DNA of 64,000 bases from Streptomyces sp. NBC_00271 (GTDB taxonomy: Bacteria > Actinomycetota > Actinomycetes > Streptomycetales > Streptomycetaceae): contig NZ_CP108070.1 in assembly GCF_036178845.1 (NCBI RefSeq), positions 3,410,001-3,474,000 of the forward strand. The letters are read 5' to 3'. The position numbers and the translations under genes were made by a program. Positions within the stretch are counted from its first letter, which is position 1. Each line of letters begins with the position of its first letter. Shown here piece by piece: positions 1 to 64,000 of the stretch. A model generated the notes under the pieces. It was not told the DNA's origin. It was given only the letters and a program-made list of their open reading frames with translations, and ran no database searches.

Positions 1-195
1 ATGCGGGGGCACGAGTTCCACCGGACCGTCGTCGAGCCGGGAGCCGGGGCGGCTCCCGCCTGGGGGGTGCGCGCCCCTGAGCGGCGCGTCGAAGGTTTCG
101 TACAACAAGGTGTGCACGCGAGTTATCTGCACACGCACTGGGCGTCACAGCCCGGTGTCGCCCGTCGGTTCGTGGAGAGGTGCCGGACGTCATGA
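1..195 (+). CDS. cobB: Cobyrinate a,c-diamide synthase, C-terminal fragment
   Basis: Only the last 64 codons are in the window; the frame is open to the left edge. The residues GHEFHRTVVEP and GVHASYLHTHW match the end of the glutamine amidotransferase domain of CobB/CbiA. In that family the HASYLH histidine belongs to the amidotransferase triad. The enzyme amidates the a and c side chains of the corrin ring using glutamine and ATP. The TGA stop (193-195) overlaps the ATG of cobI in an ATGA arrangement, so the two genes are probably translationally coupled. The upstream catalytic parts cannot be seen. Assignment rests on the short motif and on context. Confidence 0.82.
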   Translation: MRGHEFHRTVVEPGAGAAPAWGVRAPERRVEGFVQQGVHASYLHTHWASQPGVARRFVERCRTS

Positions 196-941
196 GCAGC
201 AAGCTGATCGGAATCGGGGTCGGTCCCGGTGACCCGGAGCTGGTGACCGTCAAGGGCGTCAACGCGCTGCGTGCCGCCGAGGTCGTGGTCGTGCCGGTGA
301 TGGCCGCGCCCGATGGCAAGGACGGCGGAGAGCCGGGGCGCGCGGAGGCCACCGTGCTGCACTACGTGCCCGAGGAGAAGGTCGTCCGTGTCGTGTTCGC
401 GCTCAACGAGCGAACCGACCGGGGACGGCGCGAGGCCGCCTGGGACGCCGCGGGCACACGGGTCGCGGAGCTGCTCCGGCGGCACGCGTCCGTCGCCTTC
501 GCGACCATCGGCGATCCGAACGTGTACTCGACCTTCACCTATCTCGCGCAGACCATCGGGGAGCTGGTGCCCGGCACGGTCGTCGAGACCGTGCCCGGTA
601 TCACCGCCATGCAGGACCTGGCGGCCCGGTCCGGGGCCGTGCTCACGGAAGGGACCGAGCCGCTCACCCTCGTTCCGGTGACCGCCGGGGCCACCGTGCT
701 CAAGGACGCCCTCAACGGGCCCGGGACCGTCGTCGCGTACAAGTTCGGGCGGCAGGCGCACGAGGTCGCGGAGGCGCTGCGGGTGACGGGGCGGCTCGAC
801 GACGCCGTGTGGGGGTCCGCGCTCGGGCTTGAGGGCGAGTCCATCCGGCCCGCCGCCGACCTCGACGGCGAACCGCTGCCGTACCTCTCCACCCTCATCG
901 CGCCCGCCCGGCGCGACGGCAAACGCGGCGGGAAGCTGTGA
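192..941 (+). CDS. cobI: Precorrin-2 C20-methyltransferase
   Basis: A 249-residue SAM-dependent methyltransferase of the tetrapyrrole (CobI/CbiL) family, which methylates C20 of precorrin-2 in corrin ring synthesis. The N-terminus has GIGVGPGDPELVTVKG, the glycine-rich SAM-binding signature, followed by an AEVVVVP strand. GDPNVYSTF and VPGITAMQ in the middle are further family motifs. The ATG at 192 was chosen over an in-frame ATG at 180 because it overlaps the cobB stop as ATGA and puts the conserved motif at the usual distance from the start. The length is normal for the family. The next gene on the other strand ends only 11 bases downstream. Confidence 0.93.
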   Translation: MSSKLIGIGVGPGDPELVTVKGVNALRAAEVVVVPVMAAPDGKDGGEPGRAEATVLHYVPEEKVVRVVFALNERTDRGRREAAWDAAGTRVAELLRRHASVAFATIGDPNVYSTFTYLAQTIGELVPGTVVETVPGITAMQDLAARSGAVLTEGTEPLTLVPVTAGATVLKDALNGPGTVVAYKFGRQAHEVAEALRVTGRLDDAVWGSALGLEGESIRPAADLDGEPLPYLSTLIAPARRDGKRGGKL

Positions 942-952
942 GCCTCGGAAGA

Positions 953-1687
953 TCACCCGCTTCCGGCGAGACCCACCACCAGCCAGATGAACCCCGCGCC
1001 CGCGATCGTGCACAGCAGGGTCGAGCGGGCCGGGTGCTCGTGGTGCGCCTCGGGGAGGATCTCGGCGGCGGCCAGATACAGCAGTACGCCGCCGAAGAGA
1101 CCGAGATAGCAGCCGAGCGCTTTCTCCGGGATGGTGAAGAACAGGGTCGACGCGGCGCCGATCACCGGGGCCACCGCGTCCGCGAACAGCATCGTGATCG
1201 CCTTGCGGCGCGCGTTCCCGTACAGGCTCGTGATCGTGTACGTGTTGAAGCCGTCCGCGAAGTCGTGGGCGATCACCGCGAGCGCGACCGCAAGCCCCAT
1301 ACCGCCGCCGACCTGGAAGGCGGCGCCGATCGCGACGCCGTCCATGGCGCTGTGCCCGACCATCGCCGCGGCGGCCGTCAGGCCCACCTCGGGCGCGCGT
1401 CCGTCGTGCTCCTCGCCGCCGTGCGCGGCCTGCCGGGCGGCCAGCAGACGTTCCACCAAATGGGCCAACAGGAACCCGGCGACGAACAGCAGCAAGGCCG
1501 CCGGTACGCCGAACACCTCCTCACCCGCCGCGCTCAGCGCCTCCGGGAGCAGATCCAGGCCGACCACGCCGAGCATCAGCCCGCCCGCCAGGCCCAGCAC
1601 CAGGTGGCGGCGGTCGGTGACCCGCTGGGCCGTCCAGCCGCCGGCCAGCGTCATCAGGAACGCGCCGAGCGCGACGAAGACCGCCAT
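953..1687 (-). CDS. ZIP-family metal transporter inside the cobalamin cluster
   Basis: A 244-residue polytopic membrane protein. HSAMDGVAIGAAF and HDFADGFNTYTI are the paired histidine/aspartate motifs of ZIP transmembrane segments 4 and 5. A central HGGEEHDG stretch is a small His/acidic cytoplasmic loop, and EILPEAHHEHPA adds another His cluster. ZIP proteins move Zn, Fe, Mn or Co into the cytoplasm. The start at 1687 (MAVFVALGAF) was preferred to an upstream ATG because it begins directly with the first membrane helix. The gene runs against the cob genes, 11 bases from the end of cobI and divergent from cobM. A cobalt-supply role is inferred only from position. Confidence 0.82.
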   Translation of the reverse strand: MAVFVALGAFLMTLAGGWTAQRVTDRRHLVLGLAGGLMLGVVGLDLLPEALSAAGEEVFGVPAALLLFVAGFLLAHLVERLLAARQAAHGGEEHDGRAPEVGLTAAAAMVGHSAMDGVAIGAAFQVGGGMGLAVALAVIAHDFADGFNTYTITSLYGNARRKAITMLFADAVAPVIGAASTLFFTIPEKALGCYLGLFGGVLLYLAAAEILPEAHHEHPARSTLLCTIAGAGFIWLVVGLAGSG

Positions 1688-1806
1688 GAACCCTTCGTAT
1701 CCGATCGCACCCCGTTCGCGCACATCCAGCGACCACCTCGCGCCCACTGACGCGCCCACCGACTTCTCGCAGCACCCGATTCATCCGTAGGAGAGGACCG
1801 ATTCCC

Positions 1807-2631
1807 ATGGCCGATGCCCCCACCGGCAAGGTGACCATCGTCGGGGCAGGGCCCGGCGCCGCCGACCTGCTGACGTTCCGCGCCGCGCGCGCCATCGCCG
1901 AGGCCGACGTCGTGATCTGGGCAGCCAGCCTCGTGCAGGCCGAGGTCCTCGAGCACGCGCGCGAGGGAGCGGAGATCCTGGACTCGGCGACGATGTCCCT
2001 GGAGGACGTCGTGGCCGTGTACGAGCGGGCGGCGGCCGACGGGCTGAAGGTGGCCCGCATCCACTCCGGCGACCCGGCCCTGTGGGGCGGTACGCAGGAG
2101 CAGCTGGACCGGTGTGCGGACATCGGCGTCGAGACCGAGATCATTCCCGGCGTCTCCTCCTTCTCCGCCGTGGCCGCGCTCGCCCAGCGCGAGCTGACGA
2201 TCCCCGAGGTCGCGCAGTCCGTGATCCTCACCCGGCTCGGCGGCGGCAAGACGCCCATGCCGCCCGGCGAGGAGGTGCGGGAGTTCGCGCGGCACGGCAC
2301 GACCATGGCGCTGTTCCTGTCGGCCGCCCGCAGCGGACAGCTCGTACGGGAACTGCTGGAGGGCGGCTATCCGACGTCCACGCCGGTCGTGGTCGCCTAC
2401 CAGGCGACCTGGCCGGAGGAGCTGATCGTGAAGTGCACGATCGAGACGCTGGAGGAGACCGTCAAGGAGCACAAGCTCTGGAAGCACACCCTCTTCCTGG
2501 TCGGCCCCGCCCTCGACGCGAGCGGCACCCGCTCGCACCTCTACCACCCCGGTCACTTCCACGGCTTCCGCAAGGCCGATCCGCAGGCGCGCGCGGAGCT
2601 GCGCGCGGCCCGCAAGGGCAGTCCTTCGTGA
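1807..2631 (+). CDS. cobM: Precorrin-4 C11-methyltransferase
   Basis: A 274-residue SAM-dependent methyltransferase of the CobM/CbiF family, adding the C11 methyl group. VTIVGAGPGAADLLT at the N-terminus is the SAM-binding glycine loop; HSGDPALWGG, IIPGVSSFSA and PTSTPVVVAYQATWPEE are strongly conserved CobM/CbiF blocks. A good ribosome site (GGAGAGGA) lies upstream of the ATG. The stop overlaps the GTG of cobL (GTGA), indicating coupled translation. The 120 bases between this start and the divergent ZIP gene should hold the promoters of both. Length and motifs are typical; identification is firm. Confidence 0.95.
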   Translation: MADAPTGKVTIVGAGPGAADLLTFRAARAIAEADVVIWAASLVQAEVLEHAREGAEILDSATMSLEDVVAVYERAAADGLKVARIHSGDPALWGGTQEQLDRCADIGVETEIIPGVSSFSAVAALAQRELTIPEVAQSVILTRLGGGKTPMPPGEEVREFARHGTTMALFLSAARSGQLVRELLEGGYPTSTPVVVAYQATWPEELIVKCTIETLEETVKEHKLWKHTLFLVGPALDASGTRSHLYHPGHFHGFRKADPQARAELRAARKGSPS

Positions 2632-3878
2632 TCACCGTCTTCGGTACGGGGACGGGGGCACCGCTGTCCACGGACGCCTCGGACGCGCTGGCCGAGGCCG
2701 GGCTCGTCGTGGGCGCCCGCCGCCATCTGGCGTCCGCGCGGCTGCCGGACGCGGTGGAGCGGATCGTCCTCGGGCCGCTCGCGCCCGCCCTCGACGCGAT
2801 CGAGGGATGCCTGGAGAAGGAGCGGCGCGTCGTCGTGCTCGCCTCCGGTGACCCCGGGTTCTTCGGGATCGTGCGGGCGCTGGCCGAGCGGTTCGGGGCC
2901 GAGCGGCTGGACGTGCGCCCCGGTGTCTCGTCCGTCGCGACCGCCTTCGCGCGGCTCGGGCTGCCCTGGGACGACGCGGTGGTGGTGAGCGCCCACGGGC
3001 GCGCGCTGCGCACGGCCGTCCAGGTCTGCCGCTCCCACCCGAAGGTGGCGGTGCTGACCGGCCCCGGCTCCGGGCCCGCCGAACTGGGCGCCGCCCTCGC
3101 CCACCACTGCGCCGGGCGCGTCCTCGTCGTGGCGAGCGCCCTCGGCGACCCCGCACACGAGCGTGTCGAGCGGGTCACCCCGGCACAGGCCGCGGGCCGC
3201 GACTGGGGTACGGCGGTGAGTGTGGTCCTGTGCCTCGACGAGTCGCGGGCCCTCGCCCCCGTGCGGACGGTCGCCGGTCCCCCGGCCGGACCCGACCGGT
3301 GGGCCCTGGACGAGCGCGAGTTCGCCCACCGCGACTCGATGATCAGCAAGTTCGAGGTGCGGGCGCTGGCGCTGGCCCGGCTCGGGCCGCGCCTGGGCGA
3401 GCTGGTCTGGGACGTCGGCGCGGGCTCCGGATCCGTCGCCGTCGAGTGCGCGCGGTTCGGGGCCGCCGTCACCGCGATCGAGAAGACACGGGACGGCTGC
3501 GACCGGATCCTCGCCAACGCCGAGGCGCACGGCGTCGACGTCCGGGTGGTGCACGGGGCCGCGCCGACCGTGCTGTCCGACCTGGACGATCCGGACGCCG
3601 TGTTCATCGGCGGCGGGGGGCGCGAGCTGCCCGCCATCGTGACCGTCTGCGCACGGCGGGCCCGGCGGGCCGTCGTCGTCGCCATGGCCGCGCTCGACCG
3701 GGTGCCGGCGGCCCGGGAGGCGCTCACCGCCGCCGGGTTCGACTGCGACGGCGTACTGCTGCAGTCTTCCCGGCTCACGCCGCTGCCGGGGAACGTCACC
3801 CGGCTCGCGGCCACCAACCCCGTTTTTTTGCTGTGGGGCGTCCGGCCTCCGGCACGTACCGAAGGAGTCCTCCATTGA
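2628..3878 (+). CDS. cobL: Precorrin-6Y C5,15-methyltransferase (decarboxylating), CbiE-CbiT fusion
   Basis: A 416-residue two-domain enzyme. Residues 1 to about 215 form the CbiE-like tetrapyrrole methylase (GTGTGAPLS, ASGDPGFFGI, RPGVSSVATAFARLG). The C-terminal half, after DEREFAHRDSMISK, is the CbiT-like methyltransferase/decarboxylase with the SAM motif VWDVGAGSGSVAVE and FIGGGGRELP. It methylates C5 and C15 and decarboxylates the ring-C acetate. GTG 2628 was chosen because it overlaps the cobM stop. The same frame continues open upstream, but that part is a shadow of cobM. The stop TGA lies in the sequence ATTGAA, where the first structured repeat begins. Confidence 0.94.
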   Translation: MITVFGTGTGAPLSTDASDALAEAGLVVGARRHLASARLPDAVERIVLGPLAPALDAIEGCLEKERRVVVLASGDPGFFGIVRALAERFGAERLDVRPGVSSVATAFARLGLPWDDAVVVSAHGRALRTAVQVCRSHPKVAVLTGPGSGPAELGAALAHHCAGRVLVVASALGDPAHERVERVTPAQAAGRDWGTAVSVVLCLDESRALAPVRTVAGPPAGPDRWALDEREFAHRDSMISKFEVRALALARLGPRLGELVWDVGAGSGSVAVECARFGAAVTAIEKTRDGCDRILANAEAHGVDVRVVHGAAPTVLSDLDDPDAVFIGGGGRELPAIVTVCARRARRAVVVAMAALDRVPAAREALTAAGFDCDGVLLQSSRLTPLPGNVTRLAATNPVFLLWGVRPPARTEGVLH

Positions 3879-4073
3879 ATCCTCGCCTCCGCGAACGGAG
3901 GTGATTCCTGGCTCACGCTGCCTCTCGGACCGGCGGTCCGTCAGGTCTTCCACGATCAACACCAGCCGGGTTGAAACCAGCCCGGGCAGCTCACCTGCTG
4001 CAAGGTCACACAACTTCAAGGAGACTCCGCGTGCTTGGCTCTCGCGACGCATCGTCTGCGATTCACGCTACCA
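3875..4073 (+). repeat. Structured repeat, copy 1, upstream of cbiG-cobJ
   Basis: Begins at TTGAA, whose TGA is the cobL stop, and is clearly homologous to 5865-6040. Shared blocks include GATTCCTGGCTCACGCTGC, GATCAACACCAGCCGGGTTG and ACGCTACCA. Between them lie hairpins whose stems differ between copies but still pair: CCTCCGCGAACGGAGG here and a CTC/GAG stem around the same GCGAAC loop in copy 2, then GGACCGGCGGTCC here and an unrelated pairing CTCGGTCG/CGATCGAG there. Such covariation suggests a structured RNA or the hairpin ends of a mobile element. No protein is encoded. An IS200/IS605-like non-autonomous element or a cis-regulatory leader are both possible. Confidence 0.65.
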
Positions 4074-4176
4074 GCACGCCGGTCCGCCCTGGGGGCGAAC
4101 CGGCTTTTCCTGCCCTGATGCGCAGGTGTTCGATTCCTCCCCGGCCTGAAGGCCGGGACGTCCTCGGAGGGATCCA
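4074..4176 (+). promoter_or_regulatory. Hairpin-rich leader of cbiG-cobJ, extension of repeat copy 1
   Basis: This part has no counterpart in copy 2. It contains a stem-loop at about 4079-4102 (CCGGT, CGCCC paired with GGGCG, ACCGG) followed by CTTTTCC, which looks terminator-like. A near-perfect palindrome follows, CCCGGCCTGAAGGCCGGG (4140-4157). The segment ends with GGAGGG, five bases before the GTG of cbiG-cobJ, so the element supplies that gene's ribosome site. CCGGCCTGAAGGCCGG resembles the terminal hairpins of IS200/IS605-type elements as I remember them; this was not tested. Confidence 0.5.
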
Positions 4177-5868
4177 GTGATCGGCCTGATTTCCGCCACG
4201 GCGGCGGGCGCGGCGGCCCGTGACCGGCTGGCCGCGGCCTGGCCCACCCGTACGCGGGTGTACGACGGGTCCGTCGGGGACGCCGTGCGGCGGGCCTTCG
4301 CGGAGTGCGACCAGTTGGTGTGCTTCCTCGCCACGGGCGCTGTGGTGCGGCTGATCGCGCCGCTGCTGGGCGACAAGACGTCCGACCCGGGGGTCGTGTG
4401 CGTGGACGAGGGCGGCCGGTTCGCCGTGTCGCTCGTCGGCGGTCACGGCGGCGGCGCCAATGAACTCGCCCGCGAGGTGGGCGAGTTGCTCGGGGCCGAG
4501 CCGGTGGTGACGACGGCGACGGACACGGTCGGAGTGCCGGGACTCGACACGCTCGGCTTCCCCGTGGAGGGGGAGGTCGCCGCGGTCACCCGGGCGCTGC
4601 TGGACGGCGAACCCGTCGCCCTGCGGGCCGACTTGGCGTGGCCGCTGCCACCTCTGCCCGTCGCGACGGAGGGCGCGTACGGCATTCGGGTCACCGACCG
4701 GGCCGTGACGCCCGGCGAGCGCGAGGTGCTGCTGCGTCCGCCCTCCCTCGTGGTGGGGGTCGGCGCGTCCAAGGGCGCTCCGGTGGCCGAGATCCTCGGC
4801 CTCGTCGAGGACGTACTCCGTGACGCCGGGCTGTCCGCGAAGTCCGTCGCGGAGCTGGCCACCGTCGACGCCAAGGCCGAGGAGCCCGGCATCGTCGAGG
4901 CCGCCGGACGGCTCGGGGTGCCCGTGGTGACGTACACCGCCGAGGAGTTGGCGGCGGTGGACGTGCCGAACCCCTCGGACGCACCGCTCACCGCCGTCGG
5001 CACCCCGTCCGTGGCGGAGGCCGCCGCCCTCGTACGCGGCGGTGAACTCCTCGTACCCAAGCGGAAGTCGACGCGTGCGGACGGGCGGCCCGCGATGGCC
5101 ACCTGTGCCGTCGTGCGCCGCGTGGCGCGCGGGCGGCTCGCGGTGGTCGGGCTCGGACCCGGCGCCCGTGACCTGCTCACCCCGCGGGCGAAGGAGGAGC
5201 TGCGGCGGGCGTCCGTGCTCGTCGGGCTCGACCAGTACGTGGACCAGATCCGCGATCTGCTGCGCCCCGGCACCCGGATCCTGGAGTCCGGGCTCGGCGC
5301 CGAGGAGGAGCGGGCGCGCACGGCGGTCGCCGAGGCACGGCGCGGGCAGGCCGTCGCGCTGATCGGCAGCGGGGACGCGGGCGTGTACGCGATGGCGTCA
5401 CCGGCGCTGGCCGAGGCGTCCGACGACATCGACGTGGTGGGGGTGCCGGGCGTGACCGCCGCGCTCGCGGCCGGGGCGATCCTGGGCGCGCCGCTGGGCC
5501 ACGACCACGTGTCGATCAGCCTCTCCGACCTGCACACACCGTGGGAGGTCATCGAGCGCCGGGTGCGGGCCGCCGCGGAGGCGGACATCGTCGTGACCTT
5601 CTACAACCCGCGCAGCCGGGGCCGCGACTGGCAGCTCCCGAAGGCGCTCGCGATCCTCGCCGAGCACCGGGAACCGACGACGCCGGTCGGGGTCGTCCGC
5701 AACGCCTCCCGGCCGGACGAGTCGAGCCGGGTGACGTCGCTGGGGTCCCTGGATCCGGCGATCGTCGACATGATGACCGTCGTGACCGTGGGCAACACGG
5801 CGACGCGTGAGATCGCCGGGCGCATGGTGACACCGCGCGGCTACCGCTGGCAGGAGGAGCCCAATTGA
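4177..5868 (+). CDS. cobJ: CbiG-CobJ fusion: cobalt-precorrin-5A hydrolase / precorrin-3B C17-methyltransferase
   Basis: A 563-residue fusion. Residues 1 to about 310 are CbiG-like, with VCFLATGAVVRLIAPLL and SLVGGHGGGANELA. Residues from about 316 to the end are the CobJ/CbiH methylase, beginning VVGLGPGARDLLTPRA and carrying IGSGDAGVYAMASP, GVPGVTAALAAGA and VTFYNPRSRGRDW. CobJ methylates C17 with ring contraction; CbiG opens the delta-lactone in the cobalt-early route. The start is GTG 4177 after GGAGGG. The stop TGA is again part of ATTGAA at the head of the second structured repeat. A CbiG domain points to at least partly cobalt-early chemistry. Confidence 0.94.
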   Translation: MIGLISATAAGAAARDRLAAAWPTRTRVYDGSVGDAVRRAFAECDQLVCFLATGAVVRLIAPLLGDKTSDPGVVCVDEGGRFAVSLVGGHGGGANELAREVGELLGAEPVVTTATDTVGVPGLDTLGFPVEGEVAAVTRALLDGEPVALRADLAWPLPPLPVATEGAYGIRVTDRAVTPGEREVLLRPPSLVVGVGASKGAPVAEILGLVEDVLRDAGLSAKSVAELATVDAKAEEPGIVEAAGRLGVPVVTYTAEELAAVDVPNPSDAPLTAVGTPSVAEAAALVRGGELLVPKRKSTRADGRPAMATCAVVRRVARGRLAVVGLGPGARDLLTPRAKEELRRASVLVGLDQYVDQIRDLLRPGTRILESGLGAEEERARTAVAEARRGQAVALIGSGDAGVYAMASPALAEASDDIDVVGVPGVTAALAAGAILGAPLGHDHVSISLSDLHTPWEVIERRVRAAAEADIVVTFYNPRSRGRDWQLPKALAILAEHREPTTPVGVVRNASRPDESSRVTSLGSLDPAIVDMMTVVTVGNTATREIAGRMVTPRGYRWQEEPN

Positions 5869-6040
5869 ACCCTCCTCCTCGCGAACGAGAAGGATTCCTG
5901 GCTCACGCTGCTCGGTCGCTCAGCGAACGATCGAGTCTTCCGCGATCAACACCAGCCGGGTTGGAACCAGCCCGGTTTCCCCAAGGATTGGAGGCTGCTG
6001 TGCTGGCTTGGTTCTCGCTCAGCACGCGGCGACGCTACCA
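5865..6040 (+). repeat. Structured repeat, copy 2, upstream of cobH
   Basis: Homologue of 3875-4073. It starts at TTGAA overlapping the stop of cobJ, keeps GGATTCCTGGCTCACGCTGC, CGATCAACACCAGCCGGG and GACGCTACCA, and replaces the variable stems with different but still complementary sequences. It is about 20 bases shorter than copy 1 and lacks the 3' extension. It ends just before the hairpin that contains the cobH ribosome site. Both copies have the same orientation as the cob genes. Confidence 0.65.
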
Positions 6041-6055
6041 CCGGGAGGCCCGGTG
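6039..6055 (+). promoter_or_regulatory. Hairpin enclosing the cobH ribosome site and start codon
   Basis: The sequence CACCGGGAGGCCCGGTG is a perfect 7-bp stem with a 3-base loop. It contains the only plausible ribosome site, GGGAGG, and the GTG start codon of cobH lies in the 3' arm. The fold would hide both from ribosomes unless opened, for example by coupled translation or by refolding with the repeat just upstream. Confidence 0.5.
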
Positions 6056-6637
6056 AACCGCGTGATTCACCCGATCGAGCAGGAGTCCTTCCGGCGGCTG
6101 CGTGCCCGTCTGGACACCTCGCATTTCCCGCCGCTGACGCGGGCGGTCGTGGAGCGGGTCATCCACTCCGCGGCCGACCTCGACTACGCGGACGACCTCG
6201 TCACCGACGAGGGCGCCCTGGCGAACGCGCACGCGGCGCTGCACGCCGGGGCGCCGGTCGTGGTGGACGTGGAGATGGTCGCGGCGGGCATCACGCGCCG
6301 CGACACCGTCTGCCGCCTCAAGGACGCCAAGTCCGGCCCGGGGCTGACCCGTTCGGCCCACGCGATCCGGCTCGCGTACGAGGAGGTCGGGCCCGGCGCG
6401 CTCTGGGTGATCGGCTGTGCGCCGACCGCCCTGGAGGAGCTGCTGACCCTCGACGCCGACCCGGCGCTCGTCATCGGTCTGCCCGTCGGCTTCGTCGGCG
6501 CTGCCGAGTCCAAGGCCGCGCTGCGCGACAGCGGGCTGCCCGCCGTCAGCAACGTGTCCGAGAAGGGCGGCTCGGCGGTCGCCGCCGCCGCGCTCAACGC
6601 ACTGCTGTACCACCCCGCAACCAAGGAGTTTTCGTGA
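6053..6637 (+). CDS. cobH: Precorrin-8X methylmutase
   Basis: A 194-residue CobH/CbiC-family enzyme that moves a methyl group from C11 to C12 to give hydrogenobyrinate. Family blocks are ERVIHSAADLDYADDL, VVVDVEMVAAGI and GLPVGFVGAAESK. GTG 6053 was chosen over an ATG at 6008: it has GGGAGG just upstream and begins VNRVIHPIEQESF as family members do, while the longer form would run into the repeat. The stop overlaps the GTG of the chelatase gene (GTGA). Slightly short but otherwise typical. Confidence 0.93.
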   Translation: MNRVIHPIEQESFRRLRARLDTSHFPPLTRAVVERVIHSAADLDYADDLVTDEGALANAHAALHAGAPVVVDVEMVAAGITRRDTVCRLKDAKSGPGLTRSAHAIRLAYEEVGPGALWVIGCAPTALEELLTLDADPALVIGLPVGFVGAAESKAALRDSGLPAVSNVSEKGGSAVAAAALNALLYHPATKEFS

Positions 6638-7569
6638 CCACCCCGCCCCCCGCCCTGCTCATCGCCGGACACGGCACCCGGGACGCGGCCGGAGCCGAGG
6701 CCTTCCGCGACTTCGTACGGCAGTTGGGGCACCGTCACCCCGAACTGCCCGTCGCCGGAGGGTTCATCGAACTGTCGCCGCCGCCGCTGGGTGACGCCGT
6801 GACCGAACTGGTCGAGCAGGGGGTACGCCGGTTCGCCGCCGTGCCGCTGATGCTGGTGTCCGCCGGGCACGCCAAGGGGGACATCCCGGCGGCGCTGGCC
6901 CGTGAGAAGGAGCGGCACCCCGGGATCTCGTACACCTACGGGCGCCCGCTGGGCCCGCACCCGTCGCTGCTTGCGGTGCTCGAACGGCGGCTGGACGAGG
7001 CGCTCGGCGGCACGGTCCGTACGCCGGAGGACCGGTCCGACGTCACCGTGCTGCTCGTCGGGCGCGGCTCCACCGACCCGGACGCCAACGCCGAGGTGCA
7101 CAAGGCGGCGCGGCTGCTGTGGGAGGGACGCGGGTACGCGAGCGTCGAGACGGCGTTCGTGTCGCTGGCGGCGCCGGACGTCCCGTCGGGCCTGGACCGC
7201 TGTGTGAAGCTGGGCGCGCGCAGGATCGTCGTACTCCCCTACTTCCTCTTCACGGGCATCCTCCCGGACCGGGTGCGGCAGCAGACCGAGGGCTGGGCGG
7301 CCGCGCACCCGGACGTCGAGGTGCGGTCGGCCGAGGTCATCGGCCCCGAGCCGGAGCTGCTCGACCTGGTCATGGAGCGGTACCGGGAGGCCGTCAAGGG
7401 CGACCTGCGGATGAACTGCGACTCCTGCGTCTACCGCATCGCGCTGCCCGGCTTCGAGGACAAGGTGGGCCTCCCCCAGCAGCCGCACTTCCACCCGGAC
7501 GACGACGGGCACCACCACGACGGACATCACCACGGGCACCACCACGGCGGGCACGCGCATGCGCACTGA
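6634..7569 (+). CDS. cbiX: CbiX-type sirohydrochlorin cobaltochelatase with Fe-S motif and His-rich tail
   Basis: A 311-residue chelatase with two tandem CbiX domains: LLIAGHGTRDAAG near the N-terminus and LLVGRGSTDPDAN in the second half, with LVSAGHAKGDIP carrying a likely metal-site histidine. Near residue 260 MNCDSC matches the MXCXXC motif that holds a [4Fe-4S] centre in the Bacillus megaterium enzyme. The last 20 residues are mostly His and Gly and could store or deliver cobalt. The expected reaction is cobalt insertion into sirohydrochlorin. The start is GTG overlapping the cobH stop; the end overlaps the next gene by 11 bases. Confidence 0.92.
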   Translation: MTTPPPALLIAGHGTRDAAGAEAFRDFVRQLGHRHPELPVAGGFIELSPPPLGDAVTELVEQGVRRFAAVPLMLVSAGHAKGDIPAALAREKERHPGISYTYGRPLGPHPSLLAVLERRLDEALGGTVRTPEDRSDVTVLLVGRGSTDPDANAEVHKAARLLWEGRGYASVETAFVSLAAPDVPSGLDRCVKLGARRIVVLPYFLFTGILPDRVRQQTEGWAAAHPDVEVRSAEVIGPEPELLDLVMERYREAVKGDLRMNCDSCVYRIALPGFEDKVGLPQQPHFHPDDDGHHHDGHHHGHHHGGHAHAH

Positions 7570-8668
7570 GGGCGCGTACGGGGGCGACGCGCACGGAGGA
7601 GGCTCGCGCGCGGACGACGCGCACGATCTGCGGCACCACGGGGACGCCGAGGTGCGGGACGACGGCTCGGCGCTCACCGATCTCGCCGTGAACGTCCGTG
7701 CGGACACGCCTCCGGCGTGGTTGCGCGAGCACGTCGCCGCGTCGCTGGACGGCCTCGCGGCCTACCCGGACGGGCGGGCCGCGCGCGCCGCGGTGGCGGC
7801 GCGGCACGGGGTGCCGGTGGAGCGGGTGCTCCTGACGGCGGGCGCGGCGGAGGCGTTCGTACTTCTGGCCCGCGCTCTGAAGGTCCGTCAGCCGGTCGTG
7901 GTCCACCCGCAGTTCACCGAACCGGAGGCGGCGCTGCGGGACGCCGGCCACACGGTCGACCGGGTGCTGTTGCGTGAGTCGGACGGCTTTCGGCTGGACC
8001 CCGCGGCCGTACCCGAGGACGCGGACCTCGTGGTGATCGGCAACCCGACCAATCCGACGTCCGTGCTGCATCCGGCGGCCTCGATCGCCGCGCTCGCGCG
8101 GCCCGGGCGGACGTTGGTGGTCGACGAGGCGTTCATGGACGCGGTGCCGGGTGAGCGGGAGGCACTGGCCGGGCGGACGGACATCCCCGGGCTTGTCGTG
8201 CTGCGCAGCCTCACGAAGACGTGGGGGCTGGCGGGGTTGCGGATCGGGTACGTCCTGGCCGCGCCCGACGCGGTCCGCGAGCTGGCCCGTGCGCAGCCGC
8301 TCTGGCCCGTCTCCACGCCCGCCCTCGCGGCGGCCGAGGTGTGCGTGTCGCCCCGGGCGCTCGCCGAGGCCGCCCACGCGGCTCGGCGGGTCGCCTCCGA
8401 CCGGGCCCATCTCGTCGCGGGGCTCCGGGAGTTCGAGCCCGACGGGTTGCGGGTCGTCGAACCCGCCGAGGGGCCGTTCGTGCTGATTCGGCTGCCTCAG
8501 GCGGTGGTGGTGCGGCGTCAGTTGCGGGGGCTGGGGTTCGCGGTGCGGCGTGGGGACACGTTTCCGGGGCTGGGGGACGACTGGCTCCGCCTGGCCGTAC
8601 GCGACCGGGCCACCGTCAATGGATTCCTCCAGGCGTTGGATCGGGCGATGGTGGTGGCTGGGCGATGA
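7559..8668 (+). CDS. cobC: CobC-like PLP-dependent aminotransferase/decarboxylase
   Basis: A 369-residue fold-type I aminotransferase of the kind annotated as CobC (Rv2231c family) in actinobacteria. GNPTNPTSVLHP is the substrate/PLP loop, VVDEAFMDAVPGE the PLP-ring aspartate region, and SLTKTWGLAGLRIGY holds the Schiff-base lysine. Related enzymes decarboxylate threonine phosphate to aminopropanol phosphate for the corrin nucleotide loop, or act as histidinol-phosphate aminotransferases; position in the cluster favours the former. The first 35 residues are low-complexity, His- and Asp-rich, and overlap the end of cbiX. A later start is possible. Confidence 0.8.
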   Translation: MRTEGAYGGDAHGGGSRADDAHDLRHHGDAEVRDDGSALTDLAVNVRADTPPAWLREHVAASLDGLAAYPDGRAARAAVAARHGVPVERVLLTAGAAEAFVLLARALKVRQPVVVHPQFTEPEAALRDAGHTVDRVLLRESDGFRLDPAAVPEDADLVVIGNPTNPTSVLHPAASIAALARPGRTLVVDEAFMDAVPGEREALAGRTDIPGLVVLRSLTKTWGLAGLRIGYVLAAPDAVRELARAQPLWPVSTPALAAAEVCVSPRALAEAAHAARRVASDRAHLVAGLREFEPDGLRVVEPAEGPFVLIRLPQAVVVRRQLRGLGFAVRRGDTFPGLGDDWLRLAVRDRATVNGFLQALDRAMVVAGR

Positions 8669-8691
8669 GGGACGGGTGCGGCAAGGGCCCT

Positions 8692-9105
8692 TTCTCGCCC
8701 CCGCCGCCCCTACCCGTCCCATCCCTGGGGGCTGCCGCCCCCAGACCCCCGCTTCGGCCTGAACGGCCTCGTCCTCAAACGCCGGACAGGCTGAAAGCTT
8801 TCAGGGGCGCGGGGAACTGCGCGCCCAGCCCCCACCGGCCCGCGGCCGAACGACTCCGGACGGCCGGGAGATGCGGGGCGAAGCCCCCGCCTCAGGGGCG
8901 CGGGGAACTGCGCGCCCAGCCCCCTCCGGCCCGCGGCCGAACGACTCCGGACGGCCGGGGGATGCGGGGCGAAGCCCCCGCCTCAGGGGCGCGGGGAACT
9001 GCGCGCCCAGCCCCCACCGGCCCGCGGCCGAAGAATCCGCCCGGGGGTCTGGGGGCGGAGCCCCCAGGTTGAGGATGGGACGGGTAGGGGCGGCGGGGGC
9101 GAGAA
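8692..9105. repeat. Intergenic element with 33-bp perfect inverted repeats and three tandem 91-bp repeats
   Basis: No gene is seen between cobC and the LAETG protein. Positions 8692-8724 and 9073-9105 are exact inverted copies of 33 bp, with further inner inverted arms (a CTGGGGGCT-type hairpin) at about 8726-8751 and 9043-9066. Between them a unit beginning TCAGGGGCGCGGGGAACTGC recurs at 8801, 8892 and 8983, exactly 91 bp apart; the third copy is truncated. The unit includes CAGCCCCCACCGGCCCGCGG. The same core occurs at 15311-15475, 22378-22440 and 47110-47165, so this is a dispersed Streptomyces-type repeat rather than a CRISPR array. Confidence 0.85.
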
Positions 9106-9115
9106 CAGGTCGGGG

Positions 9116-10000
9116 TCAGGAGCGGTGGCGGCGTCCCAGGGCGACGGCCGCTCCGCCCGCCGCCAGAAGCACGACCGCCCCACCCACCACGAACGGAGTC
9201 GTCGACGCGCCGCCGGTCTCCGCGAGGCCCGACCCCGCCGGTGCCCCCTGGGGCTTGATGTCGGGAGCAGAAACTGAGGCAGGGGCAGAGACAGGCGCCG
9301 CGGCCGGGGACTCGCAGGTGACGGATCCCAGGGTCAGGGTGCCCTCCACATCCGCCACGTTCAGCTTCAACGGGTTGACGGAGACCTTGAGTTCGAGCGC
9401 GGATGCGGCCGCCGTACGGGACGTGGTCCGCGTCCTGGAGAAGTCGATCCGGACCTCACCGACCCCCGGCACCTTCACCTCCGTCGGACCGCCCACCGTC
9501 AACGTCACCTTCTTGCCGAGGACGGTCACCCCGCCCAGGAGGGTGGCGGAGGCCACGGGCTTGCGACCCGCCGCACAGGTCGCCTTCGAGGTCACCTGCC
9601 CGACCTCGATGAGGGACAGCAACGGCAGCCCGGGGACATGGATCCGCGCATGGGTGAGGTTCGTGGACGCCTCGGCCCCCGACGCGGACACCGTCGCCTT
9701 CGCGGAGGCGACATCCGCCCGCAGCACACTGAACGGCTGCCCACCGTCGACCCCGTCCAGCCTCGCCGTCAGCGCGGTCCGCTCGGCGCTCTGCGGAGCC
9801 CGCACCTCGTTGAGGGAGACCGCGAGCGGGACGTTCACGGTCTTGTTGAGCAGGGACACGTCGAGCCCGGTGCGCAGCACGACGGCGCTCGCGCGACCGT
9901 GGTCGGCGTCGGCGCTCGCGGAACCCGCACCGGCCAGCACCACCGGACCGGCGGCGAGGACGGTGGCCGCCGCGGTGGCGGTGAAACGGCGTGCGGGCAT
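9116..10000 (-). CDS. LAETG-anchored surface protein (SCO1860-like)
   Basis: A 294-residue exported protein. MPARRFTATAAATVLAAG opens a signal peptide ending near ASADA. The C-terminus has a proline/alanine-rich spacer, the sortase signal LAETG, a hydrophobic helix (FVVGGAVVLLAAGGAAVAL) and a basic tail GRRHRS. This is the layout of a class E sortase substrate, so the protein is probably linked to the cell wall. The middle part is Ser/Thr/Val-rich beta-type sequence with no enzyme motif; the function is unknown. The start at ATG 10000 is favoured; a TTG at 10024 in frame would add eight residues. Confidence 0.8.
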   Translation of the reverse strand: MPARRFTATAAATVLAAGPVVLAGAGSASADADHGRASAVVLRTGLDVSLLNKTVNVPLAVSLNEVRAPQSAERTALTARLDGVDGGQPFSVLRADVASAKATVSASGAEASTNLTHARIHVPGLPLLSLIEVGQVTSKATCAAGRKPVASATLLGGVTVLGKKVTLTVGGPTEVKVPGVGEVRIDFSRTRTTSRTAAASALELKVSVNPLKLNVADVEGTLTLGSVTCESPAAAPVSAPASVSAPDIKPQGAPAGSGLAETGGASTTPFVVGGAVVLLAAGGAAVALGRRHRS

Positions 10001-10300
10001 GCGGAAGTTGGTGTTGGCGTTCAAGGGTGGGACCCCCAGGAGAGAACAGCTTGGGACCCGGCAAGAATTACGCACCGAGAGTGAACAGTCAGCAACCCGA
10101 CGTGACTTCACTCCAACGTGGGGTTTCCGGGAGTTCGTTCGAATCTCTCGACACCGCTGGGCACGGATGTTCCCCGCCGTCACCCACTCAACAGCCCAGC
10201 CCCGAACACGCCGGTCGACGCTCCGGAGCACGCATGGTGGTGCGTAACGAGGCGCCCGGCGGACGCGTAACGTTCCGTCAACCGGACGACCTCTCCACTG

Positions 10301-11392
10301 CTAGCCCACGACCCGCCCGTCGAGCACCACCCGGCGCGGAGCCGCCAGCACCCGTACGTCCGCACGCGGATCCCCCTCGTACACCACGAGGTCGGCGGGC
10401 GCGCCCTCGTCGAGTCCCGGGCGCCCGAGCCACCGCCGGGCGCCCCAGGTCGTCGCGGACAGCGCCTCGATCGGCGGGATGCCCGCGGTGACGAGTTCGG
10501 CGACCTCGCCGGCCACCAGTCCGTGGGCCAGCGAACCGCCCGCGTCGGTGCCGACGTAGACCGGGACTCCGGCGTCGTAGGCGGCGCGCACGGTGTCGTA
10601 GCGGCGTTCGTGCAGTGCCCGCATGTGCGACGACCAGCGCGGGAACTTCGTCTCTCCCCCGGCGGCGAGCTGCGGGAAGGTGGCGATGTTGACGAGCGTG
10701 GGGACGATCGCGACGCCTCGGGAGGCGAAGAGGGGGATCGTCTCCTCGGTCAGGCCGGTCGCGTGCTCGACGCAGTCGATGCCCGCCTCGACCAGGTCCC
10801 TGAGCGAGTCCTCCGCGAAACAGTGGGCGGTCACCCGTGCGCCGAGGCGGTGCGCCTCGGCGATCGCCGCCGCGGCGGCCTCACGCGGCCAGCAGGCGCT
10901 GAGGTCGCCTGTCTCGCGGTCGATCCAGTCGCCGACCAGTTTCACCCAGCCGTCGCCGCGCCGGGCCTCCTGGGCGACGTACGCGACCAGGTCCTCCGGC
11001 TCGATCTCGTGCGCGTAGTTGCGGATGTAGCGGCGGGTGCGGGCGATGTGCCGGCCCGCTCGGATGATCTTCGGGAGGTCCGCGCGGTCGTCGATCCAGC
11101 GGGTGTCGGAGGGCGAGCCCGCGTCCCGGATGAGCAGGGTGCCGGCCTCGCGGTCGGTGAGCGCCTGCTTCTCGGAGACGTCGTCGGGGACGGGCCCGTG
11201 GGCGTCGAGGCCGACGTGGCAGTGCGCGTCGACGAGACCGGGGAGGGCCCAGCCCTCGACGGTACGGATGTCACGGGCGCCGGTGGGACGCTCGTAGGAG
11301 ATCCTCCCGCCGACGACCCACAGTTCGTCCCGGACGTCGTCGGGCCCGACGAGCACCCGCCCCTTCACGTGCAGCACCGCGCGATCGCTCAT
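10301..11392 (-). CDS. Amidohydrolase-family metal-dependent hydrolase
   Basis: A 363-residue protein of the amidohydrolase superfamily. LPGLVDAHCHVGLDAHG carries the first metal-binding HxH, VTAHCFAEDSLRDLVEAG and CVEHATGLTEE give the later histidines, and YVGTDAGGSLAHG the catalytic aspartate. Fold-edge beta segments appear at both ends (VLHVKGRVLVG and ADLVVYEGDPRADV). The layout resembles imidazolonepropionase- or prolidase-like amidohydrolases; the substrate is unknown. ATG 11392 (MSDRAVLH) was preferred to ATG 11401. It lies 27 bases upstream of the divergently unrelated ABC genes' end and has no operon partner. Confidence 0.8.
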   Translation of the reverse strand: MSDRAVLHVKGRVLVGPDDVRDELWVVGGRISYERPTGARDIRTVEGWALPGLVDAHCHVGLDAHGPVPDDVSEKQALTDREAGTLLIRDAGSPSDTRWIDDRADLPKIIRAGRHIARTRRYIRNYAHEIEPEDLVAYVAQEARRGDGWVKLVGDWIDRETGDLSACWPREAAAAAIAEAHRLGARVTAHCFAEDSLRDLVEAGIDCVEHATGLTEETIPLFASRGVAIVPTLVNIATFPQLAAGGETKFPRWSSHMRALHERRYDTVRAAYDAGVPVYVGTDAGGSLAHGLVAGEVAELVTAGIPPIEALSATTWGARRWLGRPGLDEGAPADLVVYEGDPRADVRVLAAPRRVVLDGRVVG

Positions 11393-11427
11393 GCACCGCA
11401 CCTTAATTCGTGCCGCACGGCGAGGTG

Positions 11428-12249
11428 CTACAGCCCCTTTTCCCCCTCCGCCACGTCCTCCTCGACCTCCGCCATCGCCGGGTCCAGCAGTCGGGACAGG
11501 AAGTGGCGGGTGCGTTCGTGGCTCGGGTTGCCGATGACCTGCGCGGGGGCGCCGTCCTCGACGATCACGCCGCCGTCCATGAAGACGACCCGGTCGGCGA
11601 CCTCGCGCGCGAAGCTCATCTCGTGGGTGACGACCATCATCGTCATGCCCTCGTGGGCGAGCCTGCGCATGACGGCGAGCACGTCGCCGACGAGCTCCGG
11701 GTCGAGCGCCGAGGTCGGCTCGTCGAAGAGCATCACCTCGGGCCCCATGGCGAGCGCGCGGGCGATCGCGACGCGCTGCTGCTGGCCGCCGGAGAGGGAG
11801 GAGGGGTAGGCGTCCGCCTTCTCGGAAAGGCCCACCCGCTCCAGGTTCTCGGCGGCGACCTTGGCCGCCTCCTCCTTGTCCCGCTTCAGCACCCGGCGCT
11901 GCGGGAGCGTGAGGTTCTCGGTCACCGACAGGTGCGGGAAGAGGTTGAACTGCTGGAAGACCATGCCGATCCGGCGGCGTACGGCGTCGATGTCGACGTC
12001 GGGGTGCGTGACCTCGGTACCGCCGACGAAGACCTGCCCCTTGGTGGGTTCCTCCAGGAGGTTCACGCAGCGGAGCAGGGTGGACTTGCCGGAGCCGGAG
12101 GGTCCGATGACGCAGACGACCTCGCCCTGTCCGATCTCCAGGTCGATACCGCGCAGGACGTCGTTGTCGCCGAAGGACTTGTGGAGGTCCCGGACGTCGA
12201 TCTCGGGAGTGCCGGTGCTGGAACTACTGCTGTTGCTGGTGCTGGTCAC
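11428..12249 (-). CDS. Polar amino-acid ABC transporter, ATP-binding subunit
   Basis: A 273-residue ATPase of the GlnQ/GluA type. After a Ser/Thr-rich leader it has Walker [10 protein letters not shown], the Q-loop FQQFNLFPH, the signature LSGGQQQR, Walker [13 protein letters not shown] and the H-loop VVTHEM. It would power uptake with the permease and binding protein encoded just upstream. The GTG start at 12249 overlaps the permease stop (GTGA). An acidic tail of about 20 residues ([13 protein letters not shown]) follows the usual C-terminus. Confidence 0.93.
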
Positions 12250-13079
12250 TTGGTGGCCTCCCCGGCCTTGGCCTCCAGGCGGCGTACGACGAATCCGAGC
12301 GGCACGGTGACGAGCAGGTAGCACAGGCCCGCGACCAGGATCGGTGTGGAGTTGGCGGTCTGGCTCGCCAGGTCGCGCCCGAACTTGGTGAGTTCGCGTT
12401 CCTCCAGGGTGACCCCGAGGAACAGCACCAGCGAGGAGTCCTTGAAGAGGAGGACGAGCTCGTTGGTGAGCGGCGGGATCACGATGCGGAACGCCTGCGG
12501 GATGATGATCGAGACCATGGCCCGCGCGTGCGAGAAGCCCAGCGAACGGGCCGCCTCCATCTGCCCCTTGGGCACCGCCTGGATGCCCGCGCGGATCGTC
12601 TCTGCCATGTACGCGGCCGAGACCAGGCCGAGCGCGAGCGCCACCTTGCCGTACGTACCGCCGGGGATCTCCGTGCCCGGGAACGCCAAGGGCACGGCGA
12701 CACCCACGAAGACGAAGATCAGCAGGGCGGGCAGGCCGCGGAAGATCTCGATGTAGATGCCGGCGAGCCAGCGGTAGGGGCCCACCGGGGACAGTCGCAT
12801 CAGGGCGATGACCATGCCGAGCACGAGGCCGAACACGAAGCCGGACATCGTGTAGAGCACGGTGTTCTTCAGCGCCAGCGTGATGACGTCCGGGAACATC
12901 TGCTTGACCAGGTCCCACTGCGCGAACTGGTTCTTCAGACGTCCCCAGTCCGCCGCGACCGCGAAGGCGATCACGGCGGCGACGAAGACGACGTACTGCG
13001 CGCCGCGCGACAGGGCGCGCTTCTGGCGCCGGGTCAGGCCGGACTTCCGGGGCTGGAGGGTTGCGTCGGCATCGCTCAT
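12246..13079 (-). CDS. Polar amino-acid ABC transporter, permease subunit
   Basis: A 277-residue HisM/GlnP-type permease. A basic N-terminal tail is followed by about six membrane helices. The EAA coupling loop reads [20 protein letters not shown], and [15 protein letters not shown] is a typical conserved stretch of this family. One permease gene suggests a homodimeric pore. ATG 13079 overlaps the stop of the binding-protein gene (ATGA); an in-frame upstream ATG at 13130 would run into that gene and was not used. Confidence 0.92.
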
Positions 13080-13924
13080 GAGGCGGACGGGGAGGCGGTG
13101 GCCGCGGACGCCGGGTACGGGCCGATCCACTTCTCGTAGAGCTTCTTGTACGTACCGTCGGCCTTGGCCTGCTTGATCGTCTTGTTGATCTCGGCGAGGA
13201 GCTTGGTGTTGCCCTTCTTCACCGTGAAGCCGTACTGCTCACCGGTGTGGAGGTTGTCGACCACCTTGAAGGCGTCGGCGTTGGCCTTGTCCTTCAGCCA
13301 GCCCTGGACGACCGGGTAGTCGATGATCACGGCCTGGACCTGACCGGTGCGCAGGCCGTTGAGGACCGCGTCGGAGGACTCGAAGGAGACCGGGTCGAAG
13401 CCCTGCTTCGTCGCGTACTCCTCGCCCGTGGTCTGCGCCTGGGCACCGAGCTTCTTGCCCTTGGCCTTGACGTCGGCGAGGGAGTTGACGCCGCTCTTCT
13501 TGTCGACCAGGACGGCCTGGGTGGCGTCGAAGTACGGGTCGGAGAAGTCGACGTTCTTCTTGCGTTCCGGGGTGATCGTCATGCCGGCCGCGGCGAGGTC
13601 GCACTGGCCGGAGTTGAGGAACGCGCCCGTCTTGAAGTTCTCGAAGGGCGTGTCGACGATGGCCTGCTTCACGCCGAGGTCCCCCGCGACCAGGTCGATC
13701 AGCGCGACGTCGAAGCCCTGCACCTTGCCGTTGATCTCCGACTGGAACGGCGGGTACGGGAGGTGGGTGCAGGTCGTGACCTGGCCCGCCTTGACCAGGG
13801 GAACGCCCTTGGCGCTGCTCTGACCGCCTCCGCCGCCCGAGGAACAGCCGGCCACGAGCAGCAGCCCGGCCGTGGCGGTGGTGGCGGCCAGAATGCGCGT
13901 CCGGCGTCCGAGGACCGAGTTCAC
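13076..13924 (-). CDS. Polar amino-acid ABC transporter, lipoprotein binding subunit
   Basis: A 282-residue extracellular solute-binding protein, family 3. The signal peptide ends in the lipobox LLLVAGC, then a Gly/Ser linker. The body has [31 protein letters not shown] and the C-terminal [12 protein letters not shown], all characteristic of amino-acid receptors of the GlnH/FliY group. The start is GTG 13924 behind GGAGGTCTCC; the upstream ATG at 13981 would give a non-secretory leader. First gene of the three-gene operon; the substrate cannot be told from sequence. Confidence 0.92.
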
Positions 13925-14160
13925 GGAGACCTCCTGTGGGGGGAATGGAGGATTCCGATTATAAGGAAAGGTTTGACTCACTCAAATCAATCCGATGGCT
14001 GTTGCGCCGTTCGGCCTCAGAAGTCATGCCTCACGGGGCCGTCCGGCCCTACGACCTGGGGGTGTGCGCCCGTACGACCGAGGATCGCCGCGGACGCGAC
14101 AAGGACGCCGGATACGCTCGGGGCTGCGCATTGGAACCCGTGAGCGAAGAGAGCACCGCC
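13925..14160. promoter_or_regulatory. Divergent promoter region between the amino-acid transporter and the aminotransferase gene
   Basis: The first 90 bases are unusually AT-rich for this genome and hold GATTATAAGG and TTGACTCACTCAAATCAATCC. TTGACT at about 13974 could serve as a -35 element for the rightward gene; the rest probably contains the leftward ABC-operon promoter. No strong palindrome was recognised. The remainder (14030-14140) reads as ordinary high-GC leader sequence. Confidence 0.4.
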
Positions 14161-15261
14161 GTGACCCATCCCTTCCTGGACCTCGCCCCGCTGAGCGCCG
14201 CACACTTCGCGGCGATCGAGGACCGCGTGGCGCGGCTGCTCTCCACCGAGCAGGACGTCGTGATCATGCAGGGCGAGGCGCTGCTGCCCCTGGAAGGTGC
14301 CATTCGCGCCACCGCCGGGCCCGGCACCACCGCGCTCAACGTGATCACCGGGCCGTACGGGCAGACCTTCGGGGACTGGTTGCGGGACTGCGGGGCGACG
14401 GTGATCGATCTCGCGGTGCCGTTCCACACGGCGGTGACGGCCGCGCAAGTGCGTGATGCCTTTGCCGAGCATCCGGCGATCGACTTCGTCTCGCTGGTGC
14501 ACGCGGAGGCGGCGACGGGCAACACGAACCCCGTCGCGGAGATCGGCGAGGTGGTGCGTGCGCACGGCGCGCTGTTCTACCTGGACGCCGTCGCCTCGAT
14601 CGGCGCGGAGCCGGTACTGCCGGACGCGTGGGGAGTCGACCTGTGCGTGATCGGGGCACAGAAGGCCATGGGCGGGCCGGCCGGGGTGTCGGCCGTGTCC
14701 GTGAGCGAGCGGGCGTGGGCGCGGATGGCCGCCAATCCCGGGGCGCCGCGTCGGTCCTATCTCTCGCTGCTGGACTGGAAGGAGCGGTGGGTCGACGGCG
14801 GGCGCAAGGCGCTGCTGCACGCGCCGGCGCAGCTGGAGATGCTGGCGCTGGAGGCCTGTGTCGAGCGGATCGAGGCGGAGGGGCTCGACGCGGTGATGCG
14901 CCGCCATGCCCTGGCGGCGGCGGCCACGCGGGCGGGGGCGGTCGCTCTCGGAGGCGGGCTGGAGCCGTATGTGTACGAGGCGGGGGACGCGGCGCCGGTC
15001 GCCACGACGTTGCGGGCTCCGTCCGGGGTCGATGCGGGGGTGCTGGTCGCGAAGGCGTTGGCCGCGGATCCGGTGTTGCCGTTGGTCGCGGGTGGGGGTG
15101 CGCTGGCGAAGGAGATGATCCGGGTGAACCACTACGGTCCCGATGCGACGCCGGGGGTCGTGCATTCCTGCCTCGCGGCGTTGGGGGCGGCGATGGCCGA
15201 GTCCGGCCTGACCATCGACCTGGAAGCGGCACACCGCGCGACGACGAAGGCGTGGTCCTAG
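14161..15261 (+). CDS. Class V PLP-dependent aminotransferase (alanine-glyoxylate-like)
   Basis: A 366-residue fold-type I enzyme. EALLPLEGAIRATAGPGTTAL and VITGPYGQTFGDW are class V N-terminal blocks; VHAEAATGNTNPV, LFYLDAVASIGAEP (PLP-binding Asp) and CVIGAQKAMGGPAG (Schiff-base Lys) follow. Relatives transfer amino groups between alanine or serine and glyoxylate or pyruvate. GTG 14161 (VTHPFLDL) is used; a GTG at 14140 would add seven residues and cannot be excluded. The next feature downstream is a repeat element, so the gene is probably monocistronic. Confidence 0.82.
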   Translation: MTHPFLDLAPLSAAHFAAIEDRVARLLSTEQDVVIMQGEALLPLEGAIRATAGPGTTALNVITGPYGQTFGDWLRDCGATVIDLAVPFHTAVTAAQVRDAFAEHPAIDFVSLVHAEAATGNTNPVAEIGEVVRAHGALFYLDAVASIGAEPVLPDAWGVDLCVIGAQKAMGGPAGVSAVSVSERAWARMAANPGAPRRSYLSLLDWKERWVDGGRKALLHAPAQLEMLALEACVERIEAEGLDAVMRRHALAAAATRAGAVALGGGLEPYVYEAGDAAPVATTLRAPSGVDAGVLVAKALAADPVLPLVAGGGALAKEMIRVNHYGPDATPGVVHSCLAALGAAMAESGLTIDLEAAHRATTKAWS

Positions 15262-15269
15262 CCCCGAAC

Positions 15270-15496
15270 CTGGGGCTCCGCCCCGGACCCCGGGTGGGTG
15301 TATCGGCTGCGGGTGGGTGGGGGCTGGTCGCGCAGTTCCCCGCGCCCCTAAAAGCCCCCAGCTCGTCCGGCGCGCGAGGACGAGGCCGATGGGGCGCCGG
15401 GGCGCAGCCCCGCGCTCCAGGGGCGCGGGGAACTGCGCGCCAAGCCCCCACCCACCCGCAGCCGAAGAACACACCGGGGTCCGGGGCGGAGCCCCG
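15270..15496. repeat. Dispersed repeat element, inverted pair
   Basis: Outer arms GGGGCTCCGCCCCGGACCCC (about 15272) and its complement (about 15475-15495) enclose two inverted copies of the GGGGCGCGGGGAACTGCGCG core, at about 15330-15352 (minus) and 15418-15440 (plus). It has the same architecture as 8692-9105 but without the 91-bp tandem repetition. It begins right after the aminotransferase stop and could act as a bidirectional transcription barrier. Confidence 0.75.
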
Positions 15497-15858
15497 GCAT
15501 GTTCTCCCACGGACTTACCGGAGCTTAATCGCGCATCAATTGACGAGGCGCTCGCCATGCTTATTCTTGCATTAACTCGAGGATGAGCTTCCCGTATTCT
15601 TCTGCCCGCTTTCCCGGCCCCTAAACGCAAAGATTTCGCGAACGCCAACCGACGTAATTCGGGCACGTCTCGTGGCGATTACGTGTCTGTGACGCACTCC
15701 ACAGTACGTCCATTTCCTCCCCTATTTTCCGGGCAAACCATCCCGTTACACCACCCGCAGCACCGTGCTCTCACGGGCGCGTGATAACACAAAGACGCAT
15801 CGTGCGTAACCCCGTACGACGATGCAATTTGAGATTTCCATCGGTAAATTCAATCCGC
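15497..15858 (+). promoter_or_regulatory. AT-rich upstream region of the ectABCD operon
   Basis: About 360 bases without a gene, clearly richer in A and T than the rest of the window (for example CGCATCAATTGACGAGG, CTTATTCTTGCATTAACTC, TTGAGATTTCCATCGGTAAATTCAATCC). It must hold the osmotically controlled ect promoter. TTGACG at about 15539 is a possible -35 element. The last 80 bases before ectA are in frame with ectA but carry no conserved protein sequence, so I treat them as leader. Confidence 0.45.
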
Positions 15859-16398
15859 ATGACCGCCGCACGAGCAGACCTGCAAGCGGAATTCCTGGAA
15901 ATGCCGGAGGGCCTTCGGATCGACCGTCCGAAGGTGGCGGACGGAGCCGCGCTCTGGCATATCGCCAAGGACTCCGGAACCCTCGACCTGAACTCCTCGT
16001 ACAGCTATCTGCTGTGGTGCCGTGACTTCGCCGGCACGTCGGCGGTGGCGCGTGACGCGGACGGCGTGCCCGTCGGCTTCGTCACCGGGTACGTCCGGCC
16101 CGAGCGCCCGGGCACCCTGCTCGTGTGGCAGGTGGCCGTCGACGCCGCCCACCGCGGACGCGGACTGGCCGCGGCCCTGCTCGACGGGCTGACCGCGCGG
16201 GTCGCGGAGCAGCGGACGATCACCGCCGTCGAGACCACGATCACGCCCGGCAACACCGCCTCCGAGCGCCTGTTCACCTCGTACGCGCGACGCCACGGCG
16301 CGCGCGTCGAGCACGAAGTGCTGTTCGAGGCCGGGCAGTTCCCGGACGGGCCGCACGACCCCGAGGTGCTCTACCGGATCGGTCCGCTCCCCGGCTGA
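15859..16398 (+). CDS. ectA: L-2,4-diaminobutyrate N-acetyltransferase
   Basis: A 179-residue GNAT acetyltransferase, the second step of ectoine synthesis: diaminobutyrate plus acetyl-CoA gives gamma-N-acetyldiaminobutyrate. LRIDRPKVADGAALW and LDLNSSYSYLLWCRDFAGTS are hallmark EctA blocks; VAVDAAHRGRGLAAALL is the acetyl-CoA loop; TTITPGNTASERLF completes the fold. ATG 15859 was chosen over an upstream ATG because EctA proteins start shortly before the conserved block. First gene of ectABCD; ectB follows after 100 bases. Confidence 0.95.
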   Translation: MTAARADLQAEFLEMPEGLRIDRPKVADGAALWHIAKDSGTLDLNSSYSYLLWCRDFAGTSAVARDADGVPVGFVTGYVRPERPGTLLVWQVAVDAAHRGRGLAAALLDGLTARVAEQRTITAVETTITPGNTASERLFTSYARRHGARVEHEVLFEAGQFPDGPHDPEVLYRIGPLPG

Positions 16399-16498
16399 CC
16401 TCGGACCGGCCCCCGGTCGACCCGGACATCCCCCTGGCTTCGCCTGACTTCCCCCTGACTTCCTCTCCCTCCCCCCACGCACCGAGGAGCGATTCGCC

Positions 16499-17770
16499 GT
16501 GACCATCATCCAGCCCGACCTGAGCGTCTTCGAGACCCTGGAGTCGGAGGTGCGCAGCTACTGCCGCAGCTGGCCCACCGTCTTCGACCGGGCCCGGGGC
16601 AGCCGGATGTTCGACGAGGACGGGCACGAGTACCTCGACTTCTTCGCCGGTGCGGGGTCCCTGAACTACGGGCACAACAACCCCCTACTCAAACGGGCCC
16701 TCATCGACTACCTGGAGCGCGACGGCGTCACCCACGGTCTCGACATGTCGACGACCGCCAAACGCGCCTTCCTGGAGGCCTTCCAGAACCTCGTCCTACG
16801 GCCGCGCGACCTGCCGTACAAGGTCATGTTCCCGGGCCCGACGGGCACCAACGCCGTCGAGTCCGCGCTGAAGCTGGCGCGGAAGGTGAAGGGGCGCGAG
16901 GCGATCGTGTCCTTCACCAACGCCTTCCACGGGATGTCGCTGGGCTCGCTGGCCGTGACCGGGAACGCCTTCAAGCGCGCCGGTGCCGGGATTCCGCTCG
17001 TGCACGGAACCCCGATGCCGTTCGACAACTACTTCGACGGCCAGGTGCCGGACTTCCTCTGGTTCGAGCGGCTGCTCGAGGACCAGGGGTCGGGGCTCAA
17101 CCAGCCCGCCGCGGTCATCGTCGAGACCGTGCAGGGCGAGGGCGGCATCAACGTCGCCCGGCCCGAGTGGCTGCGCGCCCTCGCCGACCTGTGCCGGCGG
17201 CGCGACATGCTGCTCATCGTCGACGACATCCAGATGGGCTGCGGGCGGACGGGAGCGTTCTTCTCCTTCGAGGAGGCGGGGATCGTGCCCGACATCGTGA
17301 CCGTGTCCAAGTCCATCAGCGGGTACGGGCTGCCCATGTCGCTGTGCCTGTTCAAGCCCGAACTGGACATCTGGGAGCCGGGCGAGCACAACGGCACGTT
17401 CCGCGGCAACAACCCCGCGTTCGTCACCGCCGCCGCGGCCCTGGAGACGTACTGGTCCGACGGGTCCGCCATGGAGAAGCAGACCCGTGCCCGCGGCGAG
17501 CAGATCGAGCAGGCCCTGATCTCCCTCACCGAGGAGAACCTCGCCGACGTGAAGGAGTACCGGGGGCGCGGTCTCGTCTGGGGCCTCGAGTTCCACGAGA
17601 AGGAGCGTGCGGGGCGCGTCGCGCAGCGCGCCTTCGAACTCGGGCTGCTCATCGAGACCTCAGGCCCGGAGAGCGAGGTCGTGAAGCTCCTCCCCGCGCT
17701 CACCATCACCCCCGACGAGCTCGACGAGGGTCTGCGCACCCTCGCCCGCGCCGTACGCGAAACCGTCTGA
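16499..17770 (+). CDS. ectB: Diaminobutyrate-2-oxoglutarate transaminase
   Basis: A 423-residue class III aminotransferase forming L-2,4-diaminobutyrate from aspartate semialdehyde with glutamate as donor, the entry step to ectoine. [64 protein letters not shown] and [14 protein letters not shown] (Schiff-base lysine) are all present in order. GTG 16499 follows a GAGGAGCG ribosome site. Full length and standard for EctB; ectC starts 20 bases after the stop. Confidence 0.96.
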
Positions 17771-17790
17771 CAGAAAGGCACGGCACCACC

Positions 17791-18195
17791 GTGATAGTCC
17801 GTTCGTTCAAGGACGTCGAAGGCACCGACCGGCATGTGAAGGCCGCGACGGGTACCTGGGAGAGCAAGCGCATCGTCCTCGCCAAGGAGAAGGTCGGCTT
17901 CTCCCTCCACGAGACGGTCCTGTACGCGGGTACGGAGACGTCGATGTGGTACGCGAACCACATCGAGGCCGTGCTCTGCGTGGCGGGCGAGGCCGAGCTG
18001 ACCAACGACGAGACCGGTGAGACGCACTGGATCACGCCGGGCACGATGTACCTGCTCGACGGCCACGAGCGCCACACCATGCGCCCCAAGACCGACTTCC
18101 GGTGCGTCTGCGTCTTCAATCCGCCCGTCACCGGACGGGAGGACCACGACGAGAACGGCGTCTACCCGCTGCTCACCGAACCCGAGGAGGTCTGA
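17791..18195 (+). CDS. ectC: L-ectoine synthase
   Basis: A 134-residue cupin enzyme that cyclises gamma-N-acetyldiaminobutyrate to ectoine. [16 protein letters not shown] at the start, [20 protein letters not shown] and [15 protein letters not shown] are the signature blocks; the cupin metal-site and substrate residues fall in the last two. The GTG start follows AGAAAGG. Length is standard. It is six bases from ectD. Confidence 0.97.
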
Positions 18196-18201
18196 AGCCC
18201 C

Positions 18202-19113
18202 ATGACCACGACCACCACGACCAGCACGACCACCGTCACCGATCTCTACCCCAGCCGCGGCGCCACCGAGGTGTCCAACCCCCGCCAGGACCCGGTCGTC
18301 TGGGGCGCGCCCGGCACGCCGGGGCCGTTCTCCGTGCCCGACCTCCAGGCGTACGAGCGTGACGGCTTCCTCGCGATCGAGGAGCTGATCGGCGAGGACG
18401 ACGTCGCCCTCTACCGGGCCGAGTTGGAGCGGCTGGTCACCGATCCGGCGATCCGCGCCGACGAGCGCTCGATCGTCGAGCCCGCCACGCGGGAGATCCG
18501 GTCCGTCTTCGAGGTGCACCGAATCAGCGAGGTCTTCGCCGCGCTCGTACGCGACGAGCGGGTCGTCGGGCGGGCCCGGCAGATCCTCGGCTCGGACGTC
18601 TACGTCCACCAGTCGCGGATCAACGTCAAGCCGGGCTTCGGGGCCGGCGGGTTCTACTGGCACTCGGACTTCGAGACCTGGCACGCCGAGGACGGCCTTG
18701 CGAACATGCGGACCGTGTCCGTGTCGATCGCGCTGACCGAGAACCACGACACCAACGGCGGCCTCATGATCATGCCGGGGTCGCACAAGACGTTCCTCGG
18801 CTGTGCGGGGGCCACCCCGCGGGACAACTACAAGAAGTCGCTCCAGATGCAGGACGCGGGCACCCCGTCCGACGAGGCGCTGACCCGCTTCGCCGACCGG
18901 CACGGCATCAAGCTCTTCACGGGCCGGGCCGGTTCGGCGACCTGGTTCGACTGCAACTGCATGCACGGCTCCGGGGACAACATCACCCCGTTCCCGCGCA
19001 GCAACGTCTTCATCGTGTTCAACAGCGTGGAGAACGCGGCGGTGGAGCCGTTCGCGGCGCCGGTCCGCAGGCCCGAGTTCATCGGCGCCCGCGATTTCAC
19101 GCCCGTGAAGTGA
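18202..19113 (+). CDS. ectD: Ectoine 5-hydroxylase
   Basis: A 303-residue Fe(II)/2-oxoglutarate dioxygenase converting ectoine to 5-hydroxyectoine. FYWHSDFETWHAEDG carries the HxD iron ligands together with the family signature, VSIALTENHDTNGGLMIMPGSH is conserved, and FDCNCMHGSGDNI gives the distal histidine. RBS GAGGAGG lies upstream of ATG. It completes ectABCD. The last codons, GTG AAG TGA, are the first unit of a three-fold 17-base tandem repeat running into the 3' flank. Confidence 0.96.
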   Translation: MTTTTTTSTTTVTDLYPSRGATEVSNPRQDPVVWGAPGTPGPFSVPDLQAYERDGFLAIEELIGEDDVALYRAELERLVTDPAIRADERSIVEPATREIRSVFEVHRISEVFAALVRDERVVGRARQILGSDVYVHQSRINVKPGFGAGGFYWHSDFETWHAEDGLANMRTVSVSIALTENHDTNGGLMIMPGSHKTFLGCAGATPRDNYKKSLQMQDAGTPSDEALTRFADRHGIKLFTGRAGSATWFDCNCMHGSGDNITPFPRSNVFIVFNSVENAAVEPFAAPVRRPEFIGARDFTPVK

Positions 19114-19155
19114 CCGCGAGAGTGAAGTGACCGCGAGCATGAAGTGACCGCGCGC
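19105..19155 (+). repeat. Three 17-bp tandem repeats at the end of ectD
   Basis: Units start at 19105, 19122 and 19139: GTGAAGTGACCGCGAGA, GTGAAGTGACCGCGAGC and ATGAAGTGACCGCGCGC. The first unit holds the last two codons and stop of ectD, so the stop-codon region has been copied twice into the 3' flank. The period is not a multiple of three and each unit has its own in-unit stop. Confidence 0.85.
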
Positions 19156-19193
19156 GTGCCGTAGCCACGAGCGTGAAGGAGCCCCCGCCGGGG

Positions 19194-20243
19194 TCAGCCG
19201 GACAGGACGTCCAGCAGTCGGTCGACGTCGGCGGGGGTGTTGTACAGGTGGAAGGCCGCGCGCAGGTTGCCCGCCCGGTCGGAGACCTCGACCCCGGCCT
19301 CGCTCAGCTCCTGCTGCCGCTGGCCGAGTCCGGGCACGGACACGATCGGCGAGGCGGGGGCGGACACCGGCGCGTGGCCGAGCTCCTGGAGCCCGGCGCG
19401 GAAACGGTCGGCGAGGGCGAGGTCATGGGCGCGTACGTTCGCCACGCCCAGTTCCTCGACGAGCTCCAACGAGTGCCGGGCGCCCGCGTACGAGAAGAGA
19501 CTGGGGCTCTCGTCGAACCGCCGCGCCGAGTGGGCGAGTTCCGCCACCGGGCCGTAGCAGCTGTCCCACGGCGCCTCACCCGCGACCCAGCCGGCGAACA
19601 CCGGGGTGAGCCCGCCGAGGTCCTCCGGAACGACCAGGAAGGCCACGCCCCGAGGGCAGACGAGCCACTTGAAGGCGACCGAGGAGACGAAGTCGTACGC
19701 GTCGGCCTCCATCGGCAGCCAGCCGGCGGCCTGGGAGACATCGACGTACGTACGCGCCCCGTGCTCGCGCGCGGCCCGGGCGATGCCCGCCAGATCGGCG
19801 ATCCGCCCGTCCGCGGACTGCGCGGCGCTGACCGCGACGAGCGCGGTGCCCGGACGTACGGACTCGGCGAGCCGCTCCAGCGGTACGGCGCGCAGCTTGA
19901 GGTCGCCACGGACGTGGAAGGGGTTCACGACGGAGCTGAAGTCGTCCTCCGCGGTGAGGACTTCGGCGCCCGGCGGCAGCGAGGCGGCGATCAGCCCGCT
20001 GTAGACGGCGACCGAGGCCCCGGCCGCCACCCGGCTCGCGGGGACCCCGGCCAGCCGGGCGAAGGCGGCGCGGGATGCCTCCACGTCGTCGAACATGTCG
20101 GACGGCCGTCCGTCGGCGACGGACTCGACTGCGGCGCGCATGGCCTCGACCGTGCGCGCCGGCAGGAGTCCGCAGCTCGCGGTGTTCAGATAGGTGTTCT
20201 TCGGGGCGAACTCGGCTCGTACGAGGCTCTCGAAGGTCTCCAT
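19194..20243 (-). CDS. Class V aminotransferase, cysteine-desulfurase-like
   Basis: A 349-residue PLP enzyme. NTYLNTASCGLLPARTVEA at the start, TYVDVSQAAGWLPMEADAYDFV (PLP-binding Asp) and SSVAFKWLVCPRGVAFLVV (Schiff-base Lys) mark the selenocysteine-lyase/cysteine-desulfurase branch of class V. No clear mobile-loop cysteine of IscS type is visible, so the reaction is uncertain. ATG 20243 was preferred to ATG 20279 because METFESLVRAEF begins like relatives. It converges on ectD and appears to stand alone. Confidence 0.75.
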   Translation of the reverse strand: METFESLVRAEFAPKNTYLNTASCGLLPARTVEAMRAAVESVADGRPSDMFDDVEASRAAFARLAGVPASRVAAGASVAVYSGLIAASLPPGAEVLTAEDDFSSVVNPFHVRGDLKLRAVPLERLAESVRPGTALVAVSAAQSADGRIADLAGIARAAREHGARTYVDVSQAAGWLPMEADAYDFVSSVAFKWLVCPRGVAFLVVPEDLGGLTPVFAGWVAGEAPWDSCYGPVAELAHSARRFDESPSLFSYAGARHSLELVEELGVANVRAHDLALADRFRAGLQELGHAPVSAPASPIVSVPGLGQRQQELSEAGVEVSDRAGNLRAAFHLYNTPADVDRLLDVLSG

Positions 20244-20368
20244 GGGACCACTGTGCGGCCCCGAGCACCTCTCGTCCATTACGGAGTTCTGCGTGGTTCC
20301 GGTAAGGACTGCTTATACGTCCGCCCCGACCTGCGCTTTCACCGCCGAGTCGGGCGGGCCGGGCGGGC

Positions 20369-21088
20369 TTACGGCTGCGGTACGGCGCATCCGTCCGGGC
20401 CGCAGGCCTCCGCGTCGGCGGCACCGTCCTGGATCAGCTTCAGCGGCGGGCGCTCGCCCCACGCCTGGGTCAGGGCCTGTGTGAAGACCTCGGCGGGCTG
20501 GGCGCCGGAGACGCCGTACTTGCGGTCCAGGACGAAGAACGGCACGCCGTTCGCGCCGAGCTCGGCGGCCTCCCGCTCGTCGGCGCGCACCTCGTCGGCG
20601 TACGCCTTCGGGTCGGCCAGCACCTCGCGGGACGCGTCGGCGTCGAGCCCGGCGGCGACGGCCAGCTCGACGAGCCGCTCGTCGTCGTTGAAGACGGTCC
20701 GCTCCTCGGCGAAGTTCGCCTTGTACAGCAGGCCTATCAGCTCGTCCTGGCGGCCCCGCTCCTTGGCGAAGTGCAGGAGGCGGTGCATGTCGAAGGTGTT
20801 GCCGTGGTCGCGGTCCCGGGTGCGGTACGCCAGGCCCTCGGCGGCGGCCTGCGCGCCCAGGTTCTCCTCGCCGGCCTGCGCCTGTGCCTCGCTCATGCCG
20901 TACTTCTTGGTCAGCATCTTGAGCACGGGCTGGATGTCGCCCTTGGCGCGACCGGGGTCCAGCTCGAAGGAGCGGTGCACGACCTCGACCTCGTCACGGT
21001 GCGGGAAGGCGTCCAGCGCCTTCTCGAAGCGGGCCTTGCCCACGTAGCACCAGGGACAGGCGATATCCGACCAGATCTCGACGCGCAT
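20369..21088 (-). CDS. frnE: DsbA-family protein, FrnE-like
   Basis: A 239-residue cytoplasmic thioredoxin-fold protein without a signal peptide. MRVEIWSDIACPWCYVGKARFE carries the CPWC redox motif, HRSFELDP and FDMHRLLHFAKERG are typical FrnE blocks, and NGVPFFVLDRKYGVSGAQP is the cis-proline loop. FrnE-like proteins act as cytosolic disulfide isomerases or oxidoreductases; the Streptomyces name comes from frenolicin clusters. The C-terminus has an extra ACGPDGC pair of cysteines that could form a second redox or metal site. Confidence 0.85.
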   Translation of the reverse strand: MRVEIWSDIACPWCYVGKARFEKALDAFPHRDEVEVVHRSFELDPGRAKGDIQPVLKMLTKKYGMSEAQAQAGEENLGAQAAAEGLAYRTRDRDHGNTFDMHRLLHFAKERGRQDELIGLLYKANFAEERTVFNDDERLVELAVAAGLDADASREVLADPKAYADEVRADEREAAELGANGVPFFVLDRKYGVSGAQPAEVFTQALTQAWGERPPLKLIQDGAADAEACGPDGCAVPQP

Positions 21089-21165
21089 GTCTTCGGCTCT
21101 CTCCAGGTCGTACGAATACGGGCCCCTCCGGGGGCGGGAGTATGTGAACGTTCAAACGGCCGACT

Positions 21166-21672
21166 TCATTCCCCGGTGACGGCGTAGCGCAGGAAGAGGT
21201 GGTGATCGTCTTCGGCGGGCGGGTTCTCCGGGTCCGGGACCCAGCCCTGGCGGGTGTAGAAGGCCTGGGCGCGGGCGTTGTCGACGTGCACGTCGAGGGT
21301 GGCCGTGTGCTTGCCGTCCGCCCGCCACTGTTCGAGGCAGGCCGTGTGCAGTGCGGTGCCGATGCCTTCGCGCCAGCGGTCGGGGGAGACGTGGAACTGG
21401 AAGAGCGTCACGGTGTCGGCGGGGGCGCCCTCCGCGGTACGGAAGGAGGCGATACCCACGAGGTGTCCGTCGCGCACCGCGCACAGGACGTGGCCGTCGG
21501 GGCGCTCGATGGCACCGCGCCAGCGTGCGAGCCAGTCGAAGCCGTCTTCCGGCAGGCCGTCCGGGTAGTAGGTCGCGCGGGCGCGGACGTGGAGGTCGGC
21601 GATGGCGGCGGCCTCGCTGGGCAGCGCGGTTCTGATGACGAGGGGGCCCGTGGCGCGGGGTGTGCTGATCAT
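21166..21672 (-). CDS. GNAT-family N-acetyltransferase
   Basis: A 168-residue acetyltransferase. The acetyl-CoA site region reads VSPDRWREGIGTALH and the C-terminal part has DVHVDNARAQAFYTRQGW, the usual GNAT motifs A and B. The substrate is unknown. ATG 21672 begins MISTPRATGPLVIRTA, with the GNAT core starting at residue 14; an ATG at 21702 would add ten residues without homology. Confidence 0.8.
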   Translation of the reverse strand: MISTPRATGPLVIRTALPSEAAAIADLHVRARATYYPDGLPEDGFDWLARWRGAIERPDGHVLCAVRDGHLVGIASFRTAEGAPADTVTLFQFHVSPDRWREGIGTALHTACLEQWRADGKHTATLDVHVDNARAQAFYTRQGWVPDPENPPAEDDHHLFLRYAVTGE

Positions 21673-21736
21673 GCAGCGGAGGACGTGAGGGAGGGGGGCC
21701 ACGGTTCCCGTTGCGCGGCCGACCCCCCACCCACGG

Positions 21737-22345
21737 TCAGCTGCCGTCTCTCAGGTCCTTGGGCCAGTTCGGGCGGAACTCGATGCCGTCGTACGTCACC
21801 ACGCACCCCTCCCCCATCGGCGACTGCGTCATGAAACCGACGAGCGCGGCGGACGTCTCCTTCTCCTCGCCCAGGGTGAAGAGCCGGATGAAGGTCCAGC
21901 GCTTGCCGTCGCGGGAGGCGTGGAAGGCGAAGGCCCGACCCGTGCGGCTGATCCGCAGCCAGACGGAACTGCCGTCCACGGTGAAGGAGTTGGCGTCGTC
22001 GGAGTGCCCCCGGGTGACCACCGTGCAGACGGTGGGCACGTCCGGGGAGTACTCCAGGCAGAGCTTCGCCCAGGCCCGCTCCCCCACATGGACGTAGAGG
22101 ACCCCCGCGTCGAAGGCCGCGCCGAAGCCGACCGTGACGCGGGCGATCAGCTGGAAGTCCCCCTCCGGCGCCCCGAGGAGGCGGGGCGCGTCTGAGGCGG
22201 GGTCCAGTGCCTCGTCGGTGGGCGGTACGAAACGGTCCTGGCGGGGGCCTGCCCAGCCGGTGAGGATCCCGTCCTCGTGCGACCAGTGCCCGTCAGGCCC
22301 GTAGGTGCGGAGCGGGAAGGGAAGTTCGGGAAGTTCGACGTCCAT
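21737..22345 (-). CDS. DUF1349-family concanavalin-like protein
   Basis: A 202-residue cytoplasmic protein. GDFQLIARVTVGFGAAFDAGVLYVHVGERAWAKL (middle) and GFMTQSPMGEGCVVTYDGIEF (end) are the core of DUF1349, a jelly-roll related to the C-terminal domain of some beta-xylosidases; members are often annotated as regulation of enolase protein. No catalytic residues are recognised. It lies between an acetyltransferase and the aldehyde dehydrogenase with no obvious operon link. Confidence 0.75.
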   Translation of the reverse strand: MDVELPELPFPLRTYGPDGHWSHEDGILTGWAGPRQDRFVPPTDEALDPASDAPRLLGAPEGDFQLIARVTVGFGAAFDAGVLYVHVGERAWAKLCLEYSPDVPTVCTVVTRGHSDDANSFTVDGSSVWLRISRTGRAFAFHASRDGKRWTFIRLFTLGEEKETSAALVGFMTQSPMGEGCVVTYDGIEFRPNWPKDLRDGS

Positions 22346-22369
22346 TCGCCAATCCTCTCAGGCCCACTG

Positions 22370-22445
22370 CCGCGCCCCCGCAGGGGCGCGGGGAACTGCG
22401 CGACCAGCCACAACGGCCCCGCAGCCCGCGAACAACCACAACCCC
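22370..22445. repeat. Dispersed repeat, single copy
   Basis: CAGGGGCGCGGGGAACTGCG with a GCGCCCCC/GGGGCGC hairpin immediately before it and an ACAACGGCCCCGC tail. It lies between the DUF1349 start and the aldehyde dehydrogenase stop. Confidence 0.75.
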
Positions 22446-22452
22446 AACGGCG

Positions 22453-23982
22453 CTACCGCTCCAGGTGACCGTCGTAGCGTCGAGGCAACCCCAGCGGGTT
22501 GTCGTCCCGCAGCTCCGGCGGCAGCAGCGTCTCCGGCGCGTTCTGGTACGCCACCGGCCGCAGCCAGCGCTCGATCGCCGTACCGCCGACCGACGTCGAG
22601 GTCGAGGTCGTCGCCGGGTAGGGACCGCCGTGGTGCTGGGCGGGGGCGACGGCGACACCGGTGGGCCAGCCGTTGACCAGGACGCGCCCGGCGAGCGGCG
22701 TCAGCTCGGCGAGGATCTCCGCGCCGCGGCCTTCGCCCGCCGCCTCCTCCGTCGACAACTGCACGGTCGCGGTGAGGTTGCCGGGAAGGCGGGAGAGGAC
22801 CGCGCTGGCCTCGGACTCGTCCTCGTAGCGGGCGACGACCGTGAGCGGGCCGAAGCACTCTTCCAGGAGCAGGTCGTGCTCGCCCTCGGTGGCGAGCTTC
22901 TGCGCGGGCACGGTCAGGAAGCCGGGGCTCACGGTGTGCTCGCCGCCCGAGCCCGGGGTCACCGGGGTCTCGACGCCGGGGAGCCCGGCGCGCTCGGCGA
23001 CACCCGCGATGAAGTTGTCGCGCATGCGGTGGTCCAGGAGGACGCCCGCGTCGGTGTCGCTGACGGCGTCGGTCAGGGACTTCACCAGGCGGTCGCCCGC
23101 CGCGCCCGCGGGTGCCAGGACCAGGCCCGGCTTCACGCAGAACTGGCCGACGCCCAGCGTCATCGAGCCCGCGAGCCCGGCGCCGATCTCCTCGGCGCGC
23201 TCGGCCGCCGCGGCCTCGGTGATCACGACGGGGTTGAGGGAGCCCAGCTCGCCGTGGAAGGGGATCGGCGCGGGGCGCGCGGCCGCCGCGTCGAACAGGG
23301 CCCGGCCGCCGCGCACGGAGCCGGTGAACCCGGCCGCCGCGACCAGCGGGTGCTTGACGAGTTCGACGCCCGCCTCGAAGCCGTGCACGAGGCCGACGAC
23401 ACCGCCCGGGATGTCGTGCCGGGCGGCGGCCCGGCGCAGTACGGCCGCGACCAGCTCGGAGAGCGCCGGGTGGTCGGGGTGGGCCTTGACCACGACCGGG
23501 CAGCCGGCCGCCAGCGCGCTCGCGGTGTCGCCGCCGGCGACGGAGAAGGCGAAGGGGAAGTTGGAGGCGGAGTAGACGGCGACGACACCCAGCGGCACCT
23601 TGTAGCGGCGCAGGTCCGGGATCGGCGGGGTCGCCGTGTCGTCGGGGTGGTTGATGACGACGTCGAGGAAGGCGCCCTCGTCGACGATGCCGCCGAAGGC
23701 CCGCAGTTGGTAGCAGGTGCGGGCGAGTTCACCGGTGAGCCGGACCGGGCCGAGCGCGGTCTCCGCGTCGGCGGCCTCGACGAGCTGTTCCTTGGCCGCT
23801 TCGAGCAGGTCAGCGGCGGTCCTCAGGAAGGCCGCGCGCACGGTGCGGTCGACGAGGGCTCCCCGGGCGGCGTGCGCGGCGCGGACGGCCTCGTCGACCT
23901 CCTGGGCCGTGGCCTCCACCGCAACCTGCTCGCGCTGCTTCCCGGTACGGGGGTCGACACTCCAGACTGGTGCTGCTGCCAC
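22453..23982 (-). CDS. Aldehyde dehydrogenase, alpha-ketoglutaric semialdehyde type
   Basis: A 509-residue NADP-type aldehyde dehydrogenase. VYSASNFPFAFSVAGGDTASALAAGCPVV is close to the 2,5-dioxovalerate dehydrogenase branch; GELGSLNPVVI holds the catalytic glutamate and LGVGQFCVKPG the catalytic cysteine. Members oxidise alpha-ketoglutarate semialdehyde to 2-oxoglutarate, the last step of oxidative uronate and pentonate breakdown. GTG 23982 was chosen because GGAGGG precedes it and VAAAPVWSVDPRTG starts as in relatives; another GTG at 24027 overlaps the operator region. It is divergent from an IclR gene. Confidence 0.85.
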   Translation of the reverse strand: MAAAPVWSVDPRTGKQREQVAVEATAQEVDEAVRAAHAARGALVDRTVRAAFLRTAADLLEAAKEQLVEAADAETALGPVRLTGELARTCYQLRAFGGIVDEGAFLDVVINHPDDTATPPIPDLRRYKVPLGVVAVYSASNFPFAFSVAGGDTASALAAGCPVVVKAHPDHPALSELVAAVLRRAAARHDIPGGVVGLVHGFEAGVELVKHPLVAAAGFTGSVRGGRALFDAAAARPAPIPFHGELGSLNPVVITEAAAAERAEEIGAGLAGSMTLGVGQFCVKPGLVLAPAGAAGDRLVKSLTDAVSDTDAGVLLDHRMRDNFIAGVAERAGLPGVETPVTPGSGGEHTVSPGFLTVPAQKLATEGEHDLLLEECFGPLTVVARYEDESEASAVLSRLPGNLTATVQLSTEEAAGEGRGAEILAELTPLAGRVLVNGWPTGVAVAPAQHHGGPYPATTSTSTSVGGTAIERWLRPVAYQNAPETLLPPELRDDNPLGLPRRYDGHLER

Positions 23983-24034
23983 CGCGGGTCCCTCCAGATG
24001 TAATGCCGCAGTTCTTGTCTCACCCACCAGCGGT

Positions 24035-24050
24035 GTTCGATATACTGAAC
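24035..24050. promoter_or_regulatory. Candidate IclR operator
   Basis: GTTCGATATACTGAAC: half sites GTTC and GAAC around eight AT-rich bases, in the 131-base space between the aldehyde dehydrogenase and the IclR gene. IclR-family proteins commonly bind such short TTC/GAA palindromes near their own gene. A partial match, GTCCATATTTCTGAAC, lies upstream of the uronate dehydratase gene at 62042-62057. Confidence 0.55.
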
Positions 24051-24113
24051 GCTGTCTCTGATGGTGAATATGATGCGGAGACTATTTCCCGTCGAACGAG
24101 GGGGTCAAGGGCG

Positions 24114-24887
24114 ATGTCGGCAGGCGAGACAGGCGGCGGAGCGCAGGTCAAGTCCGCGGTACGGACCGTGGAATTGCTCGAGTACTTCGCGGGCCGGCCC
24201 GGTATGCACTCCCTGGCCGCGGTCCAGGAGGCCGTCGGTTATCCGAAATCCAGCCTCTACATGCTGCTGCGCACCCTCGTGGAGCTCGGCTGGGTCGAGA
24301 CGGACGCGACGGGCACGCGGTACGGCATCGGCGTACGGGCGCTGCTGGTCGGCACCTCGTACATCGACGGCGACGAGGTGGTCGCCGCGGCCCGCCCGAC
24401 CCTGGACCGGCTCTCCGACGACACCACGGAGACCATCCACCTGGCGCGCCTGGACGGCACGAACGTCGTGTACCTGGCCACCCGCCAGTCGCAGCACTAC
24501 CTGCGCCCCTTCACCCGGGTGGGCCGCCGGCTCCCCGCGCACTCGACCTCGCTCGGCAAGGCGCTGCTCGCCACCCACACCGACGAGCAGGTCCGCAAGA
24601 TGCTGCCCGAGACGCTCGCCGCGCTGACCGAACACACGATCACCGACCGGGAGAAGCTCATCGAGGAGCTGCACCAGGTCCGGGAGCAGGGCTTCGCCGT
24701 GGACCGTGAGGAGAACACGCTGGGGCTGCGCTGCTTCGGCGTCGCGATCCCCTACCGCACCCCCGCCCGGGACGCGATCAGCTGCTCGGTCCCGGTGGCC
24801 CGGCTCACCCCCGCGCACGAGCAGATGGTCAAGGACGCCCTGTTCGACGCCCGCGACCGGCTGACGCTCGCCACCCGGAGGCTCTGA
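24114..24887 (+). CDS. IclR-family transcriptional regulator
   Basis: A 257-residue regulator. The winged-helix part (residues about 15-75) has VELLEYFAGRPGMHSLAAV and YPKSSLYMLLRTL as recognition helix; the rest is the IclR effector domain with PAHSTSLGKALLA and GFAVDREENTLGLRCFGVAI. ATG 24114 follows an AGGGGG-type ribosome site; longer ORFs starting before it overlap the divergent promoter. It probably represses or activates the divergent aldehyde dehydrogenase gene. Three bases separate it from a downstream acetyltransferase gene. Confidence 0.88.
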   Translation: MSAGETGGGAQVKSAVRTVELLEYFAGRPGMHSLAAVQEAVGYPKSSLYMLLRTLVELGWVETDATGTRYGIGVRALLVGTSYIDGDEVVAAARPTLDRLSDDTTETIHLARLDGTNVVYLATRQSQHYLRPFTRVGRRLPAHSTSLGKALLATHTDEQVRKMLPETLAALTEHTITDREKLIEELHQVREQGFAVDREENTLGLRCFGVAIPYRTPARDAISCSVPVARLTPAHEQMVKDALFDARDRLTLATRRL

Positions 24888-24890
24888 ACC

Positions 24891-25361
24891 ATGGAGATCG
24901 CACTCCGTCCGGTCCACGACAGCGATCTGCCGGTCTTCTACCGGCAGATGAACGACCCCGAGTCCCTCCGGATGGCCGCGTTCACCCCCAGGGACCCCGC
25001 CGACCGTGACGCCTTCGACGCTCACTGGAAGCGTGTCCGCGCCTCGTCCGCCGTGCTGCGCACGATCCTCGCGGACGGCGATGTCGTGGGCAGCGCCGCG
25101 GTGTACGGGGAGCCCGGCGAGCGCGAGGTCACCTACTGGATCGACCGGGCGTACTGGGGCCGGGGCATCGCGACGGCCGCGCTGCGGGACCTGCTGGCCG
25201 AGGTGCCCGAACGCCCGCTGCACGCGCGGGCGGCGGCCGACAACGCCGGGTCGCGGCGGGTCCTGGAGAAGTGCGGGTTCCGCGTCACCGGGAACGACCG
25301 GGGGTACGCGCACGCGCGCGGCGAGGACACGGACGAGGTCGTGCTCACCCTGAAGGGCTGA
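24891..25361 (+). CDS. GNAT-family N-acetyltransferase
   Basis: A 156-residue RimJ/RimL-like acetyltransferase. It starts MEIALRPVHDSDLPVFYRQMNDPES, has WIDRAYWGRGIATAAL (acetyl-CoA loop) and ARAAADNAGSRRVLEKCGF. The substrate is unknown. It follows the iclR gene after three bases and probably shares its transcript. A strong terminator lies downstream at 25412-25440. Confidence 0.82.
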   Translation: MEIALRPVHDSDLPVFYRQMNDPESLRMAAFTPRDPADRDAFDAHWKRVRASSAVLRTILADGDVVGSAAVYGEPGEREVTYWIDRAYWGRGIATAALRDLLAEVPERPLHARAAADNAGSRRVLEKCGFRVTGNDRGYAHARGEDTDEVVLTLKG

Positions 25362-25411
25362 GCCCGACTTCATGTGAGCCCGGCTTCATGAACAGCGCAT
25401 GAGAAATGCGG

Positions 25412-25440
25412 GCGGAAGGGAACGATTCGCTCCCTTCCGC
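25412..25440 (+). terminator. Strong hairpin between the acetyltransferase and pbp genes
   Basis: GCGGAAGGGA and TCCCTTCCGC form a perfect 10-bp stem around ACGATTCGC, followed by TCGTCCTTCT. It should terminate the iclR-acetyltransferase transcript. It ends only 17 bases before the pbp start codon, so it may also influence pbp expression. Confidence 0.75.
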
Positions 25441-25457
25441 TCGTCCTTCTGAGCGGG

Positions 25458-26909
25458 ATGAACAAGACGATCAGGCGTGCCGCCGTCTTCACTCTGCTGC
25501 TCGTGCTCTCCCTGCTGATCAGGGCGACCTGGGTGCAGTTCTACGACGGCCAGGCACTCGCGGACAACAAGAACAACCGACGGAACGCGATCGAGCAGTA
25601 CGCGAACCCGCTCGGGAACATCATCGTGGCCGGCCGGGCGATCACCGGCTCCGCGCAGACGAAGGGCAGCGACCTCAAGTACAAGCGGACGTACACGGAC
25701 GGCAGCCTGTACGCGGCGGTCACGGGCTACAGCTCCCAGGTGTTCGGGGCGACCCAGCTGGAGGGCGTCTACAAGGGCCTGCTCGACGGTACGGACAACC
25801 AGCTGAAGAACCCCCTCGACACGATCACCAACAAGCGCGCCAGCCCTGGTGACGTGGTCACGACCATCGACCCGGACGTGCAGAAGGCGGCGTACGCGGC
25901 GCTCGGCAGCAAGAAGGGCGGGGCCGTCGCGATCGACCCGACGAACGGCAAGATCCTCGCGGTCGTCTCCACCCCGTCGTACGACCCCTCGCAGCTCACC
26001 ACCGGCGACTCCGCCGCCTGGACGAAGCTGACGAAGGACGCGGACAAGCCGATGACCAACCGGGCGCTGCGCCAGCCGCTGCCCCCGGGGTCGACGTTCA
26101 AGCTGGTGGTCGCGGCGGCGGCGCTGGACGACGGGCTGTACAAGAACGTGGACACCGGCACGAACAGCCCCAACCCGTACACGCTGCCGAACACGAAGAC
26201 CGACCTGTCGAACGAGAGCGCCTCCGCACCCTGCAAGGACGCCTCGATCCGGGTGGCACTCCAGTACTCGTGCAACAACGTCTTCGCGAAGATGGCCGTC
26301 GACCTCGGGCAGGACAAGGTCAAGGCGATGGCGGAGAAGTTCGGCTTCAACGACAGCTCGCAGGACGTGCCGGTGCGGGCGTACCCGAGCGTCTACCCCT
26401 CGGACATGGACGAGTCGTCCACGGCGCTGACCGGCATCGGCCAGTACGACGTCACGGCGACCCCGCTGCAGATGGCCATGGTGTCGGCCGCCATCGCCAA
26501 CGGCGGCAAGCTGGTCTCGCCGCACATGGTGTCGCAGACCAGTGACGCGAGCGGCAATGTGGTGAAGGACTACGACGACGGCACCGAGACCAAGGAGATC
26601 GTCAGCTCGACCACCGCCGAGCAGCTCCAGTCCGCGATGCAGACGGTCGTCACCGAGGGCACGGGCACCAACGCGAAGATCTCCGGCGCGACCGTGGGCG
26701 GTAAGACGGGTACGGCCCAGCACGGCGAGAAGAACAGCAAGACGCCGTACGCCTGGTTCACGTCGTACGCGAAGTCCGATGCGAACGGCAAGGAGGTCGC
26801 CGTGGCGGTCATCGTCGAGCAGTCCGACGCGGCGAGGTCCGAGGTCAGCGGCAACGGCCTGGCGGCGCCGGTGGCCAAGGCCATGATGCGGGCGGCGCTG
26901 AAGAACTGA
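25458..26909 (+). CDS. Class B penicillin-binding protein (PbpA-like transpeptidase)
   Basis: A 483-residue membrane-anchored transpeptidase. One N-terminal membrane helix (AVFTLLLVLSLLIRATW), a dimerisation domain, then the catalytic motifs PPGSTFKL (SxxK), YSCNN (SxN) and VGGKTGTAQHG (KTG). It cross-links peptidoglycan. It resembles the PbpA paralogues of Streptomyces rather than FtsI; no FtsW or kinase gene is adjacent. The ribosome site is poor (GAGCGGG directly against the ATG), and a strong hairpin sits just upstream. A terminator follows at 26928-26958. Confidence 0.92.
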   Translation: MNKTIRRAAVFTLLLVLSLLIRATWVQFYDGQALADNKNNRRNAIEQYANPLGNIIVAGRAITGSAQTKGSDLKYKRTYTDGSLYAAVTGYSSQVFGATQLEGVYKGLLDGTDNQLKNPLDTITNKRASPGDVVTTIDPDVQKAAYAALGSKKGGAVAIDPTNGKILAVVSTPSYDPSQLTTGDSAAWTKLTKDADKPMTNRALRQPLPPGSTFKLVVAAAALDDGLYKNVDTGTNSPNPYTLPNTKTDLSNESASAPCKDASIRVALQYSCNNVFAKMAVDLGQDKVKAMAEKFGFNDSSQDVPVRAYPSVYPSDMDESSTALTGIGQYDVTATPLQMAMVSAAIANGGKLVSPHMVSQTSDASGNVVKDYDDGTETKEIVSSTTAEQLQSAMQTVVTEGTGTNAKISGATVGGKTGTAQHGEKNSKTPYAWFTSYAKSDANGKEVAVAVIVEQSDAARSEVSGNGLAAPVAKAMMRAALKN

Positions 26910-26927
26910 CGCACCGCGCACGACGGA

Positions 26928-26958
26928 GGGCCGCCCCGCACCCCTGGGGGCGGCCCTT
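26928..26958. terminator. Bidirectional terminator between pbp and the NCS2 permease
   Basis: GGGCCGCCCC paired with GGGGCGGCCC, followed by TTCCTTCG. The two genes converge here. Confidence 0.75.
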
Positions 26959-26989
26959 CCTTCGTACGGTCACTTCACGCCCGTACGGG

Positions 26990-28441
26990 TCACTTCACGC
27001 CGAACAGCTGTCTCACCGGATCGATCGCGAAGTACACCAGGAACAGCGCCGACACGGCCCACAGCAGCCAGTGGACCTCACGGAACTTGCCGAGCACCGC
27101 CTTGATCACGACGTAGGCGACGAAGCCGGCCCCGATGCCGTTGGTGATCGAGTAGGTGAACGGCATCGCCGCGATGGTCAGGAACGCGGGGATCGCGACC
27201 TCGTAGCTGTCCCATTCGATGTGCTTGACCTGCGTCATCATCAGGAAGCCGACCGCGACCAGAGCGGGGGCCGCCGCCTGGAGCGGCACGATGGTGAGCA
27301 GCGGGGTCAGGAACAGGGCGAGGGCGAACATGCCGCCGGTGATCAGGTTCGAGAAGCCGGTGCGCGAGCCCTCGCCGACGCCGGCCGCGGACTCGATGTA
27401 GGCGGTGTTGGAGGAGGCGGAGGCCGCACCGCCCGCGACGGCCGCGGCGCCGTCGATGAACAGCACCCGGCCGATGCCGGGCACCTTGCCCTCCTCGTCG
27501 AGCAGTCCGGCCTCGGCGCTGATGCCGACGATCGTGCCCATGGCGTCGAAGAAGTCCGACAGGATCAGGGTGAAGATCAGCAGGACGACGGTCAGGGCGC
27601 CGGTCTCACCGAAGCCGCCGAACAGACTGAAGTGTCCGACGAGACCGAAGTCCGGGGTGGCCACCACGTCGGAGGGGATCTTCGGCGTGGTCAGGCCCCA
27701 ACTCTTGATGTCGGCGGCCGAGTTGATGATCACGGCGACCACGGTCATCGTCACGATGCTGATCAGGATGGCGCCCTTGACCTTGCGTGCCATCAGTCCG
27801 ATGGTGAGCAGCACGCCGAGACAGAAGACCAGTACGGGCCAGCCGGTCAGCGAACCGGTCGCGCCCAACTGCACCGGCACGGTGGTGTTCGCGACGTCCG
27901 GGATGCGGCTGGCGAAACCGGCGTCCACGAAGCCGATGAAGGCGATGAAGAGTCCGATGCCCACACCGATGGCGTGCTTCAGCGGTTGCGGGATGGCGTT
28001 CATGACGGCTTCGCGCAGTCCGGTGAGGACCAGTACGCAGATGATCACGCCTTCGATGACCACCAGGCCCATCGCGTCGGGCCAGCTCATCAGCGGGGCG
28101 ATCTGGAAGGCGACGACGGCGTTCAGGCCGAGGCCCGCGGCGATCGCGAGGGGCAGATTGCCGCCCACGCCCATGATGACGGTCATCACCGCGGCCACCA
28201 GGGCGGTGGCCGTGACGAGTTGGCCGCTGTCGAGCTGGTGACCGAACTTGTCCTTGGCGCTGCCGAGGATGATCGGGTTCAGGACAAGGATGTAGGCCAT
28301 GGTGAAGAACGTGGCGAATCCGCCGCGTATCTCCCGGCCGAAGGTGGAGCCCCGTTCGGAGATCCTGAAGAACCGGTCGACGCCGTTCGCCGCTGGTGGC
28401 GCGGCACTTGGCCGGTCGGCCACCTTCTGTGTTTCGGACAT
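26990..28441 (-). CDS. NCS2-family purine permease (guanine/hypoxanthine, AzgA-like)
   Basis: A 483-residue polytopic transporter. GGFATFFTMAYILVLNP near residue 40, AAGLGLNAVVAF, the QPLKHAIGVGIGLFIAFIG segment and SDFFDAMGTIVGISAEAG are the signature of the AzgA/GhxP branch of NCS2, which imports adenine, guanine or hypoxanthine with protons. SSNTAYIESAAGVGEG is the conserved substrate loop. The start at 28441 has the usual short hydrophilic leader. It is divergent from the sigma-factor gene, 260 bases away. Confidence 0.9.
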   Translation of the reverse strand: MSETQKVADRPSAAPPAANGVDRFFRISERGSTFGREIRGGFATFFTMAYILVLNPIILGSAKDKFGHQLDSGQLVTATALVAAVMTVIMGVGGNLPLAIAAGLGLNAVVAFQIAPLMSWPDAMGLVVIEGVIICVLVLTGLREAVMNAIPQPLKHAIGVGIGLFIAFIGFVDAGFASRIPDVANTTVPVQLGATGSLTGWPVLVFCLGVLLTIGLMARKVKGAILISIVTMTVVAVIINSAADIKSWGLTTPKIPSDVVATPDFGLVGHFSLFGGFGETGALTVVLLIFTLILSDFFDAMGTIVGISAEAGLLDEEGKVPGIGRVLFIDGAAAVAGGAASASSNTAYIESAAGVGEGSRTGFSNLITGGMFALALFLTPLLTIVPLQAAAPALVAVGFLMMTQVKHIEWDSYEVAIPAFLTIAAMPFTYSITNGIGAGFVAYVVIKAVLGKFREVHWLLWAVSALFLVYFAIDPVRQLFGVK

Positions 28442-28701
28442 GGCTGATACTCCTTGTGGCCTGCGTGCTGGGTGTGCGGATGCTGGCTGGATTGTTCCCG
28501 CGTTGAACCGCGTTCAGGTTTTCGCCGTGTTACAGAATCGAGTTCGGCCCGCCATACGCTGTTCGAAGCCCTGTACACATCGCTGGTACGCTCACGCATC
28601 TCGCCCCACAGGGGCACCATTCCTTCACGGGTGGCGCACGGGGGCCGTATACGCACGCACCCGCACCGGTTGCTCAAAAGCCGCAGCAAGGAGAGGTAGC
28701 C

Positions 28702-29268
28702 GTGGGCACTGTCGTCGACGACGCAGCCTCCGTGGAGTTCCACGCCTTCTTCGAGCGGCACCATGCCGAACTCGCCCGCTTCGCCCATCTGTTGACCGGC
28801 GAGGCGGACGCCGCCGACGATCTGGCGGCCGACGCGCTGCTCGCGCTGTGGCACCGCTGGGACCGGGTGCGCGCGGCCGACCACCCGGTGGCGTACGCCC
28901 GCGGGGTCGTCGCGAACCTGGCCCGCACCCGGATCCGCAGCGCGGTGCGCGAGCGTAGACGGATCACACTGTTCTGGTCGCAGCGCGAGGACAAGACCGA
29001 GAACCCCGACATAGCGGGGAAGATCGACGTCCAGGAGGCGCTGCGCCGACTGCCGTTCCGTAAGCGCGCATGTGTCGTGCTTCGGCACGCTTTCGACCTC
29101 TCGGAGAAGGACACGGCGCTCGCCCTCGGTGTTTCCGTGGGTACGGTTAAGTCCCAGACGTCGAAGGGCATGGCCGAACTGAAGCGGCTCCTCGGCACCG
29201 AAGAGGCCCCGATGCGGGTGCACGCAGGTGTGCTGCCCACGGGTGGAGCCGGAGGAAGGGACCGATGA
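28702..29268 (+). CDS. ECF sigma factor, SigE family (Streptomyces SigE-group)
   Basis: A 188-residue extracytoplasmic-function sigma factor. Region 2 spans residues about 12-80 (FFERHHAELARFAHLLTGEADAADDLAADALL) and region 4 about 110-160 (LRRLPFRKRACVVLRHAFDLSEKDTALALGVSVGTVKSQTSKG). The GTG start follows GGAGAGG. The stop overlaps the ATG of a membrane-protein gene, which is the likely anti-sigma partner. The target promoters are unknown; the pectate lyase gene downstream is an attractive candidate by position only. Confidence 0.9.
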   Translation: MGTVVDDAASVEFHAFFERHHAELARFAHLLTGEADAADDLAADALLALWHRWDRVRAADHPVAYARGVVANLARTRIRSAVRERRRITLFWSQREDKTENPDIAGKIDVQEALRRLPFRKRACVVLRHAFDLSEKDTALALGVSVGTVKSQTSKGMAELKRLLGTEEAPMRVHAGVLPTGGAGGRDR

Positions 29269-30128
29269 GGAAGGCGCAGGACGTGCACGACGAGCTGCGC
29301 GCCAGGCTGCACGAGGCGGCCGAGGCGCACGAGCCCGACCGCGCGCGCATCCTGGCCCGGGTCGAGCGCGGGATGTCCGGCGCCGCCGAGCGTCGTCCCC
29401 GGCGCGCGGCGCGTCCGCCGGTGCTCGGCTGGGGTCGGATCGTCGGCGCCACGGCCGCGGTGGCGGGCGTCCTCGCGGTCGGCGGTTACTGGGTGGCCGC
29501 GGCGGTGCAGGAGAACCACCCGCCGCAGCAGACGGTCGCGGTCTCGCCGACCCCGGTCGCCTCCCCGGACGCGACGAGCCGCGCGCCCGTCGTGCCGCAC
29601 CCCTCGCACACCTCGGGTGCCTCGAAGCCGTCCGGGAAGGCGAGCGCCTCCCCCTCGGACACCCCCTCGGCCGCGCACTCCTCGCCCGCCGCGCCCAAGG
29701 CACCCGCCGCGGGCAACCAGGACGGCTCGCTGTGGTCCGACGGCTCGGTCGATCCGCACAGCAACGACTTCTGGGCGCAGAGCAATGTGACCCTGAAGAA
29801 CGCCGACAAACTCACCTCGCTCACCGTCGAGTTGAGGATCAAGCAGACCGGCGGGGTCGGCGACACGGGCTCCTGGCGCTCGGCACCCGAGAGCGACTTC
29901 ACGACGACGGTCACCGAGAAGGACGGCTTCCTCGTCTACACCTGGGTGCTCAAGGACGGCCACACCCTCGCGGCCGGCCAGTGGGTCTTCGCGGGCCAGT
30001 ACAACCACACCCGCGGCGGCCGGGACGCCAAGGACGACCGCTACTCGGCGGACGCGAGGACCGCGGACAGGACGCTGTCGGTGGCGGGCGACTTCGCCGC
30101 CGCGAGCGGCACCGACGGCGACTCGTAG
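29265..30128 (+). CDS. Membrane protein coupled to the sigma factor, possible anti-sigma factor
   Basis: A 287-residue single-pass protein. A short basic/acidic cytoplasmic segment of about 50 residues contains LRARLHEAAEAHEPDRARILARVERGM, then a membrane helix near 55-80, a long Ser/Pro/Ala-rich spacer, and an extracellular beta-type domain (NDFWAQSNVTLKNADKLTSLTVELRI). No zinc-binding HxxxCxxC anti-sigma motif is present. ATGA overlap with the sigma gene and the topology suggest a regulator of that factor; the sensor signal is unknown. Confidence 0.65.
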   Translation: MRKAQDVHDELRARLHEAAEAHEPDRARILARVERGMSGAAERRPRRAARPPVLGWGRIVGATAAVAGVLAVGGYWVAAAVQENHPPQQTVAVSPTPVASPDATSRAPVVPHPSHTSGASKPSGKASASPSDTPSAAHSSPAAPKAPAAGNQDGSLWSDGSVDPHSNDFWAQSNVTLKNADKLTSLTVELRIKQTGGVGDTGSWRSAPESDFTTTVTEKDGFLVYTWVLKDGHTLAAGQWVFAGQYNHTRGGRDAKDDRYSADARTADRTLSVAGDFAAASGTDGDS

Positions 30129-30226
30129 AAAATCCCCTCGAAAAAACCTGCGGACGGCGGCAACCCTTTCCTCACCTGCGGCGACCAGGAGACGAACACG
30201 TCCCCTTCCGCAAGGAAATCCGCTTC

Positions 30227-31057
30227 ATGACTGTACGAGTTGAACAGCGCGTCCGGCACCGTCGCCGCCTCACCGGGCGGCGGTCCGTGATCGGTGGGGT
30301 CACCGCACTCGGCATCACCGGGGCCGCGCTCGTCACGACGTCGATGCTGAGCACCGCGGGCGCGAGCTCCGTCTGGCCGACGGCCAAGGGCAGCAAGGCC
30401 GTCTCGAAGACGATCTCGGTCTCGGGCACCTACGACGGCAAGCTGACGAAGTTCTTCGGCAGTGGTTCCCTCGGCACCTCCGACCAGTCGGAGAGCCAGG
30501 GCCCGATCTTCGAGCTCAAGGACGGCGCGGTCCTCAAGAACGTCATCATCGGCACCCCGGCCGCCGACGGCGTGCACTGTCTGGGCAGCTGCACGCTGCA
30601 GAACGTGTGGTGGCTGGACGTCGGCGAGGACGCGGCCACCTTCAAGGGCAAGGCGTCGTCCGCGAAGTACAACGTGATCGGCGGTGGCGCGCGGCAGGCC
30701 TCCGACAAGGTGTTCCAGTTCAACGGCGCCGGCACGCTCTCCATCACCGGCTTCCACGTGGAGAACTTCGGCAAGCTGGCGCGCTCGTGCGGCAACTGCA
30801 AGACGCAGTACAAGCGCACGATCGTGCTCAGCGACATCGACGCGACCGCCCCGGGCAAGGCGCTGGTCGGCATCAACTCCAACTTCGGCGACACGGCGAC
30901 CCTGTCGAAGATCCGTGTCACCGGCGACACCAAGAAGAAGCTCAAGACCTGCGTGCGCTTCAAGGGCAACAGCAGCGGCAAGGAGCCCACCGAACTCGGC
31001 ACCGGCGCGGATGGAACCTTTTGCAGGTTCACGTCATCTGACATCACGTACAAGTAA
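30227..31057 (+). CDS. Secreted pectate lyase, PL3 type
   Basis: A 276-residue exported enzyme. A long basic leader (RHRRRLTGRR) and a hydrophobic core ending near AGASSVWP form the signal. The body has ESQGPIFELKDGAVLKNVIIG, DGVHCLGSCTLQNVWW, GGGARQASDKVFQFNG and CGNCKTQYKR, the right-handed beta-helix repeats and cysteine blocks of PL3 pectate lyases. It would cleave polygalacturonate by beta-elimination. ATG 30227 is the only start that leaves a proper signal peptide; the frame is open far upstream as a shadow of the preceding gene. Confidence 0.88.
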   Translation: MTVRVEQRVRHRRRLTGRRSVIGGVTALGITGAALVTTSMLSTAGASSVWPTAKGSKAVSKTISVSGTYDGKLTKFFGSGSLGTSDQSESQGPIFELKDGAVLKNVIIGTPAADGVHCLGSCTLQNVWWLDVGEDAATFKGKASSAKYNVIGGGARQASDKVFQFNGAGTLSITGFHVENFGKLARSCGNCKTQYKRTIVLSDIDATAPGKALVGINSNFGDTATLSKIRVTGDTKKKLKTCVRFKGNSSGKEPTELGTGADGTFCRFTSSDITYK

Positions 31058-31098
31058 GGGATCTGCTGGCCTGAGCCCCCCTCGGAGCCAGTCAGAGG

Positions 31099-31132
31099 AA
31101 CGCCCCCGCCGGTGACGACCGGCGGGGGCGTT
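31099..31132. terminator. Perfect bidirectional terminator between two pectate lyase genes
   Basis: AACGCCCCCGCCGGT and ACCGGCGGGGGCGTT form a 15-bp perfect stem with a four-base loop (GACG). It separates the converging PL3 and PL9 genes. Confidence 0.85.
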
Positions 31133-31164
31133 CACTTTCCCTCGTACGTCAGTACGCGGGCACG

Positions 31165-32322
31165 TCAGTTCATGGTCGAGCCGATGGTCGTCGAGCCCGT
31201 CGTCAGGAACGTGGTCGCCGGCAGCGAACCGCTCGATGAGCGGGCCCCGTACGCCGTGGTCGCGTCCGTGGACCTGAAGGACGGCGTCGAGGTGCCGCTG
31301 TCCCAGTTGTTGGCCGCGGAGACCGTGGCGGAGCCGAGCTTGTCCAGGCCGCCCTTGTTGCTCACCGCGAGGTTCCTGGCGAGCCGCGCCTTGCCCGTCG
31401 CGAAGAAGAAGCCCGCGTCGGTGTTGGCGTAGGCGGTGTTGCGGTTGAGCACGATGGCCCCGGTGTTGGAGTTCTCGGTGAAGCCGTTGCCCGCGTTGTC
31501 CCAGGCGGCGTCGTTGTTCACGACATGGGCGACCGAGGCCCCGCCGCCGCCGAGCTTGAAGCCGTTGCCGTTGCCCTCGAAGGCGGAGTCGTTCCAGCGG
31601 TTCTTGCCGTTCCCGTACGACCACGAGTGCTCGATGGTGATCGGCGAGGAGAACTGCCAGAGGTCGAGGCCGTCGTCCGCGTTGTTGTAGAGGCGCGCGC
31701 CGGTGACCTTGTTGCCGGTGCCGGAGCCGAACTTGATGGCGATGCCGTCGGCGTTCTGCCCGTGGTTCGCGGCGTCGTAGTTGCCGTAACTGTCCAGGTT
31801 CTGCACGAGGTTGCCGGTCGTGCCGTCGCCGCGCAGGGTGAAGCCCGAGTCGCCGTTGTTCGCGGTGACGAGGTTCTTGAAGACGCCACCGACGGAGGAG
31901 GTGGCGACGAAGCCCTGGGCGGGCGAGTTCTGCCAGGTGATGTTCTGGACGGTCCAGTAGTCGCCGTAGATCCCCGCCAGCCAGGAACCGGCGGCCAGCT
32001 TGGAACCGTCGATCTTCACCTTCTCGCTGCCGTACGCGGTGAGCGTGATCCGCGTGGAACTGGTGCCGTTCGCCGTCGACTTCAGCGTGGCCGTCGGATA
32101 GTACGTGCCGCCGCGCACCTGGATGGTCGTACCCGCGGCGGCATTGGCGACGGCCGTCTGGAGCTGCGCGGTGGTGGAGACGGTGACCGTGGTGGTGGCG
32201 GCCTGCGCCGAGCCGTTGTTCGCGAGGCCGAGGTAGACGCCACCCGCCCCCGCGGCGACGGCCACCGCCGCGGCGATCGAGAGCGTACGGGTCCTGCGGT
32301 GGCGTCCGGTGCTCAGAAGCAC
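31165..32322 (-). CDS. Secreted pectate lyase, PL9 type (first copy)
   Basis: A 385-residue exported beta-helix protein. The N-terminal basic stretch and hydrophobic segment end at AQAA. The body has AGTTIQVRGGTYYPTATLKS, NADGIAIKFGSGTGNKV, YNNADDGLDLW and SYGNGKNRWNDSAF, blocks of PL9 pectate/exopolygalacturonate lyases including the calcium-site aspartates. GTG 32322 follows AGGAAAGGAACG; upstream frame is not secretory. Its paralogue of near-identical end (SLPATTFLTTGSTTIG) lies at 41334-42446 on the same strand. Confidence 0.85.
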   Translation of the reverse strand: MLLSTGRHRRTRTLSIAAAVAVAAGAGGVYLGLANNGSAQAATTTVTVSTTAQLQTAVANAAAGTTIQVRGGTYYPTATLKSTANGTSSTRITLTAYGSEKVKIDGSKLAAGSWLAGIYGDYWTVQNITWQNSPAQGFVATSSVGGVFKNLVTANNGDSGFTLRGDGTTGNLVQNLDSYGNYDAANHGQNADGIAIKFGSGTGNKVTGARLYNNADDGLDLWQFSSPITIEHSWSYGNGKNRWNDSAFEGNGNGFKLGGGGASVAHVVNNDAAWDNAGNGFTENSNTGAIVLNRNTAYANTDAGFFFATGKARLARNLAVSNKGGLDKLGSATVSAANNWDSGTSTPSFRSTDATTAYGARSSSGSLPATTFLTTGSTTIGSTMN

Positions 32323-32509
32323 GGGGCGTTCCTTTCCTAGGGGGACGGGAGACGAAGCGGGCCGGAGGGGCCGCCCCGGCCCGCTTCTGCTCCCGGGTCG
32401 CCGCGGTGGCGGGAAAGGTTGCCGAGGGCTCACGAAAAAGGTCGAAACTTTCGCCGGCCGTCGTGCCGTCTTCATCAATTGACGTGCTGTCCCCCACTGG
32501 CAACACTCC

Positions 32510-32522
32510 GAGAGCGCTTCCC
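32510..32522. promoter_or_regulatory. Candidate LacI-type operator upstream of the GH43 gene
   Basis: GAGAGCGCTTCCC, an AGCGCT-centred palindrome about 35 bases before the start codon. It resembles the AAGCGCTT boxes at 54131 and 54157 in front of the sugar transporter. Confidence 0.4.
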
Positions 32523-32556
32523 CAACAGAATCCACCAGACTCCGACAGGATGTGTC

Positions 32557-34776
32557 ATGCGACGCCGCACCGCCCGCGCGCTCCTGATCCCCGTCCTCGC
32601 GCTCCTCCTGGGCCTGCTGGCCGCCCCACCGAGCCCCGCGTCACCGTCACCTTCGGGAGCATCGCACGTGAACGAACCGAAGTACGCCGGCTATCTCTTC
32701 GCCTACTTCACCGGCGAGGGCACGGCCGACGACGAGCAGATCCGCTACGCCCTGAGCCGCGGCAACGACCCGTTGCACTGGCGGGAGTTGAACGCGGGCA
32801 ATCCCGTCCTGACCTCCACCATCGGCGAGAAGGGCCTGCGCGACCCGTTCGTGATCCGCTCCCCCAAGGGCGACAAGTTCTTCCTCATCGCCACCGACCT
32901 GAAGATGTACCAGAACTCCAGCGGCAGCTGGGACTACGTGCAGCGGCACGGCAGCAGGTCCATCATGATCTGGGAGTCCACCGACCTGGTGCACTGGACC
33001 GACCAGCGCCTGGTGAAGGTGGCCCCCGACAACGCGGGCAACACCTGGGCGCCGGAGGCCTATTGGGACGACTCGCTCGGTGAGTACGTCGTCTTCTGGG
33101 CGTCCAAGCTGTACGCCGACGACGACCCGGACCACACCGGATCGACGTACAACAAGATGCTGTACGCCACCACGAAGGACTTCCGCACCTTCAGCGAGCC
33201 GAAGGTCTGGGACGACCCGGGCTACTCGGTGATCGACTCGACGGTCATCAAGAACAAGGGCAGCTACTACCGCTACACCAAGGACGAGCGCGATCCCAGC
33301 TCCTCCAGCCCCTGCTCGAAGTTCATCACCGGCGAGAAGTCGACGTCGCTGACGGACACCGCGTACGACTTCGTCTCGGACTGCATCGGCAGCGGCTCGA
33401 TCGACCGCGGCGAGGGCCCGACGGTCTTCAAGTCCAACACCGAGAACAAGTGGTACCTGTTCATCGACGAGTACGGCAGCCGCGGGTACGTCCCCTTCGA
33501 GACGACCGACCTCGACTCGGGCAAGTGGACGATGTCGACGAACTACCAGCTGCCCGCGAGCCCCCGGCACGGCACGGTGATGCCGGTGACGCAGGCGGAG
33601 TACGACCGGCTGCTGGCCGCCTACCCGGTGACCGGCACGTCGGTCGTGGACGCGACCGCGAAGGGCCTCAGCGGGTATGCGATCGTCACCGAGTCGGTCT
33701 CGAAGGTCGTCCTGCCCATGAAGCCGGACACGGACCTCAGGCACCTCGCCCCCACCCTCGCGGTCGGCGCGGGCGCGAAGGTCAGCCCGGCCTCGGGCAC
33801 ACCCCGGGACTTCCGCACCCCGCGCACCTACACCGTGACGGCTCCGGACGGGACGAGCCGGACCTGGACGGTCGAGGCGGTACCCACCCGCAGCCCGGTC
33901 CTCCCCGGCCTCAACGCCGACCCGGACGTCCACTACCTGGACGGCCAGTACTGGATCTATCCGACGACGGACGGCTACGCGGGCTGGAGCGGGACGAGCT
34001 TCAAGGCGTACTCGTCGAAGGACCTGGTCCGCTGGAAGGACCACGGTGTGATCCTGGACCTGGGATCCGATGTGTCCTGGGCGGACAAGAACGCCTGGGC
34101 CCCGGCGATCGCCGAACGCGACGGCAAGTACTACTTCTACTTCTGTGCGGAGCAGCAGATCGGCGTGGCGGTGGCCGACTCCCCGGCCGGTCCCTTCAAG
34201 GACGCGCTGGGCAAGCCCCTGGTGGCCAAGGGCCTGTTGACGGGCCAGATGATCGACCCGGCGGTGTTCACGGACGACGACGGTCGGTCGTATCTGTACT
34301 GGGGCAACGGCCACGGATACGTGGTGCCGCTGAACGCCGACATGGTGTCGTTCGACGCCTCGCAGGTGCGGGACATCACGCAGCCCGACTTCCGTGAGGG
34401 ATCCTTCGTCGTCAAGCGGCACGGCACGTACTACTTCATGTGGTCCGAGGACGACACCCGCAGCGAGAACTACCACGTCGCCTACGCCACCGGACCGTCC
34501 CCGCTCGGTCCGTGGACCAAGCGGGGCACGATCCTGTCCAAGCGCCCGGAGTACGGCATCAAGGGCACCGGACACCACTCCGTGGTGAACGTCCCCGGCA
34601 CCGACGACTGGTACATCGTCTACCACCGGTTCGCCCTGAACGGCCCCGGGAAGGCGGGCGGGGACGGCACGCACCGGGAGACCACCATCGACCGCATGGA
34701 GTTCGCGGCCGACGGGACGATCGAACCGGTGGTGCCGACCCTGGAGTCGATCCGCCCCGTACGGACCGAGTCCTGA
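32557..34776 (+). CDS. Secreted two-domain GH43 glycoside hydrolase
   Basis: A 739-residue exported protein. After a signal peptide (LLIPVLALLLGLLAAPPSPAS) come two five-bladed beta-propeller domains. The first, about 40-380, has KYAGYLFAYFTGEG, LRDPFVIRSPKGDKFFLIATD and STVIKNKGSYYRYTKDE. The second, about 445-730, has NADPDVHYLDGQYWIYPT, NAWAPAIAERDGKYYFYFCA, IDPAVFTDDDGRSYLYWGNG and REGSFVVKRHGTYYFMWSEDDT, with the GH43 catalytic Asp, pKa-modulating Asp and Glu. An Ig-like link (TVTAPDGTSRTWTVEA) joins them. Arabinan or rhamnogalacturonan side chains are likely substrates. Confidence 0.88.
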   Translation: MRRRTARALLIPVLALLLGLLAAPPSPASPSPSGASHVNEPKYAGYLFAYFTGEGTADDEQIRYALSRGNDPLHWRELNAGNPVLTSTIGEKGLRDPFVIRSPKGDKFFLIATDLKMYQNSSGSWDYVQRHGSRSIMIWESTDLVHWTDQRLVKVAPDNAGNTWAPEAYWDDSLGEYVVFWASKLYADDDPDHTGSTYNKMLYATTKDFRTFSEPKVWDDPGYSVIDSTVIKNKGSYYRYTKDERDPSSSSPCSKFITGEKSTSLTDTAYDFVSDCIGSGSIDRGEGPTVFKSNTENKWYLFIDEYGSRGYVPFETTDLDSGKWTMSTNYQLPASPRHGTVMPVTQAEYDRLLAAYPVTGTSVVDATAKGLSGYAIVTESVSKVVLPMKPDTDLRHLAPTLAVGAGAKVSPASGTPRDFRTPRTYTVTAPDGTSRTWTVEAVPTRSPVLPGLNADPDVHYLDGQYWIYPTTDGYAGWSGTSFKAYSSKDLVRWKDHGVILDLGSDVSWADKNAWAPAIAERDGKYYFYFCAEQQIGVAVADSPAGPFKDALGKPLVAKGLLTGQMIDPAVFTDDDGRSYLYWGNGHGYVVPLNADMVSFDASQVRDITQPDFREGSFVVKRHGTYYFMWSEDDTRSENYHVAYATGPSPLGPWTKRGTILSKRPEYGIKGTGHHSVVNVPGTDDWYIVYHRFALNGPGKAGGDGTHRETTIDRMEFAADGTIEPVVPTLESIRPVRTES

Positions 34777-34779
34777 GTA

Positions 34780-35574
34780 CTAGCTGACGAAGTACGTCGG
34801 GTTCGGGAGCTTGAACGTCTTGTCGGCGTAGCCGCCGTCGAGGTCGGAGTACTGGTCGCCGAAGTTGGCGACGATGTCGTACCCGAGGGACTCGATGTGC
34901 TCACGGGTGCCGGACTTGTACTGCACGGTGGTGCAGTTCCAGGCGGCGGCCGTGGCGCAGGCGCTCAGGTAGGCCGGCGGGTTGGCCGCGTCCTTGAGGA
35001 ACATGTGGTCGGCGTCGAGGTTGATGTCGGCGCCGACCTTCTTCAGGTTCGCGACCGCGGAGACGCGCTGCGACTCCTTCAGGCCCGAGTTGTAGAAGAC
35101 CTCGACACCCTTGGACTTGGCGTACGCGACGAGTTCGGGGGTGCCGAAGACGGCCGGACGGTCGGCCTGGGCCACGTACGCGGCCCAGGAGGCCGAGTTG
35201 TACGTGTAGTTGGTCTTCTTCTCGTAGTCGAGGGAGAGCAGCAGCGTGTCGTCGATGTCGAAGACGACCGCGGGCTTCTCGCCCCGGTGCTTCGCCTTGT
35301 GCGCCGCCCTGTCGATGTAGCGCTTGGCGTCAGACTCCAGGCGCGACAGGTCCTTGGCGTACCGGCTGTCCTTGGACGCCTGGTACACGCCGTTGCTGTC
35401 GAGCGTGGTGCCGTAGTAGGTGTCGATGTCCTTGACCAGGAGCCCGATGTTGTAGGGCTCGTGGGTCGAGTTGGCCGTCGACTGGCCGGCCGTGGCGACG
35501 CCCGTGCCGTAGAGGGCTCCGCCAGCGACGGCACAAGCGGCCGCGATGGCTGCCGCTCTGAGGGACTTCCGCAT
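34780..35574 (-). CDS. Secreted HAD-type acid phosphatase
   Basis: A 264-residue exported phosphatase. The signal peptide (LRAAAIAAACAVAGGALYG) ends before TAGQSTANST. AVVFDIDDTLLLSLDY is the catalytic HAD motif I, EVFYNSGLKESQR motif II and VANFGDQYSDLDGG motif IV, typical of class B/C acid phosphatases (HAD-IIIB). It faces the GH43 gene, three bases from its stop. A phosphate-scavenging role is inferred. It is not obviously part of pectin metabolism. Confidence 0.88.
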   Translation of the reverse strand: MRKSLRAAAIAAACAVAGGALYGTGVATAGQSTANSTHEPYNIGLLVKDIDTYYGTTLDSNGVYQASKDSRYAKDLSRLESDAKRYIDRAAHKAKHRGEKPAVVFDIDDTLLLSLDYEKKTNYTYNSASWAAYVAQADRPAVFGTPELVAYAKSKGVEVFYNSGLKESQRVSAVANLKKVGADINLDADHMFLKDAANPPAYLSACATAAAWNCTTVQYKSGTREHIESLGYDIVANFGDQYSDLDGGYADKTFKLPNPTYFVS

Positions 35575-35806
35575 GGATTCTCCGGATCTGGGTGATGGGT
35601 GACCAGGTCATTCCGCACCAGGTCAGGGACTGTCTACGCGCATCACGCACGCCACGCGGGAGGCTTTATCGGATCGAGACCTCACCCGCGGGCGGCGTCC
35701 CCCTTGATGCATTGCCCGCAGGTGGCGTGCGCTTGACCTTCTCTTGAACCGGTTCTCCTAGGGTCGGAACGCACATGCGAACGATGCGTCAGACGGGGAG
35801 AGCCGC

Positions 35807-36184
35807 ATGGGTGATGGCAACGGCGACGGCATGGTCCTGCACATCCACACCGCCGATCTGAAGCGCGCGGCGCCGGACTTCCACGAAGGGGCCAAGAACC
35901 TCAGCACGGCACTCACCACCCTCGTCACCACCCTGGACAGCCTGGGAAAACCCTGGGGCGACGACAAACAGGGCAAGGAGTTCGGGGACGCCTACTCGCC
36001 GATGCAGAAGAAGATAGAGAGCGCGGCGGGCACCCTCGTACTCGGCCTGGTGAGCATCCACGAGGCCATGAACGACCTGGCGGACGGCACCGTCGACAAC
36101 GACCAGCTGATCGCGGGAATGTTCACCGAGGTGAAGACCGGCGGGACCGTCAAGGCGGAAAGCGACGGTTCCGGTGAGCGTTGA
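35807..36184 (+). CDS. WXG100-like protein upstream of an RHS toxin
   Basis: A 125-residue helical protein. LHIHTADLKRAAPDFHEGAKNLSTAL, then PWGDDKQGKEFGDAYSPMQKK carry the WGxxxxGxxF pattern of actinobacterial WXG100/ESX-type partner proteins. ATG 35807 has a GGGAGA site. Its end overlaps the GTG of the RHS gene by 11 bases. Such proteins accompany large toxins and are thought to aid type VII secretion. No secretion genes are in the window. Confidence 0.75.
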   Translation: MGDGNGDGMVLHIHTADLKRAAPDFHEGAKNLSTALTTLVTTLDSLGKPWGDDKQGKEFGDAYSPMQKKIESAAGTLVLGLVSIHEAMNDLADGTVDNDQLIAGMFTEVKTGGTVKAESDGSGER

Positions 36185-39100
36185 GGACGAGGCCAAGAAG
36201 ATCCTGCTGAAACTGGGCCTGTGGTGGCCGGACGCCAACTCCGGTTCGCTGCGGGCCGCGGCGACCGCCTGGCGCACCTTCGCCGACGCGGTCGACGACG
36301 TACGGGCACCGGTGCACACGAGTGCGTCCTCCCTCATCCACCACAACACCGGCGAGTCGATCGACGCGTTCGAGAAGTTCTGGAACCGCTTCGCCAAGGG
36401 CAAGGACGCCGGCTGGCTCAGCGACCTGGCGGAGTCTTCCCGGGCGATGGCGAAGGCCCTGGACAAGTTCGCGGACGCCATCGACGACGCCATCAACAAA
36501 CTCTGGACGCAGATCGGCATCGACGCCGCCGTGATCGCGGGCGGGGTGGCGCTGGCCTTCTTCACGGCGGGCCTCGCCTCCGGAGCAGCCGTCGCGGCGG
36601 CCGACGCCATCATCGAGTTCGGCGCCACCATGGGCATCGCGGTCTCCACCACCGTCGCGGAGATAGCGGCGGGCACCCTGGTCGCGGCGGCCTTCGGCGG
36701 TATCGAGTCGGTCACCGTCGACCTGGCCGTGGCCCAGCCCCTGAAGATGGTCACCGGTCTGCAGCAGGGCTTCAGCCTGGACGAGGTCAACCAGGCCGCC
36801 AAGGACGGCATGATCTTCGGCGGCGCGCTGGGCGCGGGCGGCGGCGTACTGAAGGCGGGCATGGAGGGCGCGTTCAGCGACACCACTCCCCTCCTGCTGC
36901 GCCCGCCGTCCCTCCGCCCCGACCTGGTCGAGCTCGGACCCGCCGCGCGCAACGCGGAGCGCACGCCGTGCGTCGGCGAGCCGATCGACGTGGCGACGGG
37001 CGCCATGCTGATGTCCCAGACCGACCTGACGCTGCCGGCCTCCCTTCCCCTCCTCTTCCAGCGCACCCACCTGTCCTCCTACCGGGGCGGCGTCTGCTTC
37101 GGCCCGACCTGGATCTCCACCCTCGACGAGTGCGTGCAGATCGACGGCGAGGGGGTCGTCTTCGCGGCGGCGGACGGCATGCGGCTCGTCTATCCCGTGC
37201 CGGAGCCGGATGTGCCGACCCTCCCTCTGAAGGGCGCGCGCTGGCCACTGCGCTGGGACGGCAAGCCCGACGGCGTCATGACCATCACCGACCCCGCCAC
37301 CGGAGTCGTCCGCACCTTCAGCACCCCCTTCTCCTCGGGCTCCTTCGGCGTCTTCCATCTGCCCCTGGACTCCTGGAGCGACCGAAACGGCGTTCGCATC
37401 GACGTCGAGCGCGACGACGAAGGCATCCCGTTCGGCATCCGCCACTCCGGCGGCTACTACCTGGCCGTCGACACCCAGGGCCCCCGCGTCACCGCCCTGC
37501 GCCTGCTCGACGAATCCCCCTCCCGCTACGGCCCCGACGGCCCGGTGGGCGAGGGCACGCTCGTCATGCGGTACGGCTACGACCCGTCCGGCAACCTCAC
37601 CGAGGTCATCAACTCCAGCGGTGAGCCGCTCCGGTTCACCTACGACGACCAGGGCCGGATGACGCGCTGGACCGACCGCAACGGGACCTGGTTCTCCTAC
37701 GTCTACGACGAACGCGGCCGCGTCGTCCGCACCGAGGGCGTCGACGGCATCCTGTCGGGCACCCTGACGTACGACGAGGCGGCGGCCACGACGACGTACA
37801 CCGATTCACTCGGCCGCGTCTCCAGCCATCGGTACAACTCCGAGGGCCTGGTCGTCGAGGAGACGGACCCGCTCGGGCATGTCACGCGCACGGAGTGGGA
37901 CGAGTGGGGTGCCAAGCCCGTCGCAGTGACCGATCCGCTAGGGAGGACGACCCGTCACGCGTATGACGCCGCCGGGAACCTGAGCGAGATCACCCTGCCG
38001 GACGCGTCGGTGACCCGTGCGGTCCACAACCTTCTCGGCCTGCCCACAGAGGTCGTGGAGTCGGGCGGCGCGACCTGGCGGCATACCTACGACGACCGCG
38101 GCAACCTGCTGTCCACTGTGGACCCCACGGGTGCCGAAACGCGGTACGAGTACGACTCATCGGGCCATCTGGCCATGGTCACGGACGCGCTCGGCCACAC
38201 ACGCCGGATCACCTCGAACGCCGCCGGGCTGCCCGTCGTGCTCACCGATGAGCTGGGGCACGAGACGACCGTGCGGCGGGATGCCTTCGGCCGGATCGTC
38301 GCGGTGACCGACCCGCTCGGCGACACCACCCGCATGGGCTGGACCGTCGAGGGCAAGCCGGAGTGGCGGGAGTACGCCGACGGCACCCGCGAGTCCTGGG
38401 CCTGGGACGCCGAGGGCAACCTGCTCACCCACACCGACCTGGTGGGCAACACCACCCGCCAGACCGCCACACACTTCGACCTCCTGGCGGCCCGCACGGA
38501 TCCGGACGGCGCACGGTACACGTTCACGTACGACACCGAGCTGCGCCTGACCAAGGTCACCAATCCCCAGGGCCTGGCCTGGTCGTACCGGTACGACCAG
38601 GCCGGCCGGCTCGTTACGGAGACGGACTTCAACGGCCGCACGCTCACGTACGAGCACGACGCGGCAGGCCGTCTGGTCTCGCGCACCAACGGCGCCGACG
38701 AAACACTGCGCTTCACACGGGACGCGCAGGGCCGTGTCGTGGAGCAGCACGACGACACGGGTGAGGTGACGACGTACGCGTACGGCCCCGACGGCAGAAT
38801 GTCTCGCGCCGCCAACGCGGACGCCGAGGTCGTGCTGGATCGGGACGCGGTGGGCCGCATTCTCTCGGAGACGGTGGGCGGGCGCACGACGACGTTCACG
38901 TACGACGCCGTCGGGCAGTGCACCCACCGGGTGACCCCATCCGGTCTGGTGTCCGACTGGACTTACGATCCTGTGGGCCACCCTGTCGAACTGCGGTCGG
39001 CAGCCGGTTCGCTGGCCTTCTCGTACGACGCCGTCGGTCGCGAGACCGAGCGCCGGATCGGCGATGCCGCGACGCTCACTCAGAGCTGGAGCGCGACAGG

Positions 39101-40487
39101 ACACCTCGCCGTGCAGTCGTTGACATCGACGGCGGACTCGTCGGAGGCGGATCGCCTTCTCCAGCACCGCGGCTACGCCTACCGAGCGGACGGCCACCTC
39201 GTCGAAGTACGCGAGCTCACCTCCGGCACGCGCCGCTTCGACCTGGACGCCATGGGCCGTGTCACAGGCGTACGCGCCCATGGCTGGCGTGAGGTCTACG
39301 CCTACGACGCGGCAGGCAGTCCGGTACGGGCGACGGCGCCCGACCATGCTTGTCCGGGTGACCGCGAGTTCGAGGGCACGCTCGTCCGCCGCGCAGGGCA
39401 CACCGTCTACGAGCACGACGCCCAGGGCCGTCTGGTCCGCAGGACACGCAAGCTTCTCAACGGGCAGACGCGCACCTGGACATACGTCTGGGACACCGAG
39501 GACCGGCTGACCGAAGCGGTCACGCCGGACGGCGAACGATGGCGATACGCGTACGACCCACTGGGCCGCCGTGTGTCCAAACACCGCGTGGCCGAGGACG
39601 GGTCACAGGCCGATCGCGTCGACTTCTCCTGGGACGACACCCGCCTGGCCGAACAGACCTGCCAGGATGGCAGGGTGACGACCTGGGACTACGCTCCGGG
39701 TTCCCATCGTCCGGTCGCCCAGACGCAGCACAAGACCTCCGTCGTCGAGTCCGGCGCGTCGTTCCTCGCCCGGCTGGTCGAAGAGACCGGCTCTTCGCAC
39801 ACGACCCGCTTCCACGCCGTGGTCACGGACCTCGTGGGCACCCCCGCGGAGTTGGTCTCGGTGTCCGGAGACCTGGTCTGGCAGCGGCGCACCTCGCTCT
39901 GGGGCACTGGCCTGCCGGCTCCGACGGACGAGGAAGCCACCGTGGACTGCCCGCTACGCTTCCCCGGCCAGTACGCCGACCCCGAGACGGGACTCAGCTA
40001 CAACCACTTCCGCTATTACGACCCCGAGACCGGACGATACGTCTCTTCGGACCCGCTGGGCCTCGCACCCTCCCCCGATCACCACGCCTACGTGAGGAAT
40101 CCCCTCGTCGAGTCCGATCCGCTCGGACTCTTCACCTGCAAGGTGGAGAACGCGCTCAAGGACTGGCAGAGCAGGAGATACCAGTTCGGCAGCGATCAGT
40201 TCATGCTCGACAAGAAGAACCTGGCACACGTCCTGGAAAGGCATCATCCTGAGTACTGGGACGGTTCGGTGAAGCAGAAGCAGTCCTTCCTCGACGGAAA
40301 GATGTCCGTCAAGGATGTCGAGGACGCCATCACCGAGACCCTGAATCAGAACCGGGACAAGCTGACGTCCCGCGGCCCCATGGGCATGTACCAGGTAGAA
40401 GGCAAAGTAAACGGAGTAGATTACGTCCTCGGTATCAAGAACGGCCATATAGGCCAGTTCTATCCCGGAACTCTCCCCAAGAAATAG
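36174..40487 (+). CDS. RHS/YD-repeat polymorphic toxin with C-terminal toxin tip
   Basis: A 1437-residue protein. Residues 1 to about 115 form a helical T7SS-like delivery domain with LGLWWPDANSGSLRAAATAWR. A hydrophobic segment (about 118-195) follows. From about 262 CVGEPIDVATGAMLMSQTDL is a DUF6531-type RHS start. YD repeats run from about 465 to 1260. The RHS core signature is RYYDPETGRYVSSDPLGL, and the last 118 residues (1320-1437) are the variable tip. That tip has KKNLAHVLERHHPEYWDG and YVLGIKNGHIGQFYPG. It is probably an RNase-like toxin but no family is confidently assigned. It is coupled to the WXG gene. Confidence 0.85.
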   Translation: MSVEDEAKKILLKLGLWWPDANSGSLRAAATAWRTFADAVDDVRAPVHTSASSLIHHNTGESIDAFEKFWNRFAKGKDAGWLSDLAESSRAMAKALDKFADAIDDAINKLWTQIGIDAAVIAGGVALAFFTAGLASGAAVAAADAIIEFGATMGIAVSTTVAEIAAGTLVAAAFGGIESVTVDLAVAQPLKMVTGLQQGFSLDEVNQAAKDGMIFGGALGAGGGVLKAGMEGAFSDTTPLLLRPPSLRPDLVELGPAARNAERTPCVGEPIDVATGAMLMSQTDLTLPASLPLLFQRTHLSSYRGGVCFGPTWISTLDECVQIDGEGVVFAAADGMRLVYPVPEPDVPTLPLKGARWPLRWDGKPDGVMTITDPATGVVRTFSTPFSSGSFGVFHLPLDSWSDRNGVRIDVERDDEGIPFGIRHSGGYYLAVDTQGPRVTALRLLDESPSRYGPDGPVGEGTLVMRYGYDPSGNLTEVINSSGEPLRFTYDDQGRMTRWTDRNGTWFSYVYDERGRVVRTEGVDGILSGTLTYDEAAATTTYTDSLGRVSSHRYNSEGLVVEETDPLGHVTRTEWDEWGAKPVAVTDPLGRTTRHAYDAAGNLSEITLPDASVTRAVHNLLGLPTEVVESGGATWRHTYDDRGNLLSTVDPTGAETRYEYDSSGHLAMVTDALGHTRRITSNAAGLPVVLTDELGHETTVRRDAFGRIVAVTDPLGDTTRMGWTVEGKPEWREYADGTRESWAWDAEGNLLTHTDLVGNTTRQTATHFDLLAARTDPDGARYTFTYDTELRLTKVTNPQGLAWSYRYDQAGRLVTETDFNGRTLTYEHDAAGRLVSRTNGADETLRFTRDAQGRVVEQHDDTGEVTTYAYGPDGRMSRAANADAEVVLDRDAVGRILSETVGGRTTTFTYDAVGQCTHRVTPSGLVSDWTYDPVGHPVELRSAAGSLAFSYDAVGRETERRIGDAATLTQSWSATGHLAVQSLTSTADSSEADRLLQHRGYAYRADGHLVEVRELTSGTRRFDLDAMGRVTGVRAHGWREVYAYDAAGSPVRATAPDHACPGDREFEGTLVRRAGHTVYEHDAQGRLVRRTRKLLNGQTRTWTYVWDTEDRLTEAVTPDGERWRYAYDPLGRRVSKHRVAEDGSQADRVDFSWDDTRLAEQTCQDGRVTTWDYAPGSHRPVAQTQHKTSVVESGASFLARLVEETGSSHTTRFHAVVTDLVGTPAELVSVSGDLVWQRRTSLWGTGLPAPTDEEATVDCPLRFPGQYADPETGLSYNHFRYYDPETGRYVSSDPLGLAPSPDHHAYVRNPLVESDPLGLFTCKVENALKDWQSRRYQFGSDQFMLDKKNLAHVLERHHPEYWDGSVKQKQSFLDGKMSVKDVEDAITETLNQNRDKLTSRGPMGMYQVEGKVNGVDYVLGIKNGHIGQFYPGTLPKK

Positions 40488-40492
40488 GCCAC

Positions 40493-40954
40493 ATGATTGA
40501 AATCACCTCCTACCTGCGCACCAAGTCAGGAGGATTCACCCCCGTACCGGACACGACCTCCGCACCTTCGGATCCCTCATACGTCGAAGGCGCCATCGAA
40601 CTGACGATCAACGGCGTACGGATCCTGGACCAGGAGCTTTGGGACTACGTCGACGAACTCTGGTCCTATATCAGCGACATGGTGCTGAGTCTCAAGCACG
40701 AGGACGAGGCGGCGACGTACTTCCCGGATCAGCCGATCAGGCTTTCGTTCAAGCGCCTGGGCGGGGGACTCGTTCTCGTCTCTCTCACCTACGATGACAT
40801 CAAGCGTGCCACCTCCGTCGACGAGCGAGAACTCGTCGAGGCGCTGCAACGGGCGGGCACGAAATTCTTCACCAGGATGAAGGAATTGCTCCCCGGGAAC
40901 GCCCAGGGATACGACGACGCGTTGGCAAGACTTATGGGACACGTCAATCCATGA
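40493..40954 (+). CDS. Putative immunity protein for the RHS toxin
   Basis: A 153-residue acidic cytoplasmic protein without known motifs. It starts five bases after the toxin stop. ITSYLRTKSGGFTPVPD, IELTINGVRILDQELWDYVDELW and LVLVSLTYDDIKRATSVDE suggest an alpha/beta fold. The base composition is less GC-rich than neighbours, like the toxin tip. Immunity function is inferred solely from position and size, as is usual for such modules. Confidence 0.65.
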   Translation: MIEITSYLRTKSGGFTPVPDTTSAPSDPSYVEGAIELTINGVRILDQELWDYVDELWSYISDMVLSLKHEDEAATYFPDQPIRLSFKRLGGGLVLVSLTYDDIKRATSVDERELVEALQRAGTKFFTRMKELLPGNAQGYDDALARLMGHVNP

Positions 40955-41027
40955 CGGATCCGGGACCACCTGGCCGAACTCCCCCGAACACGCACCGAGC
41001 TCTCTTGACGGAAGGAACAACGAGAAC

Positions 41028-41309
41028 ATGCACCATCTCGCTGCCGGAACGCATGGGCCGTCCCCAGTGATCATCACCCTCTTCGCCCTGGGCGGCCTCG
41101 CAGCCGTCTGGTGCGGCGGGAGCTGGGCGTTCAACGTGCGCGGGATCGCCGTCCGGAGGGCCGCGAACATCCGCGACAGGCATCAACTGAGGGGTGGTTC
41201 GGTGCTGATGGGGGCCCAGCCTTGGTACCACCGGATGCTCGGGGCGTTTCTCACGGTCGCCGGTCTTGTGCTGCTGACCGCTGCCTACGCCCTGTGGCAC
41301 CTCAACTGA
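41028..41309 (+). CDS. Small membrane protein at the end of the toxin module
   Basis: A 93-residue protein with two membrane helices: VIITLFALGGLAAVWCGGSWAF and GAFLTVAGLVLLTAAYALW, with a basic linker (RGIAVRRAANIRDRHQLRGG) between them. Its start is 73 bases after the immunity gene stop, so it probably belongs to the same transcript. Function unknown. It faces the second PL9 gene, which ends 24 bases away. Confidence 0.6.
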   Translation: MHHLAAGTHGPSPVIITLFALGGLAAVWCGGSWAFNVRGIAVRRAANIRDRHQLRGGSVLMGAQPWYHRMLGAFLTVAGLVLLTAAYALWHLN

Positions 41310-41333
41310 GCCCACCGCACCGGTTCCTGCGGA

Positions 41334-42446
41334 TCAGTTCATCGTGGCGCCGATCGTCGTGCTCCCCGTCGTCAGGAACGTCGTCGCGGGCAGCGAGCCG
41401 TCCGACTTGCGGGCGTTGTACGTCGTCGACGCGTCCGTGGAGACGAAGGACGGGGTGGAGACGCCCGAGTCCCAGTTGTTGCCGGCGGACGTGACCGAGG
41501 ACCCCTTGGAGACCGCCGCGCTGCCGTTGCTCACCGCCAGGTTCTTGCCGAGCTTCGCGGAGCTGGTCGCGAAGTAGTAGCCGTACTTGCCGTTGGCGTA
41601 CGCGGTGGTGCGGTTGATGACGATCGCGCCGGTGTTGGAGTTCTCGGTGAAACCGTTGCCCGCGTCGTCCCAGGCGGCGGAGTTGTTGACGACGTGCGCG
41701 ACGACCTCGCCGTCGCCGCCCAGCTTGTAGCCGTTGCCGTCCCCCGCGAAGGCCGAGTCGCCCCAGCGGTTCTTGCCGTTGCCGAAGGACCAGGTGTGCT
41801 CGACGGTGACGGGCGACGAGAAGGACCAGAAGTCGATGCCGTCGTCCGAGTTGTTGTACAGGCGGGCGCCGGTGATCAGATTGCCGGTGCCGGAGCCGAA
41901 CTTCACGGCGACACCGTCCGCGTTCTCGCCATGGGTGGCGGCGTCGTAGTTGCCGTACGAGTCGATGTTCTTGACCGTGTTGTTGACGGTGCCGTCACCC
42001 GTGAGCGTGAAGCCGGAGTCACCGCCGTTGATGGTCTTGATGTCGTTCCAGTTCGTGCCGGTGCAGGACTGGCAGACGACCGCGCTGTCCGGGGAGTTCT
42101 GGAAGGTGAGGTGGGAGACGTTCCAGTAGTCGGCGGTCAGCTTGAAGATCCAGTCCCCGGCGGGCAGCGACGAGCCGTCGATCTTCACCGTCTCCGAGCC
42201 GTACGCCTGGAGGGTGACAGGGCTCGACGAGGTGCCGTTGGCCGTCGACTGGAGGGTGGCCGTCGGGTAGTACGTGCCGGCGCGCACCTGGATGACGGTG
42301 CCGGCGGTGGCGTTCTTGATGGCGCTGGTGAGGTCGGCCGTGGTGCTGACGACGACGGTCGCCGCCTGGGCCTGGGTGGGCAGGACGGCGAGTCCGGCGC
42401 CGAGCGCCAGGGTGGCGCCGAGGGCGAGAGCGGTTCGACGAGACAT
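41334..42446 (-). CDS. Secreted pectate lyase, PL9 type (second copy)
   Basis: A 370-residue exported beta-helix enzyme, paralogue of the protein at 31165-32322. Signal peptide TALALGATLALGAGLAVLP, then AATVVVSTTADL. NADGVAVKFGSGTGNLI, YNNSDDGIDFWSFSSPV and SFGNGKNRWGDSAF match the first copy. It has an extra CQSCTGTNWND segment with a cysteine pair not seen in the first copy. Last gene of the leftward pectin transcript that starts near 54 kb, 131 bases after the pectinesterase. Confidence 0.86.
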   Translation of the reverse strand: MSRRTALALGATLALGAGLAVLPTQAQAATVVVSTTADLTSAIKNATAGTVIQVRAGTYYPTATLQSTANGTSSSPVTLQAYGSETVKIDGSSLPAGDWIFKLTADYWNVSHLTFQNSPDSAVVCQSCTGTNWNDIKTINGGDSGFTLTGDGTVNNTVKNIDSYGNYDAATHGENADGVAVKFGSGTGNLITGARLYNNSDDGIDFWSFSSPVTVEHTWSFGNGKNRWGDSAFAGDGNGYKLGGDGEVVAHVVNNSAAWDDAGNGFTENSNTGAIVINRTTAYANGKYGYYFATSSAKLGKNLAVSNGSAAVSKGSSVTSAGNNWDSGVSTPSFVSTDASTTYNARKSDGSLPATTFLTTGSTTIGATMN

Positions 42447-42483
42447 GGAGTGCGGTCCTTTCGTCGATACGGTGGGGGACTAC

Positions 42484-42579
42484 TTCGGTGCCTTCTTCGG
42501 TGCCTTCTTCGGGGCTTGCTCCGGTGCGCTGTTCGGTGCGTTGCTCGGTGCTTTCTCCGGTGCGCTCCTCGGGGACATC
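42484..42579 (-). repeat. Eight degenerate 12-bp tandem repeats after the pectinesterase stop
   Basis: Read on the plus strand, the units are TTCGGTGCCTTC, TTCGGTGCCTTC, TTCGGGGCTTGC, TCCGGTGCGCTG, TTCGGTGCGTTG, CTCGGTGCTTTC, TCCGGTGCGCTC and CTCGGGGACATC. They run exactly up to the stop codon of the downstream-reading pectinesterase. In another reading frame on the minus strand they would encode a KAPx repeat. Confidence 0.85.
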
Positions 42580-43594
42580 ACGGGCACCAGTCGCCCAGAT
42601 ACGCCGCACGCGTGTGCGACACGGCTTCCGTGTCCGTGAGCTGGGGACGGTTCTCCGGCACGGTGATCTCCGCGCCGGGACCGGTGTTGCGGTACTCGCG
42701 AAAGCGCATGGACTGCCAGGGGTAGGCCTCGCGCATGTCGACGTAGGGCGCCACCGCGTCGATGCCGGGGCCGAGTTCCGTCTCCCGTACGACCAGGGAC
42801 GGCCAGGCCGTCGTCTCGTACGACGGCACCCACGGCCGCGCGATCTTGTACGCACCGTCCTGCGCGCCCGAGGTGACCCGGCCGCGCAGGGCCAGGAAAC
42901 CGTGCGGGTTGGCGCGGGCCGTGGAGGGCGCGAAGACCATCCCCTCGGGCTTGAAGGCGACGTCCCGGTCGAGGGTGTGGAAGTGGCAGCGTTCGAAGAC
43001 GGCGGTGGCCCGCCCGAAGACGAAGTCGACGTCGCCCTCGATGTAGCAGTCGCGGTAGTACTGGCGGTCGAAGGCGGTCAGGGCCGTCGTGTCCGCGAAC
43101 AGGGTGTCCTGGTGTGCCAGCAGGCGGACGTGGGTGAAGGACGAGCGGTCCCCGGTGACGTACGCCGCCACCGCCTGCGTCCCGGTGATGTCCGGGTGGT
43201 CGGCGCGCAGCCAGTCGTTGGCGAGCGTCAGACCGTGCACGGTGAGCCCCGGCGCCGCCGAGGTGAAGGTGGCGGAGCCCGCGGTGCCGTACGTTCCTGA
43301 GCCGTCCGGCTTGCGCGTGCCGTTGGCGTGGTCGAAGACGATGACGGCGTCGCGCGGGTCGCGGGTGGCGCCGAGCAGCGTCAGGCCGGTCTTGTCGACG
43401 GGGATGTTCACGACCTCGCGGTACGTGCCCGGGTGCACGACGATCGTCCAGTCGGCGCCCGTCACCGCGTCGACGGCGGCCTGGACGGAGTCACCGGGGC
43501 GGACGTGCAGCACCCGGCGCCCGCCCGCGAAGGCGGGGGTCGCGCCGAGGACGCCGAGCGCACCGGCCGTGGCGAGAAAGGCGCGTCGGCGCAT
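42578..43594 (-). CDS. Secreted pectinesterase, CE8 (second in tandem)
   Basis: A 338-residue exported enzyme that removes methyl esters from pectin. Signal MRRRAFLATAGALGVLGATPAFAGG has a twin-arginine-like RRR. The CE8 motifs are VVHPGTYREVV, AHQDTLFAD (QDTL), VDFVFGRATAVFE (catalytic Asp block) and the arginine of ARPWVPS. It is one base downstream of the other CE8 gene. Its stop codon is immediately followed by 12-bp tandem repeats. Confidence 0.93.
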   Translation of the reverse strand: MRRRAFLATAGALGVLGATPAFAGGRRVLHVRPGDSVQAAVDAVTGADWTIVVHPGTYREVVNIPVDKTGLTLLGATRDPRDAVIVFDHANGTRKPDGSGTYGTAGSATFTSAAPGLTVHGLTLANDWLRADHPDITGTQAVAAYVTGDRSSFTHVRLLAHQDTLFADTTALTAFDRQYYRDCYIEGDVDFVFGRATAVFERCHFHTLDRDVAFKPEGMVFAPSTARANPHGFLALRGRVTSGAQDGAYKIARPWVPSYETTAWPSLVVRETELGPGIDAVAPYVDMREAYPWQSMRFREYRNTGPGAEITVPENRPQLTDTEAVSHTRAAYLGDWCP

Positions 43595-43595
43595 C

Positions 43596-44738
43596 TCAGC
43601 ACCCCTTCCACGGTGTCCAGTCGCCGAGATACGCCTCCCGGGTCGCCGACTCGGCCTCCCCGGGGCTCAGTTGGGGACGGTTCTCCGGGACGCTGATGAC
43701 CGCGCCGGGCCCCGTGTTCCGGTACTCGGCGAAGCGCTGGCTCTGCCACGGGTAGGCGTCCGCCATGTTGGTGTAGGGCGCGACCGCGTCGATCCCGGCG
43801 GCGAGGCGGGTGTCGCGGACGGTCAGCATGGGCCGGGCGGTGGTGTCCGAGCCGGGCACCCAGGGGCGGGCGAGCTTGTAGTACGCGTCCGGGGCCGCGC
43901 TGCTGACACGGCCGTGGGTGACCAGATAGCCGCGCGGGTTGGCGAGCGCGGTGGAGGGGGCGAAGACGAAGCCGTACGGGGCGGTCGCCAGGTCCGTGCG
44001 GCTCAGGGTGCGGAAGTGGCAGCGCTCGAAGACGGCGGTCGCCCGGCCGAAGACGAAGTCCACGTCACCTTCGACGTAACAGTCGCGGTAGTACTGGCGG
44101 GCGAAGGTGCCGAGCGCGATCGAGTCGGCGTACAGCGTGTCCTGGTGGCCCAGGAACCGGCACCCCACGAAGGCCGAGCGGTCGCCCTGCACCTTGACGG
44201 CGACCGCCTGGGTGCCGGTGATCTCGGGGTGGTCGGCGCGCAGGAAGTCGTTGGCGAAGGTGATCGAACGGGCGGTGAACCCGTCGGCCTGCACGGTGGT
44301 GGTGGCCGACCCGGTGGTCCCGTAGGTGCCGCCGCCGGGCTTCGGGGTGCCGTTGGCGTTGTCGTACACGACGACGACGTCACGCGGGTCCCCGGAGGCG
44401 CCGATCCAGGTCATCTCCGTACGGTCGACACCGACGGCGACCGTCTCGCGGTACGTGCCCGGCGCGACGACCAGCGTGTATCCGGCCCCTCCCCCAGTGC
44501 TTAACGCCTGGGAGGTGCCCCCGACCGCGCTGACGGCGGCCTGGACGGTGGTGTGGTCGCCGAGCCCGCCGGGGTGGACGTACAGGGTCCGCTCGGTGAG
44601 ACGGGCCGACGGTGAGCCGTAGCGCCCGAAGGGGGAGCGCCCCTGGGCTCGCGCGGGGGCCGCGAGACCGAGCGCCAGAGCGGCTCCGGCACCGGCGGCG
44701 AGGAAGGTTCTGCGACTGGGGGTGGTGCGGGAGAGCAT
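43596..44738 (-). CDS. Secreted pectinesterase, CE8 (first in tandem), with a TTA codon
   Basis: A 380-residue exported enzyme, closely related to the next gene. PSRRTFLAAGAGAALALGLAAPARA is a twin-arginine-type signal. Motifs: VAPGTYRETV, GHQDTLYADS, VDFVFGRATAVFE and ARPWVPGS. Residues 73-86 (GGTSQALSTGGGAG) are an insertion absent from the sister gene. Its DNA is a palindromic repeat that contributes a TTA codon at residue 79 (44502-44504). TTA is read only by the bldA tRNA in Streptomyces, so synthesis may be restricted to development. Confidence 0.92.
   Translation of the reverse strand: MLSRTTPSRRTFLAAGAGAALALGLAAPARAQGRSPFGRYGSPSARLTERTLYVHPGGLGDHTTVQAAVSAVGGTSQALSTGGGAGYTLVVAPGTYRETVAVGVDRTEMTWIGASGDPRDVVVVYDNANGTPKPGGGTYGTTGSATTTVQADGFTARSITFANDFLRADHPEITGTQAVAVKVQGDRSAFVGCRFLGHQDTLYADSIALGTFARQYYRDCYVEGDVDFVFGRATAVFERCHFRTLSRTDLATAPYGFVFAPSTALANPRGYLVTHGRVSSAAPDAYYKLARPWVPGSDTTARPMLTVRDTRLAAGIDAVAPYTNMADAYPWQSQRFAEYRNTGPGAVISVPENRPQLSPGEAESATREAYLGDWTPWKGC
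44487..44521. repeat. Palindromic repeat inserted in frame in a pectinesterase gene
   Basis: On the minus strand GGGGGCACCTCCCAG is followed by GCGTTAAGCA and CTGGGGGAGGGG, so CTCCCAG pairs with CTGGGGGAG. This is the form of a common Streptomyces intergenic palindrome. Here it lies within the coding sequence, keeps the frame, and introduces a TTA codon. Confidence 0.65.
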
Positions 44739-44796
44739 GACGATGCTCCTTCACTGTGCGGCGGCTCGAGAGCCCCGCGGGCTGCGCGGGGAAAGG

Positions 44797-44847
44797 GGCC
44801 GGAGCGGCGCGCCCTGGGTGAGGGGCGGGTGCGGAGCCGCTCCGGCC
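44797..44847 (-). terminator. Long hairpin downstream of the PL1 gene
   Basis: GGCCGGAGCGGC and GCCGCTCCGGCC form a perfect 12-bp stem with a 27-base loop. It lies between the PL1 stop and the pectinesterase start, and may separate transcripts. The bases 44850-44910 next to it hold several GTGGGTC-type short repeats. Confidence 0.5.
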
Positions 44848-44910
44848 TGACCAGGAGATGGGTCGCAGGTGGGTCGGTCGGGCGTGGGTCCGGCGAAGGT
44901 CCGACGTGGG

Positions 44911-46245
44911 TCAGCAGATCTTTCCGGCGCCCGCGCCGCGGTCGACGATCCGGGGCACCGCCCGCGGCGGGTCGACCTCGGTGCGCAGCGTCGGCGTCCA
45001 TCCGGCCCCGGACTGCAGCGTCTCCGCCGGGATCTCCGCGTTGTGCACGGCGATCAGGTCGGTGGCCGCCCCGTTGACGTAGTTGTCCGCGGCGGTGAGC
45101 GGCGCCTCCTTCCACTTCTTCAGGACGGTCGCCGCGCTGACTCCGGCGGGCAGCGTGAACGCGTTGTGCTCGGCGACGAGTTGGGACTCCATGCCGATGC
45201 CGTAGCTGTAGGAGTAGCCGTCGCCCGCGACGAAGTGGTTGTTGTACGAGTCGACCTGGCCGAAGCGGACGCGCGGCGCGCGCTCGACGAGGTTCGAGAA
45301 CAGGTTGTGGTGGAAGGTGACCTTGAGGTGGCCCCGGTCGACCGCCGCGGTGGACGCGCTGTCGCTGTTGCCGATGAGGATCGTCTTGTCGTGGTCGGCG
45401 AAGACGTTCCAGGAGGCCGTCACGTAGTCCGCGCCCTTGACGATGTCCAGCTCGCCGTCGTGCTGCTCGAAGATCCGCCCGAAGTACGTGGGCAGAGTGC
45501 TGTCGGGGTGGTCCCCGTCGGTGAAGGTGTTGTGGTCCAGCCAGACGTGCGTGGAGCCGTACACCACCGCGCTGTCGTACTCGGAGTTCCAGTTGCCGAC
45601 GGAGGTGTCGGTCGGGTCCCACTGCGGGAAGCAGTCGAGCGGGCTCTCGAAGGTGAGGTTGCGGACGATGACGTTGTCCACGGCCTTGATCTGGAGGCTG
45701 GCGCCCTTGAACCCCGCGCCCCTGCCGAGGCCGACGAGGGTGGTGTTCGCGGGGATCTCCGCCTTGATGGCGGTGTCCTGGTTGGCGGCGGAGGCGCGGC
45801 GCAGGCCTTCGGGGCTGTCGTCCGGCTCGGCGTCCAGGTTGGTGCCGTATCCCCAGTTCTCCGGCGAGTACTTCTGCAGATAGGCGTCGAAGTCGTAGCC
45901 CGGCGCGGCGAAGGAGTCGCAGCCCTCGGCGTTGGCGTCGATCGTGCCCTTCACCTGGATGATCTTCGGGGTGGTGCCGCCGTTCTTCAGCGCGGCCTTG
46001 AACTCGGCCCAGGTGGTGACGGTGTACACGTGTGCGGCGTCGGCCGCCGCACCGCCAGCGGTCCCCGTGCCCTCGGAGCCCCAGCCGTCACCGGCGGCGA
46101 GGGTCCCTCGGCCGACGTCGCCCGACCGGGTCTGGGCCTGGGCGGTGGTGCCGGTGACGGCGAGGGCCAGGGCGGTGCAACCGACCAGCAGGGCCGTCGT
46201 CGCCGACCCTGCTATGGCATGTGCATGCCATCTCTGTGTGTTCAC
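44911..46245 (-). CDS. Secreted pectate lyase, PL1 type
   Basis: A 444-residue exported enzyme. The signal peptide ends near TTAQAQT. Family-1 blocks are VKGTIDANAEG, NTTLVGLGRGAGFKG, VIVRNLTFESP, THVWLDHNTFTDGDHPD (calcium-site Asp), DYVTASWNVFADHDKTILIG and VERAPRVRFGQVDSYNNHF with the catalytic arginine. It cleaves polygalacturonate internally. GTG 46245 follows AAGGAGAG. It is downstream of the CE12 gene by 40 bases, so probably co-transcribed. Confidence 0.93.
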   Translation of the reverse strand: MNTQRWHAHAIAGSATTALLVGCTALALAVTGTTAQAQTRSGDVGRGTLAAGDGWGSEGTGTAGGAAADAAHVYTVTTWAEFKAALKNGGTTPKIIQVKGTIDANAEGCDSFAAPGYDFDAYLQKYSPENWGYGTNLDAEPDDSPEGLRRASAANQDTAIKAEIPANTTLVGLGRGAGFKGASLQIKAVDNVIVRNLTFESPLDCFPQWDPTDTSVGNWNSEYDSAVVYGSTHVWLDHNTFTDGDHPDSTLPTYFGRIFEQHDGELDIVKGADYVTASWNVFADHDKTILIGNSDSASTAAVDRGHLKVTFHHNLFSNLVERAPRVRFGQVDSYNNHFVAGDGYSYSYGIGMESQLVAEHNAFTLPAGVSAATVLKKWKEAPLTAADNYVNGAATDLIAVHNAEIPAETLQSGAGWTPTLRTEVDPPRAVPRIVDRGAGAGKIC

Positions 46246-46285
46246 TCTGCGGCTCTCCTTCTGGCGGAGGTTCAGTGGAAGGGGG

Positions 46286-47080
46286 TTACGCGGCCGCGTC
46301 CGGCCAGGTGATCCAGGACTCGGGTACTTCCTCGTCCAGCCGGCGCACGTCCCGGTGTGCCAGCACCCGGCGGTGCAGCAGCTCGGCCGCGACGAGACGG
46401 GCCACGGCGATCGCACCCGGCGGGTTGAAGTGGGTGTTGTCCTGCTCGGTCGCGGTCCAGTTGAAGTACTTCTTGGTCTCCTCGACACCGAGCCGCTGCC
46501 ACAGGGCGATCGACAGGGCCTGGATGTCGAGCAGCGCCACGTGCTCCTCCTCGGCGAGGGCGCGCATCGCCGCCGGGTAGTCGCCGTGGGTCGGCACGGC
46601 GTTGCCGTCCGCGTCGAACTTTCTGCGATCCACGGGGGTGGCGAGCACCGGCCGCGCGCCACGGGCCCGCGCCCCGTCGACGTACTGCCGCAGGTAGTCC
46701 TGGTACGTCGTCCAGGGCTCGGTGTAGCGCGTCGGGTCGGCGCTCTTCTCGTCGTTGTGCCCGAACTGGATGAGCAGGAGGTCGCCGGGCCGGATCGCCT
46801 CGAGAACGACCTCGAGCCGCCCCTCGTCGACGAAACTCTTCGAACTCCGCCCGTTCACGGCGTGGTTGGCGACTTCCAGCTGCTCCCGCAGAAAGAACGG
46901 AAGCGCCATGCCCCAGCCGGTCTCCGGCGCGGCGTCGGCGTACTTCTGAGCAGCGGTGGAGTCACCCGCGATATAGAGGGTGCGGCAACGCTGGGCGGCC
47001 TGTGCGGTACCGGTTGCCACAAGGGCGCCGGGAACGACGGCAAGAGCCGCCGAGGTGACCTGTCTGCGGGTGAGGGACAC
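46286..47080 (-). CDS. Secreted rhamnogalacturonan acetylesterase, CE12
   Basis: A 264-residue exported SGNH hydrolase. VSLTRRQVTSAALAVVPGAL starts the signal; YIAGDSTAAQ (catalytic Ser), FFGHND-type block LLIQFGHNDEKSADP and DNTHFNPPGA (Asp and His) are the SGNH/CE12 motifs. It would remove acetyl groups from rhamnogalacturonan. GTG 47080 behind GAAAGG is used; the longer frame from 47200 reads through a dispersed repeat and is not secretory. Confidence 0.9.
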   Translation of the reverse strand: MSLTRRQVTSAALAVVPGALVATGTAQAAQRCRTLYIAGDSTAAQKYADAAPETGWGMALPFFLREQLEVANHAVNGRSSKSFVDEGRLEVVLEAIRPGDLLLIQFGHNDEKSADPTRYTEPWTTYQDYLRQYVDGARARGARPVLATPVDRRKFDADGNAVPTHGDYPAAMRALAEEEHVALLDIQALSIALWQRLGVEETKKYFNWTATEQDNTHFNPPGAIAVARLVAAELLHRRVLAHRDVRRLDEEVPESWITWPDAAA

Positions 47081-47103
47081 AGGGGTGCCTTTCAACCGGG
47101 GGT

Positions 47104-47165
47104 GAGGGGCGCGCCCCTTCAGGGGCGCGGGGAACTGCGCGACCAGCCACACCCGGCCCGCGGTC
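47104..47165. repeat. Dispersed repeat between the binding-protein and CE12 genes
   Basis: GGGGCGCGCCCCTTCAGGGGCGCG hairpin region followed by GGGGAACTGCGCGACCAGCC and an ACCCGGCCCGCGG tail. The same core as at 8801 and 15418. Inside a transcription unit it could stabilise the upstream mRNA end or reduce read-through. Confidence 0.75.
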
Positions 47166-47213
47166 GCCACACAACCTCGAAGGCCACGAACCGACCGCAC
47201 CTGGCCAGCTGAG

Positions 47214-48551
47214 CTAGTGGTTCGCCTTCCAGTCCGCCTGTGCCTCGTTCAACTGGTCGGCCAGCGTGTCCAGGAACTGCTTCGCGCTCATCTTCCCGAG
47301 CAACAGCTTCTGGAAGTTCGGCTCGTTGTCGGACTTGGAGATCGTGTTCCAGTCCGGCAGGTAGTACGGCAGCTGCACGATCTTGGTGCCGGCCCCGTTC
47401 AGCGCCTCCGCCGCCAGCTTGGTGGGCTCGGCCTTCTGGATCCACGCGTCCTTCGCGGCGTCGGTGTTCGCCGGGACCTGTCCCGCCGACTCGTTGAACT
47501 TGGAGTTCTCCGCCGCCGAGAGGGCGAACTCGATGAACTTCCAGGCGGCCGCCTTGTTCTTGCTGGACCTGAACAGGCTCATCCCGTCGACCGGGTTGGA
47601 CACCTGCACGCGTGTGCCGTCGTCCTGCGTCGGGTTCGGGATGCCGCGGAACTTCTCCGCGCCCAGCGCCTTCACGTGGTCCTGGTAGGAGCCGAGGTTG
47701 TGGCTGAGCATGCCGATGGTGCCGCTGTCCCACTGGGCGACCATCTTGGTGAAGTCGTTGTTGACGTCGGCGGACGGGGTGTCCTTCTTGTAGAGGGCGA
47801 TGTACTTCTCGAGGGCGGCGACGTTCTTCGGGTCGTTGACGGTGGTCTTGTCGCCGTTCCAGAACGAGGTGATGCCGGTCTGGCCGTACACCGCGTCGAG
47901 GGCCGGCGCGATGGCGCCCTCGCCGCCCCGGATGGTGAAGCCGAACTTGTTCTTGCCCTTGTCGGTGAGCTTGTCGGCGGCGTCGTAGAACTTCGACCAG
48001 GTGGTCGGGGCGTCCACTCCCGCCGCCTTGAACAGGTCCGTCCGGTACCACAGCGTGCCGTTGTTGGCGGAGGTCGGCACCTGGTACAGGGCGTCACCGC
48101 CGCCCGCGGACCGGCTGACGTCGAGCAGGTTCTGGCTCAGCTTGCCGTTCAGCGAACTCCCCTTGAGCCGGCTGTCCAGCGGCTCAAGGGCTCCCTGGAC
48201 GGCGACCTCGGCGAGCATCGCGGTACCCACACCGCCGACGTCGGGCAGGCCGCCGCCCTGGATGGCGGTGTCGTACTTCGACTGGGCGCTCGCCGCCGGG
48301 ATGCCGACGTACTTGACCTTGATGTCCGGGTACTTCTTCTCGAAGTCCGCGATGATCTGCTTCCAGATGTCGGTGCGGACACCGCCGTTGTTGTCCCAGA
48401 AGGTGATCTCGCCCTTGCCGGAGCCCTCGGTGCCCTTGTCGCCCGCCGCTCCGCTGCCGTTGTCGCCGCAGGCGGTGGCGGTGAGCGCGAGCACGGAGCC
48501 CAGGGCGACGACCGTCGCGGCACGCCCGGTTCTGTGGATGTTGATCTTCAT
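47214..48551 (-). CDS. Sugar ABC transporter, lipoprotein substrate-binding protein
   Basis: A 445-residue family-1 solute-binding protein. Signal peptide and lipobox LTATAC, then a Gly/Ser/Lys linker. ITFWDNNGGVRTDIWKQIIADFEKKYPDIKV is the classic start of sugar receptors; TSANNGTLWYRTDLFKAAG and GMSLFRSSKNKAAAWKFIEF follow. ATG 48551 was chosen over 48578 for the signal peptide. It is last in the transporter part of the operon, 45 bases after the GH43 gene. Oligogalacturonate or a related pectin sugar is a likely ligand by context. Confidence 0.9.
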   Translation of the reverse strand: MKINIHRTGRAATVVALGSVLALTATACGDNGSGAAGDKGTEGSGKGEITFWDNNGGVRTDIWKQIIADFEKKYPDIKVKYVGIPAASAQSKYDTAIQGGGLPDVGGVGTAMLAEVAVQGALEPLDSRLKGSSLNGKLSQNLLDVSRSAGGGDALYQVPTSANNGTLWYRTDLFKAAGVDAPTTWSKFYDAADKLTDKGKNKFGFTIRGGEGAIAPALDAVYGQTGITSFWNGDKTTVNDPKNVAALEKYIALYKKDTPSADVNNDFTKMVAQWDSGTIGMLSHNLGSYQDHVKALGAEKFRGIPNPTQDDGTRVQVSNPVDGMSLFRSSKNKAAAWKFIEFALSAAENSKFNESAGQVPANTDAAKDAWIQKAEPTKLAAEALNGAGTKIVQLPYYLPDWNTISKSDNEPNFQKLLLGKMSAKQFLDTLADQLNEAQADWKANH

Positions 48552-48596
48552 TGATCGGCTCTCTTCTTCTGGATCCAACGGGGTTGTGGGGTCTTG

Positions 48597-50132
48597 TCAG
48601 TGGAAGGAACTGGTGATGCGGAACTGCGTGAACGAGGCCGCGCCGGCGTGTCCCCCGCCGACGGGCGCGAGTGCGAAAAGTCCGAGCAGGGCGCCGACCC
48701 AGCGCCAGGGGGTGGCGGCGAAGACCTGGCCGGAGGGCTGCCGGCCGCCCCCGACGTCGTACGAGAACCGGCAGCGCGCCCCCGCCCCGCTCTCGATCCA
48801 CAGCCGGGCCCGCCCCTCGGGCGCCTCTCGCGGATGTGCGGCGTCGCGTTCCCTCTCGGCAACCGATTCGGCGAACCGGTGTACGAGCCGTACCGACCCG
48901 TCCGCCTCCCGCTGGAGCCCGATCCAGCTGAAGGCGTCCCCGAGCACCGCGAGTCCCGCCCGCGCCCCCGGCTCCTCGCTGTCGAGGCGCAGCTCCACCT
49001 CGACGGTGGCGGGGGTGCCGGGTAACCGCTGGGTGAGGACGTTCGGCAGTCTGCGCAGGTCGTGCGCGTCCACCGTCCGTACGCAGCTCAGCCGCAGTCC
49101 GTCCCCCGAGTGCTGGGTGGCCCAGCCGTCATGGGGGTTGGCGGTCCACTGCCACTGCCGTCCGAACCGGCCGCCGGGGAAGTCGTCGTCGGTGGCGGGC
49201 GCGGAGGGCGGCTGCGGCGGCAGTCGCGGCTTCCGGTGTACGGCGACGGGGACACCCTTGTCACCGAGCACCGGCCAGCTGTCGTCGCCCCAGCGCATCG
49301 GCTGGAGGTGGACGACCCGCCCGTAGGGCCCGCGCTGCTGGAAGTGTGCGAACCAGTCCTCGCCGGCCCCCGTGCGCACCCAGCCGCCCTGGTGGGGGCC
49401 GTTGACCTCGGTGTCCCCCTGTTCCAGCACCACCCGCTCCTCGTACGGGCCGAAGAAGCCGCGCGAGCGGAAGGCGCCCTGCCAGCCGGTCTCCACTCCC
49501 CCGGCGGGTGCGAAGATCCAGAACCAGCCGTCGTGCCGGTAGGCCTTGGGCCCTTCGAGGGTGAACCAGCCCGGGATCCGGTCCCCGTCGATGATCACCT
49601 TGCCCTCGTCGAGCAGTCCGGTGCCGTCGGGGCGCATACGGTGGCCGGTGAGCCGGTTCTTCACGCCCGCGCGGGACTTGGCCCAGGCGTGCACGAGATA
49701 CGCCTCGCCGGTCTCCTCGTCCCACAGCGGGCAGGCGTCGATGAGTCCCTTGCCCTCCTTGACCAGGTGCGGCCGGGTCCAGGGACCGCGGATCTCCGGG
49801 GCGTTGACCTGGAAGATGCCGTGGTCGGGGTCGCCCCAGAAGATCCAGAAGCGGTCGTCGTGGTGCCGCAGGGACGGCGCCCACACCCCGCAGTCGTGCC
49901 TGGGCTTCCTGAAGTCCCCTGCGGGCTCGAGGAGTTGGAGGGCGTGTCCGACGAGCGTCCAGTTGACCAGGTCGCGGGAGTGCAGGAGCGGCAGGCCGGG
50001 CACGCGACCGAAGCTGGAGGCGGTGAGGTAGAAGTCGTCGCCCACGCACAGCAGGTCGGGGTCGGACCAGTCGGCGTCGAGGACGGGGTTGCGGTAGGTG
50101 CCGTCGCCGAGGTCGGCGGAGGTCAGCGCCAT
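48597..50132 (-). CDS. Cytoplasmic GH43 glycoside hydrolase with a TTA codon
   Basis: A 511-residue protein without signal peptide. The N-terminal propeller has NPVLDADWSDPDLLCVGDDFYL (catalytic Asp), GVWAPSLRHHDDRFWIFWG, IDACPLWDEETGEAYLVHAW and FTLEGPKAYRHDGWFWIFAPAGG (Glu). A C-terminal jelly-roll domain (about 320-511) is of the beta-xylosidase type. It would trim imported pectin-derived oligosaccharides. ATG 50132 overlaps the stop of the preceding gene. Codon 370 is TTA (49023-49025), suggesting bldA dependence. Confidence 0.88.
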   Translation of the reverse strand: MALTSADLGDGTYRNPVLDADWSDPDLLCVGDDFYLTASSFGRVPGLPLLHSRDLVNWTLVGHALQLLEPAGDFRKPRHDCGVWAPSLRHHDDRFWIFWGDPDHGIFQVNAPEIRGPWTRPHLVKEGKGLIDACPLWDEETGEAYLVHAWAKSRAGVKNRLTGHRMRPDGTGLLDEGKVIIDGDRIPGWFTLEGPKAYRHDGWFWIFAPAGGVETGWQGAFRSRGFFGPYEERVVLEQGDTEVNGPHQGGWVRTGAGEDWFAHFQQRGPYGRVVHLQPMRWGDDSWPVLGDKGVPVAVHRKPRLPPQPPSAPATDDDFPGGRFGRQWQWTANPHDGWATQHSGDGLRLSCVRTVDAHDLRRLPNVLTQRLPGTPATVEVELRLDSEEPGARAGLAVLGDAFSWIGLQREADGSVRLVHRFAESVAERERDAAHPREAPEGRARLWIESGAGARCRFSYDVGGGRQPSGQVFAATPWRWVGALLGLFALAPVGGGHAGAASFTQFRITSSFH

Positions 50133-50986
50133 CAGGGGCTCACCGCCTTGCGTACCAGCGCCGCGGCCTCGCTTCTGCCGAGGGTGCCGTCCGCGACGAC
50201 GGTGACGACCCGGCGTACGACCGTCTCCCCGGGCGGGATCGGCAGCCGTTCGGTGTGCGCGAGGGAGGAGCCGACGCCCGGGTACTCGGCGGTGCGCACG
50301 AACCACGGGTCGCGGCGGGTCGCCGCGGTGGCCCCGGCGAAGACGAGGGTCCAGCCCGCGCCCACGAGGGCGAGCCAGTCGGCGGGGGCCCCGTGGACCG
50401 CCTCCTCGCCCTCGGTGTCGGCGGTGAACACGCGTGGCGCCTGTGCTTCCTTGCGGGCCCGCCAGAAGAAGCCGCCGTAGGCCGCTCCTGGGCGCCCGTT
50501 GGTGGCCGGGCTGCCGATCGACAGGGGGTGCGTGGTCGTGTTGGTGAGGGAGAAGGTGAAGTCCAACGCCCAGGCGGAGTCGGTGAGTTCGGTGACGGCG
50601 ACCGTGCGGCGCTCGCGCAGCAGCTCGCCGCCCGCGGCCACCCAGCGCAGCTCCTCCACGAAGCCGTCGGGGTCGCGCAGCTGGAATCCGGCGTGCCGCT
50701 GGGCGCCGTGGTCGGCCAGCTCGGTGGGTCCCTGGTCGCGGACGTAGGTGCGGCCGCCCCAGAAGTTGTGCCCCTCGACGTCGGGAACGGCGACACCGAC
50801 GCCGAGGTGGTGGGTGTGGTCGGCGGGGCTGAGTTCGGTGACAGCCGTGCCGGCCAGGGTGGTGACCGGGTGGAGGTAGGGGCGCGGCGAGAGGCGGGGC
50901 GCGAGTTCGGGCCGGGTGACGTACCGGCCGACCGGGCGGCCCGCGGCTCGCAGGACGAGCGAGTCGGCGCTCTGCGCGTGGTTCAT
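50132..50986 (-). CDS. PmoA-like (DUF6807) protein of the sugar operon
   Basis: A 284-residue cytoplasmic protein. PADHTHHLGVGVAVPDVEGHNFWGG and FTFSLTNTTTHPLSIGSPATNGRPGAAYGGFFWRA match the family annotated as methane oxygenase PmoA-like (DUF6807). The name is misleading: members sit beside Gfo/Idh oxidoreductases in sugar clusters and have no link to methane. The reaction is unknown; the HTHH segment suggests metal or sugar binding. It is overlapped by its neighbours at both ends. Confidence 0.78.
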   Translation of the reverse strand: MNHAQSADSLVLRAAGRPVGRYVTRPELAPRLSPRPYLHPVTTLAGTAVTELSPADHTHHLGVGVAVPDVEGHNFWGGRTYVRDQGPTELADHGAQRHAGFQLRDPDGFVEELRWVAAGGELLRERRTVAVTELTDSAWALDFTFSLTNTTTHPLSIGSPATNGRPGAAYGGFFWRARKEAQAPRVFTADTEGEEAVHGAPADWLALVGAGWTLVFAGATAATRRDPWFVRTAEYPGVGSSLAHTERLPIPPGETVVRRVVTVVADGTLGRSEAAALVRKAVSP

Positions 50987-52248
50987 GGGGTGCTCACCTC
51001 GCTTCCCACCTTGTTCGCGGCCTCGTTCGCAGCCTTGTTCACGGCCTTGTTCGGGACGTCGCTTCGAACGTCGTTCGGGGCCTGGTGCGGCCGGGCCCAG
51101 GGGGCGCCGAGCTCGGAGTAGAGGGCGAGGGTGTCGGCGGCGGCCGCGACGAGGCCGTCGATGCCGGGCACGACCCGGCGGCTTTCCTCGGGGAGCAGCT
51201 CCCAGGCGTCGGCGGGCAGCGCGAGCGGGTCCGGCGCCTGCCGGATCGCCTCCACCACCTTCATGAAGGCACCCGTCGCGTCCGGCGCGACCAGCAGTTC
51301 GGCGCCCTCCGTCAGATGCGCGACCAGGTTCTCCAGCAGGTCCGTACGGCCGTACTCGATCTCCTCGGGGCCGTGCCCCGACCGCTGCACCAGCACGCGG
51401 TCCTGCTTGTACCAGAAGGTGATCCGGCCGCTGCCGCCGTGCACCAGGACGTACGGTTCGCCGGGCCGCTCGGCACAGAGCGTGGCGGCGACGGTGACCC
51501 GGCCCCGCGGGGTGGTGATCCGTACGCAGGACGTGTCGTCCGACTCGATGTCGTTGGCGTGCAGCAGCTCGGTCTCGATCGCGGTGACGTCCTCGGCGCG
51601 GGTGGACCCGTTGAGCGCGAGGGCGGTGGCGACGGCGTGCGCGAGCGGGTTGGTGAGTGCCCCGTCGATCACGTCCACGCCGTTCAGACGGCGCTTGCCC
51701 GCCCAGGGTGCCCGCCGGTAGTACGCCTCGTCGCGTGCCCAGGCGCCCGCCCCGCCGATCCCGGCCACCTGGCCGATCACACCCTGCGCGATCAGCTTCC
51801 GGATCGCGGGCACGGCGTGCGAGCCGAGCGACTGGAAGCCGATCTGGCAGACGACCCCGGCCGCGGTGACCCCGTCGGCCATCCGGCGGAACTCCGCGTA
51901 CGACGGCGCGGGCGGCTTCTCCAGGAGCAGGTGTACGCCCTTGCCCGCGGCGATCAGCGCCAGGTCGGTGTGGGTGGGGATGGGCGTGCAGATCACGGCG
52001 ATCGCGGCGCCGGTGGAGTCGAGGAGGGCGCCGAAGTCGGCCGACTGCTCGACGGTCTGCCCGTTCAGCTCCTCTGCACTGAGCGGGGTCAGCTCGCAGA
52101 CTCCCGCCAGCCGTACGAGCCCCTTGTCCTGGAGCCGGCGGATGTTCTCCAGGTGCCAACGACCGTGGCCGCGCGCACCCGCGAGAACGACGGGCAGCGG
52201 CAGTTTTCCGGTGGGCGTGCTCGACGGGAATTCCTCGGCGGGCCTCAT
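50983..52248 (-). CDS. Gfo/Idh/MocA-family oxidoreductase with a repetitive C-terminus
   Basis: A 421-residue NAD(P)-dependent sugar oxidoreductase. VVLAGARGHGRWHLENIRRL is the Rossmann nucleotide site; AIAVICTPIPTHTDLALIAAGKGVHLLLEKPPAPS contains the family EKP motif; LNGVDVIDGALTNPLAHAV is the conserved core of the substrate domain. The last 27 residues (NDVRSDVPNKAVNKAANEAANKVG) are a four-residue repeat from a 12-bp tandem repeat in the DNA. ATG 52248 overlaps the permease stop. Confidence 0.87.
   Translation of the reverse strand: MRPAEEFPSSTPTGKLPLPVVLAGARGHGRWHLENIRRLQDKGLVRLAGVCELTPLSAEELNGQTVEQSADFGALLDSTGAAIAVICTPIPTHTDLALIAAGKGVHLLLEKPPAPSYAEFRRMADGVTAAGVVCQIGFQSLGSHAVPAIRKLIAQGVIGQVAGIGGAGAWARDEAYYRRAPWAGKRRLNGVDVIDGALTNPLAHAVATALALNGSTRAEDVTAIETELLHANDIESDDTSCVRITTPRGRVTVAATLCAERPGEPYVLVHGGSGRITFWYKQDRVLVQRSGHGPEEIEYGRTDLLENLVAHLTEGAELLVAPDATGAFMKVVEAIRQAPDPLALPADAWELLPEESRRVVPGIDGLVAAAADTLALYSELGAPWARPHQAPNDVRSDVPNKAVNKAANEAANKVGSEVSTP
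50998..51081 (-). repeat. Seven degenerate 12-bp tandem repeats at the end of the oxidoreductase gene
   Basis: Plus-strand units CTCGCTTCCCAC, CTTGTTCGCGGC, CTCGTTCGCAGC, CTTGTTCACGGC, CTTGTTCGGGAC, GTCGCTTCGAAC and GTCGTTCGGGGC. They are coding and give the NKAA/NEAA-type C-terminal tail. The unit is related in form, though not in sequence, to the 12-bp array behind the pectinesterase. Confidence 0.82.
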
Positions 52249-53147
52249 CCCTTCACCGCCCCCGCGCTGAAGCCGGTGATCAGCCACTTCTGGATGAAGG
52301 CGAAGACGATGACGACCGGGACGGCCGCGATGATGCCGCCCGCGGCGAGCGCGCCCAGGTCGACGCTGTCGGAGCTCATCAGCGTGTTGAGGCCGACGGG
52401 GATGGTCTGCTTGCTCTGGTCGCTGAGGAACATCAGGGCGAACAGGAAGTGGTTCCAGGCGTGCACGAAGGCGAAGGAGCCGACGGCGATCAGCCCGGGC
52501 CGCAGCAGGGGCAGGACGACGATCCGGAAGGCGGTGAAGCGGTCGCAGCCGTCGACCCAGGCGGCCTCTTCGAGCGAGTACGGGACGTTCCTGATGAACC
52601 CGCTGATGAGGATCATCGACAGCGGCAGCTGGAAGACCGTCTCGGCGATGATGACGCTGCCCAGCGAGTTGATCATCTGAAGCTTGGCGAAGATCTGGAA
52701 GAGCGGGACCAGGAGCAGCGCGCCCGGCACGAACTGGGAGCAGAGCAGCGCCAGCATGAAGCCGCGCTTGATCCTGAAGTCGAAGCGGGCCAGGGCGTAG
52801 CCGCCGGCGAGGGCGACGAGGGTCGTCATCACCAGGGTGGCGACGGCGATGAGCACGCTGTTCTGGAAGTAGGTCCCGAAGCTGCGGTCGTTCCACACCT
52901 TGTCGAAGTGGTCGAAGGTCATGGGCCACGGCACGAGCGAGGTCGAGCCGGCCGGGCGGAGCGCGAAGAGCAGGATCCAGTAGAAGGGGATCAGGGTGAA
53001 GAGGAGGTAGAGGGAGAGCGGGAGGTAGATGTGCCAGCGCGGGACCTCGTCCCAGGCGCGGCGCTTGTTTCCCGGGCGCTGCCGGGGCTCCTCGGCGGGC
53101 GGGGCGAGCGCCGCGGGGGCGCTGATCGTGGCGTCCTTGGTGATCAC
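52245..53147 (-). CDS. Sugar ABC transporter, permease (MalG type)
   Basis: A 300-residue permease with six membrane helices. The EAA loop near the C-terminal third reads SLEEAAWVDGCDRFTAFRIVVLPLLRPG. The N-terminal 40 residues are hydrophilic. GTG 53147 overlaps the stop of the MalF-type gene (GTGA). It pairs with MalF and the binding protein. No ATPase gene is in the operon, so a shared MsiK-type ATPase is likely. Confidence 0.93.
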   Translation of the reverse strand: MITKDATISAPAALAPPAEEPRQRPGNKRRAWDEVPRWHIYLPLSLYLLFTLIPFYWILLFALRPAGSTSLVPWPMTFDHFDKVWNDRSFGTYFQNSVLIAVATLVMTTLVALAGGYALARFDFRIKRGFMLALLCSQFVPGALLLVPLFQIFAKLQMINSLGSVIIAETVFQLPLSMILISGFIRNVPYSLEEAAWVDGCDRFTAFRIVVLPLLRPGLIAVGSFAFVHAWNHFLFALMFLSDQSKQTIPVGLNTLMSSDSVDLGALAAGGIIAAVPVVIVFAFIQKWLITGFSAGAVKG

Positions 53148-54079
53148 TTGTCCCCGCCTCCGAACTTGCTCAGTCGCAGATAGACGACCGAACAGAACAG
53201 CAGAATCACGAACGCGACCGTGGTGAGGGCGGACGCGTAGCCGAAGTTGTGGGCGTCGACGCTGGTGTTGGCGATGTAGAGCGGGAGGGTCGTCGTCTCG
53301 CCCGCGGGACCACCGCCCGTCAGCGTGTAGAGCAGGTCGACGTTGTTGAACTCCCACACCGCGCGCAGCAGCGTGGACAGGATGATGGCGTCCTTCAGGT
53401 GCGGCAGCGTGATGTGCAGGAACTGCTTGAAGCGGCTGGCGCCGTCGACCTCGGCGGCCTCGTACAGGTCCTTGGAGACGGACTGGAGGTCGGCGAGGAT
53501 CAGGATCGCGAAGAAGGGGACACCGCGCCACAGGTCGGCGACCACGGCCGCCGGGAAGACGGTGGAGGTGTCCGACAGCCAGCTGGTGCCGTACTGGCCG
53601 ATGCCCGCGTCGGCCAGGTAACGGGTGATGCCGGTCTGGGAGTTGTAGAGCAGCACCCAGATCGCGGAGGTCAGCACGCCGGAGACGGCCCAGGGCGAGA
53701 AGACCAGCGCGCGGCCGACGGCCCGTCCCACGAAGGTCTGGTTGACGATCAGCGCGAGCGCGAGCCCGAAGAGCAGTTGCAGGCCGACCTCGACGAAGAC
53801 CCACTTGGCGCTGAAGGTGAGTGTGTCCCAGAACTGGGGGTCGCTGGTGAACGCGTGGGTGAAGTTGTCGAAGCCCGCGAAGCCGTTGCGCCACGGTTTG
53901 GTGGGGTTGTAGTTCTGCAGGCTGTAGTAGAAGACGCTGATGACCGGGTAGGCGATGAAGCCCAGCATCAGCAGGCCCGCCGGGGCGATCAGCAGATACG
54001 GGAGCTTGCGGGGCGTCGCCGAGCCACGGCGCCGCCGGGGTGGCGCGGGCTGTTTCGCCACGACTGCGGCTTGGGCCAT
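53144..54079 (-). CDS. Sugar ABC transporter, permease (MalF type)
   Basis: A 311-residue permease with six membrane helices and a basic N-terminal tail (PPRRRRG). The EAA loop is VSKDLYEAAEVDGASRFKQFLHITLPHLKDA. First gene of the leftward transporter and pectinase unit. The 182-base upstream space carries AAGCGCTT operators. Confidence 0.93.
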   Translation of the reverse strand: MAQAAVVAKQPAPPRRRRGSATPRKLPYLLIAPAGLLMLGFIAYPVISVFYYSLQNYNPTKPWRNGFAGFDNFTHAFTSDPQFWDTLTFSAKWVFVEVGLQLLFGLALALIVNQTFVGRAVGRALVFSPWAVSGVLTSAIWVLLYNSQTGITRYLADAGIGQYGTSWLSDTSTVFPAAVVADLWRGVPFFAILILADLQSVSKDLYEAAEVDGASRFKQFLHITLPHLKDAIILSTLLRAVWEFNNVDLLYTLTGGGPAGETTTLPLYIANTSVDAHNFGYASALTTVAFVILLFCSVVYLRLSKFGGGDK

Positions 54080-54107
54080 GACTGTTCTCCGTTCTGGCGG
54101 GTGCCGT

Positions 54108-54164
54108 GGAACGCTTGCCGTACGGACAGGAAGCGCTTGCTACGTACACATGGGTGAAGCGCTT
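54108..54164. promoter_or_regulatory. Candidate LacI-type operators for the pectin transporter
   Basis: The palindrome AAGCGCTT occurs at 54131-54138 and 54157-54164, each extended to GAAGCGCTTGC, with 26 bases between starts. A half-site GGAACGCTTGCC is at 54108-54119. AGCGCT-centred palindromes are classic LacI-family boxes in Streptomyces. They lie 30-85 bases upstream of the malF-type start. No lacI-family gene is in the window. Confidence 0.65.
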
Positions 54165-54261
54165 GCCGTCCACCGTTCGAGATGTCGGTCGGGTGGTCGC
54201 TCAGATGCTGTTCGGATGTTGGTCGTTGGCGCTCGGGGGAGAGCGGCCCTCGCGGGCACGC

Positions 54262-56013
54262 TCAGCCCGCGTACGGGTCCGGCACCTTCCCCGGCCGGGC
54301 CAGGAACGCGAAGTCGCAGCCGGTGTCCGCCTGGGTGATCTGCTCGTTGTAGAGCGCCCCGTACCCGCGCTCGTACCGTTCGGGCGGCGACGTCCACTCC
54401 GCCCTGCGCCGCTCCAACTCCTCGTCGTCCACGTTGAGCTGGAGCGACCGCGCTTCGACGTCGAGGGTGATCGTGTCCCCGGTGCGCACCAGGGCGAGGG
54501 GGCCGCCGATGTGCGACTCGGGCGCCACGTGCAGCACACAGGCGCCGTAACTCGTGCCGCTCATCCGGGCGTCGGAGATCCGCAGCATGTCCCGTACACC
54601 CTGCTTCAGCAGATGGTCGGGGATGGGCAGCATCCCGTACTCCGGCATGCCGGGACCGCCCTTGGGCCCGGAGCCCCGCAGCACCAGCACGCTGTCGGCC
54701 GTGATGCCGAGCGACGGGTCGTTGATGGTGCGCTGCATGGTCCTGTAGTCGTCGAAGACGACCGCGGGACCGGTGTGCTTGAGCAGCTGCGGCTCGGCGG
54801 CGATGTGCTTGATGACGGCGCCGTCGGGGCAGAGGTTGCCGCGCAGTACGGCGACTCCGCCCTCGGCCGCGACCGGGTTGTGCCGGGTGCGGATGACGTC
54901 GTCGTCGTGCACCTGGGCGCCGGCCAGCTGCTCGCGCAGGCTGTCGTACGACACCGTCGGCCGGTCCAGGTGCAGCAGATCGGTGATGCGCGACAGGAAC
55001 CCGGGCAGACCGCCGGCGAAGTGGAAGTCCTCCATGAGGTACTTCTGGCCGCCGGGCCGGACGTTCGCGAGCACCGGCACGGTCCGCGCGATCCGGTCGA
55101 AGTCGTCGAGCGTGAGGGTGACGCCCGCCCGGCCCGCCATGGCGATCAGATGGATCACGGCGTTGGTGGAGCCGCCGAGCCCGAGGACGGTCGTCACCGC
55201 GTCCTCGAACGCGTCCGCGGTGAGGATGTCGGACAACTTCCGGTCCTGGCGGACGAGTTCGACGACCCTCAGGCCCGCCGCGGCCGCCATCCGGTCGTGC
55301 CCGGAGTCGACGGCGGGGATGCTGGACGCGCCGGGCACGGTCACCCCGAGCGCCTCGGCGGCGGCCGTCAGCGTGGACGCCGTACCCATGGTCATGCAGT
55401 GCCCCGGGGACCGCGCGAGCCCGCTCTCCAGCTCGGTCATCTCGCAGTCGCCGATGAGTCCGGCACGCTTGTCGTCCCAGTACTTCCACATGTCGGTGCC
55501 GGAACCGAGGACCTCGCCCCGCCAGTGACCGGGCAGCATGGGCCCGGCGGGCACGAAGACGGCCGGCAGGTCGACGGACGCGGCGCCCATGAGCAGGGCG
55601 GGCGTGGACTTGTCGCAACCGCCCATCAGCACCGCGCCGTCGACGGGATACGAGCGCAGCAGTTCCTCGGTCTCCATCGCCAGCAGGTTGCGGTAGAGCA
55701 TCGGGGTCGGCTTCTGGAAGGTCTCACTGAGGGTGGAGACCGGGAACTCGAGCGGGAAGCCCCCGGCCTGCCACACCCCCCTCTTCACGGCCTGCGCGCG
55801 GTCGCGCAGATGGACGTGACAGGGGTTGATGTCGGACCAGGTGTTCAGGATCGCGATGACCGGCTTGCCGAGGTGCTCCTCGGGAAGGTAGCCGAGCTGG
55901 CGGGTGCGGGCCCGGTGGCTGAAGGAGCGCAGACCCGACGAGACGCCGCTTCCGTACCACTGATGGCTCCGGAGCTCCTCGGGGCGCCTCGGCTCTTTTC
56001 TTCCCTGGCTCAT
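54262..56013 (-). CDS. IlvD/Edd-family sugar-acid dehydratase
   Basis: A 583-residue Fe-S dehydratase. NTWSDINPCHVHLRDRAQAVKRGVW and MGGCDKSTPALLMG carry cluster-binding cysteines, SGLARSPGHCMTMGTASTL follows, and GLGGSTNAVIHLIAMA is the conserved core. It is closer to L-arabinonate/D-xylonate/galactonate dehydratases than to biosynthetic IlvD. The product would be a 2-keto-3-deoxy acid. ATG 56013 overlaps the stop of the DapA-type gene; the pair and the GntR regulator form one operon. L-arabinonate is the favoured substrate because GH43 enzymes release arabinose. Confidence 0.85.
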   Translation of the reverse strand: MSQGRKEPRRPEELRSHQWYGSGVSSGLRSFSHRARTRQLGYLPEEHLGKPVIAILNTWSDINPCHVHLRDRAQAVKRGVWQAGGFPLEFPVSTLSETFQKPTPMLYRNLLAMETEELLRSYPVDGAVLMGGCDKSTPALLMGAASVDLPAVFVPAGPMLPGHWRGEVLGSGTDMWKYWDDKRAGLIGDCEMTELESGLARSPGHCMTMGTASTLTAAAEALGVTVPGASSIPAVDSGHDRMAAAAGLRVVELVRQDRKLSDILTADAFEDAVTTVLGLGGSTNAVIHLIAMAGRAGVTLTLDDFDRIARTVPVLANVRPGGQKYLMEDFHFAGGLPGFLSRITDLLHLDRPTVSYDSLREQLAGAQVHDDDVIRTRHNPVAAEGGVAVLRGNLCPDGAVIKHIAAEPQLLKHTGPAVVFDDYRTMQRTINDPSLGITADSVLVLRGSGPKGGPGMPEYGMLPIPDHLLKQGVRDMLRISDARMSGTSYGACVLHVAPESHIGGPLALVRTGDTITLDVEARSLQLNVDDEELERRRAEWTSPPERYERGYGALYNEQITQADTGCDFAFLARPGKVPDPYAG

Positions 56014-56918
56014 ATGGACCACCCCGCGGCGATGGCGGCGACTTCCGCGCGCTCGGACTCGGGCAGTTCCCTGCTCGGCGGGCGGACCTCGCGGCGGCAC
56101 AGGCCGAGCGAGGCGAGGGCCTCCTTGACCACGGTGACGTTGTTGGCGGAGGTGTTCGCCGCGCGCAGCTCCTCGAAGCGGCGGATCTGCTCCCAGACCT
56201 TCATGGCGGCCGGATAGTCACCGGCTCGAAGGGCTTCGATCATGTTCAGGGAGACGGCCGGGGCGACGTTCACGAGGCCCGAGGTGAAGCCCGTGGCACC
56301 GGCCGAGAAGTAGGACGGGGCGTACGGTTCGGCGAGACCCGCGACCCACACGAACCGGTCGAGCCCCGCGTCCCGGGCGAAGGCGGCGAAGCGGGCCGCG
56401 TCCGGGACGGCGTACTTCACGCCGATCACGTTCGGGCAGACGTCGGCGAGGTCGGCGAGCCGGGCGCCGGGCAGCACCGGGTTGCGGATGTAGGGCACGA
56501 CGCCCAGCTCCGGCACGGCCTCGGCGATGGCCCGGTGGTAGTCGACCCAGCCGCCCTCCGCGACGTAGGGGTGCACGGGCTGATGGACCATCACCATCTG
56601 TGCCCCGAGCTCCCGGGCGTGCCGGGCGGAGGCGACGGCGGTCGGCACGTCGTGTCCGACGCCGACCAGGACGGCGGCGCGGTCGCCGGCCTCGTCGATC
56701 GTCAGCTCGGTGACGAGGTTCCGCTCTTCGGGGGTCAGGGCGTAGAACTCGCCGGTGTTGCCGTTCGGTGTGAGGGTGCGGATGCCGCCGTCGAGCAGCC
56801 GACGCAGCAGGGCCCGGTGGGTGTCGCCGTCGATCGTCCCGTCCTCCGTGAAGGGGGTCACGGGGATCGCCACGACCTCGGCGAGCGCTGCCCGCTGGGT
56901 CTCGTACGTCGCGGTCAT
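56010..56918 (-). CDS. Dihydrodipicolinate synthase-family lyase/dehydratase
   Basis: A 302-residue class I aldolase-fold enzyme. NGNTGEFYALTPEERN and VLVGVGHDVPTAV are family blocks; NVIGVKYAVPD has the Schiff-base lysine; PYIRNPVLPG contains the usual tyrosine region. Next to an IlvD/Edd dehydratase, such enzymes convert 2-keto-3-deoxy acids, either by a second dehydration to alpha-ketoglutarate semialdehyde or by aldol cleavage. Flanked by ATGA overlaps on both sides. Confidence 0.85.
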   Translation of the reverse strand: MTATYETQRAALAEVVAIPVTPFTEDGTIDGDTHRALLRRLLDGGIRTLTPNGNTGEFYALTPEERNLVTELTIDEAGDRAAVLVGVGHDVPTAVASARHARELGAQMVMVHQPVHPYVAEGGWVDYHRAIAEAVPELGVVPYIRNPVLPGARLADLADVCPNVIGVKYAVPDAARFAAFARDAGLDRFVWVAGLAEPYAPSYFSAGATGFTSGLVNVAPAVSLNMIEALRAGDYPAAMKVWEQIRRFEELRAANTSANNVTVVKEALASLGLCRREVRPPSRELPESERAEVAAIAAGWSI

Positions 56919-57571
56919 TCCTGTCCAACCTCTTCCTGGGTCTCGGGGAAGGCCCGTCGCACGAACGACTCGATGTGGGCGTGCAGCGCGCGGGCCGCGC
57001 CGTCGGCGTCACCGTCCAGGGCGAGGCGCAGGATCTCCCGGTGCTCGCCGGCCTCGCGCTCCCAGGACGGGTCGGCGGCCCAGGCGACCGCCGACACGAG
57101 AGCGGCCTGGTCACGCACTTCGTCGAGCATCCGGCCGAGCAGCGGGTTGCCGCAGGAGACGTACAGGGCGCGGTGGAACTCCCGGTTGGAGAGCGAGCGT
57201 TCGGCGGTGTCGGAGGCCTCGTCGGCGCGGGTCAGCGCGTCGCGCGCGGCGTCGAGCGACGCCTGGCGCCGTACGGTCCGCCGCAGCGCCTCCGGCTCCA
57301 GCAGCAGCCGCACGTCGTACACCTCGCGCGCCATGTCCGCGTCCACCATGCGTACCGTGACGCCCTTGTACTGGTTCATCACGACGAGTCCGGTACCGGC
57401 CAGGGTCTTGAGCGCCTCGCGCACGGGGGTCTTCGACACCCCGAACTGCGCGGCGAGCTCGGTCTCGACCAGGGCCTGTCCCGGGGTCAACTGCCCGGTG
57501 AGGATGCGGTGTTTGATCCCCTCCAGCACGAATTGCGTGCGGGACGGGATCGGAATGGGCACAGAGGTCAT
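56915..57571 (-). CDS. GntR-family regulator, FadR subfamily
   Basis: A 218-residue regulator. The winged helix (about 10-70) has LEGIKHRILTGQLTPGQALVETELAAQFGVSKTPVREALKTLAG; the FCD effector domain has VYDVRLLLEPEALR and NREFHRALYVSCGNPLL with metal/effector-site histidines (also GEHREILRLALDGD). ATG 57571 (MTSVPIPIPS) was preferred to 57616. It is first in its operon with the DapA-type and IlvD-type genes, so a sugar acid is a likely effector. Confidence 0.88.
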   Translation of the reverse strand: MTSVPIPIPSRTQFVLEGIKHRILTGQLTPGQALVETELAAQFGVSKTPVREALKTLAGTGLVVMNQYKGVTVRMVDADMAREVYDVRLLLEPEALRRTVRRQASLDAARDALTRADEASDTAERSLSNREFHRALYVSCGNPLLGRMLDEVRDQAALVSAVAWAADPSWEREAGEHREILRLALDGDADGAARALHAHIESFVRRAFPETQEEVGQE

Positions 57572-57612
57572 GCGCGCCTCTCGGATCTGTATCTGATCTC
57601 GTGTATCGCGTC

Positions 57613-57635
57613 TCATATATGACGTACGAAGTACG
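57613..57635. promoter_or_regulatory. Candidate GntR operator
   Basis: Two adjoining palindromes upstream of the gntR start: TCATATATGA (57613-57622) and CGTACGAAGTACG (57623-57635). Their AT-rich symmetry and position 42-64 bases from the start fit autoregulation. Confidence 0.45.
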
Positions 57636-57860
57636 ACGCGTTGAAGGTAGGAGCGCAGCCGTGTTTCGTCAACGCTTCAGACAAAAGAACTTGGAGTGAC
57701 CAAGGAGTTCCGGGCCGCCGGACGGTCCCTGCGCGATGTTCGCCTTCGCGATGCTGTGCCCCGTGCACACTCGGCGCGCGGGCCGAACGCCTCGATGTCG
57801 CACTCGATCAGATCACACACGGCCCTTCCGGAGTCCGTATGCTTCCGCAACTCGGCCGGG
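57636..57860. other. Intergenic region without recognised gene
   Basis: About 225 bases between the gntR promoter and the end of the TIGR03086 gene. No ORF with homology and no strong repeat or hairpin was recognised. Confidence 0.4.
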
Positions 57861-58460
57861 CTACGGCTTCCAGCCGGGGTCGCGGCCGCTGAGGCCGATC
57901 ACGCGGTCGAGGAGGGGCGCATCGTCGGGCACCGGCACCACGGGGCCGAACACGCCCTCGCCAGGACCGGAGTTCGCGGCCGCGGCGACGAGGAAGCCGT
58001 ACGCCGCCCGCAGCGCGACCTCGTCGGGCTCGTACTCCTGGCCGGTGGCCCGGGCCAGGTCCCAGCCGTGCACCACCAGTTCGTCGGCGGCCACGGCCCC
58101 GGCGACCGCACCCGGCAGCGTCACCCCGCCCGCACGGGTCTCGCCGGTCCACGCGGCCGGGTCGCGCCAGGCCTCGGCGAGCTCGTCGAGCACCTTCGGC
58201 AGGGTCTCGCGCCAGTCGGGCCCGATGTCCGGCACCACGGAACCGGGGTTGGTGTCGGTCGTGACGCCCAGGTTCTTGCGCCCGGCGTCACGGAAGGCGA
58301 CGGCCAGCCCGCCCAGATGCCCGAGCATGTGGTGCACCGCGAGCCCGGGACAGGGCGTGTCGCGGTCGAGCTGCTCCTGCGTCATCTCCGCCGCAAGGCG
58401 CGCCACGACCAGGGCCTGCGGCCCGAGGTCGAAGGTGTCGAAAGTCCGGTCGTGCGTCAT
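57861..58460 (-). CDS. TIGR03086-family (mycothiol/maleylpyruvate isomerase-like) protein
   Basis: A 199-residue DinB/MDMPI-like protein. QEQLDRDTPCPGLAVHHMLGHLGGLAVAF and ELVVHGWDLARATGQEYEPDEV hold the histidines that bind metal in this family. Function is not established; some relatives are mycothiol-dependent enzymes. ATG 58460 (MTHDRTFDTFDLG) fits the family start. It stands apart from the sugar operons, on the same strand as gntR. Confidence 0.78.
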   Translation of the reverse strand: MTHDRTFDTFDLGPQALVVARLAAEMTQEQLDRDTPCPGLAVHHMLGHLGGLAVAFRDAGRKNLGVTTDTNPGSVVPDIGPDWRETLPKVLDELAEAWRDPAAWTGETRAGGVTLPGAVAGAVAADELVVHGWDLARATGQEYEPDEVALRAAYGFLVAAAANSGPGEGVFGPVVPVPDDAPLLDRVIGLSGRDPGWKP

Positions 58461-58561
58461 CCACTGCTCCCCAGCTCTTGAGCTCTTGTGTAGCGCCACT
58501 GCGGAGGTAGACCGAAACCGCGCCCGGAAGTCATCGCTCCCCGGCCGAAGAGATAGGTCAG

Positions 58562-59797
58562 GTGCCCGATCCTCGACCGCCCTCCTCAGCACCACGATCA
58601 CCTGCCATGACATGGACGGTGACGCGTGTTCTGGGCGACCGCGACGCGGGGTTGTACCTGGCCGGAGTGGTGGTCTCGGGCTTCGGCTCGTCGGCGATGT
58701 GGCTGGTGTCGGGCATCTGGGTCAAGGACCTGACGGGCTCGAACGGTCTGGCGGCCCTGTGCGTGTTCGCTCTCTGGGCCCCCACACTCGTCGGCCCCGT
58801 CCTCGGCGTGCTCGCGGACCGCGTCCGCCGCCGGCCGCTCCTGATCGCCATGAACCTGGCCCTGGCCGCGCTCCTGCCGACGCTGTTCGCCGTGACCACC
58901 CGGGACCGCCTGTGGATCCTCTTCACGGTGCTTTTGATCTACGGGGCGGCGGGCGTCGTCCATGACGCGGCGGAGTCGGCGCTCGTGGCCACGGCCGTCG
59001 ACAGGCACCTCCTCGGCGACTTCAACGGCCTGCGCATGACGGCGGGCGAGGGCATGAAGCTGCTGGCTCCGACGGCCGGGGCGGGCCTGTACGCGGGGTA
59101 CGGCGGTGCGAGGGTGGCCGTCCTGGACGCCGTGACGTTCGCCCTCGCGGCCGGGCTGTACGCGCTGCTGCGGGTCCGCGAGGCCCCGCCGGTCCCGGAC
59201 CCCGCGGCCTGGCGGACCCGGACCGCCGCGGGCATCCGCCACCTCCGGCATCACCCGGAACTCCGGCCGCTGATCCTGGCCGCGGCCACGACCATGCTCT
59301 TCGCGGGCCTCAACGGCGCCACGGTCTACGCCGTCGCCGAGGGTCTTGGCCACTCCCCCGCGTACGTCGGCCTCCTCTACGTCGCCCAGGGCGTCGGCTC
59401 GGTACTGATCGGCCTGGTCTCGGGTCCCCTGCTGCGCCGACTGGGCGAGCGCCGCTTCGCCGCGTACGGCATCGCCCTCACGGCGGTCGCGGTCGCGCTG
59501 CGCGCGGTCCCGTCCGACGCGGTGGCCCTGGTCTGCGGCGCGGCGATCGGCTTCGGCCTCCCCTGCGTCCTGATCGCCGCGTACACCGCCGTCCAGCGCG
59601 AGACTCCGGCCCCGCTCCTCGGGCGCACCTCCGCCACCGCGAACACCCTGATGTACGCCCCGAACGCGCTCGGGCTGGCCGTCGGCGCGGGCCTGATCGA
59701 ACTGGTCGACTACCGGCCCCTGCTCCTCGCCCTCGGGCTGACCCGCCTTCTGACCCTGCCCCCACTCCTCCAACGCCGGACGACCCGAGGCTCGTAG
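58562..59797 (+). CDS. MFS transporter
   Basis: A 411-residue 12-helix transporter. GVLADRVRRRPLLIAMNLALAALLP is the loop 2-3 signature. The family resembles enterobactin-exporter/MFS_3-type efflux pumps. The substrate is unknown. GTG 58562 is used; ATG 58607 is an alternative with an equally weak ribosome site. It converges on the unknown gene at 59815. Confidence 0.82.
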   Translation: MPDPRPPSSAPRSPAMTWTVTRVLGDRDAGLYLAGVVVSGFGSSAMWLVSGIWVKDLTGSNGLAALCVFALWAPTLVGPVLGVLADRVRRRPLLIAMNLALAALLPTLFAVTTRDRLWILFTVLLIYGAAGVVHDAAESALVATAVDRHLLGDFNGLRMTAGEGMKLLAPTAGAGLYAGYGGARVAVLDAVTFALAAGLYALLRVREAPPVPDPAAWRTRTAAGIRHLRHHPELRPLILAAATTMLFAGLNGATVYAVAEGLGHSPAYVGLLYVAQGVGSVLIGLVSGPLLRRLGERRFAAYGIALTAVAVALRAVPSDAVALVCGAAIGFGLPCVLIAAYTAVQRETPAPLLGRTSATANTLMYAPNALGLAVGAGLIELVDYRPLLLALGLTRLLTLPPLLQRRTTRGS

Positions 59798-59814
59798 GGC
59801 CCCGGGATCTAAAA

Positions 59815-60987
59815 TCAGGCCGGCCCCGTCAACACCGCCCGCACGGCATCCAGATCCCCGTCCGAAGCCAACCCCGCGTGATACAGCCGCAGTTCGCTCG
59901 CGCCCGCCGCAGACGCCCGGGCCGCGTCGTCCGCCAAGGTGTCCGGGCTGCCTCCCATCCCCGACACGACCGTGAAGTTGGCGGCCAGTACGGCCGCGTC
60001 CCGCCCCTGTTCCGCGAACGGCGTCAGCGGGCCCACCCCACCCGTGCACGGCACCACCACCCCGTCCGCCACGGACAGGATGTGCCCGGGATCGACCCCG
60101 GCGTTCGCCCCGCAGTGGTACGACACGGGATCGGCGTGCAGCAACACCTGGAAGCCGGCCGGCGCGGCCGCCCGCACCGCCGCGACCACCGTCTCCTGGA
60201 GCGAACGGGCCACGCCCTCACGCCACACGCGCGTGGCGGCCGCCGCCTCACCCCCGAGCAGCTTCTCGACCAACGGCCAGCCGCCTTCCGACGGCACGTC
60301 CCCCCGCCACACCGGCTCCAGCGCCTCCCGAACGGCCGACGCCAGGTCGTCCGCGTCGAGCCCGTGTCCCCCGTACCCCGCCCGGCAGGCCGCGCAGAAG
60401 CAGAGCGACATCAGGTACTGGCCGGCGTCCCCGAGTCCCACCCCGCCGATCTTGTCGTGCGCGTGCAGATGCGTGAGGCCGTACCAGCCGAGCGACTCCA
60501 GCTCCGTACCCAGCGCCCCGGGCCGCACCGCCGCCTCCACCGCGAGGTCGACGAGGTACGCCCGTGTGTCGGCCTGCGCGATGCACGGGGCCCACGCATA
60601 GCGGTCCCCGTAGGCGTTGACGACGGAGGTGGACGGATGCTCGGCACCCATCCGGGAGTTGTGCGCGAGGACCACCCAGGTGTGGACGTCAAGCCCGGCC
60701 TCCGCGAGCGCGCCGGCCGCCTCCCCGTAGGCGTCCCCGGGCGCCCACTCCCCGGCGGCGTACGGCCGCAGCGCGCGGCCCTCCCACCGTGCGTCGTCGA
60801 CGGGGTACAGGACGGCGGCGTGCGCGGCCGTCACGATCCGGTGCCGGGGGTGGCGCGGGGTCAGCGCGCGCGTGGAGTGGTACGCGGAGGCGAGCGTCGC
60901 CTGCCGCACCCCGAGCCCGGCGATGCGCCCGGCCGCCCCCGGATCCCCGACGACGTCCCACGGATAGACGAAAGCGGACGCCTTCAC
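59815..60987 (-). CDS. Unknown protein coupled to the uronate dehydratase gene
   Basis: A 390-residue cytoplasmic protein with no recognised family. It starts MKASAFVYPWDVVGDPGAAG, has HRIVTAAHAAVLYPVDDARW, GLTHLHAHDKIGGVGLG and MSLCFCAACRAGYGG, and ends ELRLYHAGLASDGDLDAV. The alternating strand/helix pattern and CFCAAC segment resemble TIM-barrel glycoside-hydrolase-like proteins, but no catalytic residues can be named. ATG 60987 overlaps the dehydratase stop (ATGA), so the two are made together. A role with uronic sugars is inferred. Confidence 0.65.
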   Translation of the reverse strand: MKASAFVYPWDVVGDPGAAGRIAGLGVRQATLASAYHSTRALTPRHPRHRIVTAAHAAVLYPVDDARWEGRALRPYAAGEWAPGDAYGEAAGALAEAGLDVHTWVVLAHNSRMGAEHPSTSVVNAYGDRYAWAPCIAQADTRAYLVDLAVEAAVRPGALGTELESLGWYGLTHLHAHDKIGGVGLGDAGQYLMSLCFCAACRAGYGGHGLDADDLASAVREALEPVWRGDVPSEGGWPLVEKLLGGEAAAATRVWREGVARSLQETVVAAVRAAAPAGFQVLLHADPVSYHCGANAGVDPGHILSVADGVVVPCTGGVGPLTPFAEQGRDAAVLAANFTVVSGMGGSPDTLADDAARASAAGASELRLYHAGLASDGDLDAVRAVLTGPA

Positions 60988-61982
60988 TCGCCCTCCCCCA
61001 GCCGTCCTTCTCCCCCAGGTCCCTCGAGCGCTCCCCCGGGCCCCTCGAGCGGCTCCAGCAGCGCGTACCCCCGCTCGATCAGCTGCGCGAGCTGTTTCAC
61101 ATGGTCCTCGGTCGGCTCGTGCAGCGGCGGCCGTACCTCACCCACGTCCAGCCCCCGCAGCCGCACCCCCGCCTTGACCAGGGAGACCGCGTATCCGCGG
61201 CCCTGGGCCCGCAGGTCGACGAAGGGGCGGTAGAAGCCGTCCAGCAGCCGGTTCGCCGTCCCGTCGTCACCCGTGTTGAGCGCCGCGTGGAACGCCAGGG
61301 CGATCTCGGGTGCGAAGCAGAAGACCGCCGACGAGTACAGCGTGATGCCGATGCCCCGGTACGCCAGCCCCGTCAGCTCGGCGGTCGGCAGCCCGTTGAA
61401 GTACAGGAAGTCACCGGGGACCTCGCTGCGCACCGCGCTCACGATCCGCTGCATCAGGTCGAGGTCGCCCACCCCGTCCTTGAAGCCGATGATCCCTTCG
61501 GTGCGGGCGAGTTCGACCACGGTCTCGGGCGTGAACACGGCGTTGTCGCGCTGGTAGACCACGAGGTCCAGCGAGGTGGCGGCGGCGAGTTCCCGGTAGT
61601 GCCGCAGGAGCCCCTCCTGCCCCGCCACCACCAGATACGGCGGCATCGCGAGCAGCCCGTCGGCCCCGGCCTCCTCGGCGAGGCGTGCGAACCGTACGGC
61701 GAGCGCGGTCCCGTACCCGGCGCCCGCCACGACCGGAACCCGCCCGGCCGTCTCCTCCACCGCCGCCCGCACGCACTCCTGGAACTCCTCGGGCGTGAGC
61801 GCGTGGAACTCCCCGGTGCCGCAGCAGGCGAAGACGGCGGCGGCACCGGCCTCGACGCCGCGCCGCACGTGCGCGCGGTAGGTGTCGAGATCGAGGGCAC
61901 CGTCGGGGCCGTACGCCGTGACGGGGAAGAACAGCGGCCCGCTGGGGACGCTGAGCCGAGCGGCAAGGGGGGCTGACGTCAC
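60984..61982 (-). CDS. 5-dehydro-4-deoxyglucarate dehydratase-like enzyme
   Basis: A 332-residue DapA-superfamily enzyme. SGPLFFPVTAYGPDGALDLDTYRAHV, ACCGTGEFHALTPEEF, IIGFKDGVGDLDLMQRIV (Schiff-base lysine) and DFLYFNGLPTAEL are typical of KDG dehydratases, which turn 5-keto-4-deoxy-D-glucarate into alpha-ketoglutarate semialdehyde. GTG 61982 follows GGGAGAG. Divergent from uronate dehydrogenase, with candidate IclR-type boxes in the gap. The C-terminal 20 residues are Gly/Glu-rich. Confidence 0.87.
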   Translation of the reverse strand: MTSAPLAARLSVPSGPLFFPVTAYGPDGALDLDTYRAHVRRGVEAGAAAVFACCGTGEFHALTPEEFQECVRAAVEETAGRVPVVAGAGYGTALAVRFARLAEEAGADGLLAMPPYLVVAGQEGLLRHYRELAAATSLDLVVYQRDNAVFTPETVVELARTEGIIGFKDGVGDLDLMQRIVSAVRSEVPGDFLYFNGLPTAELTGLAYRGIGITLYSSAVFCFAPEIALAFHAALNTGDDGTANRLLDGFYRPFVDLRAQGRGYAVSLVKAGVRLRGLDVGEVRPPLHEPTEDHVKQLAQLIERGYALLEPLEGPGGALEGPGGEGRLGEGE

Positions 61983-62026
61983 GGACTCTCCCTGGGGCAG
62001 GTGCTCACGCACACAACAGCGGGTGC

Positions 62027-62057
62027 ATGTTTCTGATCCATGTCCATATTTCTGAAC
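62027..62057. promoter_or_regulatory. Candidate IclR-type boxes upstream of the dehydratase gene
   Basis: ATGTTTCTGATC (62027-62038) and ATATTTCTGAAC (62046-62057) are direct repeats 19 bases apart. GTCCATATTTCTGAAC (62042-62057) matches the palindrome at 24035-24050 at 10 of 16 positions, including the whole CTGAAC half. Confidence 0.45.
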
Positions 62058-62142
62058 GCCACCACGCTAAAGCGCGACCTTGGGGCCGGTCAAGCGCGCA
62101 AACCCGCGACACAGCAGCGGATTCGCCACCTCCGCGCGACAC

Positions 62143-62206
62143 TTGACGCAGCAGGTCGGGGCTCCTTAGCGTGTCCATGGATGTGAATGCCGTACACGAA
62201 TACGGC
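62143..62206 (+). promoter_or_regulatory. Promoter and palindrome of the uronate dehydrogenase gene
   Basis: TTGACG (62143-62148) and TAGCGT (62167-62172) form a vegetative-type promoter with 18-base spacing. GCCGTACACGAATACGGC (62189-62206) is a six-base inverted repeat in the probable leader, a possible operator. The ribosome site AGGAGAA precedes ATG 62236. Confidence 0.5.
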
Positions 62207-62235
62207 CACTCGCGTGGCCGTGAGGAGAAGCCCGC

Positions 62236-63060
62236 ATGCCCGCTCCCCGCACCGTTCTGCTCACCGGCGCCGCCGGCGGACTCGGCACCCTGATGCGGGG
62301 GCTGCTGCCGGACTACGGCTACGAGCTGCGCCTCCTCGACCTGCTGCCCGTCGAGGGCGAGCCGGACGCGCTCACCGCGGACCTCGCGGACAAGGCCGCC
62401 CTGCGCGAGGCCGTGCGGGGCGTCGACGCGATCATCCACCTCGCGGGGATCTCCCTGGAAGCCTCCTTCGACAAGATCCTCAAGGCGAACATCGAGGGGA
62501 CGTACAACCTGTACGAGGCGGCGCGCGAAGAGGGCGTACGACGCATCGTCTTCGCCTCCTCCAACCACGCCGTCGGCTTCACCCCGCGCCCCCGGGGCGA
62601 GGCCCCCTTCGACGACAGCGCCCTGATCCCGATCGACACCCCGCACCGCCCGGACACCTTCTATGGGCTCTCCAAGTCCTTCGGCGAGGACCTGGCGCAG
62701 TTCTACTGGGACAAGCACGGTCTGGAGACGGTCTCGGTCCGCATCGGCTCCTGCTTCGCGGAGCCCACCAGCGTGCGCATGCTCTCCGTCTGGATGAGCC
62801 CCGAGGACGGCGCCCGCCTCTTCCACGCGGCGCTCACCGCCGAGGACGTACGGCACACGGTCGTCTACGGCTCCTCGGCCAACACCCGGCTGTGGTGGGA
62901 CCTCTCGACGGCCCGGGCGCTGGGCTACGAGCCGCGCGACGACTCCGAGCCGTACGCCGAGAAGCTCATCGCCGAACAGGGCGAGCTCGACCCGGCCAAC
63001 CCGGACCACGCCCACCTGGGCGGCCACTTCACGACGCATCCGCCGATCTGGCCGTACTGA
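62236..63060 (+). CDS. udh: Uronate dehydrogenase (NAD-dependent)
   Basis: A 274-residue short-chain/epimerase-fold enzyme. LLTGAAGGLGTLMRG is the Rossmann site; DAIIHLAGISLE, VFASSNHAVGFT, YGLSKSFGEDLAQFY (YxxxK) and ANTRLWWD match uronate dehydrogenases that oxidise galacturonate or glucuronate to the aldarolactone. Divergent from the KDG dehydratase-like gene, the next but not adjacent step. Length is typical. Confidence 0.88.
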   Translation: MPAPRTVLLTGAAGGLGTLMRGLLPDYGYELRLLDLLPVEGEPDALTADLADKAALREAVRGVDAIIHLAGISLEASFDKILKANIEGTYNLYEAAREEGVRRIVFASSNHAVGFTPRPRGEAPFDDSALIPIDTPHRPDTFYGLSKSFGEDLAQFYWDKHGLETVSVRIGSCFAEPTSVRMLSVWMSPEDGARLFHAALTAEDVRHTVVYGSSANTRLWWDLSTARALGYEPRDDSEPYAEKLIAEQGELDPANPDHAHLGGHFTTHPPIWPY

Positions 63061-63375
63061 CGACCGGACGGCGGCCGTAGCGACGGCCGGGCGGCCGGAA
63101 GACGACCGTGCGGCGAAGGCGCGAGAGGGTGGGCGGGCACCGAACGGGCCCGCCCACCGCCATGTTCGGGCACCAACCCTGCCCGATCCCACCCCGCCCA
63201 CCGCTGCGCCCCAGGTCCGGCACGGGCGCCCGCCCCGCCAAACGGTCACAGCCGGGCACCATCGGTCACGCAACAGGCCTGGTCAGTGCCGCGCACCCGC
63301 TGTAGAACTTCCCCCAAGGCCCGCACCGGGCCCGAACGGGCAGTACGCACAGGACGCAGGGAGCAGGTGTCGGCC
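63061..63375. other. Intergenic region with a terminator hairpin
   Basis: About 315 bases without a gene. GGTGGGCGGGC (63128-63138) and GCCCGCCCACC (63148-63158) form a perfect 11-bp stem that probably terminates udh. The rest should hold the promoter of the deoR-type gene; nothing else was recognised. Confidence 0.5.
63128..63158 (+). terminator. Terminator hairpin after uronate dehydrogenase
   Basis: Perfect 11-bp GC stem with a nine-base loop (ACCGAACGG). It has no T-tract, as is common in Streptomyces. Confidence 0.6.
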
Positions 63376-64000
63376 ATGACCGCGGAAGAACGTCAGCGGG
63401 AGATCGTCAGGGCCGCCCGCCGTACCGGCGCGGTCGACGTCACCGCGCTCGCCGCCGAACTGGGCGTCGCCAAGGAGACCGTGCGGCGCGACCTGCGCGC
63501 CCTGGAGGACCACGGCCTGGTCCGCCGCACCCACGGCGGCGCCTACCCCGTGGAGAGCGCCGGGTTCGAGACGACGCTCGCCTTCCGCGCCACCAGCCAC
63601 GTACCCGAGAAGCGCCGGATCGCGAGCGCCGCGGCCGAGCTGCTCGGGGACGCCGAGACCGTGTTCATCGACGAGGGGTTCACCCCGCAGCTCATCGCCG
63701 AGGCACTTCCCAAGGACCGGCCACTGACCGTGGTCACCGCCTCCCTGGCCACGGCGGGCGCGCTCGCCGAGGCCGACCACACCAGCGTCCTGCTGCTCGG
63801 CGGCCGGGTCCGCCCCGGCACGCTCGCGACCGTGGACCACTGGACGACGAAGATGCTCGCCGGCTTCGTCATCGACCTGGCGTACATCGGCGCCAACGGC
63901 ATCTCCCGCGAACACGGCCTCACCACCCCCGACCCGGCGGTCAGCGAGGTCAAGGCCCAGGCGATCAGGGCCTCCCGGCGCACGGTCTTCGCGGGCGTGC
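63376..64000 (+). CDS. DeoR/GlpR-family regulator, 5' part
   Basis: The gene runs off the right edge; 208 codons are visible. MTAEERQREIVRAARRTGAVDVTALAAELGVAKETVRRDLRALEDHGLVRRTHGGAYP is the DeoR winged helix with its conserved wing HGGA. The sugar-phosphate-sensing domain follows (FRATSHVPEKRRIASAAAELL, VFIDEGFTPQLIA, DLAYIGANGIS). ATG 63376 has AGGTG upstream; GTG 63367 is an alternative. A link to uronate or aldose metabolism is inferred from position. Confidence 0.88.
   Translation, partial: MTAEERQREIVRAARRTGAVDVTALAAELGVAKETVRRDLRALEDHGLVRRTHGGAYPVESAGFETTLAFRATSHVPEKRRIASAAAELLGDAETVFIDEGFTPQLIAEALPKDRPLTVVTASLATAGALAEADHTSVLLLGGRVRPGTLATVDHWTTKMLAGFVIDLAYIGANGISREHGLTTPDPAVSEVKAQAIRASRRTVFAGV

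Follow-up and report, generated by a model that had tools for sequence, protein, structure and literature searches.

Probable tnpB-less derivatives of an IS200/IS605-type element at stop/start overlaps of Streptomyces cob genes

Two related inserts between cob genes

What are the two related non-coding segments that separate three cob genes in Streptomyces sp. NBC_00271, and how can they lie within an operon without apparently breaking either neighboring gene? In the window (the entire 64,000-nt stretch of DNA analyzed), three genes on the plus strand follow one another, namely a gene for a CobL-type precorrin methylase (2628..3878; Pfam TP_methylase, with Methyltransf_25 below the curated cut-off), a CbiG-CobJ fusion gene (4177..5868; CbiG_N, CbiG_C and TP_methylase) and a gene for the precorrin-8X methylmutase CbiC/CobH (6053..6637; Pfam CbiC, 1.2e-55). 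The original prediction of a pair of related non-coding segments that share an orientation and each begin with ATTGAA, the TGA in it being the stop of the upstream cob gene (3876-3878 and 5866-5868), is confirmed by the sequence; the stop of the CobL-type gene falls within the first four bases of copy 1. The same prediction placed the ends of the segments too early, at 4073 and 6040: both reach the next gene, and empty sites in relatives extend them to 4176 and 6052, immediately adjoining the next GTG. Thus, copy 1 is a 302-bp insert (3875..4176) and copy 2 a 188-bp insert (5865..6052), both on the minus strand.

These boundaries are exact. The empty site of copy 1 (CTCCA/GTGATCGG, the slash marking the joint) is found in Streptomyces olivochromogenes DSM 40451 (locus L025), the 400-nt flanks of which are 97.8% and 97.3% identical to those in the window, and that of copy 2 (CCCAA/GTGA) in both L025 and L028, with additional copies at the same site in L026 and L045. 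At both cob junctions the GTGA is a stop/start overlap, and the GTG start of the CbiG-CobJ gene is part of the GTGA target of copy 1. Away from cob, empty sites with a gap of 0 and the same flank were identified at L284, L286 and L289 (for the L205 site) and at L315 (for the L191 site); in these searches the best 30 matches per flank were fetched, of which a single-strand scan made 16 and 14, respectively, readable. The 16 readable loci for the L205 site comprise eight with gap 0 and eight with gaps of 3-26, none being filled. Across the four junctions with empty sites we thus observe what is characteristic of IS200/IS605-type elements, a fixed short target, GTGA (TCAC on the element strand), that is kept without target duplication. 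The suggestion that TTGAA is the target has to be abandoned: the empty sites, at cob and non-cob loci alike, place the target at the opposite end, so TTGAA is the right end of the element (TTCAA on the element strand).

Origin from tnpB-bearing elements

A DNA search of the same genome yielded 17 matches, including tnpB-bearing relatives that have both ends in common with the inserts; the tnpB of family members elsewhere in the genome lies on the opposite strand. The TnpB proteins of these relatives match PF01385 and PF07282, and one of them, encoded at L019, matches the structure 8bf8, which we take to be that of ISDra2 TnpB, with an E-value of 7.4e-25. The best structural match for this protein is the AI-designed nuclease 9yyg, to which D, E and D residues are aligned that we assume to be its likely catalytic positions. 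The genome additionally contains ten Y1_Tnp matches, some of them broken or mirrored.

Both inserts retain remnants of the C-terminus of TnpB: on the minus strand, copy 1 reads RAGFNPAGVDRGRPDGPPVREAA plus a stop at 3913..3984, resembling in position and letters the C-termini encoded by tnpB of L018-L020, and copy 2 reads RAGSNPAGVDRGRLDRSLSDRAA plus a stop at 5903..5974, in both cases by eye. Farther toward the left end (minus strand), copy 1 has a hairpin region (4029..4050) with the conserved loop CTTGGCTCTCG, which by eye matches TnpB zinc-finger codons, and copy 2 the hairpin GTGCTG-loop-CAGCAC (6000..6025) with CTTGGTTCTCG within its loop. This loop-hairpin occurs 51 times in 34 of 45 tnpB-less elements, some of which carry two, and has a stem of at least 6 in 59% of the instances, compared to 11% at random positions. 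A subterminal palindrome is present at the right ends of both copies. At the left end, copy 1 contains the canonical palindrome, CCCGGCCTGAAGGCCGGG (4140..4157; other members are similar), and copy 2 a different, 7-bp one, CACCGGG-AGG-CCCGGTG (6039..6055, read by eye), at its extreme end, which crosses into the GTG. Because copy 2, like its kin, lacks the canonical palindrome and is the only one of its kind in the genome, it may no longer move.

A close tnpB (E 1e-100) was detected in 15 of the 18 genomes with fetched tnpB-less copies (L214, L229, L252 and L267 being left out of this count) and was not found in the other three; overall, 36 of 121 genomes contain one. Judging from sequence, then, the two copies belong to an IS200/IS605-type family, lacking tnpB but for C-terminal remnants, and the first of the two readings originally offered, an IS200/IS605-like non-autonomous element, is borne out by the family ends, the remnants and the empty sites. 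An IS605-type origin, evident from the ends common with tnpB-bearing copies and from the remnants, together with a length too short to encode a transposase, also places them with the palindrome-associated transposable elements (PATEs).

A conserved RNA fold at the right end

The right ends of copy 1 (3875..3986) and copy 2 (5865..5976), read on the minus strand and hence antisense to cob, match model R1 of an omegaRNA-scaffold-like RNA with 126.4 and 132.8 bits, respectively, both copies being among its seed sequences. The model, built on eight tnpB-less copies and one tnpB-bearing copy, recovers members of the two kinds alike, and the conserved structured RNA spans the 3' end of tnpB and the right end, as expected for the scaffold of a TnpB guide RNA (omegaRNA or reRNA).

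For the analysis of covariation we used 41 tnpB-less copies from 40 sources, i.e., 33 of the 38 fetched short loci and 7 cob or own-genome loci, leaving out L214, L229, L252, L267 and L271. In an alignment that was fitted to the RNA model and is accordingly biased towards it, 95.2% of 1385 cells pair and 19 of the 34 pairs show two-sided change, with 162 such cells; none of 500 shuffles reaches the observed level, and structures shifted by 1-3 columns pair in at most 53.1%. Hence the conserved loops with compensatory stems that had been noticed in the two copies are real, and the covariation is significant. The folding energy of copy 1 is distinctive (z -3.39; 0 of 100 shuffles equally good) and that of copy 2 is weak (z -1.25; 22 of 200).

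Stop codons and ribosome-site motifs across the genus

Each cob insert starts with T-TGA and thereby re-creates the upstream stop, such that relative to L025 only the last upstream codon is altered (CAG to CAT and AAG to AAT), and each ends with GGAGG and four to six nucleotides ahead of the kept GTG (plus strand; 4166..4170 in copy 1, 6 nt ahead of the GTG at 4177; 6044..6048 in copy 2, 4 nt ahead of the GTG at 6053). Neither cob gene appears broken because one end of the element restores the stop codon and the other brings a probable ribosome site.

To place this geometry in the genus, 148 model matches (summed per genome over 121 genomes) were considered, 137 of them outside the own genome; 100 were fetched, the 37 left out being the 31 that scored lowest, 3 at contig edges and 3 in G097 with equal scores, and after 5 repeated flanks were dropped 95 distinct copies remained, 14 of which start otherwise than with TTGA. 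Coding frames were predicted with an unvalidated codon model for which these loci themselves served as training data, and their upstream flanks also supplied the background GTGA sites. Among the 80 callable distinct TTGA-ended insertions, the TGA is in frame with the upstream coding frame in 31, compared to 20 of 1510 background sites (Fisher p 3.8e-30); the other 49 do not lie at an in-frame stop. Counted less strictly, the figures are 33 of 94 insertions vs 27 of 1510 sites.

At the left end, a pattern blind to the motif found 19 ends, 9 of which have GGAGG or AGGAG ahead of a start (6 of 9 in tnpB-less and 3 of 10 in tnpB-bearing elements; the left end of L238 is probably false), compared to 41 of 1661 in the background. 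Left ends that we read ourselves were kept out of this count because the motif had guided their reading. GGAGG is also present in seven of nine left ends bounded by empty or same sites, which are not independent; the left ends of L041 and L045 at junction 1, bounded by same sites, lack a strong GGAGG. The motif may have arisen as a side effect of the palindrome at the left end. Copies that have both an in-frame stop and a coding frame opening at the start number 3 among the 19 pattern-found ones and 8 among the 19 with self-read left ends, a mixed total of 11 of 38.

A model of insertion and its relation to known systems

Building on the observed family, boundaries, empty sites, stop/GGAGG geometry and RNA fold, we propose with high confidence that the inserts are PATE-like, tnpB-less derivatives of a Streptomyces IS200/IS605-type tnpB element, inserted into GTGA overlaps of cob genes. 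The element would have been pasted in next to TCAC (GTGA in host sense) by a Y1 transposase supplied in trans, the target remaining unduplicated. The right end, which reads TTCAA on its own strand and TTGAA on that of the host, restores the TGA stop at the cost of the last codon alone, and the left end supplies GGAGG 4-6 nt ahead of the kept GTG, presumably for use as a ribosome site. With the stop re-created and GGAGG placed before the kept GTG, the operon retains both reading frames, the tight coupling of the cob genes giving way to a spacer of 188-302 nt. The element strand, antisense to cob, is predicted to yield an omegaRNA that would be loaded into TnpB, its guide being the end of the flanking gene (for copy 1, by analogy with the ISDra2 reRNA (PMC8612924), the flank directly beyond the right end at 3855..3874, minus strand), and TnpB provided in trans would cleave alleles that are still empty, where TCAC adjoins the guide sequence, so that the insertion is held or restored. 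Rather more speculative, and on balance doubtful, is the notion of a guide-RNA-only mini-transposon lineage adapted to translationally coupled junctions, with ends that evolved to restore the stop and the ribosome site, and re-homed by their omegaRNA via TnpB in trans into the same empty junction after gene transfer; if true, such re-homing would explain why distantly related species have nearly identical copies at a single cob junction.

The known elements closest in kind are PATEs, described in Haloquadratum and Halanaerobium as derivatives of IS605-type elements of non-coding length, without terminal inverted repeats or target duplication, with near-terminal palindromes and in some cases formed by core deletion; some retain a C-terminal coding part of the transposase and the end, as do HqIRS71 and a 271-nt element of H. 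hydrogeniformans that preserves the final 58 nt of tnpB (PMC3119063, PMC7290912). The cob copies are likewise too short to code, lack terminal inverted repeats and target duplication, and keep a C-terminal coding remnant with the end. Unlike PATEs as described in those accounts, more than a third of the TTGA-ended Streptomyces insertions lie at in-frame host stops, several of them at 4-nt stop/start overlaps, and the stop is re-created by one end of the element, the other often contributing a Shine-Dalgarno-like motif, with a fold supported by covariation. A literature search with few subscription journals in its scope yielded no report of IS605-type elements that lie at such overlaps and supply both a stop and a ribosome site. 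This represents a route for a mobile element into an operon between overlapping genes with both frames intact, its two ends carrying a stop and a ribosome-site motif, respectively.

In ISDra2, TnpB works with a reRNA, a structured RNA that covers the tnpB 3' end and the right end and has a flank-derived guide; the target motif serves as the TAM, and the empty donor joint combines TAM and guide (PMC8612924). The right-end RNA of the Streptomyces family would have the same layout, and its TnpB is homologous according to the structure match of L019, but the target is TCAC rather than TTGAT, and the cob copies lack their own tnpB and tnpA. In an IS gene drive described in plasmids, TnpB cuts the empty allele and the IS becomes fixed (PMC11870625); by analogy, the cob elements may serve the same purpose, except that the cut would be made in trans, on a chromosome and in favor of an element without tnpB. 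TldR proteins are nuclease-dead TnpB regulators (PMC13418256), resembling the present case in pairing a TnpB-derived protein with a guide RNA in the vicinity of host genes but differing in that no tnpB lies inside the cob copies. Related species provide matching filled and empty sites of these natural guide-RNA-like elements that lack tnpB, so both the service of TnpB in trans and homing into empty alleles on the chromosome can be tested directly in laboratory Streptomyces.

Alternative explanations

In TldR systems, a TnpB-derived protein and a guide RNA are found near host genes, and the host might similarly keep the cob inserts as a domesticated omegaRNA that, with TnpB or its nuclease-dead counterpart, regulates the cob operon. 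TnpB genes exist in the same genome, and the copy-2 elements of the window and L045, inserted at the same base, are 96.8% identical compared to 88-89% in the flanks. Against this, the guide matches the flank of its own insertion, and the filled locus would not itself be TAM plus target since the element sequence, not the guide match, follows TCAC there; the distribution is patchy, with L025 empty at both junctions despite belonging to the three-member clade of the window (support 1.0); and the inspected TnpB (L019) retains the likely catalytic positions. We consider such domestication quite improbable. Around the L045 copy at junction 2, the first 30 nt to the right of the element are identical to the window and the left side has no raised identity; a co-conversion tract was not accepted as proof of homing. 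Somewhat less improbable, although still unlikely, is that the inserts are functionless, decaying remnants of tnpB elements, with the same family and boundaries as in our model, and that their neat positions are what purifying selection has left over. Insertions within genes would indeed be purged, and 38 of 94 insertions adjoin sequence without a clear coding frame. Yet the enrichment of stop sites holds even when non-coding GTGA sites are the reference (33 to 38 among the elements vs 27 to 390 in the background), the 162 cells with two-sided change in tnpB-less copies speak for a maintained fold, and the conserved-loop hairpin is maintained and doubled in some elements.

The least credible alternative in our estimate is the one originally offered alongside a mobile element, a family of cis-regulatory RNAs belonging to the cobalamin cluster (e.g., a sensor of B12 or cobalt, or an intercistronic regulator of translation). 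Both copies lie in one cob operon, four further genomes have between them five more filled junctions at these same two positions, and the RNA structure is conserved. Nevertheless, homologs proved common away from this cob junction when sought: none of the 100 fetched relatives elsewhere, mostly in 5.1-kb stretches, adjoins CobL, CbiG-CobJ or CbiC, the three genes looked for. A survey of the 80 cob loci nearest by CbiG-CobJ protein, a non-random sample with three loci unreadable at junction 1 and seven at junction 2 (L085 and L097 at both), found the insert absent from most: at junction 1, 74 of 77 readable loci have the 4-nt overlap (GTGA, once TTGA) and 3 are filled, and at junction 2, 71 of 73 lack an insert and 2 are filled. 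The TnpB remnants, moreover, lie on the strand antisense to cob. As for Rfam, no family reaches its cut-off anywhere in the 64-kb window, and two weak hits at the locus are far below the gathering cut-off, so that a cobalamin riboswitch or another Rfam RNA was rejected. The PATE-like origin that we favor carries a caution for annotation, in that structured inserts of 190-300 nt between Streptomyces genes may be mistaken for regulatory RNAs.

Two tnpB-derived elements in the cob operon

The inserts between cobL and the CbiG-CobJ fusion gene (copy 1, 3875-4176) and between the latter and CbiC/CobH (copy 2, 5865-6052) are related in sequence to each other and are PATE-like, tnpB-derived non-autonomous elements, an already known kind. 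Used as a DNA query, copy 1 matched 17 places in its own genome (12.28 Mb, 3 contigs), where several left matches are paired with a right match ~1.4-1.5 kb away, the two enclosing a tnpB gene on the opposite strand. The proteins of these tnpB-bearing relatives contain the OrfB_IS605 and Cas12f1-like_TNB domains, and that of one relative, L019, matches the solved TnpB structure 8bf8 (E 7.4e-25). As read by eye, both copies retain on the minus strand the last 23 TnpB codons with the stop and a stretch matching the zinc-finger codons; in view of these remnants, the minus strand is taken as the element strand, which puts the right end at the low coordinate. Of the 18 genomes from which tnpB-less copies were fetched, 15 contain a close tnpB gene (E 1e-100), as do 36 of all 121 genomes; the own genome contains 8 when the mirrored copies by the two chromosome ends are included.

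On the own-genome contig G000:C1, tnpB copies at ~151-312 kb are paired with inverted copies of identical score at mirror positions towards the other chromosome end (11.62-11.78 Mb), a pattern suggestive of long terminal inverted repeats. One family tnpB copy (L116, G000:C1:213184-214332) looks broken because of an in-frame TAG; intact relatives exist. The right-end match of the tnpB-bearing copies L019 and L020 is ~25 bases longer than the others (137-138 vs 112), perhaps reflecting a doubled terminal hairpin. The window DNA is Streptomyces-like: its nearest named cob loci are those of S. olivochromogenes DSM 40451 (L025) and Streptomyces sp. NBC_01549 (CbiG-CobJ, 96% each).

Insertion at stop/start overlaps

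Among 80 named Streptomyces cob loci examined, 77 were readable at the first junction and 73 at the second. The first is a 4-nt overlap in 74 of the 77 (GTGA, once TTGA) and holds a 200-bp element in three (L041, L045, L047); a 188-bp element occupies the second in 2 of the 73 (L026, L045). Both junctions are empty in L025, the first reading CCGAAGGAGTCCTCCA directly followed by GTGATCGG (identity of the 400-nt flanks, 97.8% and 97.3%) and the second GGAGGAGCCCAA followed by GTGA. Outside cob, the filled site of L205 is empty, with gap 0, in L284, L286 and L289, and that of L191 is filled also in L314, L316 and L317 and empty in L315. Comparison of filled with empty sites (two cob and two non-cob junctions) revealed no target duplication, and GTGA (TCAC on the element strand) is retained at the element left end.

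Upstream genes end in CAG TGA and AAG TGA at the empty L025 sites, and downstream genes begin with GTG A; at the filled window sites, the upstream ends are CAT TGA and AAT TGA, followed by the element, and the downstream start is reached as GGAGG-N6-GTG or GGAGG-N4-GTG. Insertion alters one C-terminal residue of the upstream product and retains both stop and start. The end of copy 2 (6039-6055) forms a 7-bp palindrome, CACCGGG-AGG-CCCGGTG; because this includes target bases, base pairing between the left end and its own target is possible. The same operon has another two GTGA stop/start overlaps (2628-2631 and 6634-6637), both unoccupied.

A search of 121 genomes of the genus with R1, a covariance model built for the right end (112 positions, 34 pairs), yielded 148 matches in 50 of them. 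Of 100 fetched copies, 38 encode <60 TnpB residues and 62 more; 95 remained once 5 repeated flanks were dropped, and 81 of these begin with TTGA. The TGA is the stop of an open upstream best coding frame in 31 of 80 callable TTGA-beginning copies (13/29 tnpB-less, 18/51 tnpB-bearing) vs 20 of 1510 flank GTGA sites (Fisher p 3.8e-30). A looser count gives 33/94 insertions vs 27/1510 background GTGA sites, with in-frame-stop to non-coding sites standing at 33 to 38 among elements and 27 to 390 in the background. Among the 38 copies with a left end, 11 combine an in-frame stop with a coding frame from the start (but only 3 of the 19 whose left end was not read by eye), vs 6/1856 sites. At 9 of 19 left ends found blind to the motif, a strong Shine-Dalgarno motif lies ahead of the start, vs 41/1661. 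We favour a stop-site preference left by selection over aimed insertion. In the literature searched, no report turned up of elements regularly using in-frame stops and stop/start overlaps while supplying a stop and ribosome site.

Predicted right-end RNA and reuse of sites

The right-end fold is conserved across 41 tnpB-less copies: in an alignment fitted to R1 and hence biased towards its fold, 95.2% of cells are paired and 19 of 34 pairs show two-sided change (162 such cells); slid-structure controls reach at most 53.1% pairing. Since these copies no longer encode TnpB, the simplest reading of this conservation of the fold is constraint on RNA. A variable stem with the conserved loop CTTGGYTCTCG forms a hairpin in L188, L187, L021 and other tnpB-less elements, twice in several; in full elements this loop corresponds to TnpB zinc-finger codons. 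For ISDra2, PMC8612924 describes a reRNA that derives from the right end together with the 3' end of tnpB, a guide taken from the flank, and a target motif serving as TAM. By analogy, copy 1 is predicted to use the complement of 3855-3874 as its guide, with the empty allele as the target.

At the second junction, the window and L045 elements are 96.8% identical and their flanks 88-89%, and the two hosts occupy distant positions in the CbiG-CobJ tree. One clade (support 1.0, internal order unresolved) unites L025, the window and L026; within it, L025 is empty at this junction, as are L044, L066 and L041, all near L045. Different elements share one site in L190/L233 (71% identical in the first 180 nt) and L220/L239 (56% identical), and tnpB-less L205 and tnpB-bearing L211 lie between the same genes. 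Guide-RNA homing, repeated transposition or transfer of cob DNA may each account for this reuse. Downstream of the L185 insert lies a sequence that resembles a TPP riboswitch.
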